Source of the DNA: Brachymonas denitrificans
GTDB taxonomy: Bacteria > Pseudomonadota > Gammaproteobacteria > Burkholderiales > Burkholderiaceae_C
DNA length: 64,000 bases
Assembly (NCBI RefSeq): GCF_907163135.1
Contig: NZ_CAJQUA010000001.1
Span: 1,379,001 to 1,443,000, forward strand
Reading direction: 5' to 3'
In this document: positions 1-64,000 of the stretch, piece by piece
How positions within the stretch are numbered: the stretch's first letter is position 1
Layout: each line of letters begins with the position of its first letter
The notes under the pieces: model-generated
The model's input: the letters and a program-made list of their open reading frames with translations, nothing else
Databases searched by the model: none
What the model was told of the DNA's origin: nothing
Program-made: the position numbers and the translations under genes

Positions 1-1
1 G

Positions 2-625
2 CTGCTGGCACTGGCAGCCCTCATCAGCACCATCGCCACTATCTGGGTCACCGGTGCCTTTCACGAGGATGGCCTGGGCGATGTGGCTGACGCCCTGGGT
101 GGCCATACCAGCCCCGAACGCGCGCTGGCGATCATGAAGGACTCCCGGGTGGGCAGCTATGCGGTCGTCACACTGATCGTGGCCCTGCTGCTGAAGGTGC
201 TGCTGCTGGCCGCCCTGGGCATTCTCCAGACCACGGTCGTGCTGTGGGTGCTGGTGGCCGCGCATGTGCTGTCGCGCTTTCTGCCGCTGCTGCTGGTGAA
301 GATGCTGCCGCACGTGGGGCTGGAGGGCCAGTCCAAAACCCTGCAGGCTACCGGCGGCATGCAGCAGCTGCCGATCTGGACTGCCGCGCTGTGGTGCACC
401 CCGCTGGCCGGCCTGTCTCTGCTGGACCAGGGTCCAGGGCTGCTGGCCATCATCGCAACGGCCACGGTTGCAGCAGCCTTGGCCATGCTGCTGATGGGCT
501 GGTGGTTCCGGCGCCGTCTGGGCGGCGTGACCGGGGATTGCCTGGGTGCCACCCAGCAGGTGTGCGAACTGGTGTTCTACGGCGCCGCACTCAGCGCCAC
601 TCTCAGCGCCATGGGGCAGCCATGA
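2..625 (+). CDS. cobS: Adenosylcobinamide-GDP ribazoletransferase CobS (5' truncated)
   Basis: Inner-membrane enzyme that joins adenosylcobinamide-GDP to alpha-ribazole (phosphate) in the last steps of cobalamin assembly. The reading frame is open from the window edge; about 207 residues remain and the N-terminus lies outside. The family motif TGAFHEDGLGDVADALGG is visible close to the edge, followed by SPERALAIMKDSRVGSYAV and several hydrophobic helices, as in CobS. The stop overlaps the ATG of the next gene (ATGA), and that gene encodes a phosphatase acting on the CobS product, which supports the call. Only the missing start is uncertain. Confidence 0.93.
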   Translation: MLALAALISTIATIWVTGAFHEDGLGDVADALGGHTSPERALAIMKDSRVGSYAVVTLIVALLLKVLLLAALGILQTTVVLWVLVAAHVLSRFLPLLLVKMLPHVGLEGQSKTLQATGGMQQLPIWTAALWCTPLAGLSLLDQGPGLLAIIATATVAAALAMLLMGWWFRRRLGGVTGDCLGATQQVCELVFYGAALSATLSAMGQP

Positions 626-1263
626 TGCCGCACACGCCGATCACGCCCCATTGGTGGCTGCTGCGCCATGCCGCACCGCTGGTGCAGGAGGGTGTCTGCT
701 ACGGGCAGCTCGACGTCTCCGCGGATATCGAGGGCACGCACCACGCCGCGCTCAATTTCAGCCGCTTCGTGCAGTCGCGCCACGCTGCCCAGGGCGGCAC
801 CCGCATCCGGTTGCTGGCCTCGCCCCTGCAGCGCTGCCTGCAACTGGCACGCACGGTAGAGCGCCAGCTGCTGCAGGAAGGCCTGCACTGCCAGCTGCAG
901 ACCGATGAGCGCCTGATGGAGATGGACTTCGGCGATTGGGAAGGCCAGCCCTGGGACAATGTCTCGCGCAAGGAGTGGGACGACTGGATGGCGGACTTCG
1001 CCGGCTACGAGGTCGGCCGCCGCGGCGAATCGCTGGCGCAGATGATTGCCCGCGTACAGCAGGCCCGGCAGGAACAGGCTCCCGCAGAACCAGGGGAATG
1101 GATCGTCTGGGTAACCCATGCGGGCGTGATCAAGGCGCTTGAACTGCTGGGTCAGGGCCTGTCCGCCAGCGATATCACCTCGCCACGCCAGTGGCCACAA
1201 GCCTCCTGCACGCACGGGCAGTGGCTGGCCGCCCCGCTTTCGCTGGGCTCGGCATCCGTCTAG
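622..1263 (+). CDS. cobC: Histidine phosphatase, probable alpha-ribazole phosphatase CobC
   Basis: Histidine-phosphatase-superfamily enzyme of 213 residues, probably removing the 5'-phosphate of alpha-ribazole-phosphate or adenosylcobalamin-phosphate. The phosphohistidine motif near the N-terminus is degenerate RHG, read as LLRHAAPL; a second catalytic His lies in WVTHAGVIK. The start is the ATG that overlaps the cobS stop by four bases; a second ATG follows directly, so the true start could be one codon later. The frame is open far upstream, but that extension is antiparallel noise inside cobS. Its TAG stop is shared palindromically (CTAG) with the convergent gene. The cobC role is inferred from cobS adjacency. 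Confidence 0.85.
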   Translation: MMPHTPITPHWWLLRHAAPLVQEGVCYGQLDVSADIEGTHHAALNFSRFVQSRHAAQGGTRIRLLASPLQRCLQLARTVERQLLQEGLHCQLQTDERLMEMDFGDWEGQPWDNVSRKEWDDWMADFAGYEVGRRGESLAQMIARVQQARQEQAPAEPGEWIVWVTHAGVIKALELLGQGLSASDITSPRQWPQASCTHGQWLAAPLSLGSASV

Positions 1264-1760
1264 TGCGAAGCAGGCTCGGCGGCAGGTTCCGCCAGCGGGG
1301 CAGAAGCAGGGTTTTCATCGGCAGGGGTAGCGCCACCGTCGACTGGCGCTTCACCCTCGGCGGCAGACGCATCGGAGGCCATGGGGTCGGCAACAGGCGC
1401 GGCGGTCTCGACCGGATCCTGACGCTGCAGTTCAACACCACCCGGCGCCACGATGGCACCCGGCTCGGTCGGAGCCACGGCAGACGAGCCCCCCAGTGCG
1501 GATTTGCCGGTCATCAGTTCCATCTGGGAGGATGCTCCCAAATCCAGCGCCCCGGCACTGGCCGCGTCAGATGCGGCATCCTGCTTGACCGGGCTGCCCT
1601 GCCCCGCCCCAAGGCCCAGATAGACCCCGCCCACCACGGCAAACAGCACCAGTGCGGCCACGATGGCCAGTAGCAGGCGCTTGTCGACAGGCACTTCTAC
1701 GCCGGCAATGGTGGTCGTGGCGGTGCGGCGCGAAGAAGGAGAAGAAGACGGACGAGGCAT
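1260..1760 (-). CDS. Unknown single-span membrane protein
   Basis: I do not recognise a family. The 166-residue product starts with a Ser/Arg-rich cytoplasmic-looking stretch (MPRPSSSPSSRR), has one hydrophobic helix at about residues 23-46 (RLLLAIVAALVLFAVVGGVY) and then a long Ala/Pro/Glu-rich, acidic, probably disordered periplasmic tail. In-frame ATGs also exist at 1790 and further upstream and none has a clear ribosome site, so the start is a guess. The gene follows another single-span unknown on the same strand (130 bases upstream) and ends on a CTAG shared with cobC. It may be a periplasm-facing scaffold or anchor; no function can be assigned. Confidence 0.6.
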   Translation of the reverse strand: MPRPSSSPSSRRTATTTIAGVEVPVDKRLLLAIVAALVLFAVVGGVYLGLGAGQGSPVKQDAASDAASAGALDLGASSQMELMTGKSALGGSSAVAPTEPGAIVAPGGVELQRQDPVETAAPVADPMASDASAAEGEAPVDGGATPADENPASAPLAEPAAEPASH

Positions 1761-1890
1761 GGCAACACGATACGCACCCATGGCGCGCATGGCAAAAACG
1801 GAACACCCTGCTTTGTAACAGGAATATGCCTGGCTGGCTATCGACAGTCGGCAAGCTTTGTTGCCGTATGTCAATGAAGCCGCCTGGCGC

Positions 1891-2523
1891 TCACTGGCCG
1901 AAGAAAATATCCTCGCCCGCAGCTTCGATGCGAACCGGGCGCCTCGGAGTGTCGTCGATCGGATGCGCGATCATGGCAACCGCATCGTCACCTGGCAGCG
2001 CCGCAGGAACAGCCGTTACGTCGGAAGGGCGCAGGCCTTCCCGGGCAGATGCCATCGGCGGCAAGGTGTCGGGAACCATTTCGAGAGCCAGCGCTGCATC
2101 CTCCAGGGCCAGATCCATCGCGGCCTGGCGCTCCAGTTCCACCTCATGGATCACGCCATCCTCGTCAATCACCACTTCGCCGCGGGCAGCCGCCATCGCC
2201 AGTTCCGACGGCCCGGAATAATAGCGCGCCTGTCCCGGCTGCCGGCCCAGCAGGGTGCTCCCCTGCTCGTACGTGCCCAACTGCATCGGTTGAGAGGCAT
2301 CTTCGGACTGCCCCATCGAGAACTGTTCACGCAAATGGCTGCCACGCAGCATGTCATTGCCGAATGCATACCCCCCGATGATGGCAACCAGAGCCAGAAC
2401 GCATGCCCCGAGAACCAGCCATAGCCAGAAACGCACCCGGCTGTCCTGCACCTCGTCTGGTGCATCAGCCCCCGTGTCTGGCAAAGACTGCCATTGCGAC
2501 GCAGAGTGTAATGGTGTGTTCAT
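1891..2523 (-). CDS. Unknown single-span membrane protein
   Basis: 210-residue product without a recognised domain. A polar N-terminus of about 30 residues is followed by one transmembrane helix (FWLWLVLGACVLALVAIIGG) at about residues 32-52, then a largely acidic extracytoplasmic part containing VVIDEDGVIHEVELERQAA. The ATG at 2523 is preceded by GAGGAG at a good distance, which decides the start over the longer open frame. Topology resembles the next gene on the same strand (short inside, one helix, long acidic outside), so the two may act together, but there is no clear sequence repeat between them. Codon use looks native. Confidence 0.65.
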   Translation of the reverse strand: MNTPLHSASQWQSLPDTGADAPDEVQDSRVRFWLWLVLGACVLALVAIIGGYAFGNDMLRGSHLREQFSMGQSEDASQPMQLGTYEQGSTLLGRQPGQARYYSGPSELAMAAARGEVVIDEDGVIHEVELERQAAMDLALEDAALALEMVPDTLPPMASAREGLRPSDVTAVPAALPGDDAVAMIAHPIDDTPRRPVRIEAAGEDIFFGQ

Positions 2524-2730
2524 GGTGGATCTCCTCGCGCCAACCCGCTTTCCGGCCGGCCATGACCCGAGCATACAAGGATGCGGCAGGGCTTGCTGTC
2601 AGACTGGATCGCACCGCCGCGCCAGCCGCACGCGGCATGCCGTGCTGCTCGCCTCCGACAGACGCAATCGCGCTATCATCCCAGGCTAACAACTTCCGTG
2701 CCGCAGCACCCATTCCTGACCCGTTCCGCC

Positions 2731-3660
2731 ATGCCTGCTACCCTCGAAGGCCAACTCGTCGTTGCCATCTCTTCCCGCGCGCTGTTCGACTTCGAGGAAG
2801 AGAACCGCCTGTTCGAAAGCGGTGACACCCATGGCTACATGCAGGCGCAACTGCACAAGCTGGATCAGCCGGCCGCCCCCGGCGTGGCGTTTTCGCTGGT
2901 CAAGAAGCTGCTGGCCTTCAACAGCGACGGCCAGCGCCGGGTGGAAGTGGTGGTGCTGTCGCGCAACGATCCGGTCAGCGGCATGCGCGTATTCCGCTCC
3001 GCCGCCGCGCATGGGCTGAACCTGATCGAGCGCGGCGTATTCACCCAGGGTAGCGACCCCTTCCGCTACCTGCGCCCGCTCGGCGCACATCTGTTCCTGT
3101 CTGCCAACGAGGCCGATGTGCGTCAGGCACTGGCGCTGAAGTTTCCCGCCGCGCGGGTCGCCACCGGCTCCATGCAGGCCAGCAACGAGCATCCCGATGA
3201 AGTACGCATCGCCTTCGACGGCGACGCCGTGCTGTTCGACGATGAGGCCGAGCGCGTCTACCAGCATGGCGGCCTGCAGGCCTTCCAGGCCCACGAAGTC
3301 GAAAACGCCGCCCTGCCGCTGCCCCCCGGCCCGTTCCAGCCCTTCCTGGCCGCCCTGCACCAGTTGCAGCAGGCCAGCCAGCAGGGGGCGGCTCCCCTGC
3401 GCATCCGCACCGCTCTGGTCACTGCCCGCAGCGCCCCGGCGCACGAGCGCGCCATCCGCACGCTGATGAGCTGGAACATCGCCGTGGACGAAGCCATGTT
3501 CCTCGGCGGCCTGCCCAAGGGGCCGTTCCTGCGCGAATTCGAACCCGATTTCTTCTTCGATGACCAGACCGGCCACGTCAGCAATGCCGCCGAACATGTG
3601 CCCTCGGGTCTGGTCACCTACGGCATCAGCCACGAACCCGTTCTCGCGTTTTCAGAATGA
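2731..3660 (+). CDS. Cytosolic 5'-nucleotidase family protein
   Basis: 309-residue protein of the 5'-nucleotidase family related to NT5C1-type cytosolic enzymes, which hydrolyse nucleoside monophosphates. Hallmarks seen: [18 protein letters not shown] near the N-terminus, [11 protein letters not shown], the HAD-like acidic motif [14 protein letters not shown] in the middle, and FFDDQTGHV near the C-terminus. No signal peptide, so cytoplasmic. The chosen ATG begins the conserved region; upstream open frame is not conserved-looking and no good ribosome site is present. The stop overlaps the queC ATG by four bases, suggesting translational coupling. Family known; substrate not predictable. Confidence 0.85.
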
Positions 3661-4400
3661 GCCTGTTTCCGCCGCTACTGCCCCGCCACGCCCTCGTGCT
3701 GTTCTCCGGCGGGCAGGACTCCACCACCTGCCTGGCCCACGCGCTATCACGCTACGAGCGGGTCGAAACCATCGCTTTTGACTATGGCCAGCGCCATCGT
3801 GTCGAACTGGATGCGCGGCTGAACGTGCTGCAGGCGCTGCGTCAGCAGTTTCCGGCCTGGGGCGAGCGCCTGGGCGAGGACCATCTGCTGGACGTGAACG
3901 TGCTCGGCCAGATCAGCGAAACCTCGCTCACGCGCGACACCGCCTTTGCCATGGAAGCCAGCGGCCTGCCCAACACCTTCGTGCCCGGCCGCAACCTGCT
4001 GTTCCTGACGCTGGCCGCGGCACTGGCCTATCGCCGCGGCATGGACGTACTGGTGACAGGCGTCTGCGAAACGGACTTTTCGGGTTATCCCGATTGTCGC
4101 GACGACACCATGAAGGCGATGCAGATCGCCCTGTCCCTCGGCATGGACAAACGCCTGCTAATCGACACCCCGCTGATGTGGATCGACAAGGCGCAGACCT
4201 GGCAGCTGGCGCACGAACTGGGCGATGCCTCCGGGGTGGCGGATGGCGGCAAGGCGCTGGTCGACCTGATCGTCGAACACAGCCATACCTGCTACCTGGG
4301 AGACCGGGAGCATCGCCACGCCTGGGGCTATGGCTGCGGCAGCTGCCCTGCGTGTGAACTGCGTGCACGCGGCTACGCGCGTTACTCGGCAGCGGCCTGA
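3657..4400 (+). CDS. queC: 7-cyano-7-deazaguanine synthase QueC
   Basis: Converts 7-carboxy-7-deazaguanine to preQ0 with ATP and ammonia in queuosine biosynthesis. The 247-residue protein shows the PP-loop [14 protein letters not shown] at the N-terminus, [11 protein letters not shown], the NTFVPGRN motif and a C-terminal zinc site formed by CYLG plus CGSCPAC. Length fits the family, slightly long. The ATG overlaps the stop of the upstream 5'-nucleotidase gene by four bases (ATGA). Other queuosine genes (queD, queE, queF) are not in this window. The gene converges on the ABC transporter with under 100 bases between stops and no obvious terminator. Confidence 0.95.
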
Positions 4401-4496
4401 GCCGGTTGTCCGACACCTGCTGCGTCCACCGCACCTTCGCACCGGGCGCTCACTACGAGCCTCTCGGCCCGCAGCACGCCGGCGATGCGTGTTCTC

Positions 4497-6317
4497 TCAT
4501 GCTGCCAGCTCGACCCGGTAGGCCGCTGCACCCTGGTGCACCGCCTCATCCGGGTTGGGCTGCAACACCCACAGGCGGTCATGGAAGGCTGCCACACTCT
4601 GGCGATGCGCCACCGACAGCAGCCCGCCGCCGTTGGCGCGCACCATGGCGATCAGCTCCCGGTACAGGCGCTCTTCCGTCGGCGCATCCAGCGCACTGGT
4701 GGCCTCGTCGGCAAAAATCCAGCGCGGCTGGCGCAACAGCGCCCGCGCAATCGCCACGCGCTGCTGTTCGCCGCCGGACAGCTTGTGGCCCCAGTTTTCC
4801 CGGTAATCCAGCTGCTCCACCAGCTGCGGCATGCGCACGATCTCCAGCACGCGGCGCAACTCGGCGTCGTCATAGGCATTTTCCGCTGCCGGATAGGCCA
4901 GCGCCGCACGCAGGCTGCCATGCGGCAGATAGGGGCGCTGCGGCAGGAACATGCTGCTCTCGGGCAAGGTCACCCGGCCATGCGCCAGCGGCCAGATGCC
5001 CGCAATCACGCGCAGCAGCGTCGATTTGCCACTGCCCGAGGGCCCCTGCACCAGCACGGTTTCGCCCGGCTGCATCTGCAGCGCATCGGCCTCCACCTGC
5101 ACGTTGCCGCTGGGCAGTTGCGCCTTGGCATGAGCCAGTTCCAGGCGGTCACCGACAATCCGGTGCTCCCAGCCTTCCAGCCCGTCCTGCTCCACCTCGG
5201 GCAGCATCTTCCAGCTCTCTGTCACGCCCCGGTCGAACGAGGTCAGACGCTCGGTCGTCGCGCGCCAGCTGGCCAGCGCCGGATAGCTGTCGATGAACCA
5301 GCTCAGTGAATCCTGTACCTTGCCGAAGGCCGACGAGATCTGGATCAGGTCACCCAGCTTGATGGCGCCGGCAAAATAGCGCGGCGCCGCCACCAGGAAC
5401 GGAAAGATGATGGCGGCCTGCTGGAAGAAGGAGGTGAACCACACCAGGCGTTTCTGCGTGCGGATCAGGTTCAGGTAGTTGCCCAGCACATGGCCGAAGC
5501 GGTAGTCCAGCTGTTCGCGCGAAGCCGGCTCGCCACGGTCCAACGCAATCGCCTCGCTGTATTCGCGCACGCGCACCAGGCTGTAGCGGAAATCCGCCTC
5601 GCGCCACTCCTGCCAGAAGTTCAGGCGGATCAAGGCGCGGCCGATGTAGTGCGCAATCACGCTGCCCACCGCGCAATAGGCAATCGCCGCCCATACCATA
5701 TAGCCCGGCAGCGTATAGCTGCTGCCCCCCAGCGTGAAGCTGAAGCTGCCCGACAGCGTCCACAGGATGCCGATGAACGACACCAGCGTCACCACAGCAT
5801 TGAGCAGGCCCATGCTGATGCCCAGCGTGCTGCCGGTGAAGCGGGCAATGTCTTCCTGGATGCGCTGGTCCGGGTTGTCCGACACCGCCGTGCCGCCGCT
5901 CTGGCGCGCCAGTTCAAGATGGTAGAAGCGGTGGTGGCCCAGCCACTTGTTCAGGTAGGTGCGCGTCATCCAGGCACGCCAGCGCAGGTCCAGCAGCTGC
6001 GTGATGTAGAACTTGTACACCGCCAGGATGATGGCGATCACCGCCAGCCAGCTGAAGCGGAACATCTGCGACCAGAACACCTCGACGTTCTTGTCCTGCA
6101 GCGCGTTGTAGAACACGTTGTACCACTGGTTGAACAGCACCGCCATGTACACGCCGCCCAGGTTGAGCGCCACGATCACGAATAGCATCAGCCGCGCGCG
6201 CCAGCGCTCTTCCGAATGAAAATACGGCCGCGCAAGCCGCCAGGCGTCCTTGAGGAAGGTGCTCCAGCTGCGGCCCGGGCCGCTCCACGGGTCCGGCAGG
6301 GTATGGGAATCGGTCAT
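4497..6317 (-). CDS. SbmA/YddA-type ABC transporter, fused permease and ATPase
   Basis: 606-residue inner-membrane half-transporter with an N-terminal SbmA/BacA-like transmembrane domain (six predicted helices, about residues 40-370; conserved stretch FNQWYNVFYNALQ) and a C-terminal ATPase domain. Walker A is QGPSGSGKSTLL, signature LSGGEQQRVAIARALL and Walker B RWIFADEATSALD. Relatives move peptides, cobalamin or very-long-chain acyl compounds, so the substrate is open; a cobalamin role is conceivable because cob genes lie about 4 kb away, but that is weak. It follows the lytic transglycosylase gene by 27 bases on the same strand, probably one transcript. ATG at 6317 opens the conserved frame. 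Confidence 0.88.
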   Translation of the reverse strand: MTDSHTLPDPWSGPGRSWSTFLKDAWRLARPYFHSEERWRARLMLFVIVALNLGGVYMAVLFNQWYNVFYNALQDKNVEVFWSQMFRFSWLAVIAIILAVYKFYITQLLDLRWRAWMTRTYLNKWLGHHRFYHLELARQSGGTAVSDNPDQRIQEDIARFTGSTLGISMGLLNAVVTLVSFIGILWTLSGSFSFTLGGSSYTLPGYMVWAAIAYCAVGSVIAHYIGRALIRLNFWQEWREADFRYSLVRVREYSEAIALDRGEPASREQLDYRFGHVLGNYLNLIRTQKRLVWFTSFFQQAAIIFPFLVAAPRYFAGAIKLGDLIQISSAFGKVQDSLSWFIDSYPALASWRATTERLTSFDRGVTESWKMLPEVEQDGLEGWEHRIVGDRLELAHAKAQLPSGNVQVEADALQMQPGETVLVQGPSGSGKSTLLRVIAGIWPLAHGRVTLPESSMFLPQRPYLPHGSLRAALAYPAAENAYDDAELRRVLEIVRMPQLVEQLDYRENWGHKLSGGEQQRVAIARALLRQPRWIFADEATSALDAPTEERLYRELIAMVRANGGGLLSVAHRQSVAAFHDRLWVLQPNPDEAVHQGAAAYRVELAA

Positions 6318-6344
6318 GAATCAGTCTTTCCGGGCGCCGCCCGT

Positions 6345-8414
6345 TCAGGGCGCATCCGTCGGGTCGCTCAGCACGCGCACCTCGCCGCTGGGCATGATCT
6401 GGCGCACGGCGGTGGAAGGCAGATCGCGCGAGAGATCCGGCAGTCCCGGTGCCAGCGGCCCCACCTGCCCCAGACGGCTGCGCAGCGACTGCGGCTGGCC
6501 CGTCAGCAGGATGGCGTAGTTCACCGTGTTGGAAAGCACCTTCTTCACGTAATCGCGTGTTTCGCCGAACGGAATGTTCTCGGCCCAGATCGCGCCTTCG
6601 AGCATCGGGCCGTTGCGCCAGGCACGCGGACGACCCGGACCGGCGTTGTAGGCCGCCGCCGCCATCGGCAGCGAGCCCTCGAAATCATCCTGCACCAGCT
6701 TCAGGTAACCGGTGCCCAGGCGCACGTTGGTGTCCAGGTGCGTCAGCATGGAGGGCTCGTAGGGAATGCCCAGCTTGCGCGCGGTATAGCGCGCCGTGGC
6801 CGGCATCACCTGCATCAGGCCGGAAGCCCCCACGCCGGAGCGTGCGGCACTGGCAAAGCGGCTTTCCTGCCGGATCAGGCCATACACATAGGCCGGATCG
6901 ACCCCGGTGGACTGGCTGCGCGGCACCACCACGTTGCGGTACGGCGTCGGGAAGCGCTGCTGCAGGTCGAACACGCTCTTGGTGCGCTCGCTGGTGTTGA
7001 TGCAACGATCCCACCATTCGCGCTCGCAGGCGAGCGCCGCCGCAGCCAGCAACTCGCGGTCGTTCATGCCGCCGCGCTGGTGCAGATTGGTGGTGTAGTT
7101 CCACTCGCGCGTGCCTTCGCTGCGCAGGCCGATGCTCATGGCGTAGATGGCGCGCTGCAGGCCGGGGTTGGCACGCGCCGCTGCCCGCTCCGAGCCGGAC
7201 AGGCCGGCTGGCGTTGCCGGCGTGCCGATGCGTTCGCCCAGTGCCTCCAGCGCCAGTTGTTCATAGAAGCCCTGGTGCCCCGCAATGCTGCGATACAGCG
7301 CGGCCGCTTCGCGATCCGGCCCATGTCCCAGATGCAGCCCGCCCTGCAGTGCACGCGCCCGCCAGTACACCCAGATGGGCTCACGCTGCGCCTCGAGCGA
7401 CATGGCTTCGATGGCATGACGCACCTGCGGCCAGTAACCCATGCGCAGCGCAGCGCGGGCCATCCAGCCCAGCTTCACGTCGTCCAGGTCACGCAGCTGG
7501 CGCACCTGGCTGAAATAGTTCATGGCCGAACTGTCCAGGTTGAGCGCCGCCTGTTTGCCGATCTCGCCCCATACCCAGTTGCGGTCATGCGCCTCCAGCC
7601 GCGCGGCCCAGCCGCTCTGCATGGCCTGCGCGGCCGACATCGGGTTGCTCGATGCCATGCGCAACAGGGCGAGTACCGCCAGCTCGCGCCCGCTGCGGCT
7701 GCCGGCATCGGCCTGAGTGGCAAGATAGCTGGCGGGACTGGAGAAAATCCCCGGCACGCTCATGGCCGCCGCGCCGTCGATCACCCCCACCGCCGTGCGT
7801 GCAGTCCCCATGCGGTTGGTTTCGGCGGCCAGGCGCGCCTTGCGCCAGATATCCGCGTCGCGAATCACGCCCTTCTGCCGCAGACCGCCTGCCGCCAGGG
7901 TGCAGCCGTCATCGCTGTCGCGCTGGCCATACCAGCTGTCTCGGAATTCCTGCGCCATCTCACCGCCACTGCGTCCGCCGAGCACGGCATCCGCATACAG
8001 CGCATAGCAGCGCACTTCGCGGTCATCCCGCATGCGGAACGCCGGGTAATAGCGCGCAAACCCTTCAAAGTCACGGTTCTTGCCAAGCTGCAGCAGCCAG
8101 TCGTTGCGCAGGCGGTCTTCCTGGTAAGTGCCGGCATAGCGCTGCAGGAAGGCATCCACCTCGCCGGCACTGGCGCTTTCCAGCCGCGCATTCAGTTCCC
8201 AGTAGGCCGCCCAGGGCTCCAGCGGATGGCCGGATGCCTGCGGCAGCAGCATGGACAGCGTCGCGGTGTCCTTCTTGCGCCAGGCCTGCGCCATGTTGAG
8301 CAGCGTATCGTCGCCGCCCACGGCGGGCTGCGCCTGCGAAGCCACTGTGCCGAGTGTCATCAGGCATGTCACAATGGCTCTCAGGCCGAATCGGATGTGC
8401 GAAGAGAATTGCAT
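6345..8414 (-). CDS. slt: Soluble lytic murein transglycosylase (Slt70-like)
   Basis: 689-residue periplasmic muramidase-like enzyme that cleaves peptidoglycan glycan strands to 1,6-anhydro products. It has a signal peptide (about residues 1-29, ending ASQAQP), a long alpha-helical superhelix and a C-terminal SLT domain. The catalytic Glu lies in IRQESRF; further SLT motifs are SGLMQVMPATA, AAYNAGPGR and PFGETRDYVKKV. Length is a little above E. coli Slt70. Start at 8414 keeps the signal peptide; no Shine-Dalgarno is seen and only ten bases separate it from the divergent folate gene, so promoters must lie inside the opposite gene. Likely co-transcribed with the ABC transporter. Confidence 0.92.
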   Translation of the reverse strand: MQFSSHIRFGLRAIVTCLMTLGTVASQAQPAVGGDDTLLNMAQAWRKKDTATLSMLLPQASGHPLEPWAAYWELNARLESASAGEVDAFLQRYAGTYQEDRLRNDWLLQLGKNRDFEGFARYYPAFRMRDDREVRCYALYADAVLGGRSGGEMAQEFRDSWYGQRDSDDGCTLAAGGLRQKGVIRDADIWRKARLAAETNRMGTARTAVGVIDGAAAMSVPGIFSSPASYLATQADAGSRSGRELAVLALLRMASSNPMSAAQAMQSGWAARLEAHDRNWVWGEIGKQAALNLDSSAMNYFSQVRQLRDLDDVKLGWMARAALRMGYWPQVRHAIEAMSLEAQREPIWVYWRARALQGGLHLGHGPDREAAALYRSIAGHQGFYEQLALEALGERIGTPATPAGLSGSERAAARANPGLQRAIYAMSIGLRSEGTREWNYTTNLHQRGGMNDRELLAAAALACEREWWDRCINTSERTKSVFDLQQRFPTPYRNVVVPRSQSTGVDPAYVYGLIRQESRFASAARSGVGASGLMQVMPATARYTARKLGIPYEPSMLTHLDTNVRLGTGYLKLVQDDFEGSLPMAAAAYNAGPGRPRAWRNGPMLEGAIWAENIPFGETRDYVKKVLSNTVNYAILLTGQPQSLRSRLGQVGPLAPGLPDLSRDLPSTAVRQIMPSGEVRVLSDPTDAP

Positions 8415-8424
8415 AAGGGCGATT

Positions 8425-9018
8425 ATGGATAAAAAAAATGGTAAACAGAGTCTGCGTCAACGGCTGATCAGGGAACGGCTCGATCTTCCCGACCGTCTGC
8501 TGCTGTCCGAACAGCTGCAGCGCGTGATGCGCTTCTGGCTGGTTGACCGGCAGGATACCGTGATCGGCGCCTATTGGCCGATCAAGGGCGAATTCGATCC
8601 CCTGCCCGCCCTGCACCGCTGGAAGGAAGACGGCGAACTGCTGGAGGAACCCCAGCTGCGCCGCATCGCCCTGCCGGTGATCAACAAGGAAAACAAGACG
8701 CTCACCTTCCATGCCTGGTATCCCGGCTGCCCGATGGAGGAAGATGCCTACGGCATTCCCAAGCCCAAGGATACCGAGCTGGTCACGCCCACCCTGCTGT
8801 TCGTGCCCTGCGTCGGCTACGGTCCCGGCGGCTACCGCCTGGGCTATGGCGGCGGCTTCTACGACCGCACCCTGGCCTCGCTCGAACCGCATCCCTTCAC
8901 CGTGGGCCTGGGTTTTACGCACGGTTTTGTCGAGGATCTCATGCCGGACGAACACGACATCCCGCTGGACGCCATCCTGAATGACAATGGCGTGGTCTGG
9001 CCGCTGGGTGCGGTCTGA
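8425..9018 (+). CDS. 5-formyltetrahydrofolate cyclo-ligase
   Basis: 197-residue cytoplasmic enzyme that converts 5-formyl-THF to 5,10-methenyl-THF with ATP. Visible family features are the basic N-terminus KQSLRQRLIRERL, GAYWPIKGEFDP, the loop PTLLFVPCVGYGPGGYRLGYG GGFYDRTL (written here in two parts) with its Gly-rich phosphate-binding motif, and GLGFTHGFVEDLMPDEHDIP. The ATG at 8425 has AAGGG just upstream and gives the usual family length; earlier in-frame starts lie inside slt. Divergent from slt with a ten-base gap. Followed by a strong intrinsic terminator at 9061-9086. Equivalent to E. coli fau (ygfA). Confidence 0.93.
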   Translation: MDKKNGKQSLRQRLIRERLDLPDRLLLSEQLQRVMRFWLVDRQDTVIGAYWPIKGEFDPLPALHRWKEDGELLEEPQLRRIALPVINKENKTLTFHAWYPGCPMEEDAYGIPKPKDTELVTPTLLFVPCVGYGPGGYRLGYGGGFYDRTLASLEPHPFTVGLGFTHGFVEDLMPDEHDIPLDAILNDNGVVWPLGAV

Positions 9019-9060
9019 GCGCCCCGGGCAAGGGTGCTCGCGGTCCGGCACCCATGCACG

Positions 9061-9086
9061 ACAAAGGCCTCCGCAGAGGCCTTTGT
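9061..9086. terminator. Bidirectional intrinsic terminator
   Basis: Perfect 11-base-pair stem ACAAAGGCCTC / GAGGCCTTTGT with a CGCA loop, lying between the convergent ends of the cyclo-ligase gene (+) and the lipoprotein gene (-). The A/T-containing outer part of the stem gives a short U-tract (CTTTGTCCTT) in either direction. Confidence 0.85.
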
Positions 9087-9118
9087 CCTTGCACCGGGGG
9101 CATATTCGCCCAGCCGGC

Positions 9119-9586
9119 TCAACGGTACAGCTGGTTGCCTTCCACGCGCACGCGGTCGTTCACGCGCAGGTTGGGCAGGCTGGCATAGTCGAACGCCCGT
9201 GTTTCACCATTGTCCAGACGCACCGTCACGCGGTACACCGAAGTGGTGGTATTCGGATTGGTCGTCCCCATGGCCTGGTTCGCCATCACCGCCACGGCAA
9301 CGGCGGTTGCAATACTGGCAAGGTCGCCCGAGCCAGTCGGCAGGCCAGCTCCCAGCACGCTGCCGGGAATCGTCCCCATTCCGCCACCGGTGGTATTGGC
9401 CGGCAGGTACTGGATACCCGTCACCGTGCCATAGAGCGCCGCGCTGGGCGTAACCACTCCCGGCAACCCGAGCACGTTGCCCGGAACCGTGGTCACGGGG
9501 TTTCCGTAGGGATCGGTCGCGCAGCCTGCCAGAACGGCCGCCGAAGCGATTGCCGCCATCGAAATCAGTTTGCGGTGCGTATTCAT
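9119..9586 (-). CDS. Outer-membrane lipoprotein, SlyB-like paralogue 1
   Basis: 155-residue lipoprotein. A signal peptide ends in the lipobox VLAGC, so the mature protein begins at Cys near residue 22. The body is Gly/Thr/Val-rich with an Ala/Val hydrophobic stretch (IATAVAVAVMANQAMG), and the C-terminus YRVTVRLDNGETRAFDY...RVRVEGNQLYR resembles the SlyB/Pcp family. The ATG at 9586 has an excellent AAAGGAGG site; a TTG one codon earlier is rejected. The upstream neighbour is a clear paralogue with the same C-terminal module. Probably an envelope-stress or structural outer-membrane lipoprotein; function inferred only. Confidence 0.82.
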   Translation of the reverse strand: MNTHRKLISMAAIASAAVLAGCATDPYGNPVTTVPGNVLGLPGVVTPSAALYGTVTGIQYLPANTTGGGMGTIPGSVLGAGLPTGSGDLASIATAVAVAVMANQAMGTTNPNTTTSVYRVTVRLDNGETRAFDYASLPNLRVNDRVRVEGNQLYR

Positions 9587-9736
9587 CAAGAGCCTCCTTT
9601 TTGCGTTCTTCGCCGGTCATTGCGTCGCGGCCAAGCAAGGGCCGGCAACGTACTATCCATGATTGCACAAGGCGGGCCGCTCCGTGTAGGCTTGCGCCGC
9701 GTTCCGTCATAGGCAACACGCTGCCCCAGATGCAAA

Positions 9737-9754
9737 CAGGCCCCGAAGGGCCTG
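9737..9754 (-). terminator. Likely intrinsic terminator after lipoprotein gene 2
   Basis: Stem CAGGCCC / GGGCCTG with loop CGAA (seven base pairs), extendable by flanking GCAAA/CTTTGG pairing with one mismatch. On the minus strand it follows the stop of the lipoprotein gene at 9780 and is trailed by TTTGC. The U-tract is short, so termination may be partial. Confidence 0.55.
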
Positions 9755-9779
9755 CTTTGGCTGGGGGAAGCAAGGTCCA

Positions 9780-10262
9780 TCAACGATAGACCTGATTGCC
9801 CTCCACGCGCACGCGGGTGCCGATGGCCACCTCGGGCGACTGTGCGTAGTCGAAGCTGCGGGTCTCGCCGCTGTCCAGACGCACCGTCATCCGGTAGAAC
9901 GGCTGGCTGGAGCGAGCCACGCCAGAGGTGTTCTGCTGGATGGCCTCGCCGATCAGCGCGCCGGCCACCGCACCAATGGCGGTGCTGTAGCGACGGTCCT
10001 TGTCATTGCGCAGCGCATACTGGCTGGCGCCCACACCACCCACCACCGCGCCAATCGCGGCACCGGCGTAATTGCCGAGCGTACTGCCGGCGGGCATGTA
10101 TTGCACGTTCGTCACCGTGCCGTACTGGCTGTAGGCGGCAGCACCCGTGCTGCCCACCGGCTGCGTACCGTAGGAAGGACCGTAACCGGTACAGGCAGAC
10201 AGACCCAGTGCTGCGGCAGCCAGGGTCACACCGGCGATCAGGCGTTGCGATTTGGTTTGCAT
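9780..10262 (-). CDS. Glycine-zipper outer-membrane lipoprotein, SlyB-like paralogue 2
   Basis: 160-residue lipoprotein with lipobox LGLSAC, then two glycine-zipper segments (NYAGAAIGAVVGGVGAS and STAIGAVAGALIGEAIQ) that can form paired membrane-associated helices, then a C-terminal module YRMTVRLDSGETRSFDY...RVRVEGNQVYR nearly identical to the downstream paralogue. The ATG at 10262 has AAGGAG at good spacing; the longer open frame upstream has no support. A sigma70-like promoter with a palindromic -10 region lies at 10363-10390. The two lipoproteins look like a tandem duplication followed by divergence of the central part. Precise role unknown. Confidence 0.85.
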   Translation of the reverse strand: MQTKSQRLIAGVTLAAAALGLSACTGYGPSYGTQPVGSTGAAAYSQYGTVTNVQYMPAGSTLGNYAGAAIGAVVGGVGASQYALRNDKDRRYSTAIGAVAGALIGEAIQQNTSGVARSSQPFYRMTVRLDSGETRSFDYAQSPEVAIGTRVRVEGNQVYR

Positions 10263-10362
10263 ATGAATCTCCTTGGCGGCTTCCTTTTCCGAAGCCCGAC
10301 TTGCTCGCCTGCCCCCACTGGGCTGGCACAACCGCATCATGCACCAAGCCGGCCTGCTCAGG

Positions 10363-10390
10363 TGTATACACCCATGCAGAGTTGTTACAA
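10363..10390 (-). promoter_or_regulatory. Candidate sigma70 promoter with palindrome, lipoprotein gene 2
   Basis: On the minus strand TTGTAA (10390-10385), 16 bases, then TATACA (10368-10363). The -10 lies inside the perfect 12-base palindrome GGTGTATACACC (10361-10372), a plausible operator. The predicted leader to the ATG at 10262 is about 95 bases. Seen by eye only. Confidence 0.45.
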
Positions 10391-10406
10391 GACACTGTGA
10401 CAAGGC

Positions 10407-11054
10407 TTACGCCTCGCTGCTGCGCCCGTGCTTCCAGGCGCCGAACAGCGCCAGCGCCCCCGGCACCAGGATCAGCCCCCAGATGATGAATTCCAGATTC
10501 GCCTTCACCCAGGGAATGTTGCCGAAAAGATACCCCGCCAGTGTCACGCTCAGAATCCAGACGGCCGCACCGAACACGTTGTAGAAGGTGAACTTGCCCC
10601 TGCTCATCTCCGCCACCCCGGCCACGAAAGGCACAAAGGTACGGATGAACGGCATGAAGCGCGCCAGCATGATGGTGATGCCGCCATAGCGCTCGTAGAA
10701 GGCATGCGCCTTGTCGAAAGCCTTCTTGTTGAAGAAACGCGAATCCTCCCACTGGAATACCTTGGGCCCGATGAAGCGTCCGATGCTGTAGTTGGTCTGG
10801 TCACCCAGCACCGCTGCAACAAACAGCACCCCCATGGCCAATGCCAGATCCATGTGCCCCGTGGCACACAGCGTTCCCACAATGAACAGCAGCGAATCCC
10901 CCGGCAGGAAAGGCATCACCACCAGACCGGTCTCCACGAACACGATCAGGAACAGCAGCGCATACACCCACGGACCGTAGGCCTCGACAAACGCCAGAAT
11001 GTGCTTGTCGATATGCAGGATGAAGTCGAGCAAAAAACTGATAATTTCCATCAT
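10407..11054 (-). CDS. DedA/SNARE-associated family membrane protein
   Basis: 215-residue inner-membrane protein of the DedA family, members of which are thought to act in lipid-carrier (undecaprenyl phosphate) or phospholipid translocation. Visible family motifs: FVETGLVVMPFLPGDSLLF near helix 1-2, DQTNYSIGR, the conserved ARFMPFIRTFVPFVAG segment, and four to five hydrophobic helices. Two adjacent ATGs (11054 and 11051) follow AGGTGG; the second has better spacing, so the start is uncertain by one codon. Divergent from mutL with about 105 bases between starts. Confidence 0.88.
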   Translation of the reverse strand: MMEIISFLLDFILHIDKHILAFVEAYGPWVYALLFLIVFVETGLVVMPFLPGDSLLFIVGTLCATGHMDLALAMGVLFVAAVLGDQTNYSIGRFIGPKVFQWEDSRFFNKKAFDKAHAFYERYGGITIMLARFMPFIRTFVPFVAGVAEMSRGKFTFYNVFGAAVWILSVTLAGYLFGNIPWVKANLEFIIWGLILVPGALALFGAWKHGRSSEA

Positions 11055-11160
11055 TCCACCTGGCGCCTGGCGGCGCATGAACCAAGGCAGGATTATCGCT
11101 GCTGGCGCCGCGGTTCTGCCGGTGCGCCGTGTATCCAGTCGTCTCGCTACAATCATTGCG

Positions 11161-13107
11161 GTGAACCATCTTCCCCCTGCCCGCACCATAGAACCGCTGC
11201 CGGACGAGCTCATCAGCCAGATCGCCGCCGGCGAAGTCATCGAGCGCCCGGCCGCCGTGGTGCGCGAACTGCTCGACAACGCGCTCGACTCCGGCGCCAC
11301 CCAGATCACCATCCGCCTGCAGGCCGGCGGCGTGCGCCTGATCGCCATCGAGGACAACGGCTGCGGCATCCCGCCCGAACAGCTCCCGCTGGCCATCCAG
11401 CGCCACGCCACCAGCAAGATCCGCAGCCTGCACGACCTCGAATCGGTGGCCACCATGGGCTTTCGCGGCGAGGCCCTGGCTGCCATCGGCGCGGTATCCG
11501 AACTGACGCTGCTCTCCGCCACGGCCGATGCTGCCCATGGCCATTTCCTGGATGCGCGCAGCGGCGAACTGCGTCCCGGCGCGCGTGCGGCCGGCACCTC
11601 CGTGGAGGTGAAAGAACTGTTCTTCAGCACCCCGGCCCGGCGCAAGTTCCTCAAGAGCGACGCCACCGAGCTGGCGCACTGCCTCGACGCCGTACGCCGC
11701 CATGCGCTGGCCCGGCCGCACGTCGGCTTCACGCTCTGGCACGACGGCAAGCTGATCGAGCAGTGGCGCACCACGCAAGACCCCGAACAGCGCCTGGCCG
11801 ACATCCTGGGCGACGACTTTCTCGCCCAGAGCCTGTCTGTCGACTACAGCGTGCAGACCGCTGGCGGCACCGTGCGGGTGCGCGGCCGCTGCGGCCTGCC
11901 CGACTACGCCCGCAGCCGTGCCGACCAGCAGTACGCCTATGTCAACGGCCGCTATGTGCGTGACAAGGTCATCACCCACGCGGCCCGCAGCGCCTACGAG
12001 GACGTGCTGCACGGCCAGCGCCAGCCCGTCTACGTGCTGATGATCGAGATCGACCCGCTGCGCGTGGACGTGAACGTGCACCCGACCAAGATCGAGGTGC
12101 GCTTCCGCGACAGCCGCGAGGTACACCAGGCGGTGCGCCACGCCATCGAAAATGCCCTGGCCCCATCGCGCGCCGCACTGGCCGAAGGCGCACAAAGCCT
12201 TGCCAGCGGTAGCGATGTGCAAGGGGCCGCTGCGGGAGCCCTTGCTGCCGATCGACAATGGCAGCAGCAATTCATGCCATTGCATGCGCCCCAGGGCAAT
12301 CCATACTGGAACCGCCCGCCCGCTTGGCAGGCACGCGAAGGCAACCCCTGGGGCTTCACGCCGCAGAAGGGGCAGGACGCAGCACAGCACGCCCTCCCTC
12401 CCGGCGCCGACAGCAGCACGTTGGCAGAATATTCCTGGCCAGCCAATCCGGCCACAGCCGCAACCATGGCTGTCGAGGATGCCACTCCAGCCGCTGCAAA
12501 CCCCGCATCATCGCCCGACAGCCAATGGCCGCTGGGTCGCGCCATCGCACAATTGCATGGTGTCTACATCCTTGCCGAAAACACCCATGGCATGGTCATC
12601 GTGGATATGCACGCAGCCCACGAACGCATCGTCTACGAACAGCTCAAGCAGCAACTCGAGCACGCTGCTCTGCACAGCCAGCCACTGCTGATCCCGGCCA
12701 CATTCGCCGCCACACCGCAGGAAATGGCCGCGGCCGATCAATACGCCGACGCCCTGCTGCAGCTCGGTCTGGAACTGAGCCCCCTCTCCGGCAAGACGCT
12801 CGCAGTACGCGCCGTGCCCAGTCAGCTGGCGCAAGGCGACGCCGTGGAACTGTCACGCCAGGTACTGGCCGAACTGATCCAGCACGATGCCAGCACGGTA
12901 CTGCAGCGCGCGCGCAATGACATCCTGGCCACCATGGCCTGTCATGGGGCGGTGCGCGCCAACCGCCGCCTCACGCTGGAAGAAATGAATGCCCTGTTGC
13001 GCCAGATGGAAGCCACAGAGCGTGCCGACCAATGCAACCATGGCCGCCCCACCTGGCGCCAGCTCGGCATGCGTGACCTGGACAACCTGTTCCTGCGCGG
13101 GCGCTGA
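11161..13107 (+). CDS. mutL: DNA mismatch repair protein MutL
   Basis: 648-residue mismatch-repair ATPase/endonuclease partner of MutS. The GHKL ATPase motifs are plain: PDELISQIAAGEVIERPAAV, ELLDNALDSGATQI (motif I), DNGCGIP (motif II), HATSKI and TMGFRGEAL (motif III). A variable linker (about residues 350-440) is followed by the C-terminal dimerisation domain with VIVDMHAAHERI. The start is taken as GTG at 11161 because no ATG sits at the expected place; TACAAT at 11148-11153 would place transcription start almost at the GTG. Three bases before miaA, so co-transcribed. mutS is also in this window but 41 kb away. Confidence 0.95.
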   Translation: MNHLPPARTIEPLPDELISQIAAGEVIERPAAVVRELLDNALDSGATQITIRLQAGGVRLIAIEDNGCGIPPEQLPLAIQRHATSKIRSLHDLESVATMGFRGEALAAIGAVSELTLLSATADAAHGHFLDARSGELRPGARAAGTSVEVKELFFSTPARRKFLKSDATELAHCLDAVRRHALARPHVGFTLWHDGKLIEQWRTTQDPEQRLADILGDDFLAQSLSVDYSVQTAGGTVRVRGRCGLPDYARSRADQQYAYVNGRYVRDKVITHAARSAYEDVLHGQRQPVYVLMIEIDPLRVDVNVHPTKIEVRFRDSREVHQAVRHAIENALAPSRAALAEGAQSLASGSDVQGAAAGALAADRQWQQQFMPLHAPQGNPYWNRPPAWQAREGNPWGFTPQKGQDAAQHALPPGADSSTLAEYSWPANPATAATMAVEDATPAAANPASSPDSQWPLGRAIAQLHGVYILAENTHGMVIVDMHAAHERIVYEQLKQQLEHAALHSQPLLIPATFAATPQEMAAADQYADALLQLGLELSPLSGKTLAVRAVPSQLAQGDAVELSRQVLAELIQHDASTVLQRARNDILATMACHGAVRANRRLTLEEMNALLRQMEATERADQCNHGRPTWRQLGMRDLDNLFLRGR

Positions 13108-13110
13108 ACC

Positions 13111-14097
13111 ATGGCTGCCCTCGCCCCGCACTACCTGGCCCTGGCCGGCCCTACGGCCAGTGGCAAGACTGCCTCGGCGCTCGCCATTGCCCGCCATGCC
13201 CGCACGCACTGGAACCTCCCTGTCGAAATCGTCAGCGTGGACTCGGCCCTGGTCTATCGCGGCATGGACATCGGCACCGCCAAGCCATCTGCCGAAGAGC
13301 TGGCGGCAGTGCCGCACCACCTGATCGACATCATCGACCCACGCGACAGCTACAGCGCCGCCCAGTTCGCCCGCGACGCCCAGCGCCTGATTGCCGAAAT
13401 CCGGCAGCGTGGCCATCTGCCCCTGCTGGCCGGCGGCACCATGCTGTACTTCAAGGCGCTGTTCGAAGGCCTGAGCGACCTGCCTGAAGCCGAACCAGCG
13501 CTGCGCAGCCAGCTCGAGCAGGAAGCGCTGCGCCATGGCTGGCCGGCCATGCACGCCCGCCTCGCCACGGTAGACCCGGCAACGGCGGCGCGCCTTGCCC
13601 CCAACGACAGCCAGCGCATCGGACGCGCGCTGGAGGTCTGGCACGCCACCGGCAAGCCCCTGTCGCACTGGCACGCCCAGGGCAGCGACACCGGCGTGAC
13701 CGGACTGCGCCCTCTGGCCCTGATCAGCCTGGAGCCGGAACAGCGCAGCTGGCTGCATGAGCGCATCGCCCAGCGCTTCGATCTGATGCTGGAGCAGGGC
13801 TTTCTGCAGGAGATGCAGGCCTTGCGCTCGCGGGGAGATCTGGACCTCGCACTCCCCTCGATGCGCTGCGTCGGCTACCGGCAGGCGTGGGAAGGACTGG
13901 AGAAAGGCGAACCGCTTTCATTGTGGCGCGAGAAAGCCATTGCTGCCACGCGCCAGCTCGCCAAGCGCCAGCTCACCTGGCTGCGCAGCATGCCCTGGCG
14001 CCAGCGGGTGGCCTGTGATGCGCCCGATGCGCTGGAACAGGTGCTGAAGCTCGCTGGACAGGCCATCAAGCCCCGGCTGCCCGCCACTCCGACGTAG
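13111..14097 (+). CDS. miaA: tRNA dimethylallyltransferase MiaA
   Basis: 328-residue cytoplasmic enzyme that prenylates A37 of tRNAs reading UNN codons, using dimethylallyl diphosphate. Features: P-loop [13 protein letters not shown], the substrate motif [40 protein letters not shown], and the later [17 protein letters not shown] and [10 protein letters not shown]. Length matches the family. Starts three bases after mutL, the same pairing as in E. coli and many proteobacteria. Ends two bases from the convergent DUF1178 gene, with no terminator visible between them. Confidence 0.96.
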
Positions 14098-14099
14098 CC

Positions 14100-14570
14100 T
14101 TACTGCAGCCTGCGCTTGGAAATGTTCGGCACCGGCAGCGACACCACATCGATGCCCTCGTCCCGCAGCTGCTGCGCCTCGTCGGGCGAGGTGCGCCCGC
14201 GGATGGGCGCTTCGGCCACTTCGCCGTGGTGCATCTTGCGTGCCTGGTCCGCGAACTGCTCCCCCACGTCTGTGGTGTGCTCCATCACGTGCTGCACCAT
14301 GCGCTCGTACATGGCCTGCATCACCTGCAGGCGCTGCTGTTCATTGCCGTCGCCGGCTGCCGCAGGGGCAGCCCGCTCCGGCTCCGCACTGCCGGCACTG
14401 CCGTGGCCCAGGTTGAGATGCGGTGCAGACAGCATCTTCTCGATGCGCGTATTGCCGCAGACCGGGCATTCGATCAACTGCTGGCGCTGCTGCGACTGGA
14501 AATCCTCCTCCGAGGAAAACCAGCCTTCGAAATCATGGCCCACCCCGCAGCGCAGGTTCAACACCTTCAC
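14100..14570 (-). CDS. DUF1178 family protein
   Basis: 156-residue cytoplasmic protein. The N-terminus VLNLRCGVGHDFEGWFSS with a later CPVCG pair forms a small zinc-ribbon-like module (Cys near residue 7, CxxC near residue 36), followed by a variable linker and a helical C-terminus with SPDEAQQLRDEGIDVVSLP, all as in DUF1178. The GTG start overlaps the Nudix stop (GTGA) and has AGGAG upstream, so translation is coupled. Last gene of the long nuo-containing transcription block. Biochemical role unknown. Confidence 0.85.
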   Translation of the reverse strand: MKVLNLRCGVGHDFEGWFSSEEDFQSQQRQQLIECPVCGNTRIEKMLSAPHLNLGHGSAGSAEPERAAPAAAGDGNEQQRLQVMQAMYERMVQHVMEHTTDVGEQFADQARKMHHGEVAEAPIRGRTSPDEAQQLRDEGIDVVSLPVPNISKRRLQ

Positions 14571-15193
14571 GCTGCCAGCTCCTGCCAATCCAGCGCCCAG
14601 AGGCCACTGTCGACCAGTTGGAGCCACAGCAGGCAGGTGAGCGTCTTGGCGTCCGTGAGCGCGCCGCTGCGGGTCAGCTCCAGCAGTTCGGGAAGTGTGG
14701 CCGCGGACAAGTGCAGCAGTTCGCCCTCTTCCAGCGCCTGCTCGTGCTGGCTCAGCCCGCGCGCAAACCAGATCTCGATATGTTCGTCGGAATAGCCAAT
14801 GCAGTTGTGCATCACGCCCGCATAGGCCCATTCGCGCGCCTCGCAGCCGGTTTCCTCGCGCAATTCGCGACGGGCACAATCGAGGCCGGACTCGCCGTCA
14901 TCGAGCTTGCCCGCAGGAAATTCGATCATCATGCGGGCCATGGGATGCCGATACTGCCGTTCCAGCAGGTAGCGGCCATCGTCCAGCATGGGAACCACCA
15001 CCACCGCTCCCGGGTGCTGTACGTACTCGCGCGTGGCCAGCTTGCCGTTGGGCTGCAGCACCGTATCGCGCACCACGCGCAGGAACCTGCCCTGCAGTAC
15101 GCACTGCTGTTCCTGGGTGACTTCGGCCAGAGGCTGGTGATTCTCCCGCACCTGGTCGACCAGGGAGGGATAGGAAGCTTGCTTGCCTGTCAT
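14567..15193 (-). CDS. Nudix hydrolase, ADP-ribose pyrophosphatase type
   Basis: 208-residue Nudix protein, likely hydrolysing ADP-ribose or related nucleoside diphosphate sugars. The Nudix box is complete: GKLDDGESGLDCARRELREE plus TG, containing the REXXEE metal-binding Glu residues. Preceding GAVVVVPMLDDGRYLLERQYRHP and following YPSDEH-like segment (YSDEHIEIWFA) fit the NudF/ADPRase subgroup. Starts five bases after the DUF2818 stop and overlaps DUF1178, so it is transcribed with the end of the nuo block. The location suggests NAD(H)-metabolite housekeeping, which is inference. Confidence 0.88.
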   Translation of the reverse strand: MTGKQASYPSLVDQVRENHQPLAEVTQEQQCVLQGRFLRVVRDTVLQPNGKLATREYVQHPGAVVVVPMLDDGRYLLERQYRHPMARMMIEFPAGKLDDGESGLDCARRELREETGCEAREWAYAGVMHNCIGYSDEHIEIWFARGLSQHEQALEEGELLHLSAATLPELLELTRSGALTDAKTLTCLLWLQLVDSGLWALDWQELAA

Positions 15194-15198
15194 GCCGT

Positions 15199-15510
15199 TC
15201 AGTCGTTGTGCCGCATCAGGTGGCTATAGACAAAGCCGGGGAAGGCAAACGTGGCGAACAGAGCCAGGGTCGTTGCGTAGAACTCCCAGCCCTGCGGATA
15301 GATCTGGCCGGCGTTGCGCTCCAGCAGCAGGAAGAAGCCGCCCGCCACGAAATACAGCACCAGCCACTCCAGCAACTGCAATCCGAAACCCTTGCGACCC
15401 CTGGCCTGTCGCCGTGGCAGCACGGCGAACAGGCGCTGGTTGATGAAGGGCAGGTTGGCGGCGACGAACGCCACCAGGATCACCAGCCAGACAGTCAGGT
15501 TCAAGGACAT
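15199..15510 (-). CDS. DUF2818 family membrane protein
   Basis: 103-residue inner-membrane protein with three hydrophobic segments: VWLVILVAFVAANLPFI at the N-terminus, LLEWLVLYFVAGGFFLLLE in the middle, and FYATTLALFATFAFPGFVY near the end. The family DUF2818 is commonly found directly after nuoN in betaproteobacteria, and here it starts 21 bases after nuoN, which supports both assignment and a possible accessory role for Complex I. No catalytic motif is seen. Confidence 0.87.
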   Translation of the reverse strand: MSLNLTVWLVILVAFVAANLPFINQRLFAVLPRRQARGRKGFGLQLLEWLVLYFVAGGFFLLLERNAGQIYPQGWEFYATTLALFATFAFPGFVYSHLMRHND

Positions 15511-15531
15511 CGTATCCGCGATCCCCGCCCG

Positions 15532-17028
15532 TCAGGCGCTCAGCATGCGATAGATCGCATGGGCGCACAGGTTCATCAGGCCGGCAGGCAGCAGGCCCAG
15601 CACGAGCACCAGGGCACCATTCACCGACAGTACCGAACGCACTTCGAAGTTCGCCTGGATCTTGGTGGGCAGCTGCGGGTTGGGAGCGTCGAAGTACATG
15701 ACCTTGATCACGCGCAGGTAGTAGAACGCACCGATCAGGGACATGATCACGGCAAACACCGCCAGCCCGATATGGAAGGCCTGGCCGGAAGCCACCAGCA
15801 CCTGGAGCACGGTCAGCTTGGCATAGAAGCCGACCATGGGCGGAATGCCGGCCAGCGACAACAGGCTGATGGCCATCACGCCGGCGTACAGCGGGCTGCG
15901 CTGGTTCAGTCCGGCCAGATCGCTGATGTTGTCGCACTCGAAGCCTTCGCGAGCCAGCAGCATGATCACACCGAAGTTGACCAGCGTCGTCAGCACGTAG
16001 GTGACGATGTAGAACATGGCAGCCGAGTAGGCATCCACCACGGTGTTGAAGCTGTTGTTCACGTAACCGGCAACAAATGCCAGCAGCACGAAACCGACCT
16101 GCGCGATGGTGGAGAACGCCAGCATGCGCTTGAGGTTTTTCTGCATGATGGCGGCCAGGTTACCGACCAGCAGGGAAGCAATGGCCAGCACCACCAGCAT
16201 TTGCTGCCAGTGGAAGGCCATGGGCAGCAGGCCCTCGACCAGCAGACGGATCATGATGGCAAAGGCAGCCAGCTTGGGCGCACCTGCCACGATCAGGGCC
16301 ACCGAAGTGGGCGCGCCTTCGTAGACGTCAGGCATCCACATGTGGAACGGCACGGCACCCAGCTTGAACGCCAGACCGGCAACCACGAACACCACGCCCA
16401 GAACCAGGATCTGCTGCTTGGCCACGCCGGAAGCCACCACCTGTTGCACCTCGTTGATCATCAGCGTGCCGGTCGCGCCGTACAGCATGGACATGCCGTA
16501 CAGCAGGAAGCCGGAAGCCATGGCACCCAGGATGAAGTATTTCATCGCTGCTTCCACCGCATTGGCGTTGTCGCGGCGCAGGGCCACCAGCGCATAGCTG
16601 GACAGCGTCAGCAGTTCCAGACCCAGATAGATGATCAGGAAGTTGTTGCCGGAGATCATCACGAAGATGCCCAGCAGGCTCAGCAGCGACAGGATGAACA
16701 ACTCACCGCCGCGGCGCAGCATGTCACGGTCCTGCGAATAGGGACGCGCGTAGACCATGGTCACGAACATCGCCATGGCGGCAAAGCACTTGAGCCAGTT
16801 GCCCATGCTGTCGCTCACCAGCAGGTTGCTGAAACCGTACATGGTGTAGCCATTCATGGCGTACATGGCCTGCATGCCGGCCACACCAGCCAGTGTCGCC
16901 AGGGTCAGGTAATAGGTCAGGGTACGCCCTGCACTCTTAACGCTGATGTCTGCCAGGATGATCACGCAGGTCATTACCAGCAGGACGATCTCCGGATACA
17001 CCGCGATCCAACTCAGTTTGTCAATCAT
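15532..17028 (-). CDS. nuoN: NADH-quinone oxidoreductase subunit N
   Basis: 498-residue antiporter-like membrane subunit of Complex I, one of three proton-channel subunits with NuoM and NuoL. About fourteen hydrophobic helices; the core proton-channel signature is seen in MKYFILGAMASGFLLYGMS and in LAFSTIAQVGFVLLA, with the discontinuous-helix Lys/Glu region around GAVPFHMWMPDVYEGAPT. Last canonical nuo gene, eleven bases after nuoM. The plus strand across this gene is also open for 673 codons, an artefact of GC-rich codon use. Confidence 0.97.
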   Translation of the reverse strand: MIDKLSWIAVYPEIVLLVMTCVIILADISVKSAGRTLTYYLTLATLAGVAGMQAMYAMNGYTMYGFSNLLVSDSMGNWLKCFAAMAMFVTMVYARPYSQDRDMLRRGGELFILSLLSLLGIFVMISGNNFLIIYLGLELLTLSSYALVALRRDNANAVEAAMKYFILGAMASGFLLYGMSMLYGATGTLMINEVQQVVASGVAKQQILVLGVVFVVAGLAFKLGAVPFHMWMPDVYEGAPTSVALIVAGAPKLAAFAIMIRLLVEGLLPMAFHWQQMLVVLAIASLLVGNLAAIMQKNLKRMLAFSTIAQVGFVLLAFVAGYVNNSFNTVVDAYSAAMFYIVTYVLTTLVNFGVIMLLAREGFECDNISDLAGLNQRSPLYAGVMAISLLSLAGIPPMVGFYAKLTVLQVLVASGQAFHIGLAVFAVIMSLIGAFYYLRVIKVMYFDAPNPQLPTKIQANFEVRSVLSVNGALVLVLGLLPAGLMNLCAHAIYRMLSA

Positions 17029-17039
17029 TGCAGACTCTC

Positions 17040-18515
17040 TCAGTGCAGTTTACTTGTGGCCACATGCTGCAGCAGCTGGACAACGGAGGCGTCCATCACA
17101 TCGGTCATGGGTTTGGGATACACACCCATCCAGATCACGGCAATCGCAAGAACGGCCATGATGAGGAACTCACGGGAATTGATGTCGTTCAGGGCACGCA
17201 CATTGTCGTTCGTGACCGGGCCCAGATAGACACGCTTGTACATCCACAGGCTGTAGGCGGCTCCCAGGATCAGGGCCACGGCAGCGCCCAGGCCGATCCA
17301 GAAGTTGGCCTTGACGGCAGCGATGATCACCATCCACTCGCCGACGAAACCGGCCGTAGCGGGCAGACCGCAGTTGGCCATGGTGAACAGCAGTGCAAAG
17401 GCAGCAAACTTGGGCATGGTGTTGATCACGCCGCCGTAGTCGGCGATTTCACGCGAATGCACGCGGTCGTACAGCACGCCGATGCACAGGAACATGGCGG
17501 CCGACACGAAGCCGTGGGCGATCATCTGCACAATGCCACCGGCCACGCCGATGTCGCTGAAGATGAAGAAGCCCAGGGTCACGAAACCCATGTGCGCCAC
17601 GGAGGAGTAAGCCACCAGCTTCTTCATGTCCTTCTGCACGATGGCCACCAGACCGACGTAGATCACGGCGATCAGGGACAGGGCAATCATCAGCCAGGCC
17701 CATTTCTGGGAGGCGTCCGGAAGAATGGGCAGCGAGAAGCGCAGGAAACCGTAGGCACCCAGCTTCAGCATGATGGCGGCCAGTACGGCGGAACCACCGG
17801 TGGGCGCTTCCACGTGCACGTCGGGCAGCCAGGTATGTACCGGCCACATCGGCACCTTCACGGCGAAGGCTGCGAAGAAGGCGAAGAACAGCAGGCTCTG
17901 TGCGTCGATGTCCAGCGGCAGCTTGTACCAGGTCTGCAGGTCGAAACTGCCACCCGAGGTGTTGAACAGGTACACCAGCGCGATCAGCATCAGCAGCGAG
18001 CCGAGCAGCGTATACAGGAAGAACTTGAAAGCGGCGTAAATCTTGCGCGGACCACCCCAGATACCGATGATCAGGTACATCGGGATCAGCGTGGCTTCGA
18101 AGAACACGTAGAACAGCATCGCATCCTGGGCGGAGAAGACACCGATCATCAGGCCGCTCAGGATCAGGAAGGCACCCATGTACTGGTTGACGCGCTTGGT
18201 GATCACTTCCCAGCCGGCGATCACGACGATCACGGTGATGAAGGCCGTCAGCAGCACGAACCACAGGGAGATGCCATCAACGCCAAGATGGTAGTTGATG
18301 TTGAAGCGCGGAATCCACTCGTTCTTCTCGACGAACTGCAGCGCGGCAGTCTGCAGCTTGAAGCCGGTGTACAGCGGAATGGTAACCAGGAAGCTGGCCA
18401 GCGAGCCCAGCAGGGCCAGCCAGCGCACCATGCGCGCGTGACGGTCCTCCCCGAAGGCAAGCAGTACTGCTCCGATTACGATTGGCAGCCAGATGGCCAG
18501 GCTCAGCAATCCCAT
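17040..18515 (-). CDS. nuoM: NADH-quinone oxidoreductase subunit M
   Basis: 491-residue antiporter-like Complex I subunit. Conserved elements: FYVFFEATLIPMYLIIGIWGG with the helix-5 Glu, FFAAFAVKVPMWPVHTWLP with the channel Lys and HTWLPD motif, EAPTGGSAVLAAIMLKLG, and LVAYSSVAHMGFV. The ATG at 18515 is preceded by AAGGAG eight to ten bases upstream. Fourteen bases after nuoL and eleven before nuoN, in the standard gene order. Confidence 0.97.
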   Translation of the reverse strand: MGLLSLAIWLPIVIGAVLLAFGEDRHARMVRWLALLGSLASFLVTIPLYTGFKLQTAALQFVEKNEWIPRFNINYHLGVDGISLWFVLLTAFITVIVVIAGWEVITKRVNQYMGAFLILSGLMIGVFSAQDAMLFYVFFEATLIPMYLIIGIWGGPRKIYAAFKFFLYTLLGSLLMLIALVYLFNTSGGSFDLQTWYKLPLDIDAQSLLFFAFFAAFAVKVPMWPVHTWLPDVHVEAPTGGSAVLAAIMLKLGAYGFLRFSLPILPDASQKWAWLMIALSLIAVIYVGLVAIVQKDMKKLVAYSSVAHMGFVTLGFFIFSDIGVAGGIVQMIAHGFVSAAMFLCIGVLYDRVHSREIADYGGVINTMPKFAAFALLFTMANCGLPATAGFVGEWMVIIAAVKANFWIGLGAAVALILGAAYSLWMYKRVYLGPVTNDNVRALNDINSREFLIMAVLAIAVIWMGVYPKPMTDVMDASVVQLLQHVATSKLH

Positions 18516-18529
18516 TTTTATATTTCTCC

Positions 18530-20560
18530 TTATTTGCCGTACCAGACGAACCAGGTCATCAGGGCTACGACACCCAGAATCATCATCAGGGCATAGTGGT
18601 AGAGGTAACCGGATTGCAGTCGACGGGCGATGGCAGCGATGCCGCCCACGACTTTCCAGGAGCCGTTCACCAGTGCGCCATCGATCAGGCCCTGGTCAGC
18701 GCCCTTCCACAGGCCCACACCCAGCAGGCGGGCGCCACGTGCAATGATGTTCTCGTTGATCCAGTCGAGGAAATACTTGTTCTCGAGGATGACGACCAGC
18801 GGAGACAGCGCCTTGCGGATGCTGGCAGCCACGTTGTTGTTCATCATGTACAGGAAGTAAGCGACGGCAAAACCGGCAACCGTCAGCCAGAACGGAAGGG
18901 TCATCACGGCGTGCGTGGCGAAGCCGACAGCACCGTGGAAGGTGTTCGTCCACTCATGGGCATAGGTGGCCATGGCCGGATGGCGCGGATCCACGAAGAT
19001 GACGTTCTTGAAGAAATCGCCGAACAGCATGGAATCGACCGTCAGGAAACCGATGATCACGGACGGGATGGCCAGCAGAATCAGTGGCAGCGTTACCACC
19101 CACTTGGATTCGTGCGGCTTGCCATCGCCATGGTGACCATGGTCGTCGTGGTGATCGTCATGGTGCGCGTCGGGGTTCTGGTCATAGCGCTCCTTGCCAT
19201 GGAAGACCAGGAAGTAGACGCGGAAGCTGTACAGCGAGGTCACGAACACGCTGGCCATGGCCGCCAGGTAGGCGATGTGGGAAGCCGGCTGGTTGCTGAA
19301 GTGCAGCGCCTCGATGATGCTCTCCTTCGAGTAGAAGCCCGAGAAGAACGGCGTGCCGATCAGCGCCAGGGTACCGATCAGGAAGGTGATCCAGGTGATC
19401 GGCATGTACTTGCGCACGTTGCCCATCCAGCGGATGTCCTGGTTGTGGTGCATGCCGATGATTACGGAACCTGCGGCAAGGAACAGCAGTGCCTTGAAGA
19501 AGGCATGCGTCATCAGGTGGAACACGCCCACCGAGTAGGCGGAAGCGCCCAGCGCCATGGTCATGTAACCCAGCTGCGACAGCGTGGAGTAGGCCACCAC
19601 ACGCTTGATGTCGTTCTGGATCACGCCCAGGATACCCATGAAGAAGGCGGTGATGGCGCCGATGATCAGGATCATGTTCAGGGCGGTGTCGCTCAGCTCG
19701 AACAGCGGAGACATGCGGGCGACCATGAAGATGCCGGCCGTCACCATGGTGGCGGCGTGGATCAGCGCGGAGATCGGGGTCGGGCCTTCCATGGAGTCGG
19801 GCAGCCACACGTGCAGCGGGAACTGGGCAGACTTGCCCATGGCACCGATGAACAGGCAGATGGCAGCCATGGTGGCCACGTTCCAGCCCAGGCCCGGATA
19901 GGTCTGGGAAGCCAGCGTATCGACCTTGCCGAAGAACTCGGTGTAGTTGAAGGTTCCGGTGTAGGCCAGGATCAGGCCGATGCCCAGGATGAAACCGAAG
20001 TCACCCACACGGTTGACCAGGAAGGCCTTCATGTTGGCGAAGATGGCGGTCGGGCGGTTGAACCAGAAGCCGATCAGCAGGTAGGACACCAGACCCACCG
20101 CTTCCCAGCCGAAGAACAGCTGCAGGAAGTTGTTGCTCATGACCAGCATGAGCATGGAGAAGGTGAACAGGGAAATATAGGAGAAGAAGCGGTTGTAGCC
20201 CTCGTCTTCTTCCATGTAGCCCATGGTGTAGATGTGCACCATCAGCGACACGAAGGTCACCACGCACATCATCATCGCCGTCAGGCTGTCGACCATGAAG
20301 CCAACTTCCATCTTCAGCGTACCGATGGTCATCCAGTGGTACACCGTCTCGTTGAAGGTCGCGCCATCCAGCACCTGCATGAACACCATGGCGGACAGGA
20401 TGAAGGACAGCAGCACGCCGCCAATGGTCAGCAGTGCCGAGGCCGAGCGCCCCAGCAGGTTGCCGCCCATCTTGGTACCGAAGATACCAACCAGTGCCGA
20501 GGCCGCCAGCGGTGCCAGCGGGATCGCCAGCAAGGTAGTAGCGGAAAGGGTCTGACTCAT
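18530..20560 (-). CDS. nuoL: NADH-quinone oxidoreductase subunit L
   Basis: 676-residue distal antiporter-like subunit, which carries the long lateral helix along the membrane arm. Key segments: FFGWEAVGLVSYLLIGFW, AMGKSAQFPLHVWLPDSMEG with the channel Lys, PTPISALIHAATMVTAG and RVVAYSTLSQLGYM. Between helices near residues 464-484 there is an unusual His/Asp-rich loop (DAHHDDHHDDHGHHGDGKPH). The C-terminal part has the lateral helix and a final membrane anchor. Seven bases after nuoK. Confidence 0.97.
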   Translation of the reverse strand: MSQTLSATTLLAIPLAPLAASALVGIFGTKMGGNLLGRSASALLTIGGVLLSFILSAMVFMQVLDGATFNETVYHWMTIGTLKMEVGFMVDSLTAMMMCVVTFVSLMVHIYTMGYMEEDEGYNRFFSYISLFTFSMLMLVMSNNFLQLFFGWEAVGLVSYLLIGFWFNRPTAIFANMKAFLVNRVGDFGFILGIGLILAYTGTFNYTEFFGKVDTLASQTYPGLGWNVATMAAICLFIGAMGKSAQFPLHVWLPDSMEGPTPISALIHAATMVTAGIFMVARMSPLFELSDTALNMILIIGAITAFFMGILGVIQNDIKRVVAYSTLSQLGYMTMALGASAYSVGVFHLMTHAFFKALLFLAAGSVIIGMHHNQDIRWMGNVRKYMPITWITFLIGTLALIGTPFFSGFYSKESIIEALHFSNQPASHIAYLAAMASVFVTSLYSFRVYFLVFHGKERYDQNPDAHHDDHHDDHGHHGDGKPHESKWVVTLPLILLAIPSVIIGFLTVDSMLFGDFFKNVIFVDPRHPAMATYAHEWTNTFHGAVGFATHAVMTLPFWLTVAGFAVAYFLYMMNNNVAASIRKALSPLVVILENKYFLDWINENIIARGARLLGVGLWKGADQGLIDGALVNGSWKVVGGIAAIARRLQSGYLYHYALMMILGVVALMTWFVWYGK

Positions 20561-20567
20561 TTTTCTG

Positions 20568-20876
20568 TTACCCCTTCAAGGTGTTGAGTTCTTCCACATC
20601 GAGACTGTCGCGTGTGCGGAACAGCAGCACGAGAATCGCGAGCCCGATGGCCGACTCTGCAGCCGCAACGGTCAGGATGAAGAACACGAAGATCTGTCCG
20701 GACAGGTCACCCCAGAAGTGGGAGAACGCCACGAAGTTCATGTTGACGGCCAGCAGCATCAGCTCGACGGCCATCAGCAGCACGATCAGGTTCTTGCGGT
20801 TCAGGAAGATGCCGATGACCGACAGGGCGAACAGGATGCCTCCCAGGGTCAGGTAATGGCCAATGGTGAGTGTCAT
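20568..20876 (-). CDS. nuoK: NADH-quinone oxidoreductase subunit K
   Basis: 102-residue three-helix membrane subunit. The family pattern is complete: [20 protein letters not shown], then [20 protein letters not shown] with the membrane-embedded Glu, then a helix containing [17 protein letters not shown] with the second conserved Glu. These Glu residues are part of the proton-transfer route. Its ATG overlaps the nuoJ stop by four bases, so translation is coupled. Confidence 0.97.
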
Positions 20877-21535
20877 GCCTTCTTCTCCTCTGCATCGGCG
20901 GCCGGATCGGCAGCCACCGGTGCCGGCTTGGTGATGTCCATCTTGACGATGCGCATGCGGTCCTGCGGACGCACGCGGACCTGTTCGGCCGGCGACTGGA
21001 ACTTGCTGTCCTTGCGCTTCCGCATGGTCAGGGCAATCGCGCTGATCATGGCCACCAGCAGCAGCACCGCAGCGATCTCCAGCGGGTACAGGTAGTGCGT
21101 GTATAGCAGCTTGCCCAGCTCGGTCGTGTTGGATGCGTTGGGCGCCAGCACAGCACCGTCCATGCCACGCATCGGCAGCGCCTCGGTTTCGGTGAAGTTG
21201 CTCATCAGCACGGCAGCCATCTGCACGATGATGAACACGGCAATCACCGCGGCCATCGGGAAGTTCTTCCAGAAGCCGCGCTTGAGCGTCTCGACATCGA
21301 TGTCCAGCATCATCACGACGAACAGGAACAGCACCATGACGGCGCCGACATACACCAGCACCAGGGTAATGGAAAGGAATTCGGCCTTCAGCAGCATCCA
21401 GATGGCGGATGCCTGGAAGAACGACAGCACCAGGTACAGCACGGCATAGACCGGGTTGCGCACGGTGACCACGCGGAATGCTGCAAAGACCAGCACCGCT
21501 GAAAATACGTAGAAGAGACCTGTTTTGACGTCCAT
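20873..21535 (-). CDS. nuoJ: NADH-quinone oxidoreductase subunit J
   Basis: 220-residue membrane subunit with five hydrophobic helices, including [20 protein letters not shown] and the conserved [17 protein letters not shown] segment around the pi-bulge helix. The C-terminus is extended and Ala/Pro/Glu-rich ([18 protein letters not shown] onward), beyond the typical E. coli length. Lies 35 bases after nuoI and overlaps nuoK. Confidence 0.96.
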
Positions 21536-21570
21536 GGGAGAGTCCTGTTGTGTTCTAGGCCTGGCCGGGA

Positions 21571-22089
21571 TCAGCGGTAAGGCGCATCGGCTGCCTTGGT
21601 GGCCGCGATCTGCGCTTCGTACTTGTCACCCACCGCCAGCAGCATGTCCTTGGTGAAATACAGGTCGCCCCGCTTCTCTCCGTGGTATTCGAAGATCTGC
21701 GTCTCGACGATGGAATCCACCGGGCAGCTCTCTTCGCAGAAACCGCAGTAAATGCACTTGGTGAAGTCGATGTCGTAGCGCGTGGTGCGGCGGCTGCCGT
21801 CTTCGCGCTGCTCGGACTCGATGGTGATGGCCATGGCGGGGCACACGGCCTCGCACAGCTTGCAGGCGATGCAGCGCTCTTCGCCGTTCTCGTAACGGCG
21901 CAGCGCATGCAGGCCGCGGAAACGCGGACTCAGCGGCGTCTTCTCTTCGGGGTACTGCACAGTGAACTTGCCCTTGAAGGCGTAGCGTCCGGTCAGTGCC
22001 ATGCCCCTGAACAGCTCCGTCAGCATGAAGCTGTTCAGGAAATCCTTGAGGGAGAACCCGGATTCCGGCTTGGTGGTTACAGTTGACAT
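21571..22089 (-). CDS. nuoI: NADH-quinone oxidoreductase subunit I
   Basis: 172-residue peripheral subunit carrying two [4Fe-4S] clusters (N6a, N6b) that pass electrons to NuoB. Both ferredoxin motifs are intact: [12 protein letters not shown] and [13 protein letters not shown]-terminal amphipathic membrane-associated helix around [16 protein letters not shown]. The ATG at 22089 with AAGGG upstream is preferred to an earlier in-frame codon because conserved sequence begins here. Fourteen bases after nuoH. Confidence 0.96.
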
Positions 22090-22103
22090 TTCTCTACCCT
22101 TGC

Positions 22104-23180
22104 TCACTTCCAGATGTTCCAGGAGGTTTGCATCCACACAGCGATCACGATCAGCCAGATCAGTGTCACGGGAATGAAGATCTTCCAGCCCAGACGCATG
22201 ATCTGGTCATAGCGATAGCGCGGGAACGTGGCACGAATCCAGATGAACATGCTCACGACCACGAAGGTCTTCAGGCCCAGCCAGATCCAGCCGGGGATGA
22301 AGCTGAGGAATTCGAACGGAGGCAGCCAGCCGCCGAGGAACATGACCACGGCCAGCACCGAGAACAGGATCATGTTCGCGTATTCGGCCAGGAAGAAGAT
22401 GGCAAAGCCCATGCCGGAGTACTCGACCATGTGGCCGGCCACGATCTCGGCCTCGCCTTCCACCACGTCGAAGGGGTGACGGTTGGTTTCTGCGACACCC
22501 GAGATCAGGTAGACCATGAAGATCGGCAGCAGCGGCAGCCAGTTCCAGGACAGCAGGTTCATGCCCTTGTCGGCGAACATGCCCTTGGCCTGCTCGGTCA
22601 CGATGTCGCTCATGTTCATGCTGCCGGTGATCATCAGCACCACCACCAGGCAGAAGCCCATGGCGATTTCGTACGACACCATCTGTGCGGAAGCACGCAG
22701 CGCACCCAGGAACGGGTACTTGGAGTTGGACGCCCAGCCGGCCATGATCACGCCGTAGACTTCCACGGAAGTGATGGTCATCACCAGCAGCAGGCCGGCG
22801 TTGATGTTGGCCAGAGCCACTTCGGGGCCGAAGGGAATCACCACCCAGGCAGCCAGCGCCGGCATGAAGGCCATGATCGGGCCGAGATAGTAGACCGCAG
22901 GGTTGGCACGATCCGGACGGATCACTTCCTTGGTCAGCAGCTTGAGGCCGTCGGCCATGGGCTGCAGCAGGCCGAGCGGGCCGACGCGGTTGGGACCGTG
23001 ACGCACCTGCATGAAGCCCAGCAGGCGGCGTTCCCAGTAGGTCAGGTAGGCAACGGCAATCAGCAACGGCAGGACCAGCACGACGATCTTGAGCAGCGCC
23101 CAGATCACCGGCCATGCGATATTCGCCCACCAGGCAGCCTCGATCAGGCCCTGGCCGGCAGCGTTCAGTGCGTCAATCAT
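22104..23180 (-). CDS. nuoH: NADH-quinone oxidoreductase subunit H
   Basis: 358-residue membrane subunit forming much of the quinone-binding chamber (ND1 homologue). Typical segments are [20 protein letters not shown] (charged first loop at the quinone site), [39 protein letters not shown] and [17 protein letters not shown] with its acidic cluster. About eight helices. Overlaps the nuoG stop by four bases, so translation is coupled. Confidence 0.97.
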
Positions 23181-25315
23181 GCGCTCACCTCCTGGCTAGG
23201 ATTGGCAGCACGGGCATCGGCCGTGGCCTGCAGCGACGGTGCACGGCGCACCAGGCTGTCAAGTTGATAGATGCTCGCCGTCACCGGCTTGGTACGGGCC
23301 TTGCCCACCACGATGGCAGCATCCGTGCGGTTGTTCAGGCGCGCCGCGTCGACGGTGGCGCTGTCGCCACTGCGGTTCAGCGGCAGCGTGGCCATGACTT
23401 CCTGCGAGGTCTCGGCAGCAAAGCCGGAGAGCTGCAGCAGGCTGCCCAGCACGCGCAGCACCTTCCAGCCCGGACGGGTGTCACCCAGCGGGCGCACCAC
23501 GGCATGGAAGCTCTGGGCGCGGCCTTCGGCGTTGATGAAGGTGCCGGACGTCTCGGTGAAGGGGCTGATCGGCAGCAGCACGTCGCTGAAGGCCAGATTG
23601 GTCTTGAACGGGCTGAAGGTGACCACCATCTGCGCCTGGTTCAGGCTGGCGACGGCAGCACTGCCGGCGGCACAGTCGAACTCGGGCTCGACGTTGAACA
23701 GCAGGGCCGCCTTGAGCGCGCCGCCCTCGGTCATGGCGCCGGCATTCAGGCCACCGGACCTGGGACGTGCACCAGCCAGCTGGGCGCCCACGGTGTTGGC
23801 CGCTTCGGTCAGGTAACCCCAGCTGGCGCCGGTTTCGGTTGCAATCCACTGCGCCAAGGCCAGCAGGCTGCTGGCCTGCTCGTGGTGTGCTGCGGCATTG
23901 CCCAGCAGCACGGCCTTGCGCTCGCCACCCAGCAGGGAGGCCGCGATGGCCTTGGCGGCCTCCGTGGCCTGGCCTTGTGCAGGCGCAGTGACGCCCTTCT
24001 GCTCGGCCACGGCGGCAGCGATGTCTGCCAGGGACTGCGTCCACTCGGTAGCGTCGGCTTCGAGTACCGTGTGCATCTTCATCGCCCAGTCCTGGCGCTG
24101 CTCGACCAGCGCGGACACCTGGGCGCCGTGGCGGCTGGCCTGGCGGATGCGCTGCGCGAACAGCGGATGATCCTTGCGCAGATTGCTGCCAACGACGAGT
24201 ACACGCTGCAGCTTGCTCAGCGCTGCGATGGGCATGCCCAGCCAGCGAATCTCGCTGCCGGTGGCAAACTCGGCGTTGCGCAGGCGGTAGTCGATGTTGT
24301 CGCTGCCGAGGCCGCGCACCAGTTCACCGGCCAGCGCCAGTTCTTCCAGCGTGCTGTGCGGGCTGACCAGGGCGCCGATGCTGGAAGCGCCGTGCTCGTC
24401 CCGGATCTGCTTGAGGCCGTTGGCCACATATTCGAGGGCGGTCTGCCAGTCGACTTCCTTCCAGCTGCCACCCTGCTTGATCATGGGAGCGGTCAGGCGG
24501 TCGGTGCCGTTGAGCGCTTCGTAGCTGAAACGGTCGCGGTCGGCAATCCAGCATTCGTTGACGGCTTCATTCTCGAGCGGCACCACGCGCATCACGCGGT
24601 GGTTCTTGACCTGCACGATCAGGTTGGCACCGGTGGAGTCATGCGGAGCGACCGACTTGCGGCGGCCCATTTCCCAGGTGCGGGCGCTGTAGCGGAACGG
24701 CTTGCTGGTGAGCGCGCCCACCGGGCAGATGTCGATCATGTTGCCGGACAGTTCGGAATCGACCGTGGCACCAACGAAGGTCTCGATCTCGGAGTGCTCG
24801 CCGCGGTTGGACATGCCGAGCTCCATCTGGCCGGCGATTTCCTGACCGAAGCGCACGCAGCGCGTGCACTGGATGCAGCGCGTCATCTCCTCCATGGAGA
24901 TCAGCGGACCGACATCCTTGGGCACGACCACGCGCTTCTCTTCCTCGTAGCGGGAGCCGCTGGAGCCGTAACCGACCGCCAGATCCTGCAACTGGCACTC
25001 ACCGCCCTGGTCGCAGATCGGGCAATCCAGCGGGTGGTTGATCAGCAGGAATTCCATCACGGACTGCTGGGCCTTGATGGCCTTGTCGCTCTTGGTGTGA
25101 ACCACCATGCCCTGGGCCACCGGCGTAGCGCAAGCCGGAACCGGCTTGGGCATCTTCTCGACGTCCACCAGGCACATGCGGCAGTTGGCCGCGATGCTCA
25201 GCTTCTTGTGGTAGCAAAAATGCGGAATATAGGTTCCGGCCTGCTCGGCTGCATGCATCAGCATGCTGCCTTCGGCAACCTCGACCTTTTTACCGTCCAG
25301 TTCGATTTCAACCAT
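23177..25315 (-). CDS. nuoG: NADH-quinone oxidoreductase subunit G
   Basis: 712-residue iron-sulfur subunit of the peripheral arm. N-terminal [2Fe-2S] domain with [15 protein letters not shown] and later CATPV; then [15 protein letters not shown] for the His/Cys cluster and [16 protein letters not shown] for a [4Fe-4S] cluster; then a molybdopterin-oxidoreductase-like region that is catalytically inactive in Complex I. Shorter than E. coli NuoG but close to other betaproteobacterial forms. Thirteen bases after nuoF; stop overlaps nuoH. Confidence 0.96.
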
Positions 25316-25328
25316 GGTGATCCACTTG

Positions 25329-26684
25329 TCAAATGTATGCAGGCACCATGCAGGTCTTGTGCTCTACGTGGTATGCAAATTCGTCACGGAAATGCTTGAG
25401 CATGGCGCGCACAGGCATGGCGGCGGCATCGCCCAGGGCACAGATGGTGCGGCCCTGGATGTTGGCGGCGACGGAGTCGAGCACGTCCATGTCCTGCGGA
25501 CGGCCCTGCCCTTTCTCGATGCGGTCGACCATGCGCCACAGCCAGCCCGTTCCTTCGCGGCAGGGCGTGCACTGGCCGCAGGATTCGTGCATGTAGAAGT
25601 AGCTCAGGCGCTGCAGCGACTTGACCATGCAGCGGCTGTCATCCATCACGATCACGGCGCCGGAGCCCAGCATGGAGCCGGCCTTGGCGATGGAGTCGTA
25701 GTCCATCGTGCATTCCATGATGATGTCGGCCGGCAGCACCGGGGAGGAGGAACCACCCGGGATCACCGCCTTGAGCTTGCGGCCGGTGCGGACACCGCCC
25801 GCCAGCTCGAGCAGCTTGGAGAACGGCGTGCCCATGGGAATTTCGTAGTTGCCGGGCAGGTTCACGTCACCGGAGACCGAGAAGATCTTGGTGCCGCCAT
25901 TGTTCGGCTTGCCACACTCGAGATACGCCTGGCCCCCGTTCATGATGATCCACGGAACGGCTGCGAAGGTCTCGGTGTTGTTGATGGTGGTGGGCTTGCC
26001 GTATAGGCCGAAACTGGCCGGGAACGGCGGCTTGAAGCGCGGCTGGCCCTTCTTGCCTTCCAGCGATTCGAGCAGCGCGGTTTCCTCGCCGCAGATGTAG
26101 GCGCCGAAACCATGATGGGCATGCAGCTGGAAGCTGAAGTCGCTGCCCATGATCCTGTCGCCCAGATAGCCGGCGGCACGTGCCTCTTCCAGCGCCGCCT
26201 CGAAGCGTTCGTACACCTCGAAGATTTCGCCGTGGATGTAGTTGTAGCCCACGCTGATGCCCATGGCATAGGCCGCGATGGCCATGCCCTCGATCACGAT
26301 GTGCGGGTTGAACATCAGGATGTCGCGGTCCTTGCAGGTACCGGGCTCACCCTCGTCGGAGTTGCAGACCAGGAATTTCTGGCCAGGGAACTGGCGCGGC
26401 ATGAAGCTCCACTTCAGGCCGGACGGGAAACCGGCACCGCCACGACCGCGCAGCGCGGATTCCTTGACGGTGGAGATCACCTGGTCCTGGGTCATGGCTT
26501 CGCCGCCATCCTTGCCCAGAATCTTGCGCAGCGCCTTGTAACCGCCGCGCGCCTCGTAATCCTTGAGGCTCCAGTTGCTGCCGTTCAGATCCTTGTAGAT
26601 CTGCGGATCGATGTGACGGCCATGAAAGCAGGTTTCATTGCCGGAAGACGCAAATTGCGCGAGAACGTTCGCTACCGACATCAT
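25329..26684 (-). CDS. nuoF: NADH-quinone oxidoreductase subunit F
   Basis: 451-residue NADH-binding and FMN-binding subunit with cluster N3. Seen: the glycine-rich NADH/FMN site [16 protein letters not shown], the motif [35 protein letters not shown], and the [4Fe-4S] motif [15 protein letters not shown] near residue 355. The first of two adjacent ATGs overlaps the nuoE stop (ATGA), which decides the start. Thirteen bases before nuoG. Confidence 0.97.
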
Positions 26685-27169
26685 TTGCCCTCCGCGGACT
26701 TCAGGCCTTCGACCAGTGCCGTCATGCGTTCGACAGACATGTAGCTGCACATGGTGCGGTCGTTGACCAGCATCACCGGCGCATCGGCGCAGGCGCCCAG
26801 GCATTCGCACTGCTGCAGCGTGAACATGCCGTCGGCGGTGGTTTCGCCGGCGTGGATGCCCAGCTTCTCCTCGAGGAACTGCAGCGCCTTGCCGCCGTCA
26901 CGCAGCTGGCACGGCAGGTTGGTGCAGACGGCGAGCTTGAACTTGCCCACCGGCTGCTGGTTGTACATGTTGTAGAAGGTGGTGACTTCGTGCACGGCCA
27001 TCGGAGGCATCTCCAGATAGTCGGCAATCTCCTTCTCGCTTTCGGGCGATACCCAGCCCTGCTCCTGCTGGACGATGGACAGGCAAGCCATGACCGCCGA
27101 CTGCTTGTGCTCGGCCGGGTATTTCGCCACTTCCTTGGCGAAACGGGCTTTGGTTGCTTCAGAAATCAT
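26681..27169 (-). CDS. nuoE: NADH-quinone oxidoreductase subunit E
   Basis: 162-residue subunit with the thioredoxin-like [2Fe-2S] cluster N1a. Ligands seen at Cys82 and Cys87 (VCTNLPCQL) and Cys123 and Cys127 (CLGAC). Helical N-terminus with [12 protein letters not shown] before the ferredoxin fold. ATG overlaps the nuoD stop by four bases and its own stop overlaps nuoF, so the D-E-F junctions are all translationally coupled. Confidence 0.97.
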
Positions 27170-28419
27170 CGGTCAATCTCTCCAAACACAATGTCCAGCG
27201 TGCCAATGATGGCCACGGCGTCGGCCAGCATGTGGCCCTTGGACAGCTCATCCAGCGCAGCCAGGTGCACGTATCCCGGCGGACGGATCTTCATGCGGTA
27301 GGGCTTGTTGGCTCCGTCGCTCACCATGTAGATGCCGAACTCGCCTTTCGGGTGCTCGACAGCGGCATAGACCTCGCCCTCGGGCACGTGGAAGCCTTCG
27401 GTGAACAGCTTGAAGTGGTGGATCAGGTCCTCCATGTTGGTCTTCATGCCTTCACGCGAGGGCGGCGCCACCTTGTTGTTGTCGGTGATGACCGGGCCCG
27501 GGTTGGCACGCAGCCAGTCCACGCACTGCTTGATGATGCGGTTGGACTGGCGCATTTCCTGCATGCGGCACAGGTAGCGGTCGTAGCTGTCGCCGGTGAC
27601 ACCGACGGGCACGTCGAAGTCGACCTTGTCGTAGGCGTCATAGGGCTGCGTCTTGCGCAGGTCCCAGGCAATGCCAGAACCGCGCAGCATGGGGCCGCTC
27701 ATACCCAGGTTCAGGGCGCGCTCGGGAGACAGCACACCGATGCTCACGGTACGCTGCTTCCAGATACGGTTGTTGGTGAGCAGGGTCTCGTACTCGTCCA
27801 TGCACTTGGGGAAGCGCTGGGTGAAATCGTCGATGAAGTCGAGCAGCGAACCCTGGCGGGCGGCATTGAGCTTTTCCATGGCCTTGCTGTTGCGCAGCTT
27901 GCTCGGGGCATGCTGGGCCATGGTGTCGGGCAGGTCGCGGTAGACGCCACCCGGACGGAAGTAGGCTGCGTGCATGCGGGCGCCGGAGACGGCCTCGTAC
28001 ATGTCCAGCAGGTCTTCCCGCTCACGGAAGGTGTAGATCAGGATGGTGGAGCTGCCGCAGTCGTTGCCGTGCGAACCCAGCCACAGCAGGTGGTTGAGCA
28101 GACGCGTGATTTCCGAGAACATCACGCGGATGTATTGCGCACGGATCGGCACCTCGATGCCCAGCAGCCGCTCGACGGCCAGGCAGTAGGCGTGCTCGTT
28201 GCACATCATGGACATGTAGTCCAGGCGGTCCATGTAGGGCAGCGCCTGCAGGTAGGTCTTGTGCTCGGCCAGCTTTTCGGTGGCACGGTGCAGCAGGCCG
28301 ATGTGCGGGTCGGCGCGCTGCACCACCTCGCCATCGAGCTCCAGCACGAGGCGCAGCACGCCGTGCGCTGCCGGGTGCTGCGGACCAAAGTTGAGCGTGT
28401 AGTTCTTGATTTCAGCCAT
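27166..28419 (-). CDS. nuoD: NADH-quinone oxidoreductase subunit D
   Basis: 417-residue 49-kDa-type subunit, related to hydrogenase large subunits, lining the quinone pocket. Features: [21 protein letters not shown], the quinone-region motif [36 protein letters not shown], and the C-terminal DPVFGEIDR-like end (IVFGEIDR). Encoded separately from NuoC, unlike the fused form of E. coli. 26 bases after nuoC. Confidence 0.97.
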
Positions 28420-28445
28420 AGATCAAACCCCTGTCGCCTGAGCGA

Positions 28446-29054
28446 TCAGTGCAAGCCTCCATAGTTGTCTTCACGGATGATGCGCGGCGTGATTTCGCGC
28501 GGCTCGATGGAGACGGGTTCGTACACCACACGCTTCTGCTCGGGGTCGTAGCGCATCTCGACATGACCGGAGAGCGGGAAGTCCTTGCGGAAGGGATGGC
28601 CGATGAAGCCGTAGTCGGTCAGGATACGGCGCAGGTCGGGGTGACCCTCGAACACGATGCCGAACAGGTCGAAGGCTTCGCGCTCGAACCAGTTGGCGGA
28701 GTTCCAGATGTCATTGATGGAGGCAACCACGGGGAAGTCGTCATCGGGAGCGAACACCTTCAGGCGCAGGCGCTGGTTCAGCGACACGGACAGTAGGTGC
28801 ACCACGACGCAGAAGCGCTCGCGCTCCCAGACCTGCTGCTTGTAGTCGGAATAGTCGACACCGCACAGATCGATCATGATCTCGAACTTGCAGCCGGCGG
28901 AATCGCGCAGCAGACGGCAGGCGTCGACGTAGTCGGCGGCGCCAACCTCGACGGTCAGCTCGCCACGGTCAATCACAGAATGCTTGAGCTTGTCACCCAG
29001 CACCGCAGACACGGTGTTGGCCAGCTCCTGAATATCAACAGCGTAGGCAGTCAT
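28446..29054 (-). CDS. nuoC: NADH-quinone oxidoreductase subunit C
   Basis: 202-residue 30-kDa-type subunit of the peripheral arm. The conserved C-terminal signature [20 protein letters not shown] followed by [20 protein letters not shown] is intact; the central beta sheet segment [18 protein letters not shown] fits the family. No cofactor. Twelve bases after nuoB; separate from nuoD as usual in betaproteobacteria. Confidence 0.97.
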
Positions 29055-29066
29055 GGGGTCTCCGGA

Positions 29067-29549
29067 TCAGGCGCGGGCAATGGTGTTGGTACGGCGGATC
29101 TTCTGCTGCAGCTGCATGATGCCGTAAATCAGCGCCTCGGCCGTGGGCGGGCAGCCCGGGACGTAGACGTCGACCGGCACCACGCGATCGCAGCCACGCA
29201 CCACCGAGTAGCTGTAGTGGTAATAGCCACCGCCGTTGGCGCAGGAACCCATGGAAATCACCCAGCGCGGCTCGGCCATCTGGTCATAGACCTTGCGCAG
29301 GGCCGGCGCCATCTTGTTGCACAGCGTGCCAGCCACGATCATCAGGTCGGACTGGCGGGGACTGGCGCGGAATACCTCGGCACCGAAACGCGCCAAGTCG
29401 TAGCGCGCGGCAGCGGCGTGCATCATCTCGACGGCGCAGCAGGCCAGACCGAAGGTCATGGGCCAGACGGAACCGGTTTTGGCCCAGTTCGCCACCGCGT
29501 CGTAGCTGGTGGTGATGAAGCCTTCTTTGAATACACCTTCAAGCGACAT
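29067..29549 (-). CDS. nuoB: NADH-quinone oxidoreductase subunit B
   Basis: 160-residue subunit carrying terminal [4Fe-4S] cluster N2 next to the quinone. All four ligands are present: the tandem Cys37-Cys38 in [11 protein letters not shown], Cys103 in MGSCANGGG and Cys133 in VYVPGCPP. The ATG at 29549 with TTGGAGAG upstream is preferred to a start four codons earlier. 64 bases after nuoA. Confidence 0.97.
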
Positions 29550-29613
29550 GCAACTCTCCAATCAATTCCCGCAGGAGCGCGGCATGCACGCTCCCGGTAT
29601 CAGGAACTTGTGC

Positions 29614-29973
29614 TTATTCCCAATCCAGGGCGCCTTTTTTCCATTCGTAGATGAAACCCACGACGAGGATGCCCAGGAAAATCATGACGGACCAGAAAGC
29701 CACGGGACCCAGCTGCTTGTAGGCGGCCGCCCAGGGGAACAGGAAGGCGACTTCCAGGTCGAAAAGAATGAACAGGATGGCAACGAGGTAGTAGCGCACA
29801 TCGAACTTCATGCGCGCGTCTTCAAAGGCCTCGAAGCCGCATTCGTAGGGGGAGTTCTTGGCGGGATCAGGACGGTTCGGGCCGAGTGCCGAACCAAGAC
29901 CCAGGGTCACTGCACCGGCAACCAGGCCGACCAGGATGAACAGGAGAACGGGGAGATAAAGTGCAAGATCCAT
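29614..29973 (-). CDS. nuoA: NADH-quinone oxidoreductase subunit A
   Basis: 119-residue three-helix membrane subunit and first gene of the Complex I operon. The conserved loop [20 protein letters not shown] and the following [20 protein letters not shown] helix identify it. Its start lies 44 bases beyond the 3' end of tRNA-Leu, with no terminator visible between, so nuo transcription may include or pass through the tRNA. Confidence 0.97.
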
Positions 29974-30017
29974 CTTTGTTACGTTTGTAAATTTTGGCGC
30001 AGAGCCAAAGATGTTTC

Positions 30018-30102
30018 TGGTGCCGTCGGCGAGACTCGAACTCGCACAGCTTTCGCCACTACCCCCTCAAGATAGCGTGTCTACCAATTCCACCACGACG
30101 GC
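30018..30102 (-). tRNA. tRNA-Leu (anticodon GAG)
   Basis: 85-nucleotide class II tRNA read on the minus strand. Acceptor GCCGTCG pairs with CGACGGC, followed by discriminator A and an encoded CCA. The anticodon stem is CTATC/GGTAG around loop TTGAGGG, giving anticodon GAG (reads CUU/CUC). A variable arm of the Leu type and the TTCGAGTC T-loop are present. It sits between secG and nuoA; a TACAAT at 30167-30162 could be its own -10 element. Confidence 0.95.
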
Positions 30103-30244
30103 AATCGTGTCTCGCCCGGAGCCGGCTGAGACTATTTCTTAGCACTCCGGATCAGCCCTGCATTGTAACCATAAACAACTTAGTCGACGCTTACAACACA
30201 GGTTTTTTGTGCCCGCCGGACGCATTGCACGCCCGGCTTTTCGC

Positions 30245-30700
30245 TTAGCGGGAAGCGGCTGCGGCGGGGGCTACCGGGGCAGGCTGGGAAGCGGGAACAG
30301 CAACGCTTGCGGGCGCCACGGCGGCGGCCGGCTGCTGTCCGGGAATCAGTGCGGAAGGACCGGTTGCAGGGGCTGCATCAGACGCAGGGGCTGAGGCCGG
30401 TGCGGTCACGGCGGCGGGAGCGACCATGCCGCTGAGCACGCTACCGGAGCCGCCGGTGTTGCGCAGGTTGCCGAAGTACGCGAGAACCAGCGTGGCAACG
30501 AAGAAAATCGTGGCCAGCACGGCGGTGGTGCGCGACAGGAAGTTGGCACTGCCGGAGGCGCCGAACAGGCTGCCGGAGGCCCCACTGCCGAATGCGGCAC
30601 CCATGTCCGCACCCTTGCCATGCTGAACCAGGATCAGGCCGATCATCGCCAGTGCCGACAGCACCTGCACGACCAGCAGGAGGTTGAGAAGAAAAGTCAT
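30245..30700 (-). CDS. secG: Preprotein translocase subunit SecG
   Basis: 151-residue inner-membrane subunit of the SecYEG channel. Two helices: LLNLLLVVQVLSALAMIGLI at the N-terminus and TTAVLATIFFVATLVLAYFG, joined by the conserved loop LVQHGKGADMGAAFGSGASG SLFG. The C-terminus is a 60-residue Ala/Pro/Val-rich low-complexity tail, longer than in E. coli. The ATG at 30700 begins the first helix. Follows tpiA by 58 bases, the standard tpiA-secG pairing. Confidence 0.95.
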   Translation of the reverse strand: MTFLLNLLLVVQVLSALAMIGLILVQHGKGADMGAAFGSGASGSLFGASGSANFLSRTTAVLATIFFVATLVLAYFGNLRNTGGSGSVLSGMVAPAAVTAPASAPASDAAPATGPSALIPGQQPAAAVAPASVAVPASQPAPVAPAAAASR

Positions 30701-30758
30701 TGTGTTCTTGCCAGAGGAATGTGGGAAGCGGCAGCGTACTGCCGCAAAGCCCGTTATT

Positions 30759-31502
30759 TTATTGCGCTGCCGCAATGATGGCCAGGAAATCGGCCGCCTT
30801 CAGGGAAGCGCCGCCAATCAGGCCGCCATCGATGTCGGGTTGCGCCAACAGCGCAGCCGCGTTGCTGGCGTTCATGCTGCCGCCGTACAACAGGCGGATC
30901 TTGTCTGCATGCTCGGTTGCCGCACGCAGCTGTGTACGCAGTACCGCGTGCACTTCCTGCGCCTGCTCGGGAGTGGCCGTCTTGCCGGTACCGATGGCCC
31001 AGACCGGCTCGTAAGCTACCACGATCTCGCTGATGCAATGCCCCACCAGGTGGATCACGGCCGCAAGCTGGCGCTTGACGATGAATTCGGTCATGCCCTC
31101 CTCGCGCTCGCGCAGGGTTTCACCGACGCAGACGATGGGAGTGATACCGGCCTCGAGGGCACGCTCGGCCTTGATGGCGACATGGGTGTCGCTCTCGGCC
31201 TGGTGCAGGCGGCGCTCGCTGTGGCCGACGATGGCGTAGCGGATGCCGAACTCCTTCAGCATGGCGGCAGACACGTCACCGGTATAGGCGCCGGATTCGT
31301 GCGAGGAAACGTTCTGCGACCCCATGACAATGGCGTCCTGACCCGCCAGCAGGCCCTGGACTTGCTGGAAGTACGGGCTGGGCACGCAGATGGCCACATC
31401 GCACGCCGGAGCGCCGATGCCGGCGCGCAGCTCGTTGATCAGCGTTTCGTTGCCTGCCAGACTGGCGTTCATTTTCCAGTTGCCAGCGATCAGTTTTTTC
31501 AT
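30759..31502 (-). CDS. tpiA: Triosephosphate isomerase
   Basis: 247-residue glycolytic/gluconeogenic enzyme interconverting dihydroxyacetone phosphate and glyceraldehyde 3-phosphate. Catalytic residues are visible: Asn/Lys in AGNWKMN at the N-terminus, His in IVGHSERR, and Glu in [12 protein letters not shown]; the phosphate-binding loop [10 protein letters not shown] is near the C-terminus. Length is normal. Twelve bases after the quinone oxidoreductase gene and before secG. Confidence 0.97.
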
Positions 31503-31514
31503 TGTGTGCCTCCG

Positions 31515-32501
31515 TTACCAGGTCAATACGATTTTGCCAATGTGTTGGTTGCTTTCCATCAAGGCGTGCGCCTCGGCGGCCTGGGCGGCCGGAAAGGTGC
31601 GGTAGATAACCGGCGCGATGGCGCCGTTTTCCACCAGTGGCCAGACCTTCTCGCGCAGCGCGCGGGCGATGGCGGCCTTGAAGGCCACCGGGCGCGGACG
31701 CAGCGTCGAGCCGGTGATGGTCAGACGGCGGCGCAGCACCTGCCCCGCATTGAAGCCCGACTTGACGCCACCCTGGATGGCGATGATGACGATGCGGCCA
31801 TCGTCTGCGAGGCACTCCACTTCACGGGCGATATAGTCGCCGGCAACCATGTCCAGCACCACATCCACACCTTTGCCATCGGTCAGGCGCTTGGCCTCCT
31901 CGACGAAATCGTGGGTCTTGTAGTTGATGGCGTGGTCGGCGCCGAGCTTGACGCAGGCCTCGCACTTGTCGTCGCTGCCGGCGGTAACAATGACCGCGGC
32001 GCCCAGCGCCTTGGCCATCTGGATGGCGGTGACGCCGATGCCGCTGCTGCCGCCTTGCACCAGCAGGGTTTCTCCCGGCTGCAGTCTGGCGCGGTCGAAG
32101 ACATTGCTCCAGACGGTGAAGAAGGTTTCGGGCAGGCTGGCGGCCTGCACCATGTCAAGTCCGGCCGGAACCGGCAGGCACTGGGCTGCGGGGGCCACGC
32201 ACAGCTCGGCGTAGCCGCCGCCGGCGACCAGCGCACACACCTTGTCGCCCAGTTTCAGGCCAGCCTGCGCCATGGCGTCGGCATCGCCGGCGACGATCTC
32301 GCCGGCAACCTCCAGGCCGGGCAGTTCGGAAGCGCCCGGCGGCACCGGGTAGTGGCCCTTGCGCTGCAGCACGTCGGGACGGTTGACGCCCGACGCCGCC
32401 ACGCGGATCAGCACCTCGCCCGCACCCGCGACCGGATCGGCGCAGGTGACGGGCTTGAGCATTTCCGGCGCGCCGTAGGCCTCGATGGCAATGGCTTGCA
32501 T
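31515..32501 (-). CDS. NAD(P)H quinone oxidoreductase, zinc-free MDR family (PIG3-like)
   Basis: 328-residue medium-chain dehydrogenase/reductase. The N-terminal GroES-like domain (GEVLIRVAASGVNRPDVLQR) lacks the catalytic zinc Cys and the structural zinc Cys cluster, typical of quinone oxidoreductases. The Rossmann motif is VQGGSSGIGVTAIQMAKALG; the AGSDDKCEAC end of beta-2 favours NADPH. The ATG at 32501 starts the conserved region; the longer open frame overlaps pnp. It sits between pnp and tpiA with sixteen and twelve bases, so it is part of the same transcript. Substrate unknown. Confidence 0.88.
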   Translation of the reverse strand: MQAIAIEAYGAPEMLKPVTCADPVAGAGEVLIRVAASGVNRPDVLQRKGHYPVPPGASELPGLEVAGEIVAGDADAMAQAGLKLGDKVCALVAGGGYAELCVAPAAQCLPVPAGLDMVQAASLPETFFTVWSNVFDRARLQPGETLLVQGGSSGIGVTAIQMAKALGAAVIVTAGSDDKCEACVKLGADHAINYKTHDFVEEAKRLTDGKGVDVVLDMVAGDYIAREVECLADDGRIVIIAIQGGVKSGFNAGQVLRRRLTITGSTLRPRPVAFKAAIARALREKVWPLVENGAIAPVIYRTFPAAQAAEAHALMESNQHIGKIVLTW

Positions 32502-32517
32502 GACTGCCCTGCCCCGC

Positions 32518-34713
32518 TTACTGCTGCTGTTGTTGCTGCTGCTCGGCAGAGGAACGGCCGTTGCCGTTGCGCTCGCCACGGTCGCCGCGTTCGGCGCGCT
32601 CCGGGCGGTCACCGCGCTCAGGACGGTCCAGCAGCGCCTTTATGGACAGCTTGATGCGGCCCTTGTCGTCGGTTTCCAGGGCCTTGACCTTGACGATCTG
32701 GCCTTCGCTCAGGTAATCGGACACCTTCTCGACGCGCTCGTGCGCGATCTGGCTGATGTGCAGCAGGCCATCCTTGCCCGGCAGCACGTTGATCAGCGCG
32801 CCAAAATCCAGCATCTTGACGACCGGACCTTCGTAGATCTTGCCCACTTCCACTTCGGCCGTGATCTCTTCGATGCGGCGCTTGGCTTCCTCGGCCTTGG
32901 CGTTGTCGTTGCTGGCGATGGTGATGGTGCCGTCTTCGGCGATGTCTATCTGGGTGCCGGTTTCTTCCGTCAGCGCACGGATGGTGGCGCCGCCCTTGCC
33001 GATCACGTCGCGGATCTTCTCGGGGTTGATCTTCATGGTGAACAGGCGCGGAGCATAGGCCGACACCTCGGCCTTGGCCTCGCCCATGGCATCCTGCATC
33101 TTGCCCAGGATGTGCATGCGCGCTTCCTTGGCCTGGGCCAGGGCGACCTGCATGATTTCCTTGGTGATGCCCTGGATCTTGATGTCCATCTGCAGGGCGG
33201 TGATGCCGTCGGCAGTACCGGCCACTTTGAAGTCCATGTCGCCCAGGTGATCTTCATCGCCCAGGATGTCGGTCAGCACGGCGAAACGGTTGTCTTCCTT
33301 GATCAGGCCCATGGCGATACCGGCCACGTGCGCCTTCAGCGGCACGCCAGCGTCCATCATGGACAGGCAGCCGCCGCAGACGGAAGCCATGGAGGAGGAA
33401 CCGTTGGATTCGGTGATCTCGGACACCACGCGGATGGTGTAGGGGAATTCGTCCTTGCTCGGCAGCACGGCGGCCAGGGCACGCTTGGCCAGACGGCCGT
33501 GGCCCACTTCGCGGCGCTTGGTGGAGCCCATGCGGCCCACTTCACCGGTGGCGAAGGGAGGCATGTTGTAGTGCAGCAGGAAGCGGTCTTCGTATTCGCC
33601 GGCCAGCGCGTCGATGCGCTGGGCATCGCGCTCGGTACCCAGCGTGGACACCACCAGCGCCTGTGTTTCGCCACGCGTGAAGAGTGCGGAACCGTGGGTG
33701 CGGGGCAGCACGCCGTTGCGGATCTCGATCGGGCGCACGGTGCGGGTGTCACGGCCGTCGATGCGCGGCTCGCCGGACAGGATCTGGCTGCGCACGATGC
33801 GGGCTTCGGCATCGAACAGCAGGTTGTCGACCTTGACCGGATCGAACTCGACGCCCTGCTCGGTCAGTTCGGCCTTGACGGCAGCATAGGCTTCGCGGCA
33901 GGCCTGGGTGCGCGCCTGCTTGCTGCGGATCTGGTAGGCAGCGCGCAGCTTGTCTTCAGCCAGGCCGTTGACCTTGGCGATGAATTCCTCGTCCTTGGCT
34001 TCGGGCTGCCAGTCCCACACCGGCTTGCCCGCGTCGCGCACCAGCTCATGGATGGCGTTGATCGCGATCTGGCCCTGCTCGTGGCCGAACACCACGCCGC
34101 CCAGCATGATTTCCTCCGACAGCTGCTGTGCTTCGGATTCGACCATCAGCACGGCAGCTTCGGTGCCGGCGACGACCAGGTCCATCTGGCTGTCCTTGCG
34201 CTGGGTCTGGCCCGGGTTGAGCACGTATTCGCCGTTGATGTAGCCGACACGGGCAGCACCGATCGGGCCATTGAACGGGATGCCGGAAATGGCCAGGGCC
34301 GCGCTCACGCCGAGCATGGCGGCGATGTCGGCATCGACTTCAGGATTCAGGGACACGGTGTGCACGACCACATGCACTTCGTTGTAGAAACCTTCGGGGA
34401 ACAGCGGGCGGATCGGACGGTCGATCAGGCGGCTGGTGAGGGTTTCGAGTTCGGAGGGCTTGGCTTCGCGCTTGAAGAAGCTGCCGGGGATCTTGCCGGC
34501 GGCGTAGGTTTTCTCGATGTAGTCGACGGTCAGGGGGAAGAAGTCCTGGCCGGGCTTGGCGCTCTTGGAAGCAGCCACGGTGGCGAGCACGACGGTGTCG
34601 TCGATGTTGACGAGCACGGCGCCGGCGGCCTGGCGGGCGATTTCACCGGTTTCGAGGGTGACGGTGTGCTGGCCCCACTGGAAGGTCTTGGTGACTTTGT
34701 TGAAAATGGACAT
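32518..34713 (-). CDS. pnp: Polyribonucleotide nucleotidyltransferase (PNPase)
   Basis: 731-residue phosphorolytic 3'-5' exoribonuclease and degradosome component. Two RNase PH domains (N-terminal [17 protein letters not shown]; second with catalytic region around [17 protein letters not shown]), then KH domain ([20 protein letters not shown]) and S1 domain ([26 protein letters not shown]). The C-terminus is an Arg/Glu/Asp/Gly repeat-like tail ending in seven Gln. ATG at 34713 has CGGAG upstream. Follows rpsO as in E. coli, separated by an intrinsic terminator/attenuator. Confidence 0.97.
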
Positions 34714-34835
34714 GGTTATCTCCGGGATGGAGCTTCTTGCAGCACACGATGCCATTCCAGCAGGACCCTGCCCGGCGCAGGATGTTGATGGAATGACACA
34801 GCTTCGCGCGCAATATCTCCGGGTTGAAAAACAAA

Positions 34836-34866
34836 AACGCCTGAGGGAAGGATTCTCTCAGGCGTT
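34836..34866 (-). terminator. rpsO terminator / rpsO-pnp attenuator
   Basis: Ten-base-pair stem AACGCCTGAG / CTCAGGCGTT, extendable to twelve with a G-U pair, loop of about seven bases. On the minus strand it is followed by TTTTTGTTTTT. It lies 17 bases after the rpsO stop and about 120 bases before pnp, the position of the rpsO t1 terminator of E. coli, and would limit read-through into pnp. Confidence 0.9.
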
Positions 34867-34883
34867 CTGCATGCGATGCCTGC

Positions 34884-35141
34884 TTACTTGCGCAGACCCA
34901 GCTTGGCGATCAGGGCCAGGTAGCGGTCAGCGTCCTTGGACTTCAGGTAGTCCAGCAGCTTGCGGCGGCGGCTCACCATGCGCAGCAGGCCGCGACGGCC
35001 GTGGTGGTCCTTGGCGTGCGTCTTGAAGTGCGGGGTGAGTTCGTTGATGCGTGCGGTCAGCAGCGCAACTTGTACTTCGGGGCTGCCAGTGTCATTGGCG
35101 GCGCGGGCGTTATCCTTGATAACGGCAACTTTATCGACCAT
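34884..35141 (-). CDS. rpsO: 30S ribosomal protein S15
   Basis: 85-residue primary 16S-rRNA-binding protein of the small subunit platform. The core is unmistakable: [20 protein letters not shown], the rRNA-contact region [20 protein letters not shown] and [20 protein letters not shown]. The N-terminus is four residues shorter than in E. coli. ATG at 35141 is preceded by AAGGAAATACC. A 95-base leader with a TATAAT promoter and two hairpins precedes it, compatible with S15 autoregulation. Confidence 0.97.
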
Positions 35142-35242
35142 TTTGGTATTTCCTTGAAGGTATTTGACTTGCGCTGCAGGCCGGACTACCCGCAGCGTGC
35201 GCTCCGCCGAACTGGCATGCCAGTATGGAACAGAACCGGGTG

Positions 35243-35271
35243 ATTATAGCGGGGACTTGTCGGGCTGGCTA
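35243..35271 (-). promoter_or_regulatory. Candidate rpsO promoter
   Basis: Minus-strand TAGCCA (35271-35266), 17-base spacer and a consensus TATAAT (35248-35243). Predicted transcription start is near 35236, giving a 95-base leader. The leader contains the 14-base palindrome ACTGGCATGCCAGT (35211-35224) and a CGCTGC/GCAGCG stem (35172-35197). Confidence 0.6.
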
Positions 35272-35331
35272 GTGGGTGCGATCACGGGCGGAAACCGCAG
35301 ATAGAATAATACTAAAATACTCAATATTGCC

Positions 35332-35616
35332 ATGCCCAGCGCCTACCACAACCCCCTCTCCTGTTTTGCTGCCCTCGCCGTTTTCGCCCTGTCGATCCCC
35401 GCCCCGGCTTTCCCGGCCCCGGCTGCCGATCCTCCGTCAGCGCTTGCCGCCACTCCCGCGGCAAGCAGCGCCGCCTCCGCAGCGCGAGCCATGTCGCGCA
35501 CGCGTGTGCTCGTGCTGCGCGGCAATGAGGAAAGCACGGCCAAGCGGGAGCGTCGTCTGAAACGGGAATGCCGCGGCCGGCCCAATGCGGGTGCCTGCCT
35601 GGGGTTTGCCAGCTAG
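35332..35616 (+). CDS. Small secreted protein of unknown function
   Basis: 94-residue product with a clear Sec signal peptide (about residues 1-31, hydrophobic FAALAVFALSIPAPAFPAPA), an Ala/Ser-rich linker and a strongly basic C-terminal part with two Cys (KRECRGRPNAGACLGF). No family is recognised with certainty. The region just upstream (35301-35331) is AT-rich, unlike its surroundings, and may hold a promoter; the ribosome site is weak. It sits alone between rpsO and tsaD. It could be a periplasmic Arg-rich protein with a disulfide; reality of the gene is probable but not certain. Confidence 0.55.
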   Translation: MPSAYHNPLSCFAALAVFALSIPAPAFPAPAADPPSALAATPAASSAASAARAMSRTRVLVLRGNEESTAKRERRLKRECRGRPNAGACLGFAS

Positions 35617-35648
35617 GCAGCCAGATTCGCCCCTGCCCGAAGGCCGGG

Positions 35649-36713
35649 TCAGGCGTCGAGTTGCTGCAGATCCCAGCGCGGACGGACGTCGAAGGCGTAC
35701 TCCTTGCGCGCTTGCGCCATCCCGGCCTGCAGCCGCATGGCGCCGGCCAAGGCAATCATGGCACCGTTATCGGTGCACAGGTGCAGTTCCGGGTAATGTA
35801 CGCGCACCCCGCGTCTGGCACAGGCGGCGTTGAGTTCTTCCCGCAGGGAGGCATTGGCCCCTACCCCGCCAGCCACCACGAGCCGCTTCAGGCCTGTCGT
35901 ATCCAGCGCCTTGAGCGATTTTCTGACCAGCACTTCGACGATGGCAGCCTGGGTGCTTGCAGCGAGGTCAGCCAGCACCTGGTCGCAGGGCTGCCCTTCC
36001 AGCTTTTTGACCTGGGTCAGCACCGCGGTCTTGAGGCCCGCGAACGAAAAATCCAGATCACCGCTGTGCAGCAGCGGGCGGGGTAGCTTGTATGCCTTCG
36101 GATCGCCGAAGGTGGCCAGGCGCGACAGGGCCGGGCCACCAGGGTAGCCCAGCCCCATCAGCTTGGCCGACTTGTCGAAAGCCTCGCCCGCCGCGTCGTC
36201 GATGGTTTCGCCCAGCAGAGTGTAACAGCCGACGCCATCGACCTGCATCAGCTGGGTATGGCCACCGGAAACCAGCAGCGCGACAAAGGGAAACTCGGGC
36301 GGGTCGGCGCTGAGGAAGGGAGAGAGCAGATGGCCTTCCAGGTGATGGACGGGCAGCACCGGCTTGTCCAGCGCGGCAGCCAGGCTGCAGGCGACGCCTG
36401 CCCCCACCAGCAGTGCCCCGGCCAACCCGGGCCCCTGGGTGTAGGCGATGACGTCGAGCTGCTGCAGCGTGCGCCCGCCCTGCTCCAGCACCTGGCGCGC
36501 CAGCGGAATGACACGGCGGATATGGTCGCGGCTGGCCAGCTCCGGTACCACGCCGCCATAGGCGCGGTGCATGTCGATCTGGCTGTGCAGCGCATGGGAC
36601 AGGAGGCGCGGTGCCGTGCCGGGGCCCCCGGTTTCGACCAGAGCGACACCGGTTTCATCGCAGGAGGACTCGATGCCGAGAACCAGGGTGGGTGGGTTGG
36701 AAGAGTTTTGCAT
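35649..36713 (-). CDS. tsaD: tRNA N6-adenosine threonylcarbamoyltransferase TsaD
   Basis: 354-residue ASKHA-fold enzyme that transfers threonylcarbamoyl to A37 of ANN-decoding tRNAs. Motifs: [15 protein letters not shown] at the N-terminus, metal-binding His pair in [21 protein letters not shown] (phosphate loop), [18 protein letters not shown] and [13 protein letters not shown] with the later CTDNGAMIA metal site. The ATG at 36713 begins the conserved frame. Divergent from ybiB with a 67-base gap. Confidence 0.97.
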
Positions 36714-36780
36714 CAGACCGCCATTGTGCCGCGAGTTGGGTTGAGCGCGAGAGCGGCATTTCTTCCCTGACAATACCACC

Positions 36781-37704
36781 ATGCATGAAACCCTGATTCC
36801 CTATCTGAAAGGCGTCGGACGCGGCAAGGAAGGCGCGCGACCGCTGACACGCGAAGAGGCGAGTGACGCCTGGCAGTTGCTGTTGCAAGGCCAGCCTGAC
36901 GAGATGGCCATGGGGGCGTTTCTGCTGGCGATGCGGATCAAGGGCGAGACGCGGGAAGAGATGGCGGGATTTCTGGATGCCACCCATTGCGATCTGCACC
37001 TGCCGGAACTGGCGGACGACAGCCGCTTCGCGGTGGTCATTCCCAGCTACAACGGGGCGCGCAAGCTGCCACTGCTCACGCCGATGCTGGCCTGGCTGCT
37101 GGCACGGGAAGGGCTGCGCGTGCTGATGCACGGCCATCCGACCGAGGACGGGCGCGTGACCGTGCCCGAAGTGCTGCAGGCCTTGCGGCCGCTGCTGCCG
37201 GTGCAGGACAGCGATCCGCTCTGGCTGGACACGGCTGCGCTCAGCCCTGGACTGGCCCGCGTGCTGGATGCGCGCCGTCGCATCGGGCTGCGCAATTCGG
37301 CGCACAGCCTGGTCAAGCTGATGAATCCGCTGCACGGCACGCCGCTGCAGCAGCGCAGCCTGGTGATCGGGGCCTACACGCATCCGGAGTATGCGGTGTC
37401 GATGGCGGAGGTGATCGGACTGATGCAGGGCAACGCCCTGCTGCTGCGTGGCACCGAGGGCGAGGTGGTGGCAGATGCGCGCAGGGTGCGCCAGATGGAT
37501 GGTTATGTACGTGGCGAGCCGGTGCGGCTGGTTGAAGCGCAGACGGGCAGCCTGACGGAATTGCCCGGGATACCGGAGGGGACGGATGCTGCCGCGACGG
37601 CGCGCTATAGCGCCGATGTGCTCGCGGGCGCCTTGCCGGTTCCCGAGCCGATTGCGCGGCAGGTGCAGGCGGTGCTGGATCTGGTGGCAAAGGTCGAATC
37701 ATGA
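36781..37704 (+). CDS. ybiB: DNA-binding protein YbiB (TrpD2-like)
   Basis: 307-residue protein of the anthranilate phosphoribosyltransferase fold family 3. Helical N-terminal domain ([40 protein letters not shown]) and an alpha/beta domain with [23 protein letters not shown] and [21 protein letters not shown]. Relatives of this TrpD2 group lack the enzyme activity and bind nucleic acid. Stop overlaps the next gene (ATGA), suggesting coupling with the flavoprotein. ATG at 36781 fits the family start. Confidence 0.87.
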
Positions 37705-38954
37705 GCGCGGCCCGTTTCGATGCCGTGGTCATCGGCGCCGGCGCTGCCGGGCTGTTCTGCGCCGCGCAGGCTGGCCAGCGCGGCGTGAAGCTGCTGCTGC
37801 TGGACCACGCCGCCAGACTGGCCGAGAAAATCCGCATCAGCGGGGGCGGACGCTGCAACTTCACCAATGTGCAGGCCGGCCCCGCCAACTACCTGAGCCA
37901 GAACCCGCATTTCTGCCGCAGCGCCCTGTCGCGCTACACCGCGCAGGATTTCATCGCGCTGGTGCAGAAACATGGCATTGCCTTTCACGAGAAGCACAAG
38001 GGGCAGCTGTTCTGCGACCGCTCGGCAGGCGACATCATCGACATGCTGGTGCGGGAGTGCGATGCAGGTGGCGTGACGCGCTGGCAGCCCTGCGCTGTGG
38101 AATCCGTAGCCCATGATGGCGAAGCCGGCGATTATGTGCTGCAGACTGCACGGGGCGAGGTACGTGCCGCCAGGATGGTGCTGGCTTGCGGCGGCTTGTC
38201 GATCCCGAAGATTGGCGCGACTGACCTGGCGTGGCGGCTGGCGGAGCAATTCGGCCTGCGCACCGTGGCGCCGCGGCCCGGACTGGTGCCACTCACTTTT
38301 GATGCCAGGCAGTGGCAGCCTTTTGCCGCGCTGGCCGGGGTGTCGCTGCCGGGGGAAATCAGTGTGGAAGTCGCGCAGGGCAAGCGCAAGCAGCGGGTGC
38401 GCTTCAGCGAGGATCTGCTGTTCACCCATCGCGGCCTGAGCGGTCCGGCCATCCTGCAGATTTCCAGCTACTGGCTTGACGGCCAGCCGCTGCAGATCAA
38501 CCTGATCCCCGATGCAGACAGCCCCCTGCCCGATGCCCCGCAACGTGCCCCGCTGCTGGAACAGTTGCGCGCGGCCAAGGCACGCGGATCACGCAAGCTG
38601 GTGGCCAATGAGGTGGGCAACTACCTGCCATCCCGTCTGCTGGACCACTGGCTGGCAGGCCATCCGGGCTGCCAGCGCCCATTGGCCGCGACGGCGGACA
38701 AGGCGCTGCAGCAACTGTGCCAGAGCCTGCAGCAGTGGGAAATCACGCCCAGCGGCAGCGAAGGCTATGCCAAGGCGGAAGTGACGCTGGGCGGCATCGA
38801 TACGCGCGATGTGTCATCGCAGACCATGGAAACGCGCCAGCCCGGCCTGTACGTCATCGGCGAAGCCGTGGATGTGACGGGCTGGCTGGGTGGCTACAAC
38901 TTCCAGTGGGCCTGGGCCAGTGCCCATGCATGCGCGGAGGCGCTGGCCGGTTGA
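37701..38954 (+). CDS. BaiN/HI0933-family FAD-dependent flavoprotein
   Basis: 417-residue cytoplasmic flavoprotein, TIGR03862/HI0933-like. FAD motif VVIGAGAAGLFCAAQAGQRG, the family hallmark ISGGGRCNFTN, then ACGGLSIPKIGATDLAW, an inserted beta domain with LLFTHRGLSGPAILQIS, and the C-terminal FAD-closing motif VTGWLGGYNFQWAWASAHAC. Relatives reduce double bonds (BaiN) but physiological substrates are mostly unknown. Overlaps ybiB by four bases; followed by an intrinsic terminator. Confidence 0.9.
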   Translation: MSAARFDAVVIGAGAAGLFCAAQAGQRGVKLLLLDHAARLAEKIRISGGGRCNFTNVQAGPANYLSQNPHFCRSALSRYTAQDFIALVQKHGIAFHEKHKGQLFCDRSAGDIIDMLVRECDAGGVTRWQPCAVESVAHDGEAGDYVLQTARGEVRAARMVLACGGLSIPKIGATDLAWRLAEQFGLRTVAPRPGLVPLTFDARQWQPFAALAGVSLPGEISVEVAQGKRKQRVRFSEDLLFTHRGLSGPAILQISSYWLDGQPLQINLIPDADSPLPDAPQRAPLLEQLRAAKARGSRKLVANEVGNYLPSRLLDHWLAGHPGCQRPLAATADKALQQLCQSLQQWEITPSGSEGYAKAEVTLGGIDTRDVSSQTMETRQPGLYVIGEAVDVTGWLGGYNFQWAWASAHACAEALAG

Positions 38955-38983
38955 AGAGGAACGCATCTGGCCAAAATGCAAAA

Positions 38984-39017
38984 GGACTGGCGCCCGCAAG
39001 TGCCAGTCCATTTTTTT
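38984..39017 (+). terminator. Intrinsic terminator after the flavoprotein gene
   Basis: Eight-base-pair stem GGACTGGC / GCCAGTCC with loop GCCCGCAAGT, followed by ATTTTTTTA. Thirty bases after the stop at 38954. On the minus strand it could also stop read-through past pckG, preceded there by an A-run. Confidence 0.87.
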
Positions 39018-39105
39018 ATGAGGCAATCCGAAGTCAGTTACCGCGACTTCAGAGGGAAGTCCGGCTGCTCAGGACAACAGCCGCAAATCCACCCTCATTG
39101 CGCGA

Positions 39106-40974
39106 TCACACCTCGGCCAGACGCTTTTCCAGCAGAGCCTTGGTCTCGACCAGCTCCTTCGGCAGATTGTGCTTGAGCTTTTCGAAGTGCTCTTCGTGGG
39201 ACTTGAACTCTTCTTCCCAGGCCGCCTTGTCGATGCTGGTCACGGTCTTGAACTGCTCTGGGCTGAAATCCAGGCCGGTCCAGTTCAGTTCGCCGTAGGC
39301 CGGAGCGATACCGAACATGGTTTCCTCGCCCTCGGCCTTGCCTTCGATGCGGTCGATCATCCACTTCAGCACACGCATGTTTTCGCCGTAGCCCGGCCAG
39401 ACGAACTTGCCGTCGGCATCCTTGCGGAACCAGTTGACGCAGAAGATCGGGGGCAGCGTGTGACCCTTCTCTTCCAGCTTCTTTTCCATGTCGAGCCAGT
39501 GCTGGAAATAGTCGCTCATGTTGTAGCCGCAGAACGGCAGCATGGCGAAGGGATCGCGGCGCACCACGCCCTGGGCGCCAAAGGCGGCAGCCGTGGTTTC
39601 GGAGCCCATGGTGGCAGCCATGTAGACGCCTTCGGACCAGCTGCGCGCCTCGGTCACCAGCGGCACGGTGGTGGAGCGGCGGCCGCCGAACACCATGGCG
39701 TCGATGGCCACGCCGTTGGCGTCGTCCCACTGGGCGTCCAGCGCCGGGTTGTTGGTGGCCGCAATGGTGAAGCGGGCGTTGGGGTGGGCAGCCTTGCGGC
39801 CGGCCTTGCCGTCTTCCGGCGTCCAGTCCTTGCCCTGCCAGTCGACCAGATGGGCCGGCAGCTCGCCGCCGACATCCTTTTCCATGCCTTCCCACCACAC
39901 GTCGCCATCGTCGGTCAGCGCGACGTTGGTGAAGATGACGTCCTTGTACAGGCTCTTCATGCAGTTGGGGTTGGTGTGCAGGTTGGTACCCGGAGCCACG
40001 CCGAAATAGCCGGCTTCGGGGTTGATGGCGTACAGGTTGCCGTCGTCATGCGGCTTGATCCAGGCGATATCGTCACCGATGGTGGTGACTTTCCAGCCTT
40101 CGAAGCCGGCCGGCGGCACCAGCATGGAGAAGTTGGTCTTGCCACAGGCGCTCGGGAAGGCTGCGGCGACGTGGTATTTCTTGCCCTCGGGGTTGGTCAC
40201 GCCCAGGATCAGCATGTGCTCGGCCAGCCAGCCCTGGTCACGGCCCATGGTGGAAGCGATGCGGAGCGCCAGGCACTTCTTGCCCAGCAGCGCATTGCCG
40301 CCGTAGCCGGAGCCGTAGGACCAGATTTCGCGCGTTTCGGGGTAGTGCACGATGTACTTGACGGTGGGGTTGCATGGCCAGCTGGTCTGGTCCGTCTCGC
40401 CCTCGGCCAGCGGCGCGCCCACGGTGTGCATGCAGGGCACGAATTCGCCATCGGTGCCCAGCACGTCGAACACGGCCTTGCCCATGCGCGTCATCAGCTT
40501 CTGGTTGACCACCACGTAGGCGCTGTCCGTCAGCTCGACACCGATGTGCGCGATGTGGCTGCCCAGCGGGCCCATGCTGAAGGGCACCACGTACATGGTG
40601 CGGCCCTGCATGCAGCCGTCGAACAGCGGGTTGAGCGTGGCGCGCATCTCGGCCGGGTCCATCCAGTTGTTGGTCGGGCCGGCGTCCTCCTTGTTCGCGC
40701 TGCAGATGTAGGTGCGGTCTTCCACGCGGGCCACGTCGGACGGGTCGGTCCAGGCCAGGTAGCTGCCGGGGCGCTTGGCCGGGTTCAGCTTCTTGAAGGT
40801 GCCGGCATCCACCAGCTGCTGGCACAGGCGGTCGTATTCTTCCTGACTGCCGTCGCACCAGACCACTTGCGCGGGCTTGCACAGTGCGGCCATTTCGGAC
40901 ACCCAGGCGACGAGGCGCGGGTGCTTGACATAGTCGGGGACGTTGAGATTCAGCCCGGTGGCGGATGTGGACAT
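39106..40974 (-). CDS. pckG: Phosphoenolpyruvate carboxykinase (GTP)
   Basis: 622-residue gluconeogenic enzyme converting oxaloacetate and GTP to PEP. Motifs: [20 protein letters not shown], the kinase-1a P-loop [13 protein letters not shown] with the mobile catalytic Cys, kinase-2 GDDIAWIK, and the guanine-binding region [12 protein letters not shown] and WVNWFR-like [14 protein letters not shown] at 40974 with GGAG upstream; upstream open frame is not conserved. A strong hairpin (41071-41108) lies in the probable mRNA leader. No operon partners. Confidence 0.97.
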
Positions 40975-41422
40975 CAGAGGACTCCAGTAACGAAAAGAAA
41001 AACGGCGGCAGGGCCTTCCTTCGCAGGACTTCGACGAGGCTGGCGCTGGATATGCGGGCGGGCGCACAAAGCTGGCGCAGGACCCCTCCCAGAAACGGGG
41101 TCGCCAGCTTTTCCCGGAATTTCGAAGAATAGCACCAATGACCATGAAACGATGGTGAAAACCGGCATCCGTAATACATTATTCAAGCCCCAGAGGGAGC
41201 GCTGCAGCCAGATTGAAACGATCGACAGCGAATTGAAAGTTCCACGTAAGCCTGGGGTTTGTCCTGAGGCAAAGAAACACCCTGTTTCCTCCGCAGGACA
41301 TCAAACGCTCGCATCACGCTCCTAGAATGGTTCAAGCAAGTCATCCGCGTACGCTCGGCCGCCGTGGGGGGATGACCATGGCAGCCGTTCTTCGTCTTCA
41401 TCCCTGAGTGAGGAGAGTTGCC
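40975..41422. other. 448-base divergent intergenic region pckG / alcohol dehydrogenase
   Basis: No gene seen. It must hold both divergent promoters. For pckG a weak -10 (TATTCT, minus, 41131-41126) would start the mRNA just before the hairpin at 41071-41108. For the alcohol dehydrogenase, AGGAGAG at 41411-41417 is the ribosome site; the half of the region from about 41160 is richer in A/T and contains TTGAAA repeats (41213, 41233) but no convincing -35/-10 pair. No regulator gene is adjacent. Confidence 0.5.
41071..41108 (-). promoter_or_regulatory. Leader hairpin upstream of pckG
   Basis: Two-part stem: GCTGGCG (41071-41077) pairs with CGCCAGC (41102-41108), and ACCCC (41082-41086) pairs with GGGGT (41097-41101), with a four-base bulge CAGG and a ten-base loop. 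On the plus strand it is followed by TTTT, on the minus strand by TTTG. It lies about 100 bases before the pckG start, so it may be a leader attenuator or mRNA stabiliser, or a plus-strand terminator. Confidence 0.5.
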
Positions 41423-42520
41423 ATGCCTGCCATGATGAGAGCCGCTGTCTTTGTCGAGCCCGGACGTATCGAGCTTGCCGACAAGCCGATTCCCGACGTC
41501 GGACCCAACGATGCGCTGATCCGCATCACCACCACCACCATCTGCGGCACGGACGTGCACATCCTCAAGGGCGAGTACCCGGTGGAGAAAGGCCTGACGG
41601 TGGGCCATGAGCCGGTGGGCGTGATCGAGAAACTGGGCAGCGCCGTCAAGGGTTACCAGGAAGGCCAGCGCGTGATTGCCGGAGCCATCTGCCCGAACTT
41701 CAACTCCTACGCCGCACAGGATGGTGCGCCGTCGCAGGATGGCAGTTATCTGATTCCGAGCGGGCGTTGCGGCTGCCATGGCTACAAGCTGACGGCCGGC
41801 TGGCGCTTCGGCAACCTGATCGACGGCACCCAGGCCGAGTACGTGCTGGTGCCGGATGCCGAAGGCAACCTGGCGCCGATTCCGGACGGCCTGACCGACG
41901 AACAGGTGCTGATGTGCCCGGACATCATGTCCACCGGTTTCAAGGGCGCCGAGAATGCCAATATCCGCATCGGCGATACCGTGATCGTGTTTGCCCAGGG
42001 GCCGATCGGCCTGTGCGCCACGGCGGGCGCGAAGCTGCTGGGGGCCACCACCATCATCGCTGTGGATGGCAACGACGAGCGTCTGGCCGTATCGAAGAAG
42101 ATGGGCGCCGACGTCACGCTGAACTTCAAGAACGTGGATGTGGTGAGCGAAGTGATGAAGCTGACCGGCGGCAAGGGCGTGGATGGTGCCATCGAGGCGC
42201 TGGGCACGCAGGCCACCTTCGAATCGGCTTTCCGCTGCCTGCGGCCGGGCGGCACGCTGTCGAGCCTCGGCGTGTATTCGACCGACCTGAAGATTCCGCT
42301 GGATGCCTTTGGCGCCGGCCTGGGTGACCACCGCATCAACACCGCGCTGTGCCCGGGCGGCAAGGAACGCATGCGCCGGCTGATGAACGTGGTGGCCTCG
42401 GAACGCGTGGACCTGGGGGTGCTGGTGACGCACCAGTACAAGCTCGATGACATCGTAGCGGCCTATGACCTGTTTGCAAACCAGCGCGATGGCGTGCTGA
42501 AGATCGCCATCACGCCGTAA
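41423..42520 (+). CDS. Zinc-dependent secondary alcohol dehydrogenase family protein
   Basis: 365-residue medium-chain dehydrogenase with catalytic zinc ligands Cys41 (TICGTDVH), His62-Glu63 (VGHEPVG) and an Asp in CPDIMSTGFKGAE, the pattern of isopropanol/secondary ADHs of the Clostridium-Thermoanaerobacter type. A segment GRCGCHGYKLTAGWRFG replaces the usual four-Cys structural zinc lobe. Rossmann motif VFAQGPIGLCATAGAKLLGA with acidic AVDGN favouring NAD(H). Start decided by AGGAGAG. Stands alone with no regulator nearby; physiological alcohol unknown. Confidence 0.9.
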   Translation: MPAMMRAAVFVEPGRIELADKPIPDVGPNDALIRITTTTICGTDVHILKGEYPVEKGLTVGHEPVGVIEKLGSAVKGYQEGQRVIAGAICPNFNSYAAQDGAPSQDGSYLIPSGRCGCHGYKLTAGWRFGNLIDGTQAEYVLVPDAEGNLAPIPDGLTDEQVLMCPDIMSTGFKGAENANIRIGDTVIVFAQGPIGLCATAGAKLLGATTIIAVDGNDERLAVSKKMGADVTLNFKNVDVVSEVMKLTGGKGVDGAIEALGTQATFESAFRCLRPGGTLSSLGVYSTDLKIPLDAFGAGLGDHRINTALCPGGKERMRRLMNVVASERVDLGVLVTHQYKLDDIVAAYDLFANQRDGVLKIAITP

Positions 42521-42668
42521 TCCGGTCCGGGGATATGCATGCGCTCCTGCGTGCGCCCGATATACGGGGAGCACGCAGGACGGTACCGGGCAGGCGCGCT
42601 GTGAACAAGGCCTGCCTGCCGTTGCCGTCGCCTTGAGACAACGCCACGCTTGGCACCTGCAAAATCAC

Positions 42669-42697
42669 TTGCAGGCAGTAGGTTCTTTCGCTAAAAT
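42669..42697 (+). promoter_or_regulatory. Strong sigma70-like promoter for rpsU
   Basis: TTGCAG (42669-42674), 17-base spacer, TAAAAT (42692-42697); transcription would start near 42704. The -35 lies in the 3' arm of an inverted repeat CCTGCAA-N6-TTGCAGG (42656-42675), a possible operator. The 148 bases between the dehydrogenase stop (42520) and this promoter hold nothing else I can name. Confidence 0.7.
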
Positions 42698-42715
42698 AAT
42701 CGCCTTGCTGGCAAA

Positions 42716-42787
42716 CCCCGTCGGCCTGATCAACTGTAGACGGGGACATTTTTTGTGGGCTGTCCCGCAGGCCCGATCTTCCTGCGG
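42716..42787 (+). promoter_or_regulatory. Attenuator-like rpsU mRNA leader
   Basis: Three stems in order. HP1: CCCCGTC (42716-42722) with GACGGGG (42739-42745), trailed by TTTTTT (42749-42754), a terminator shape. HP2: GGGACA (42743-42748) with TGTCCC (42761-42766), which competes with HP1. HP3: CCGCAGG (42765-42771) with CCTGCGG (42781-42787), which overlaps HP2 by two bases. HP2 could act as antiterminator. Not a named leader family that I recognise. Confidence 0.5.
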
Positions 42788-42820
42788 CAAACTCCTGCAT
42801 CTTTCGGAAACCATTAGCTA

Positions 42821-43033
42821 ATGACCACTATCCGCGTAAAAGAAAACGAGCCTTTTGAAGTTGCCCTGCGTCGCTTCAAGCGCACCATCGAAAAACTGGG
42901 CCTGCTGACCGACCTGCGTGCCCGCGAGTTCTACGAGAAGCCCACCGCCGAGCGCAAGCGCAAGAAAGCTGCTGCCGTCAAGCGCCACTACAAGCGCGTG
43001 CGCTCCATGCAGCTGCCCAAGAAACTGTACTAA
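42821..43033 (+). CDS. rpsU: 30S ribosomal protein S21
   Basis: 70-residue basic protein of the 30S subunit, near the anti-Shine-Dalgarno end of 16S rRNA. Sequence [40 protein letters not shown] and the basic C-terminus are typical. The ribosome site is weak (GGAAA about ten bases upstream), consistent with special translation of rpsU in bacteria with low S21. Own promoter and structured leader upstream; intrinsic terminator follows directly. Confidence 0.97.
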
Positions 43034-43055
43034 TCCTGCAGCTTCGGCACTGATC

Positions 43056-43089
43056 AAAACCCGCCTCGGGACGCCGACGCGGGTTTTTT
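43056..43089 (+). terminator. rpsU intrinsic terminator
   Basis: Nine-base-pair stem AAAACCCGC (43056-43064) / GCGGGTTTT (43079-43087) followed by T residues to 43089. It separates rpsU from the YqeY-like gene, whose ribosome site lies shortly after. Confidence 0.9.
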
Positions 43090-43126
43090 GTTTCCCCTTT
43101 CACCCGATACACGAAGGAAATTTCCC

Positions 43127-43588
43127 ATGTCCCTCAAAGCACAGATTACCGAAGACATGAAGACCGCCATGCGCGCCAAGGACATGGAGCGCCTGGGCAC
43201 CATCCGCCTGCTGCAAGCCGCCATCAAGCAGCGCGAGGTGGACGAGCGCATCGAGCTGGACGACGCTGCCGTGGTGGGCGTGGTGGACAAGCTGATCAAG
43301 CAGCGCAAGGACAGCATCACCGCTTTCGAGCAGGCCGGCCGCCAGGATCTGGCCGACAAGGAAAAGGCCGAAATGGCCGTGTTGCAGGTGTACCTGCCGG
43401 AGCGCATGGGCGAGGCCGAGATTGCCGCTGCCGTGCAGGCGATTGCCGCGGCGTTCGAAGCCGAGCAGGGCCGCAAGCCGGGCGCGCCGGACATGGGCAA
43501 GATCATGGGCGCAGCCAAGGCACAGCTGGCCGGCAAGGCGGACATGGGTCAGGTGTCTGCAGCGGTGAAGGCGGTGCTGGCGGGCTGA
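43127..43588 (+). CDS. GatB/YqeY domain-containing protein
   Basis: 153-residue cytoplasmic protein of the YqeY family, related to the tail domain of amidotransferase subunit GatB. Typical stretches: ITEDMKTAMRAKDMERLGTI RLL, KLIKQRKDSITAFEQAGRQD, VYLPERMGEAEI and PDMGKIMGAAKAQLAGKADM. Start at 43127 has AAGGAA at good distance. The rpsU-yqeY order is common, often before dnaG/rpoD, but here a P-ATPase follows instead. Probably binds tRNA; function not established. Confidence 0.93.
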   Translation: MSLKAQITEDMKTAMRAKDMERLGTIRLLQAAIKQREVDERIELDDAAVVGVVDKLIKQRKDSITAFEQAGRQDLADKEKAEMAVLQVYLPERMGEAEIAAAVQAIAAAFEAEQGRKPGAPDMGKIMGAAKAQLAGKADMGQVSAAVKAVLAG

Positions 43589-43679
43589 CGCCCGCCGCGG
43601 GCACGCGAAGCACCAGTGGCTCTGGGGTTACCGCATGCCTGCTCTGGAATTGCGCCCGGGGGCGCCGGATAATGGCGCC

Positions 43680-46070
43680 ATGCAATCCAACCCCTCCTCC
43701 CGGGACGCGTGCTGTGCTGCGTCCGGACATGATGAGTCGCCTGCTTCGTGCTGTGGACCGGCGCCCGCGGCTGGCGCGACCACGGGATGCTGCACGCCGG
43801 AATCGGCAGCTCCCGCTGCCACGACGTGCTGCGGCTCCAGTTGTGCTGCCCCCCGTGAAGAATCCGCGCCCCTGCCTGCTGGCAGCTCCGGCACCTGGGT
43901 GCGCATCGCCAATATGGACTGCGCCACCGAGGAAGGCGAAATCCGCCGTGCGCTGGCCAGGCTGGACGGCATCCGCAGCCTGCAATTCCGCCTCGGTCAG
44001 CGCCAGCTGCTGATCGATGCCGATGCCCCGGTGCTTGAACAGGCGCTGGCCGCCATCCGCAAGGCCGGCTTCAATCCGGTGCCGCTTGCCGCGACGCCCG
44101 CAGCGGGCTCCGTGACGGCAGAGGCCTCCTGCCAGAGTTGCGACAGCGATCATGACGAGCACGACCATGTCCATGGGAATGCAGGTGACAGCGTGTGGAA
44201 ACTCGGCCTTGCGCTGGCGCTGGCCATCGCCGCCGAGCTGCTGCATCTGTGGGGAGAAGACATGCCGATGGCGCGCTATGCCGGCATGGGCCTGGCAGTG
44301 GCGGCCATTGCCCTGTCGGGTTTTTCCACCTACCAGAAAGGGCTGGCAGCACTGCGCCATGGCCGGCTCAGCATCAATGCGCTGATGACGGTGGCCGTGA
44401 CCGGGGCCTTCCTGATCGGGCAGTGGCCCGAGGCGGCGATGGTGATGGCGCTGTATGCCATCGCCGAGCTGCTGGAGGCACGCTCGGCCGCGCGTGCGCG
44501 CAATGCCATCGGGCAATTGCTGGAACTGGCTCCTGAACAGGCCGATGTGCTGCAGGCGGATGGCCAATGGCTGACGCTGCCGGTAGCGCAGATCCAGCCG
44601 GGTGCAGTGCTGCGCGTGAAGGCTGGCGAGCGCATTGCGCTCGATGGCGTGATCACTGCGGGGAACAGTGCCATCGACCAGTCTTCGGTGACGGGCGAGA
44701 GCATTCCGGTGGACAAGGGCACCGGGGATACCGTGTTTGCCGGCACCATCAACGGCACCGGCGTGCTGCAGATGCGCAGTACTTCGACGGCCGGCAATAC
44801 GACGCTGGCGCGCATCATCCATGCCGTGGAAGAAGCGCAGCACACGCGGGCACCTACGCAAGGCTTCGTCGATCGCTTCGCGGCGGTCTATACGCCGCTG
44901 ATCTTTGCGCTGGCCGTGGCGGTGGCGCTGGGCGGCCCGCTGCTGATGGGCTGGAGCTGGCTGGATGCCATTTACAAGGCCCTGGTGCTGCTGGTGATCG
45001 GCTGCCCCTGCGCACTGGTGATCGCGACGCCGGTGACCATCGTGAGTGCGCTGACGGCGGGTGCCCGCCGCGGTTTGCTGTTCAAGGGGGGCATCCATCT
45101 GGAGCAGGCTCGGCTGCTGAAGGCCGTGGCGCTGGACAAGACCGGCACGCTGACGCATGGCCGTCCGCAGCTGATCCATAGCGAGTGGTTTGTGGCGCCC
45201 GAGCGTGAAAGCGAAGTGCGCGCACTCGCCCTGGCGCTTGCGGGCGAATCCGACCATCCGGTGTCGCGTGCGATCGCAAGCGGCTTGCTGGCACGGGGGG
45301 CGCATCGTTATCCCGGCGTGCTTCAGCAGATCCATACCGTGCCCGGCCATGGGGTGCAGGCGCAGCAGCCAGAGGGAGAGGCGCTGCTGCTGGGACAGTC
45401 CGGCTGGATCGAGCAGCAGCATGGCGGCATGGATGCCGTGGTGCAGCAGGCCGTGACGCACCAGCTGGCCGAGGGCCGCACCGTGACGCTGCTGGCCAAC
45501 AGGCATCAGGTGCTGGCGCTGTTTGCGGTGGCCGACCAATTGCGGGCGCAGGCCGCACAGGCCGTGGGCGAGCTGCAAGGGCTCGGCCTGCATACCGTGA
45601 TGCTGAGTGGCGACCACCAGGTGACGGCCGATGCCATTGCGCATCAGGCCGGCCTGGCGCAGGCGCGTGGCAATCTGCTGCCGGAGCACAAGCTGGAGGC
45701 CATCCGCAGCCTGCAGCGCAGTCACGGCCCGACCGCCATGGTGGGCGATGGCATCAACGATGCACCGGCGCTGGCCAGTGCCGACATGGGGATTGCCATG
45801 GGCGGTGCCGGTACCGATATCGCCATGGAAGCCGCCGACGTGGTGGTGATGAACGACGACCTGCGCCGCGTGCCTGAGGCGATCCGCCTGTCACGCTACA
45901 CGCATGAAGTGCTGTGGCAGAACATTGCGCTGGCCCTGGGCATCAAGTTCGTGGTGTTCGTGCTGGCGCTGATGGGCCATGCCAGCATGTGGATGGCGGT
46001 GTTTGCCGATATGGGGGCCAGCCTGATCGTGGTGTTCAACGGGCTGCGGCTGCTGCGCTGGCGACAATGA
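43680..46070 (+). CDS. Heavy-metal P-type ATPase, Zn/Cd/Pb export type, with Cys-rich N-terminus
   Basis: 796-residue P1B-type ATPase. Order: Cys-rich extension (residues 1-58) with CC pairs at 11, 24, 37 and 50; one metal-binding HMA domain with MDCATEE (72-145); His/Asp-rich linker DSDHDEHDHVHG; transmembrane helices with the CPC motif in IGCPCALVIATPV; TGES; phosphorylation site DKTGTLT; HP motif SDHPVSRAI; GDGINDAPAL. CPC plus MDC(x)TEE fits the ZntA/CadA group, exporting divalent soft metals from the cytoplasm. A start at 43635 is possible. No MerR/ArsR regulator is adjacent. Confidence 0.9.
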   Translation: MQSNPSSRDACCAASGHDESPASCCGPAPAAGATTGCCTPESAAPAATTCCGSSCAAPREESAPLPAGSSGTWVRIANMDCATEEGEIRRALARLDGIRSLQFRLGQRQLLIDADAPVLEQALAAIRKAGFNPVPLAATPAAGSVTAEASCQSCDSDHDEHDHVHGNAGDSVWKLGLALALAIAAELLHLWGEDMPMARYAGMGLAVAAIALSGFSTYQKGLAALRHGRLSINALMTVAVTGAFLIGQWPEAAMVMALYAIAELLEARSAARARNAIGQLLELAPEQADVLQADGQWLTLPVAQIQPGAVLRVKAGERIALDGVITAGNSAIDQSSVTGESIPVDKGTGDTVFAGTINGTGVLQMRSTSTAGNTTLARIIHAVEEAQHTRAPTQGFVDRFAAVYTPLIFALAVAVALGGPLLMGWSWLDAIYKALVLLVIGCPCALVIATPVTIVSALTAGARRGLLFKGGIHLEQARLLKAVALDKTGTLTHGRPQLIHSEWFVAPERESEVRALALALAGESDHPVSRAIASGLLARGAHRYPGVLQQIHTVPGHGVQAQQPEGEALLLGQSGWIEQQHGGMDAVVQQAVTHQLAEGRTVTLLANRHQVLALFAVADQLRAQAAQAVGELQGLGLHTVMLSGDHQVTADAIAHQAGLAQARGNLLPEHKLEAIRSLQRSHGPTAMVGDGINDAPALASADMGIAMGGAGTDIAMEAADVVVMNDDLRRVPEAIRLSRYTHEVLWQNIALALGIKFVVFVLALMGHASMWMAVFADMGASLIVVFNGLRLLRWRQ
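43710..43844 (+). repeat. Cys-Cys repeat with 13-residue (39-base) period
   Basis: Within the P-ATPase N-terminus, Cys-Cys codon pairs begin at 43710, 43749, 43788 and 43827, exactly 39 bases apart; a single extra Cys follows (GSSC). The residues between pairs are Ala/Pro/Ser/Gly-rich and not conserved, so only the metal-ligand spacing is kept. Confidence 0.85.
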
Positions 46071-46146
46071 GCTGGTGAAGATGGTGCCAGCCGGCAAGCG
46101 CTGGATGCTGATGGCTACGCAAAGTGCACAGGGCAAACGCCCTGAC

Positions 46147-46182
46147 GCCCTGCTCCTAGCGCCCTGCTCCTAGCGCCCTGCT
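46147..46182. repeat. 14-base tandem repeat (2.6 copies)
   Basis: GCCCTGCTCCTAGC at 46147-46160 and 46161-46174, then a partial third copy GCCCTGCT to 46182. It overlaps the 3' end of the minus-strand membrane-protein gene and supplies its TAG stop (46170-46172); the first copy has a second out-of-frame TAG. Confidence 0.85.
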
Positions 46183-46595
46183 GCCGGCGGCTGCCGGAAC
46201 CACTGCCAGACCCAGAACGCCAGGAACAGCACCAGCCACAGGCCGCCGAAGGTCATGGCATTGGGTGGCAGTGCCACCAGCGGCGCGCCACAGCTGAGCG
46301 CCTCGCGGTTCTGCAGGGCCAGCTTGAGCAGGATGGGAAAAGGCATGATGGAGATGCTCTCGCAGGCGACGATGGCCGGCGAGAACAGCGCCGCGATCAG
46401 ACCGGAGCGCAGCAGCGAACGCCACACCGGCCGCCAGCCCGCCGTCAGCAGCCACACCAACGCCACGGCCAGCAGCCCTGCAGCCAGCCAGGCCCAGAGC
46501 AGCGGGGAATGCGTCCACCGCCCGTCGGCCAGATGGAAGGCCCAGTCGGGGGCGTGGCCCTCGGCCAGTACCAGCGCGTCCTGAGCGTTTGCCAT
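46170..46595 (-). CDS. Small membrane protein of unknown function
   Basis: 141-residue protein with about three hydrophobic helices: LLWAWLAAGLLAVALVWLLT, a central SGLIAALFSPAIVACESISI and a C-terminal TFGGLWLVLFLAFWVWQWFR. A polar N-terminus includes MANAQDALVLAEGHAP. No family recognised. Its ATG lies one base after the pmbA stop, so it is almost certainly translated together with PmbA. The stop falls in a 14-base tandem repeat, which could shift the C-terminus between strains. Confidence 0.75.
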   Translation of the reverse strand: MANAQDALVLAEGHAPDWAFHLADGRWTHSPLLWAWLAAGLLAVALVWLLTAGWRPVWRSLLRSGLIAALFSPAIVACESISIMPFPILLKLALQNREALSCGAPLVALPPNAMTFGGLWLVLFLAFWVWQWFRQPPAAGR

Positions 46596-46596
46596 G

Positions 46597-48003
46597 TCAG
46601 CTTCCTGCCACTTTCATGCGGTTGATCAGCACCGAGCCCGTGGTCTTGGCGCCCATGGTGTAAATATCGGAGCCGATGGCCTCGATGCCCATGAACATGT
46701 CCCTGAGGTTGCCGGCGATGGTGATTTCCTGCACCGGGAACTGGATCTGGCCGTTTTCCACCCAGAAGCCGCTGGCGCCGCGCGAGTAGTCGCCGGTGAC
46801 GAGGTTGACGCCCTGCCCCATCAGTTCGATCACGAACAGGCCGGTGCCGAGCTTGCGCAGCATCGCATCGAGGTCGTCCTGTGCCTGGGTGAGCGTGCTG
46901 GTGAATGTCAGGTTGTGGCTGCCACCGGCGTTGCCGGTGGTGCGCATGCCGAGCTTGCGGGCGGTGTAGGCGCTGAGGAAGTAGCCCTGCACCTTGCCGT
47001 CTTCCACGACGTCGCGCGCCTGTTCGCGCACGCCTTCGTCATCGAACGGGCTGCTGCCCTTGCCGCCGATGATGAAGGGATCTTCGCGCATCCGGATATG
47101 TTTGGGGAATACCTGCTTGCCCAGGCTGTCGAGCAGGAAACTGCTCTTGCGGTAGAGCGAACCACCGCTGACGGCGTGCACGAAGCTGCCCATCAGGCCG
47201 GCGGCCAGCGGTGCCTCGAACAGCACCGGGCATTCGGTGGTCGGGATCTTGCGTGCGTGCAGGCGGCTCAGCGCGCGTTCGGCGGCGTAGCGGCCGATTT
47301 TCTTCGGGTCGGCCAGATCGGCCGGATTGCGCATGGAGCTGTACCAGTAGTCGCGCTGCATCTCGTCGCCGTGGCCGGCGATGGGAGCCACGGAAATCGA
47401 ATGGCGCGAACTGGCGTAGCCGCCGCGGAAGCCGTGCGTGTGGGCACTGAAGAAGTGGCTCTGCTGCGCCGAGACGCTGGCGCCCTCGCTGTTGGTGATG
47501 CGCGCATCGCAATCGAGCGCGGCAGCCTCGCAGCGCAGCGCCAGGCGGGCCGCGCGGTCGCTGTCGATGGCCCAGGGATGGAACAGCTCCAGCTCGCGCG
47601 GTGTGGTTTCCACATCACGGTCGTCCGGCAGGCCGGCAGCCGGGTCCTGGGCGGTGTAGCGGGCCACGTCGTAGGCAGCCTGCACCGTCTGCTCGATCGC
47701 CTTGCGGGAAAAGTCGGACGTGCTGGCATTGCCGCGCTGGTGGCCGATATAGACCGTCACACCCAGCGATTTGTCGCGGTTGCGCTCGACGTTTTCCAGC
47801 TCGCCCTGCCGCACCGACACGGACAGGCCGCAGCCTTCGGAGGCTTCGGCGCCGGCGTCGGTTGCGCCCAGTTTTTTCGCATGGGCAATGGCGCTATCGA
47901 CCAGTTCCTCGAAGAAGGCGCGGCTGTAGGCGAAGCCGGTGAGCGGCTGATCGGCCGCAGAGGCCTGCTCGGGGGCAGCGGATCGGGGGGCTGTCTTTTT
48001 CAT
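46597..48003 (-). CDS. pmbA: Metalloprotease PmbA (TldE)
   Basis: 468-residue partner of TldD; the TldD/PmbA heterodimer proteolyses peptides such as microcin B17 precursor and CcdA. Conserved C-terminal signature: GDYSRGASGFWVENGQIQFP VQEITIAGNLRDMF, and SPFDDEGVREQARDVVEDG. PmbA carries no metal-ligand HExxxH motif, as expected. The ATG at 48003 was chosen over an upstream one that would overlap yjgA. Divergent from yjgA, the conserved neighbour in proteobacteria, with a 15-base palindrome between. Confidence 0.95.
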   Translation of the reverse strand: MKKTAPRSAAPEQASAADQPLTGFAYSRAFFEELVDSAIAHAKKLGATDAGAEASEGCGLSVSVRQGELENVERNRDKSLGVTVYIGHQRGNASTSDFSRKAIEQTVQAAYDVARYTAQDPAAGLPDDRDVETTPRELELFHPWAIDSDRAARLALRCEAAALDCDARITNSEGASVSAQQSHFFSAHTHGFRGGYASSRHSISVAPIAGHGDEMQRDYWYSSMRNPADLADPKKIGRYAAERALSRLHARKIPTTECPVLFEAPLAAGLMGSFVHAVSGGSLYRKSSFLLDSLGKQVFPKHIRMREDPFIIGGKGSSPFDDEGVREQARDVVEDGKVQGYFLSAYTARKLGMRTTGNAGGSHNLTFTSTLTQAQDDLDAMLRKLGTGLFVIELMGQGVNLVTGDYSRGASGFWVENGQIQFPVQEITIAGNLRDMFMGIEAIGSDIYTMGAKTTGSVLINRMKVAGS

Positions 48004-48007
48004 AGGA

Positions 48008-48022
48008 CAAGTATGATACTTG
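48008..48022. promoter_or_regulatory. Perfect palindrome between divergent pmbA and yjgA
   Basis: CAAGTAT-G-ATACTTG, seven-base arms. Read on the plus strand it contains TATGAT, on the minus strand TATCAT, so each strand could use the same bases as its -10 element. Located five bases upstream of pmbA and 34 upstream of yjgA. Confidence 0.5.
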
Positions 48023-48056
48023 CCTATTTCCTTCCCCAAGAATTTTACGGACACCC

Positions 48057-48725
48057 ATGTCACGCAAACCCAAACGCGGTTACTACGTCAAAGGCCATTT
48101 TGTGCACGAAGGCAGCGAGCTCGATCTGGAGCTCAAGCGCCAGGCCAAGGGCGACACCGACATCAGCAAGAGCGACCTGAAGCGCGAGAGCGAAGCCCTG
48201 CAGGAACTGGGCGAGGAGCTGCTCACGCTGCGCTCCGACCTGATGGCTCCGCTGGAGCTGCCGGACAAGCTGCTGGAGGCGCTGGCCGATGCCAGACGCA
48301 TCAGCAACTTCGAAGGCAGGCGCCGCCAGATGCAATTCATCGGCAAGCTGATGCGCAAGCTGGATGACGAGGTCATCGAGGCGATCCGCGCGGCCCTGCA
48401 GGTGCAGCGCGATGGCAGCGCCAGCGAACTGGCGGCATTGCATCAGGCCGAGCACTGGCGCGAGCGCCTGCTGGCCGAGGACGGCGGCGATGCGGCACTG
48501 ACGGAGTGGCTGCAGCAGTACCCGGCTACCGATATCCAGCAACTGCGCGCCCTCATCCGTCAGGCGCGCAAGGATGCGCAGGCGGCACCCAAGGAGCAAG
48601 CCGGTGCGGCACAGCGCCATGGCCGTGCCTATCGTGAACTTTTCCAGCTGGTGAAGGTCGAATTGCTGCATGCCAACTCTGCGGTCGCTCCGGCGGCAGA
48701 GCCGGATGACTCCGAACCCGATTGA
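48057..48725 (+). CDS. yjgA: Ribosome-associated protein YjgA (DarP), DUF615
   Basis: 222-residue protein that associates with late 50S assembly intermediates in E. coli. Family sequence: KSDLKRESEALQELGEELL, LELPDKLLEALADARRISN, EGRRRQMQFIGKLMRKLDDE and HWRERLLAEDG. The C-terminus is extended with an acidic end. ATG at 48057. Divergent from pmbA. Confidence 0.94.
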   Translation: MSRKPKRGYYVKGHFVHEGSELDLELKRQAKGDTDISKSDLKRESEALQELGEELLTLRSDLMAPLELPDKLLEALADARRISNFEGRRRQMQFIGKLMRKLDDEVIEAIRAALQVQRDGSASELAALHQAEHWRERLLAEDGGDAALTEWLQQYPATDIQQLRALIRQARKDAQAAPKEQAGAAQRHGRAYRELFQLVKVELLHANSAVAPAAEPDDSEPD

Positions 48726-48856
48726 AGCCCGTTGGCGTTACGGCTTGTTGGAAGAACCACAGTGGTACCACCGCCCCGTGCGTCAATCCGCTAGTGTTGC
48801 CCTCCTGTTTTTTCTACAATGGTTAGCCCTCCGCGACCCATGAACCCCGTCTGAAC

Positions 48857-50176
48857 ATGCCTGTATTCGCCCAGTCCACCCCTACTTTCGCTGCCCGGCA
48901 GCTCGCCGTGCTGTGCCTGGCCGGTGGCGCGCTGCTGGCCGGTGCGCCGGGCATGGCCGCTCCGGACACGGCGGCTCCTGCTGCCTCGCCGGCCCTGACG
49001 GCGCCGCTCACGCAGTTGCGTTTCCGCACCACGCAGGCCCATCTCACCCACACCGTGGGCGATGTGAAAGTGAACGGGCAGCCGGTGCATGCCGGCGTGC
49101 GCCTGGAGGAAAGTGCGCGCATCAGCACCGGCGAATACAGCTCGGCCGTGCTGGTGCTGGCCGATGGTTCGCAGGTGAAGCTGATGCCGCGCACCATTGC
49201 CGACATCACGCTGAACCGCTATTACATCGCCCCGGACCAGCACGGCAGTGGCCGCATGATGGACTGGTTCGCAGCCAAGATGCGTCTGGTACAGGGTGCG
49301 CTGGAGGCGGCGGTGAACAAGGTGGCGCCGCGTGCCAAGCCGCTGGAGGTGGAAACCACCACCTCGCTGATCGGCGTGCGCGGCACGCGCTTCCGTGTGG
49401 CCGCAGCCGATTCCACGGCCCGCCAGGACCGTGCCGAGGTGCTGCAGGGCGTGGTGAACAATGAAAACACCTGGAAGCGCTCGGCCATCCTGCTGCAACA
49501 GGGCCAGGGCGCTGCGGTGGATCCGAACCGTGCAGACATCACTGCCGTGCCGCTGCTGCCACCCGCCCAGCTTGGCACCACGGTTGAAACCCTGATGCAG
49601 CCCAATGCAATCTGGACCTTCCCGGCAGTGCCGGGGGCAAGCGCCTATCGCGTGATTGCCTCCAGCGATGCGCAGTTCGAGAGCGTGCACCTGAGCGACA
49701 AGCTGGCAGGCACGGCGGTCAATCTCAATGGGCTGTCTCCGGGTACCTGGCATGTACGCGTGCGTGGAGTGGATGCCTTCGGTCTGGAAGGGCAGGATGC
49801 CGATACGCGGGTCGTGGTGCGTGCGCCCGAATCGCTGCTGCTGCATCCCTCGCTGTTCCTGCAGCCGTCCGGACTGACGCTGCGCTGGACTGCGGTGAAT
49901 TTCCGGCAGGCGAAACAGGCGCCGAAGGCCCCCAATACGGTCGATGCGGCGGTATTTGCCGATGCCGGCCTGTCCCGCCCGATGGGTGCTGGCCATTCCG
50001 ACGGCGCTGGCGAACTGGCGTTGCCTGCCATGGGCCCCGGCACCTACTACCTGCGGGTGACGGCCCGCAACCCGGAACTGGCCCAGCCGGAGCAGCAGAC
50101 CTACCGCATCCTGGTACCGGCCAATGTCGGCAGCCTGCCCTACCATGTGCTGCTGGAGCGGATGCCGGCGTCCTGA
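48857..50176 (+). CDS. FecR-domain secreted protein
   Basis: 439-residue exported protein. Signal peptide at about residues 1-35 (LAVLCLAGGALLAGAPGMA). A FecR-type beta domain spans about residues 55-190 (VGDVKVNGQPV, GEYSSAVLVLADGSQVKLMP, TSLIGVRGTRFRV), followed by a fibronectin-III-like module (GLSPGTWHVRVRGVDAFGLE) and a second strand-rich C-terminal part. It lacks the sigma-factor-binding N-terminus and membrane helix of FecR itself, so it is not an anti-sigma factor. TACAAT at 48815-48820 is a plausible -10. Likely periplasmic; function unknown. Confidence 0.85.
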   Translation: MPVFAQSTPTFAARQLAVLCLAGGALLAGAPGMAAPDTAAPAASPALTAPLTQLRFRTTQAHLTHTVGDVKVNGQPVHAGVRLEESARISTGEYSSAVLVLADGSQVKLMPRTIADITLNRYYIAPDQHGSGRMMDWFAAKMRLVQGALEAAVNKVAPRAKPLEVETTTSLIGVRGTRFRVAAADSTARQDRAEVLQGVVNNENTWKRSAILLQQGQGAAVDPNRADITAVPLLPPAQLGTTVETLMQPNAIWTFPAVPGASAYRVIASSDAQFESVHLSDKLAGTAVNLNGLSPGTWHVRVRGVDAFGLEGQDADTRVVVRAPESLLLHPSLFLQPSGLTLRWTAVNFRQAKQAPKAPNTVDAAVFADAGLSRPMGAGHSDGAGELALPAMGPGTYYLRVTARNPELAQPEQQTYRILVPANVGSLPYHVLLERMPAS

Positions 50177-50190
50177 TCGCCGTCGCGCCT

Positions 50191-50234
50191 CCATACAGAA
50201 AAGCCAGCGTGCTCACGCTGGCTTTTTCGTATGG
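50191..50234. terminator. Bidirectional terminator between FecR-domain gene and cysE
   Basis: Stem AAAAGCCAGCG (50199-50209) / CGCTGGCTTTT (50216-50226), loop TGCTCA, with an outer CCATAC/GTATGG pairing (50191-50196 with 50229-50234). A and T runs on the two sides give U-tracts in both directions, serving the two convergent genes. Confidence 0.9.
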
Positions 50235-50247
50235 GAGGGAAGCGGTC

Positions 50248-51024
50248 TTACTTGCCGAGCAGATCGTTGAGGCGCTGTACGTCGGAAGGCTGATCCTCGA
50301 TGGCCGCCTCGTCCGGCAGGCAATCGCTTTCCTTGAGCTGCGTGGCCAGTTTTTCGACCGTCTGCCACAGCAGCGCGATCTGGTGTTCCTGGCTGGCCGC
50401 GCTGTCGATCAGGCCACGCATGGCCAGGCTGTAGGGGTCGTCGCTCTGCGTGACGCCATAGGCCGAGAAGCCCATTTGCGAAGCGGCTGCCTCGCGCTTG
50501 GCATCATCATCGGCCTGGATGATGCGGGCCGGGTTGCCGACGGCTGTGGCACCGGCCGGAACCGGCTTGGTGACCACCGCACCGGAACCCACCTTGGCGC
50601 CAGTGCCGACCGTGAAGCCGCCCAGGATACAGGCATGGGCGCCGACGATCACGCCCTCTTCCAGAGTGGGGTGGCGCTTGACGCCCTTGGCCAGCGAGGT
50701 GCCGCCCAGCGTCACGCCCTGGTAGATGGTGCAGCCATCACCGACTTCGGCCATTTCTCCGATCACCACGCCCATGCCGTGGTCGATGAAGACGCGGTCG
50801 CCGATCCTGGCGCCGGGGTGGATCTCGATGCCCGTGAGCCAGCGCCCCCAGTGCGAGATCCAGCGCGCCAGCCAGGTCCAGCCGCTGCTCCAGCAGCTGT
50901 GGGCCAAGCGATGCAGGATCAGGGCATGGAAGCCCGGATAGGAAAACACCACGTCCCATTTGCTGCGCGCAGCGGGATCGCGTTCGAGAATGCACTGGAT
51001 GTCGGACCGGATACGGGAAAACAT
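50248..51024 (-). CDS. cysE: Serine O-acetyltransferase CysE
   Basis: 258-residue enzyme making O-acetylserine for cysteine synthesis. N-terminal helical part (SRIRSDIQCILERDPAARSK) and left-handed beta helix with IHPGARIGDRVFIDHGMGVV (catalytic Asp/His), GCTIYQGVTLGGTS and KRHPTLEEGVIVGAHACILG, VVTKPVPAGATAVGNPAR. The ATG at 51024 opens the conserved frame; longer in-frame sequence runs through trmJ antisense noise. TACACT about ten bases before may be a -10. 37 bases after trmJ. Confidence 0.95.
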   Translation of the reverse strand: MFSRIRSDIQCILERDPAARSKWDVVFSYPGFHALILHRLAHSCWSSGWTWLARWISHWGRWLTGIEIHPGARIGDRVFIDHGMGVVIGEMAEVGDGCTIYQGVTLGGTSLAKGVKRHPTLEEGVIVGAHACILGGFTVGTGAKVGSGAVVTKPVPAGATAVGNPARIIQADDDAKREAAASQMGFSAYGVTQSDDPYSLAMRGLIDSAASQEHQIALLWQTVEKLATQLKESDCLPDEAAIEDQPSDVQRLNDLLGK

Positions 51025-51061
51025 GAAACTAGTGTACTTGCAGCCGGTGCACCCACCGGGC

Positions 51062-51967
51062 TCAGGGTTTTGGAATGGCGGCGGTTTTCTGCATGGCACG
51101 CGCAATGCCGCGCAGGATGTGGATTTCTTCCTGGCGCAGCTCGGCGCGGTGGAACAGCTGCTGCAGGCGCGGCATGAGCTTCCTGGGCGCTTGCGGATCG
51201 AGGTAGCCGATCTGCACCAGCGCCTGCTCCCAGTGGGCCAGCATGCCTTCGACGTCGGCGGCATCGGCGCGCTGCTCCGGGCTGGACACGGCCGGCAGCG
51301 GGCTGGCAAAACCGCCCAGGGCCATGCGCAGCTCGTAGGCCAGCACCTGCGCAGCTGCAGCCAGGTTGAGCGAGCCATAGTCCGGATTGGTGGGAATGCT
51401 CAGGCAGGCGTGGCAGCGATAGACCTCCTCGTTGCGCATGCCGTAGCGTTCGCTGCCGAACACCAGCCCCAGGCTGCGTACGGGCAGTATCCGGCTCGTG
51501 GCTGGTGCCGGCCCGGCCTGGGCCGCAGCGGCAGCGCCGGCATCTGCGTCCGGCGGCTTGTCCACCATGCTGGCGCTGTGGGGAGCAGAGCTTCGGCCCC
51601 GGCTGACCAACTGCGCGAAATGCGTGCGCGGCTCGACGGTGGGCGGTCCGAAATCACGCGGCGTCATGGCAGTGGCGCACAGGTAGTCGATGCCCTGGAC
51701 GGCCTCTTCCCAGCTCTGCACGCTGCGCGCCTTGCGCAGCACGTCATCGGCACCGCTGGCGCGCTCGATCGCCTCCTCGCGCTGCAGCACGTCATGCCAG
51801 CGCGGCTGCACCAGCACCAGGTCGTCAAAGCCCATCACCTTCATGGCGCGCGCGACGGCACCGACATTGCCGGCGTGGCTGGTCTGCAGCAGGATGAAGC
51901 GGACGTGCATGGAAAGAATCAGGTCGGCGCCAATGGCCGTTGGGTCAGCAAGGTTGATGCCCGTCAT
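51062..51967 (-). CDS. trmJ: tRNA/rRNA 2'-O-methyltransferase TrmJ (SPOUT)
   Basis: 301-residue SPOUT-fold methyltransferase that in E. coli methylates ribose 32 of several tRNAs. Motif 1 RFILLQTSHAGNVGAVARAM KVMG, motif 2 SLGLVFGSERYGMRNEEV, motif 3 LSIPTNPDYGSLNLAAAAQV. An Ala/Pro-rich insertion of about 35 residues (DKPPDADAGAAAAAQAG) interrupts the domain before motif 2. A start at 51910 (MHVRF) would match many homologues better; neither has a Shine-Dalgarno. Upstream of cysE on the same strand. Confidence 0.92.
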   Translation of the reverse strand: MTGINLADPTAIGADLILSMHVRFILLQTSHAGNVGAVARAMKVMGFDDLVLVQPRWHDVLQREEAIERASGADDVLRKARSVQSWEEAVQGIDYLCATAMTPRDFGPPTVEPRTHFAQLVSRGRSSAPHSASMVDKPPDADAGAAAAAQAGPAPATSRILPVRSLGLVFGSERYGMRNEEVYRCHACLSIPTNPDYGSLNLAAAAQVLAYELRMALGGFASPLPAVSSPEQRADAADVEGMLAHWEQALVQIGYLDPQAPRKLMPRLQQLFHRAELRQEEIHILRGIARAMQKTAAIPKP

Positions 51968-52023
51968 GGGCAGGGGGAAGGGAGATATTCTAGACTGCCC
52001 GCATCGCCACTGAAGGAATTGTC

Positions 52024-52341
52024 ATGTCCGAGACCTCCCGCCACAGGCCCGAAGGCCCCGAACCCAACCCCTCTCCGTGGTGGCGCGCCACCCTGATCGC
52101 CACCTTTGTCTGGCTGTGCGTGGCCTACCTGATCGGCAACCGGTGCGGCGGCATGGGGCTGATCGGCCCTTGCAAGATGGTGATGTACGAATCCCCCCTG
52201 ACCGCCTACATGGGCATTGCCTGGGTGGCGATGGCCATTTTCTTCATCCCGATCCTGGCGCTGGTGGCGCTGGTCAAAACCTACCAGCGCGCGGTACGGC
52301 CACTGCCGCCGGAGCGGCTGGAGGCCCCGCAGGAACGCTGA
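52024..52341 (+). CDS. Small two-helix membrane protein of unknown function
   Basis: 105-residue protein with a Pro-rich, charged N-terminus, one helix ATLIATFVWLCVAYLIGN, a short Gly/Cys loop (RCGGMGLIGPCKM) that could hold a disulfide, and a second helix IAWVAMAIFFIPILALVALV, ending in a basic/acidic tail. AAGGAATT is a good ribosome site. No family recognised. Divergent from trmJ, convergent with mutS (eleven-base gap). Confidence 0.75.
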   Translation: MSETSRHRPEGPEPNPSPWWRATLIATFVWLCVAYLIGNRCGGMGLIGPCKMVMYESPLTAYMGIAWVAMAIFFIPILALVALVKTYQRAVRPLPPERLEAPQER

Positions 52342-52352
52342 ACCGGACTTGG

Positions 52353-55010
52353 TTACGGCAGCAGTCCCTTGAGCGCATAGAGCGCATCCAGCGCTTCGCG
52401 TGGCGTCATGGCGTCCGGGTCGAGCCGGGCCAGTTCGTGCTCGATGGCGCTGGGCACCGGCTCCGGCTCGGCTGCAGGCAGCGGCGGAGCTGCGAACAGA
52501 TCGATCTGGGCGCGGCTTTCCAGCTGCTGGCTTTCCAGCGCCTGCAGCGCATGGCGTGCGTGGTGGATCACGGCCGCCGGCATGCCGGCCAGGCGCGCCA
52601 CCTGGATGCCGTAGCTGCGGCTGGCCGGACCCGGCTCGATGGCATGCAGGAAGACGATGTCATGTCCTGCTTCGGCCGCACTCACGTGCACGTTGACGGC
52701 GGCGTGCTGCTGCTTGGGAAACTCGGTGAGCTCGAAATAGTGCGTGGCGAACAGCGTTAGCGCCTGCGTCTTGTCGTGCAGGTGTGCCGCAATGCCGCCC
52801 GCCAGCGCCAGACCGTCGAAGGTGCTGGTGCCGCGGCCGATTTCGTCCATCAGCACCAGGCTGTGCGGCGTGGCGCCGTGCAGGATCTGCGCGGCTTCGG
52901 TCATCTCCAGCATGAAAGTGGATTGGGCGTTGGCCAGGTCATCCGCCGCGCCGATGCGGGTGAGGATGGCATCGATCGGGCCGACGCGGCAACTGCTGGC
53001 GGGCACGTAGCTGCCCATGCTGGCGAGCAGCACGATCAGCGCCACCTGGCGCATGTAGGTGGATTTGCCGCCCATGTTGGGGCCCGTGATGATCTGCATG
53101 CGCTGCCTGGGGTTGAGCAGCGTGTCGTTGGCGATGAAGCTGGCGCCGGTGGTTTCCATCAGGCGCGATTGCACCACGGGGTGGCGACCGGCACTGATCT
53201 CGATGCAGGGCTCGATGGCGAAAGTGGGCGCGCACCAATCGAGGGCCAGGCTGCGCTCGGCGAGGGCGCACAGGGCATCGAGGGTGGCCAGGGCGGTTGC
53301 CAGCGTCTGCAACTGACCGACATGCGGCTGCAGCGATTCGATCAGCTGCTCGTACAGCCATTTCTCGCGCGCCAGGGCACGGTCCTGGGCCGACAGTGCC
53401 TTGTCCTCGAAGGCCTTGAGTTCGGGCGTGATGAAGCGTTCGGCGTTCTTGAGCGTCTGGCGGCGCTGGTAATCGGACGGCACCTTGTCGAGCTGGCCGG
53501 TGGTGACCTCGATGTAGAAGCCATGCACCCGGTTGTACTGCACGCGCAGGTTGGCGATGCCGGAACGCTCGCGCTCGCGCGCCTCCAGCGCCAGCAGGAA
53601 TTCGGCGCTATGGGTCTGGATGCCGCGCAGCTCGTCGAGATCGGCATCGAAGCCGTCGGCGATGACGCCGCCATCGCGGATGTTGACGGCGGGGTCGGGT
53701 TGCAGCGTGGTTTGCAGCAGGCGCAGCACCTCGGCGGGCGGCTGCAGCTGGCTGGCGATGACAGGCAGCAGACCATCGCACTCCTCGCCCAACACCTGCT
53801 GCAAGCGGTTGCGCAGGCCTTCGGCCTGGCCCAATGTGCGCAGCAGGCCGGCCAGTTCGCGCGGCTTGCTCTGGCGCAGCGCCAGGCGTGCGCTGATACG
53901 CTCCACGTCGCTGATGCCATGCAGCGCGGCGCGCAAATCCTTCAGGCCGCGTTCGCGCAGCAGGCCGATGGCCTGCAGGCGCTGCTGCGCCGCAGTGCGG
54001 GCGCGCTCGGGGTGCAGCAGCCAGTGTTTGAGCGCGCGGCTGCCCATGCCGCTTTCACAGGTGTCGAGCAGGCTGAACAGCGTCGGGCTGGTTTCGCCGC
54101 GCAGCGTCTGCGTCAGCTCCAGATTGCGCTGGGTGGTGAGCGGCAGATTGATCAGCGAATCGTCGCGCTGCACCTGCAGGCTGTGCAGGTGTGTGACGGC
54201 GCGGCCCTGGGTGTGCTCGGCGTAGGCCAGCAGCGCGGCGGCGGCGGCGTGCGCCTGCGGCACGTCATCGGCCTGCCAGGCGTTGAGGTTGGGGCTGCGC
54301 AGCTGCTCGGTCAGCTTGCGAAGGCCGAGGCTGCTGTCAAAGGTGAAGCCGGGGCGTTCGGTGATGATGAAGCGCTGCATGGCGCCGTGCTGCTGCCATT
54401 GCTGCAGTTGGGCGCGCTGCGTGGTGCCGATGTCGGCGCTGTAGAGCACCTCGGCGGGCTGGATGCGGCTGATCCAGGCCTCGATTTGCTCAGGCGCGCA
54501 TTCGACCAGCACCATGCGGCCCTGCGTCAGACTCATCCAGGCCAGACCGGCGTTGCCCGAAGCACCCCTGCCCGTGCGTTGCGGCAGATGCAGGGCCAGC
54601 AGCATGGCTTCGGTCTTGTCGCCCAGCAGTTCGATATCGGTCAGCGTTCCCGGCGTGACCACGCGCACCACCTTGCGCTCCACCGGACCCTTGGACGCCC
54701 CCACTTCACCCACCTGTTCGCCGATGGCGACCGACTCGCCCATCTGGATCAGCTTGGCCAGGTAGCTGTCCACCGCATGCACCGGTACGCCCGCCATGGT
54801 GACCGGCTGGCCGGCCGACTGGCCGCGCGTGGTCAGCGTGATGCCCAGCAGGCGCGCGGCCTTGGTGGCGTCTTCGTAGAACAGCTCGTAGAAGTCGCCC
54901 ATGCGGTAGAACAGCAGCGTGGTCGGGTGCGCTTCCTTCATCTGAAGGTATTGCGCCATCATGGGCGTGTGGCCTGGCAGGTCGGAGCGTGGGGTGGAGG
55001 TGGCACTCAT
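52353..55010 (-). CDS. mutS: DNA mismatch repair protein MutS
   Basis: 885-residue mismatch-recognition ATPase. N-terminal mismatch wedge FYxE is in [13 protein letters not shown]; the ATPase domain has Walker [33 protein letters not shown] (Walker B and signature) and [12 protein letters not shown]. The C-terminus ends in a helix-loop segment [11 protein letters not shown]. Length is normal. ATG at 55010. Partner MutL lies 41 kb away on the other strand. Confidence 0.97.
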
Positions 55011-55172
55011 GCGGAAACTGGCAATGAAGGCCTCTTGCAGGGCGAGGTCAGTTTGACGCGCTCGCTTGCTTGGCCTGAAGGTCTGAGTCCTGCATTGTAG
55101 GATGCTGCCTTGCCGCAGGCAGGGTGCAGTTTCCGGCCTTCATGCGGGGGCACTTCGCACCCGGGCAAGGCC

Positions 55173-56117
55173 TCAGCGCCTCGACCCCACCCTCTGCGCC
55201 TCGCGCAAAGCCCGCGCGAACGGCCGGTGCTGCTCCAGCTCCTCGCAGATGTAGTCATGAAAACGCTGCGCCGCCGGAGACAGCGTGCGCCCGCGCCGCC
55301 GGAAGATGTAGAAACCGCGCAGCACCACCGGATCGACGACCGGGCGCAACACGAGGCCGTATTGCTGCACCATCTCTGCCGCATAGGGAATGCAGATGGT
55401 CAACCCCAGTCCCGCCGCCACCATGCTGAGCGCCGTGGACATGAAAGCCACCTCGTTCGCCGGCTCCAGCGTCACGCTGCGGCGTGCCGCGCCCAGATCG
55501 GTGGCCAGACGCTCGGTGAACTGCCCCTGCAGCGTGATCAGCGGATCGCCGGCCAGATCGGCCCAGCGCAACTCGCGCTGGCAAGCGAGCCGGTGATCCG
55601 CGGGCAAGGCCGCCATGAAGGGCAGCTCGAACAACTGGGTTGCCTCGATATCCGAATTGGGTGCCCGCTCCGGGCCCAGGCCGAAATCCACCTCCCCGGC
55701 AAACACGCGGTTGATCACCTGCTCCACCAGCGTATCCACCAGCCGCAATTGCACCTGCGGATGATCGTGGCGGAAGGATGCCATCAGCCCCGGCATCAGC
55801 GTGCAGGCCATCAACTGCGGCACCGCGACCCGCACCAGCCCGCGCTGCAGCGCCTTGAGCTTGCCCACCTCGTCGATCACGCCATCGAGATCGAGCAGAA
55901 TCTTCTCGATATGCGTCACCAGGTCGCTGCCGGCGTCGGACAGCTGCAGCCGCCGCGTGCTGCGGTCGAACAGGCGCAGCCCGAGCGCCTGCTCCAGCTC
56001 CTTGATCAGCCCGCTCAGCGCCGACTGGGTGATGAACAGGCTTTCAGCCGCAAGCGTGAAGCTGCCGGTGCGCGCCACGGCCACGAAGGCGCGCAATTGC
56101 CGCAGGGTGACATTCAT
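55173..56117 (-). CDS. LysR-family transcriptional regulator
   Basis: 314-residue regulator: winged helix-turn-helix at residues 3-62 (LRQLRAFVAVARTGSFTLAA, SQSALSGLIKELEQ-like TQSALSGLIKELEQ) and a periplasmic-binding-protein-like effector domain. Divergent from the MBL-fold gene by about 100 bases that contain three GATAAAT repeats, the classic arrangement for a LysR regulator of the adjacent catabolic operon. The inducer is likely an aromatic substrate or intermediate (inference). Confidence 0.93.
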   Translation of the reverse strand: MNVTLRQLRAFVAVARTGSFTLAAESLFITQSALSGLIKELEQALGLRLFDRSTRRLQLSDAGSDLVTHIEKILLDLDGVIDEVGKLKALQRGLVRVAVPQLMACTLMPGLMASFRHDHPQVQLRLVDTLVEQVINRVFAGEVDFGLGPERAPNSDIEATQLFELPFMAALPADHRLACQRELRWADLAGDPLITLQGQFTERLATDLGAARRSVTLEPANEVAFMSTALSMVAAGLGLTICIPYAAEMVQQYGLVLRPVVDPVVLRGFYIFRRRGRTLSPAAQRFHDYICEELEQHRPFARALREAQRVGSRR

Positions 56118-56127
56118 CAGTTAATCC

Positions 56128-56164
56128 GATAAATACATGGATAAATACTGCTTGCATGATAAAT
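56128..56164. promoter_or_regulatory. Three GATAAAT repeats, candidate LysR operator
   Basis: GATAAAT occurs at 56128-56134, 56140-56146 and 56158-56164 (spacings 12 and 18 bases) in the divergent promoter region. Relative to the predicted start of the MBL-fold transcript they lie at about -59, -47 and -29, matching recognition and activation sites of LysR regulators. Confidence 0.5.
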
Positions 56165-56180
56165 CCCTTTGGCCTTTAAT
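56152..56180 (+). promoter_or_regulatory. Candidate promoter of the catabolic operon
   Basis: TTGCAT (56152-56157), 17-base spacer, TTTAAT (56175-56180). The -10 is good and the -35 poor, as expected for an activator-dependent promoter. Predicted leader is about 34 bases before the ATG at 56221. Confidence 0.5.
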
Positions 56181-56220
56181 CACACCCAAGGCCCCGCCAT
56201 CCACCCCCACGGAGACAACC

Positions 56221-57186
56221 ATGAGCGAGAAGAAGTTTGCATCCCAGGCCGACCTGGAAGAAAAGCAGATCAGCTGGGACAAGCTGAGCGACAACGCCTA
56301 TGCCTACACGGCGGAGGGCGATCCGAATACCGGCGTCATCATCGGCGATGACGGCGTGATGATCATCGATGCCACCGCCACGCCGGTAGCGGCCCAGGGC
56401 GTGATCAAAAAGATCCGCGAGATCACCGATCTGCCGATCAAGTACGTGGTGCTGACCCACTACCACGCCGTGCGCGTGCTGGGCGCCAGCGGCTACAAGA
56501 GCGAAGGTCTGGAGCAGATCATCGCCAGCCAGGACACCTGGGACCTGATCGTGGAGCGCGGCCAGCAGGACATGGATTCGGAAATCGGCCGCTTCCCGCG
56601 CCTGTTCCAGGCTGTGGAAAGCGTGCCCGGCCTGACCTGGCCGACGCTGGTGTTCAACGGCGAAATGACGCTGTGGATGGGCAAGCTGGAAGTGAAGATC
56701 AAGCAGGTGGGCCGTGGCCATACCAAGGGCGACACCATTGTCTACCTGCCGTCGCAGAATATCTGCTTCTCGGGCGACCTGGTCGAGGCCGATGCCGCCT
56801 GCTATACCGGCGATGCCTATCTGGCCGACTGGCCGCAGACGCTGGACAACCTGGCTGCGATGAACTTCGACAAGCTGGTGCCCGGTCGCGGCCCGGCGCT
56901 GATGGATCCTGCTGCGGTGCAGAAAGGCCTGGCCTATACGCGCGATTTCGTCAGCACGCTGTACCAGAGCGCGCAGGAAGCCGTGGCCCAGGGCATGGAT
57001 CTGAAGGCCACCATGGCGCACACGCGCAAGGCGATGGATCCGAAGTTCGGCCAGGTGTTCATCTACGAGCACTGCCTGCCGTTCGACGTGACGCGCGCCC
57101 ATGACGAAGCCAGCGGCATCCGCGATCCGCGCATCTGGACCGCCGAGCGCGACCAGCAGATGTGGCACGCGCTGCAGCAGGAGTGA
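56221..57186 (+). CDS. MBL-fold protein with degenerate second metal site
   Basis: 321-residue metallo-beta-lactamase-fold protein, first gene of the catabolic operon. The usual HxHxDH motif reads H80-Y-H82-A-V84-R85, so the Asp and third His are lost. His167 (GRGHTKGD) and Asp186 (FSGDLVEAD) remain, but the last His of PGHG is Arg223 (VPGRGPAL). Site 1 ligands (H80, H82, H167) are kept and site 2 ligands are gone. Start has GGAG upstream. It may be a mononuclear hydrolase or lactonase acting on a pathway intermediate; function unknown. Confidence 0.85.
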   Translation: MSEKKFASQADLEEKQISWDKLSDNAYAYTAEGDPNTGVIIGDDGVMIIDATATPVAAQGVIKKIREITDLPIKYVVLTHYHAVRVLGASGYKSEGLEQIIASQDTWDLIVERGQQDMDSEIGRFPRLFQAVESVPGLTWPTLVFNGEMTLWMGKLEVKIKQVGRGHTKGDTIVYLPSQNICFSGDLVEADAACYTGDAYLADWPQTLDNLAAMNFDKLVPGRGPALMDPAAVQKGLAYTRDFVSTLYQSAQEAVAQGMDLKATMAHTRKAMDPKFGQVFIYEHCLPFDVTRAHDEASGIRDPRIWTAERDQQMWHALQQE

Positions 57187-57385
57187 GCAGCGACTGAAGC
57201 GCCAAACGGTCAGCCGTCACGGTCTGGCCGCGCATGAACAGCTCAACACCTCTCGGGCGCCTTGCCGGAACTTGAGAGGGATATTCAGGAGCGCCATAGC
57301 GGCGCACCACCCCCTTTCCCCAACAGGGCACGCAGCAACAGACTGCTCACGGCATCGACCGACTAGCCCGTCCGGAGACAACATC

Positions 57386-59128
57386 ATGCTCAGTACCTAC
57401 CAGTACCAGAAGTTCCCCTACGTCCAGCCGCCGGAGATCGCCGACAAGCGCCCCGGCCACTACCCGGTCGTCGTCGTGGGCGCCGGCCCGGTGGGCCTGT
57501 CCGCTGCCATCGACCTGGCTTCGCAAGGCCATGCGGTGGTTGTGCTCGACAATGACGACACTGTCTCGATCGGTTCGCGCGGCGTGTGCTATGCCAAGCG
57601 CGCGCTCGAAGTGCTCGACCGCATGGGCTGCGGCGAGGATTTCGTGGACAAGGGCGTTTCGTGGAATGTGGGCCGCACCTTCTTCCGCGAGGACGAGGTG
57701 TTCAACTTCAACCTGCGTCCGCAGGACGACCACAACCGTCCCGGCATGATCAACCTGCAGCAGTACTACCTGGAAGAGTATCTGCTCAAGCGCGCCCGCG
57801 AACTGCCCAACCTCGAGATCCGCTTCAGGAACAACGTGATCAGCGTGCTGCAGGACGAGGACAAGGCCACGATCCGCGTCGAAACGCCGGACGGCCCCTA
57901 CTCCCTCACCGCCGACTGGCTGATCGCCTGTGACGGTGCCCGCAGCCCGATCCGCACCATGCTGGGGCTGGACATCGACGGCAAAATCTTCATGGACCGC
58001 TTCCTGATCGCCGACGTGGTGATGAAGGCCGAATACCCCGCCGAGCGCTGGTTCTGGTTCGATCCGCCTTTTCACCGCAACCAGTCGGTGTTGCTGCACC
58101 GTCAGGCTGACAACGTCTGGCGCATCGACTTCCAGCTCGGCTGGCAGGCTGATCCCGAAGAGGAAAAAAAGCCGGAAAACGTGATTCCGCGTATCCGCGC
58201 CATGCTGGGCGATGAACGCGAGTTCGAGCTGGAATGGGTGAGCGTCTATACCTTCCAGTGCCGCCGCATGGGCCGCTTCAACCACGGCCGCGTGCTGTTT
58301 GCCGGTGATTCGGCGCACCAGGTGTCGCCCTTCGGCGCCCGCGGTGCCAACTCGGGCATCCAGGACACCGACAACCTGGTGTGGAAACTCAAGCTGGTGC
58401 TGGAAGGCAAAGCCCCGGCCAGCCTGCTCGACAGCTACAGCGACGAGCGCGGCTACGCGGCGGACGAGAACATCCTCAATTCGACCCGCTCCACCGATTT
58501 CATCACGCCCAAGAGCAAGACCAGCACCACTTTCCGCAATGCGGTGCTGGAGCTGGCCGGTGACTATCCGTTTGCGCGTGCGCTGGTCAACTCAGGCCGC
58601 CTGTCGGTGCCGAGCTATCTGACCACCTCCGGCCTGAATACCCCGGACAGTGACAGCTTTGCAGGCAATATGGTGCCCGGCGCGCCGATGGATGATGCAC
58701 CTGTTGCATGCGCCACTCTGCAAACGTCATCTGGCCGCACCAACGGCGCGAGCCATTCCGAGGGGGCCGGCAACGCCCCATCCTCGGGCGGCCAGCGCCC
58801 CTGGCTGCTGCAGCACTGCGGCAACCGTTTCCAGCTGCTGCACTACATCGAAGACGCTTCTGCCCTCGATGCCGCCACCGCACAGGCACTCTCTGCGCTG
58901 GAGCAGGGCAGCATACCGGTTGAACCCCTGATCATCGCCCAGCGCGGCAGCGCCGCCGCCGGCCTCGCCACCCTGATCGACAGCAAGCAGCGCATCCGCG
59001 AACGCTACGACCTGCAGCCCGGCACCAGCTACCTGCTGCGCCCCGACCAGCACGTCGCCGCCCGCTGGCGCCAGTTCGACGCCGACAAGGTCCGCGTCGC
59101 CCTAGCCCGTGCCACCGGCAACGCCTGA
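57386..59128 (+). CDS. FAD-dependent aromatic monooxygenase (MhpA/PheA-like)
   Basis: 580-residue group A flavoprotein hydroxylase. Motifs: GxGxxG in VVVVGAGPVGLSAAIDLASQ, DG motif LIACDGARSPIR, and GD motif VLFAGDSAHQVSPFGARGAN. The C-terminal thioredoxin-like domain is joined by a Ser/Gly-rich insertion (about residues 440-470). NADH/NADPH plus O2 would hydroxylate a phenolic ring; relatives act on 3-hydroxyphenylpropionate, phenols and 3-hydroxybenzoate. Lies 199 bases after the MBL gene (no clear signal there, only a weak GCGCC/GGCGC stem) and has GGAG upstream. Substrate undetermined. Confidence 0.9.
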   Translation: MLSTYQYQKFPYVQPPEIADKRPGHYPVVVVGAGPVGLSAAIDLASQGHAVVVLDNDDTVSIGSRGVCYAKRALEVLDRMGCGEDFVDKGVSWNVGRTFFREDEVFNFNLRPQDDHNRPGMINLQQYYLEEYLLKRARELPNLEIRFRNNVISVLQDEDKATIRVETPDGPYSLTADWLIACDGARSPIRTMLGLDIDGKIFMDRFLIADVVMKAEYPAERWFWFDPPFHRNQSVLLHRQADNVWRIDFQLGWQADPEEEKKPENVIPRIRAMLGDEREFELEWVSVYTFQCRRMGRFNHGRVLFAGDSAHQVSPFGARGANSGIQDTDNLVWKLKLVLEGKAPASLLDSYSDERGYAADENILNSTRSTDFITPKSKTSTTFRNAVLELAGDYPFARALVNSGRLSVPSYLTTSGLNTPDSDSFAGNMVPGAPMDDAPVACATLQTSSGRTNGASHSEGAGNAPSSGGQRPWLLQHCGNRFQLLHYIEDASALDAATAQALSALEQGSIPVEPLIIAQRGSAAAGLATLIDSKQRIRERYDLQPGTSYLLRPDQHVAARWRQFDADKVRVALARATGNA

Positions 59129-59144
59129 TCCGAAGGAGACATCC

Positions 59145-59399
59145 ATGCCCCTGAACACGCAACCCAACTTCTCCGAGCAAGGCAAGCGCTATTTCCAGCT
59201 GTTCTCGCCCGGCGACGACTTCTACGAAGCCCTGATCGACATGCACCGCGACCTGAGCGACGAGCAGAGCGCCATGGTCAACGCCCGCCTGATCCTGCTG
59301 CTGGCCAACCATATCGGCGACATCGGCACCCTGCGCGAAGCCATGGCGATCGCGCGCAACATCACCCCATCCCCCACCCCCGCTGCTGCGCAGCTCTAA
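59145..59399 (+). CDS. DUF2783 family protein
   Basis: 84-residue acidic, mostly helical cytoplasmic protein. The family core is DDFYEALIDMHRDLSDEQSA followed by NARLILLLANHIGD. GAAGGAG precedes the ATG. It sits between the monooxygenase and VOC genes with sixteen and ten bases on either side, so all three are co-expressed; it may be a small partner or stabiliser of the monooxygenase. No catalytic residues are evident. Confidence 0.88.
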   Translation: MPLNTQPNFSEQGKRYFQLFSPGDDFYEALIDMHRDLSDEQSAMVNARLILLLANHIGDIGTLREAMAIARNITPSPTPAAAQL

Positions 59400-59409
59400 G
59401 GAGAACGCC

Positions 59410-59967
59410 ATGAGCCTGATCCGCAAAATCCACCATGTGGCCTACCGCTGCAAGGATGCCAAAGAGACCGTCGAATGGTACGTCAAGCACCTGAAGATGG
59501 ACTTCGTGCTCGCCATCGCCGAAGACGAGGTCCCGTCCACCAAGGCGGCCGACCCGTACATGCACGTGTTCCTGGATGCCGGCAACGGCAACATCCTGGC
59601 CTTTTTCGAGCTGCCTACCTGCGCCCCCATGGGTCGCGACGAAAACACCCCCACCTGGACGCAGCATCTGGCGCTGGAAGTCGACTCCGTCGAGACCATG
59701 CTGCAGACCAAGGCAGAGCTGGAGGCCGCCGGCATCGAGGTGGTGGGCCCGACCGACCACACGCTGTTCCAGTCGATCTACTTCTTCGATCCCAACGGTC
59801 ACCGTCTGGAACTGGCCGCCAACACCGCCACGCCCGAGATGAACGCAAAGCTCGACGCCGTGAAGTGGGAGATGCTGAACGAGTGGGCCGAAACCAAGCG
59901 CGCTCCGCACCACGCCCGCTGGATGCATGATGGCAGCTATGCCTACGACAAAAGGACCCAAGCATGA
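59410..59967 (+). CDS. VOC-fold metalloenzyme, candidate ring-cleavage or lyase step
   Basis: 185-residue vicinal-oxygen-chelate protein. The four metal ligands of a glyoxalase-type site are seen: His8 or His9 (IHHVAYRC), Glu67 (AFFELP), His86 (TQHLALEV) and Glu134 (GHRLELAAN). The same fold builds type I extradiol dioxygenases and glyoxalase I. AAGGAG ribosome site; stop overlaps the FAH gene. Because the cluster has no other dioxygenase, this is a candidate for ring opening, but the four-ligand spacing resembles glyoxalase I. Confidence 0.85.
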   Translation: MSLIRKIHHVAYRCKDAKETVEWYVKHLKMDFVLAIAEDEVPSTKAADPYMHVFLDAGNGNILAFFELPTCAPMGRDENTPTWTQHLALEVDSVETMLQTKAELEAAGIEVVGPTDHTLFQSIYFFDPNGHRLELAANTATPEMNAKLDAVKWEMLNEWAETKRAPHHARWMHDGSYAYDKRTQA

Positions 59968-60977
59968 AACTCGCCACCCTCAAGCAAGGCGGCCGTGACG
60001 GCACGCTCGTCGTCGTCAGCCGCGACCTGACGCGCTACCGCTCCGTCCCTGCCATCGCGCGTACCTTGCAAGCCGCGCTGGACGACTGGGCCAGCATCGA
60101 GCCCCAGCTGCGCCAGACCTACGAAGCGCTGAACAGCGGCACCATCGAGGGCGAACCCTTCGACGAGGCCGCCTGCCACTCCCCGCTGCCGCGCGCCTAC
60201 CAGTGGGCTGACGGCTCGGCCTACATCAACCATGTGGAGCTGGTGCGCAAGGCACGCAATGCCGAGGTGCCGCAGTCCTTCTACAGCGATCCGCTGATGT
60301 ACCAGGGCGGCTCCGACGGCTTCGTCGGCCCGCGCGACAAGGTCATCGCCAAGCCCGAATGGGGCATCGATTTCGAGGCCGAAGTCACGGTCGTGACCGG
60401 TGACGTGGCCCAGGGCGCCACGCCGCAGGAAGCCGCCAGCGCCATCCGCCTGATCATGCTGGTCAACGATGTGTCGCTGCGCAACCTGATCCCGAACGAA
60501 CTGGCCAAGGGCTTCGGCTTTTTCCAGAGCAAGCCGGCCAGCGCGTTCAGCCCGGTGGCCGTCACGCCGGACGAACTGGGCGATGCCTGGAAGGATGCCA
60601 AGGTGCACCTGCCGCTACTGGTGCACCTGAACGGCAAGCTGTTCGGCCAGCCCAACGCTGGCCAGGACATGACCTTCGATTTCGGCCAGCTGGTAGCCCA
60701 TGTGGCCAAGACGCGCACCCTGTGCGCGGGCAGCATCATCGGCTCCGGCACCGTGTCGAACAAGCAGGACAGCCTGTGGGGCTCGACCGTGGACAACGGC
60801 GGCGTAGGCTACTGCTGCCTGGCCGAAGTGCGCACCTACGAGACCATCGAGCAGGGCAAGCCGGCTACGCCCTTCATGGACCACGGCGACGTGGTGCGCA
60901 TCGAGATGTTCGATGCCCAGGGGCAGAACATCTTCGGAACCATAGAGAACACGGTCGATACGGCAACCGCCCGCTGA
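59964..60977 (+). CDS. Fumarylacetoacetate hydrolase family protein
   Basis: 337-residue FAH-fold enzyme. Metal and catalytic regions: DPLMYQGGSDGFVGPRD, GIDFEAEVTVVTGDVAQG, LVNDVSLRNLIPNELAKGFG FFQSKPASAFSPVAV and GSIIGSGTVSN. Two-domain bacterial form, shorter than eukaryotic FAH. It would cleave a fumarylacetoacetate- or fumarylpyruvate-like beta-diketone into fumarate and a second acid. ATG overlaps the VOC stop by four bases; 76 bases before the isomerase gene. Confidence 0.92.
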   Translation: MKLATLKQGGRDGTLVVVSRDLTRYRSVPAIARTLQAALDDWASIEPQLRQTYEALNSGTIEGEPFDEAACHSPLPRAYQWADGSAYINHVELVRKARNAEVPQSFYSDPLMYQGGSDGFVGPRDKVIAKPEWGIDFEAEVTVVTGDVAQGATPQEAASAIRLIMLVNDVSLRNLIPNELAKGFGFFQSKPASAFSPVAVTPDELGDAWKDAKVHLPLLVHLNGKLFGQPNAGQDMTFDFGQLVAHVAKTRTLCAGSIIGSGTVSNKQDSLWGSTVDNGGVGYCCLAEVRTYETIEQGKPATPFMDHGDVVRIEMFDAQGQNIFGTIENTVDTATAR

Positions 60978-61053
60978 CCGACCCATTCGCCATCATCGTC
61001 CGTGCGCACTCCGGTGTTTGCGGACGCACCGCTTTACCCCGCAGCTCCTCACC

Positions 61054-61704
61054 ATGCCCAAGCTTTACACCTACTTCCGCAGCTCGGCAGCCTACCGCGT
61101 GCGCATCGCGCTCGCGCTGAAAGGCGTGGCCCACGAGGCCATTCGGGTGCATCTGGCACGCAACGGCGGCGAGCAGCACAGCCCGGCCTACCGCGACAAG
61201 AACCCGCAAGGCCTGGTACCCGCCTTCGAACTCGACGAAGGCACCGTGCTCACGCAGTCGCTCGCCATCATCGAGTATCTGGACGAAACCCAGCCCGGCC
61301 CTGCCCTGCTGCCCGCGGATGCTGTCGGCCGCGCCCGCGTGCGCGCCATCGCACAGGGCATTGCCTGCGACATTCACCCGATCAACAACCTGCGCGTATT
61401 GCAGTACCTGGGCGGCCAGCTGGGTGCCACGCAGGAGCAGAAGGACGCCTGGTACCACCACTGGATCGCCACCGGCCTGCAGGGCCTGGAAGCCATGCTG
61501 GCCGGCCACCCCGACACCGACCGCTTCTGCCATGGCGACACGCCCACGCTCGCCGACTGCTGCCTGGTACCACAGCTGTTCAATGCGCGGCGTTTCAATT
61601 GCCCGCTGGACGCCTACCCGACCCTGCTGCGCATCGACGCGGCGTGTGCGGAACTGCCCGCCTTCCAGCAGGCTGCACCCGGAGCACAAGCCGACGCCGA
61701 GTGA
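61054..61704 (+). CDS. maiA: Maleylacetoacetate isomerase, zeta-class GST
   Basis: 216-residue glutathione-dependent cis-trans isomerase. Zeta motif FRSSAAYRVRIALALKG, in which Ser10-Ser11 are kept and the usual Cys position is Ala12. GSH-site NPQGLVPAFELDEG and LTQSLAIIEYLDE, then the helical domain with PTLADCCLVPQLFNARRF. It would isomerise maleylacetoacetate (or maleylpyruvate) made by ring cleavage, feeding the FAH enzyme. Last gene of the cluster; terminator follows. Confidence 0.92.
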   Translation: MPKLYTYFRSSAAYRVRIALALKGVAHEAIRVHLARNGGEQHSPAYRDKNPQGLVPAFELDEGTVLTQSLAIIEYLDETQPGPALLPADAVGRARVRAIAQGIACDIHPINNLRVLQYLGGQLGATQEQKDAWYHHWIATGLQGLEAMLAGHPDTDRFCHGDTPTLADCCLVPQLFNARRFNCPLDAYPTLLRIDAACAELPAFQQAAPGAQADAE

Positions 61705-61759
61705 GCAGCGGCTGTTACCAGCAGCGGCCGCCTTTTGACATACGCTCTCCAGAAAACAA

Positions 61760-61794
61760 AACACCCCGAACAGGATCAAACCTGCCGGGGTGTT
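61760..61794. terminator. Terminator between maiA and suhB
   Basis: Nine-base-pair stem AACACCCCG (61760-61768) / CGGGGTGTT (61786-61794) with an inner CAGG/CCTG pairing (61771-61774 with 61781-61784). A/T on both flanks allows action for either convergent gene. Confidence 0.82.
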
Positions 61795-61819
61795 GTTGTT
61801 TCAACTGGTTGTACCGGAT

Positions 61820-62719
61820 TTATTCTTCGCTGCCATCCTCGGCGGCCACCTGCTGCTGCGCCGCCTCTTCGGCCTCGCGCGCCGCACGGCGGGCGGCCTT
61901 GGCTTCTTCGGTATAACGGCTGTACTTGCTCAGCATGTTCACCATCAGGCCGTAGATCTTCGGGTTGCCGGCAATGCATTCCTCGGCAAACAGCAGGTCG
62001 TCCGCCTCGCCGGTGAAGTTGCCCACCAGGCCACCGGCTTCCTGCACCAGCAGGCTGCCCGCGGCCACATCCCACGGGCTCAGGCCTGTCTCGAAGAAGC
62101 CATCGCTCATGCCGGCGGCCACATAGGCCAGATCCAGCGCGGCAGCGCCCGGACGGCGGATGGCGGTGGTCTTCTTCATCATGTCGGTGAACATCTGCAT
62201 GAACTGGCCATAGTCCTGTCCCGGACGGAACGGAAAGCCCGTGGTGATCAGGCAATCTGCCAGGCGGATGCGCTTGCCCACGCGGATGCGTCGCTCGTTC
62301 ATGTAGGCGCCGCGGCCACGCGTGGCGGTGAACAGGTCATTGCGGTTGGGATCGTAGATCACCGCCTGCTCGATCTTGCCGCGCACCGCCAGGGCGATGC
62401 TCACGCAATACACTGGGAAGCCATGGATGAAGTTGGTGGTGCCATCGAGCGGATCGATGTACCAGATGAAATCGCTGTTCCTGTTGCCGTGGCGCTGGCC
62501 GGATTCTTCGGCGTAAATGCCGTGCTGGGGATAGGCGCCCAGCAGGGTTTCGATGATGGCGGCCTCGGAGGCCTGGTCCACTTCGGTCACAAAGTCGTTC
62601 GCCTGCTTCTGCGAAACGCGCACCGACTCGACGTCGAGCGAGGCACGGTTGATGATGGCGCCAGCGGCGCGGGCAGCCTTGATGGCCACGTTGAGCATGG
62701 GATGCAGGTTGGAAGACAT
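61820..62719 (-). CDS. suhB: Inositol-1-monophosphatase SuhB
   Basis: 299-residue Mg-dependent phosphatase, also a ribosomal-RNA antitermination factor in E. coli. Metal site motifs: [25 protein letters not shown] and [17 protein letters not shown] with the third Asp. [13 protein letters not shown] and FFETGL complete the family pattern. The C-terminus carries a long Ala/Glu/Arg helix ([20 protein letters not shown]), beyond E. coli length. Start at 62719 begins the conserved frame. Divergent from anbu. Confidence 0.95.
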
Positions 62720-62900
62720 GTGAATTGTGGGTAAGAGCGGCAACAAAAGACACCGTCGATGCGGTGCCTCGCAATCGCGCTATTCTACGATGATGCCCAT
62801 TTTTGCGCACCCCCTGCGTGGATGTCGCCCCACACATTCCCGGCAGGAAATGCAAAATCGCACGACAATACGATTCTTTCCCACTGCAGGCAGATTGCCC

Positions 62901-63740
62901 ATGACCTACTGCGTTGCCATCAAGCTCAAGGCCGGACTGGTGTTCCTGTCCGACTCGCGCACCAATGCCGGCGTCGACCAGATCAGCACCTTCCGCAAGA
63001 TGATGGTCTATGAAAAGACCGACGACCGCTTCATGGTACTGCTCTCGGCCGGCAACCTCAGCATTGCCCAGTCGGTGCGCGAAATCCTGCAGACCCAGGT
63101 GCTGCGCGACGAAGCGCCGCACGACGGCAGCAGCAGCGGCCTGACGATCTGGAATGCCACCAGCATGTTCGATGCCGCGCGCGTGCTCGGCTGCGCCGTG
63201 CGCCACATCCACAAGCGCGATGGCGCCGCCCTGCGCGCCGCCAATGTCGATTTCAATGTTTCGCTGATCTTTGGCGGCCAGATCAAGGGCGAAGGCATGC
63301 GCCTGTTCCTCGTGTATTCGGCCGGCAACTTCATCGAGGCCACGGACGAAACGCCCTTCTTCCAGATCGGCGAATCCAAGTACGGCAAGCCCGTGCTCGA
63401 CCGCGTGATCCATCCGGACATTCCGCTGGATGAGGCCGCCAAGTGCGCGCTGGTATCCATGGATTCCACGCTCAAGTCCAACCTCTCGGTAGGCCTGCCG
63501 CTGGATCTGGTCGTGTACGACGCCAATTCGCTGCGTGGCGACAAGATCGTGTGCATCGACCACACCAACCCTTACTTCCGCACCATGCACGAGCAATGGG
63601 GCGTGAAGCTGCGCGAAGTCTTCGACAGCCTGCCGGACCCGGTCTGGAACGGCGAAAGCACCGACACCCCGCTCGTCATGCAGGACGGCGCCTATCCCCC
63701 TCTTGCCAAAATCCAGTCCCCCGAGGATCGGGTCATCTGA
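62901..63740 (+). CDS. Anbu proteasome-type peptidase
   Basis: 279-residue Ntn-hydrolase of the Anbu (ancestral beta subunit) family. The precursor begins M-T2-Y-C, so Met removal would expose the catalytic Thr; Asp18 and Lys33 in LSDSRTNAG and STFRKM complete the proteasome-like triad. NFIEATDETPFFQIGESKYG KPVLDR and DHTNPYF are typical. Such subunits form rings. Its frequent partners (alpha-E, transglutaminase-like and ATP-grasp genes) are not beside it; an alpha/beta hydrolase follows with a TGATG junction. Confidence 0.92.
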   Translation: MTYCVAIKLKAGLVFLSDSRTNAGVDQISTFRKMMVYEKTDDRFMVLLSAGNLSIAQSVREILQTQVLRDEAPHDGSSSGLTIWNATSMFDAARVLGCAVRHIHKRDGAALRAANVDFNVSLIFGGQIKGEGMRLFLVYSAGNFIEATDETPFFQIGESKYGKPVLDRVIHPDIPLDEAAKCALVSMDSTLKSNLSVGLPLDLVVYDANSLRGDKIVCIDHTNPYFRTMHEQWGVKLREVFDSLPDPVWNGESTDTPLVMQDGAYPPLAKIQSPEDRVI

Positions 63741-64000
63741 TGGAAACACCACGCACGCCCCCCGCACAGATCGTTTTTTCGCACGGCAACAGCTTTCCTG
63801 CCGGCACCTACCGCGTGCTGCTCGACCAGCTCGAGCAACAGGGCCATGAAGTCCATGCGCTGGACAAGTACGGCCACGACCCACGCTACCCTGTCAGCAA
63901 CAACTGGCACCACATGGTGGAGCAGTTGATCGACTTCTGCGACACCCTGCCCCAGCCCGAAGACAAGCCGCGCTATCTGCTCGGCCACTCCATGGGCGGC
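63740..64000 (+). CDS. Alpha/beta hydrolase (3' truncated)
   Basis: First 87 residues of an alpha/beta-fold hydrolase, cut by the window end. The oxyanion-hole motif is IVFSHGNSFPAGTY and the nucleophile elbow GHSMGG is the last visible residue run. The ATG shares its A with the anbu stop (TGATG), so translation is coupled to the Anbu peptidase. Likely a serine hydrolase or esterase; substrate unknown. Confidence 0.85.
   Translation, partial: METPRTPPAQIVFSHGNSFPAGTYRVLLDQLEQQGHEVHALDKYGHDPRYPVSNNWHHMVEQLIDFCDTLPQPEDKPRYLLGHSMGG

Follow-up and report, generated by a model that had tools for sequence, protein, structure and literature searches.

The role of the Cys-rich tails of plant zinc pumps is disputed, with feeder, sensor and inhibitor as the contending functions, and a bacterial gene now raises a similar question. 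In a 64,000-nucleotide stretch of DNA from Brachymonas denitrificans (the window), which belongs to a genome of 2.75 Mb, a zinc/cadmium-type ATPase opens with a regular series of adjacent cysteine pairs. What would such an array do at the front of an exporter? The answer that we consider probable, if well short of certain, is that it constitutes a disordered di-Cys metal-capture tail on a ZntA/CadA-type Zn(II)/Cd(II)/Pb(II) export ATPase, feeding the HMA domain and the CPC transport site. The features concerned are collected in Table 1.

Table 1. Features of the pump gene and its upstream flank (positions in the window).
Feature	Position	Strand	Basis
Upstream neighbour ORF, 166 aa	43088..43588	+	Also upstream of the pump gene in the sister species
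Upstream gap in which no MerR/CadR-type operator was found	43589..43679	+	Best score 14/23
GATAAT, -10-like hexamer 6 nt before the ATG	43668..43673	+	Likeness to the sister species; weak
Zn/Cd/Pb-type P1B-2 ATPase, 796 aa, with N-terminal di-Cys tail	43680..46070	+	Pfam, TIGR01512, alignment
Four CC pairs with a period of 13 residues, ending in CCGSSC	43710..43844	+	Direct translation
CCGSSC, Cys motif directly before the HMA	43827..43844	+	Family N-termini, alignment
HMA-like domain, residues 71-135, motif MDCATEE (one Cys)	43890..44084	+	Pfam HMA, 36.5 bits; model
Second Cys/His-rich stretch CQSCDSDHDEHDHVH, residues 151-165	44130..44174	+	Direct translation

The open reading frame, which starts with an ATG, matches the Pfam families HMA, E1-E2_ATPase and Hydrolase. 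It passes the NCBIfam cadmium-family model TIGR01512 (485.6 bits against a cut-off of 313.5) and also, narrowly, the copper model TIGR01511 (400.9 against 397). Judged by these models, the pump is ZntA-like and not ZntA, because it misses the cut-offs of both the ZntA equivalog NF008262 (537.9 against 1005 bits) and the ZntA exception NF033775 (492.2 against 1240 bits). The P1B-2 motifs are present, namely TGES (residue 338), CPC (442), DKTGT (486), HP (526) and GDGxND (689). CPC sits in TM4 and, together with DKTGT, TGES and GDGxND, aligns with its equivalent in Escherichia coli ZntA, a pump of the same class that shares 285 identities over 728 aligned residues with the window's pump. A Lys in TM5 and an Asp in TM6 are features of ZntA and the P1B-2 group; both are matched here, by LGIKFVVF (LGLKGIFL in ZntA) and FADMGAS (LADTGAT in ZntA), respectively. 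The genome also holds two CDF-family genes, so other zinc exporters may be present and the pump is possibly not the only one.

Translation from the ATG at 43680 bears out the observation of the first-pass annotation that CC pairs occur at residues 11, 24, 37 and 50 with an exact period of 13 residues (codons at nucleotides 43710-43715, 43749-43754, 43788-43793 and 43827-43832, with the codon of Cys55 ending at 43844). The array spans residues 11-55 of 796 and is N-terminal, not C-terminal. Nine Cys fall within residues 1-58, compared with five in residues 69-796, and 78% of the tail (residues 1-68), Cys aside, is composed of Ala, Pro, Ser, Thr and Gly. With four CC pairs and no repeated GMxCxxC domains, the tail does differ from the usual GMxCxxC repeats, as had been proposed. 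The single extra Cys described behind the pairs exists as Cys55, but it is not isolated, being part of a CCxxC-like motif shared by many family members; when aligned to E. coli ZntA, the last unit matches the CCDGAC within CCCDGAC. Similarly, the domain that follows, which had been called a normal HMA, is recognized as an HMA by Pfam but departs from GMxCxxC, and from the CxxC (GMDCxxC) of the ZntA HMA, in carrying a single Cys. In a single-sequence AlphaFold model of the pump, poor overall (mean pLDDT 61), residues 71-135 are predicted to adopt a beta-alpha-beta-beta-alpha-beta order with pLDDT values of 71-93 per 10-residue block, and the block means of tail residues 1-70 are 39-48. Four CC pairs in a stretch of such low predicted order conform to the HMA4 type of tail, in which several di-Cys motifs lie in a low-structure cytosolic extension. 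The second Cys/His-rich stretch is placed between the HMA and the first membrane helix; its pLDDT is low and both of its Cys are kept in the sister species.

How unusual the regular spacing is can be gauged from random placement of four CC pairs in 58 residues, a post hoc test and a rough guide only, in which equal spacing arose in 0.14% of trials, spacings within two residues of equal in 2.5% and the series 13, 13, 13 in 0.0045%. The spacers do not repeat each other at the DNA level (on average 11.2 of 33 nt are identical, against a codon-shuffle mean of 11.9; p 0.81) and Tandem Repeats Finder listed no 39-nt array at this site; an origin of the window's own array from a DNA tandem repeat is unsupported on both counts. 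Since the similarity of the spacers does not exceed that of codon shuffles, the units, if they were born by duplication, have on this comparison diverged since.

The array is very probably translated, because the only in-frame start candidates between it and the HMA are CTG 43872 and GTG 43899. That translation begins downstream of the Cys region, so that the array is never made, is very improbable. GTG 43899 does lie in frame ahead of the MDC motif, and no clear Shine-Dalgarno sequence is seen by eye before 43680, but this GTG is the codon of residue 74, which falls within the first of the HMA strands (residues 72-77) predicted by the single-sequence model. Moreover, the MQS start and the CGGATAATNGCGCC preceding it are common to the sister species, whose frame contains no ATG, GTG or TTG within 150 nt upstream; the in-frame ATG 43635 and TTG 43650 found upstream in the window have no in-frame counterpart there. 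Likewise common to both species is CGGATAATNGCGCCATG around the start codon (43666-43682), which includes the -10-like hexamer and could give rise to a leaderless, constitutive transcript. A sigma-70 promoter scan found no promoter here and left GATAAT unscored.

The sister species (G002) is the nearest relative among the nine genus genomes, its pump being 85% identical over residues 9-795, a figure that rises to 90% when the comparison begins at the HMA. The first-pass annotation held that its proposal would fall if close relatives had no array; the closest has a larger one, with seven CC pairs at spacings of 13, 32, 13, 13, 14 and 12, and the other congeners that were read have at most three pairs. 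Window and sister share the first CC-x11-CC, and within the alignable part of the tail (residues 1-26) all four Cys are kept, a count of four residues only, in a region where dN is 0.293 compared with 0.047 in the pump body (approximately six-fold) and dS is 0.733 compared with 0.684. Across residues 27-68 the alignment is uncertain and four Cys are paired with other residues. Units 3-6 of the sister, which were chosen after being seen, are alike in DNA beyond codon shuffles (12.7 against 9.6 of 30 nt, p 0.0007); for all seven units together the likeness does not exceed that of shuffles (p 0.34). The sister array has perhaps grown by duplication of a unit of approximately 39 nt.

To place these tails within the family, 118 loci were surveyed (30, a further 80 hand-picked from a homology listing, seven congeners and the window), of which seven had no HMA-bearing frame and two were duplicates. 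The remaining 109 N-termini, some of which are near-identical or come two from one genome, contain no CC pair in 38 cases, one in 61, two in five and three in three; four pairs occur in the window and seven in the sister, the only two of the 109 with at least four. A Cys pair of the form C-x0-3-C is present within 75 residues before the HMA in 96 of 109, as CC in 70 of 109, and the strict CC-x2-3-C form, e.g. CCGSSC or CCGSAC, like the window's last unit, is found in 20 of 109. Many family N-termini also have His-rich stretches. Because a Cys pair before the HMA is so widespread and at least four CC pairs so rare, the array is most simply read as a lineage-specific expansion of CC units upstream of a Cys motif widespread in the family. 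The first-pass annotation had instead proposed selection on the 13-residue ligand spacing. Such strict selection is not upheld and was discarded as the main claim, given that the sister's spacings differ and those of other congeners scatter, these having His-rich tails with scattered Cys or two to three CC pairs at spacings of 12, 15 or 21. Outside window and sister, three of 11 spacings fall within 12-15 (0.94 expected, P 0.054) and one of 11 within 12-14 (P 0.51), by which a loose spacing preference in the family is possible.

One locus from another genus (L292, in G724) has three CC pairs at spacings of 13 and 14; it is included in a further set of 28 loci picked by likeness to the sister tail, which partly repeat earlier ones and, being biased towards arrays, provide no independent support. 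A congener (L008, in G003) bears an extension of approximately 275 Cys/His-rich residues before the HMA, with internal repeats and with ACGCSSQQNAPAAKDSHQSCGH occurring twice. When the first 160 residues were searched against 369 genomes of the class, matches at 1e-8 were obtained in eight, its own included. Six of the other seven loci have readable N-termini, with no or one CC pair, and at the seventh (L271) the match spans residues 3-134 and no HMA-bearing frame was found. Among 605 plasmid records none covered 80% of the query, and the 15 matches listed start at residue 62 or later.

The first-pass annotation also suggested looking for CC-x11-CC arrays in P-ATPase N-termini. When four in-frame CC-x11 units were sought globally, in a search that may not have included records from the window's genome or close to it, at least 118 stretches were returned. 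Of the 118 listed, 77 hold an open in-frame array, none with a P-ATPase motif in its ORF as far as the ORFs extended in the retrieved DNA, and many of the matches listed consist of runs of Cys or of repetitive DNA, so the search says little about pumps. Two of its matches were looked at more closely. A 215-aa open frame in a Clostridia MAG (L110) comprises near-perfect tandem CCGGKGEHKHGEG repeats followed by an acidic C-terminus; the protein is unrelated to the pump, and its CC array has a period of 13. A 462-aa open frame in a Planctomycetota MAG (L092) is Cys/Pro-rich with CCAPVATCAPEPT repeats of 13 residues. In the open-access literature covered, a scope that carries no claim of absence from print, no paper recognisable as describing a di-Cys array at the N-terminus of a bacterial P-ATPase was found.

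The upstream region of the gene is a second point of departure from the family. MerR-type operators are described in PMC1526738, which also gives the ZntR-type consensus, as dyads in a long promoter spacer. Sites were scored out of 23 for such a dyad within a 19/20-bp promoter spacer. Scores of 17-22 were obtained upstream of 100 of the 109 orthologs, and 60 shuffled regions gave 12-16; the 28 loci picked by likeness to the sister tail all score at least 17. No operator was found upstream of either array pump, the sister scoring 13/23. Genome-wide scans allowing 0-1 mismatches found a site near the ATPase or regulator gene in seven of the nine genus genomes, and no site in those of the window and the sister. 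The same seven encode a clear CadR/PbrR-like regulator (TIGR02047, 127-178 bits), only two of them above the curated cut-off (G001 and G008), where the regulator adjoins a different ATPase; in G003-G006 the regulator is on the same contig and in the same neighbourhood as the pump ortholog. In the window's genome and in that of the sister, TIGR02047 detected no clear regulator of this kind (best 85-87 bits). The best match in the former (85.3 bits), a gene located beside another ATPase, is presumably CueR-like, and a MerR_1 search of this genome gave five genes. The 166-aa neighbour ORF, which we take to be YqeY-like, was found in the sister (L006) and is absent from the fetched flanks of six other congener loci (L007-L012). 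Since both array species have this upstream neighbour in common, either the pump gene may have been relocated, leaving its regulator behind, or a deletion may have removed the regulator. Window and sister represent one lineage, so the joint occurrence of the array with a lack of any detected operator and clear regulator is a single event and may be a coincidence.

If the array is a capture tail, each CC, alone or paired through the flexible Ala/Pro/Ser/Gly/Thr spacer, would bind a soft divalent metal ion on the cytoplasmic side. In this way the tail would buffer metal near the pump, and the CPC transport site could then receive it by way of CCGSSC, the HMA and the CxxC/His linker. Under such a mechanism the spacing need only be long enough for the pairs to work independently or to fold back onto one another. 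The pump family and its transport residues, the enrichment of Cys, the retention of Cys in the fast-changing residues 1-26 and the low pLDDT of the tail ahead of a folded HMA all favour this reading; against it, an array is not needed for pump function, as the 2 of 109 orthologs with at least four pairs illustrate. The first-pass annotation spoke of a metal sponge or sensing tail. A multi-site, soft-metal-binding tail is, by the precedent of HMA4, also our best reading of the array, and sensing is retained as a rival only.

Two other explanations compete with the capture tail. The array might have arisen incidentally, when a short GC-rich unit was tandemly duplicated in a linker that tolerates such change; its period would then just reflect the unit length, and the pairs would contribute little function beyond the family Cys motif. 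We regard this as rather unlikely. The DNA likeness of sister units 3-6, picked after seeing, would fit it, as would a pair number of four or seven in a tail whose length and residues change fast, but neither the seven sister units taken together nor the window's spacers are alike in DNA, yet the Cys pairs remain, and Cys is otherwise rare in the protein. Alternatively, the tail could be mainly an autoinhibitory metal sensor that restrains the pump when metal is absent and releases it once the CC sites are filled. Were this so, and the transcriptional switch indeed missing, a constitutively made pump would come under metal-dependent control. This, too, is unlikely in our view. Operator and clear CadR/PbrR-like regulator went undetected in exactly the two array genomes of the nine, but a coincidence is easy in one lineage. 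Of the nine orthologs of 109 without a detected operator, only two have the array, the other seven having fewer than four CC pairs, although the sequence of L007 stops at a contig end and for others the fetched flanks are short. Two of the six readable class-level relatives (L268 and L269, from the same genus as each other) have neither an operator nor any CC. Conversely, L010, L011 and L292 combine two to three CC pairs with an operator (L292 scoring 18). The window's genome also has the presumably CueR-like regulator. The sensor gains some plausibility from HMA4, since shortening its tail raised tolerance in yeast, as stated in part of PMC10654040, and such a tail may accordingly restrain rather than feed its pump.

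A broader proposal combines these elements: that the pump lost a MerR-type switch and gained a metal-sensing di-Cys tail, control having moved from expression to activity in an independent, N-terminal analogue of the HMA4 tail. We hold this to be quite doubtful, more so than the sensor by itself. If tail gain and regulator loss were linked, metal control would have passed from promoter to enzyme; otherwise, the tail is an ordinary variable Cys/His-rich N-terminus.

Among known systems, E. coli ZntA resembles the pump in the Cys motif that directly precedes the HMA. In contrast to the four CC pairs and MDCATEE of the window's pump, a single Cys cluster and an HMA of the CxxC type (MDCAAC) are present in ZntA. 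The ZntA promoter is of the ZntR type, and no promoter of that type was found upstream of the window's gene. Removal of CCCDGAC from ZntA abolishes Pb binding, according to a statement in PMC10800456 that cites other work. CadA and PbrA, under CadR/PbrR control, exemplify the arrangement prevailing in the family; in the window's genome and the sister's, neither the operator nor a clear regulator was found. Yeast Pca1p acts by ubiquitination and degradation, a route that is not expected in bacteria. It is otherwise comparable, being a P1B pump whose Cys-rich N-terminus serves as a cadmium-binding sensor, as outlined in PMC10654040. The precedent at protein level is provided by plant HMA4/HMA2, Zn/Cd P1B-2 pumps with a cytosolic di-Cys-rich extension that in AtHMA4 contains 13 di-Cys motifs, and bacterial ZntA/CadA are described as having no C-terminal extension, unlike the plant pumps (both from PMC6255694). 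The plant tail is C-terminal, approximately 470 aa long and has a His stretch, whereas that of the window's pump is N-terminal, bacterial and approximately 68 aa long. PMC6255694 further reports that the di-Cys motifs of the HMA4 tail provide approximately 11 Zn sites below 10 nM, reduced to approximately four after CC-to-AA substitution, and PMC7264368 finds them partly dispensable for Cd. Set beside these plant tails, the 68-residue tail of the window's pump, the seven-pair tail of its sister and the few-pair tails of their congeners form a tractable natural series.
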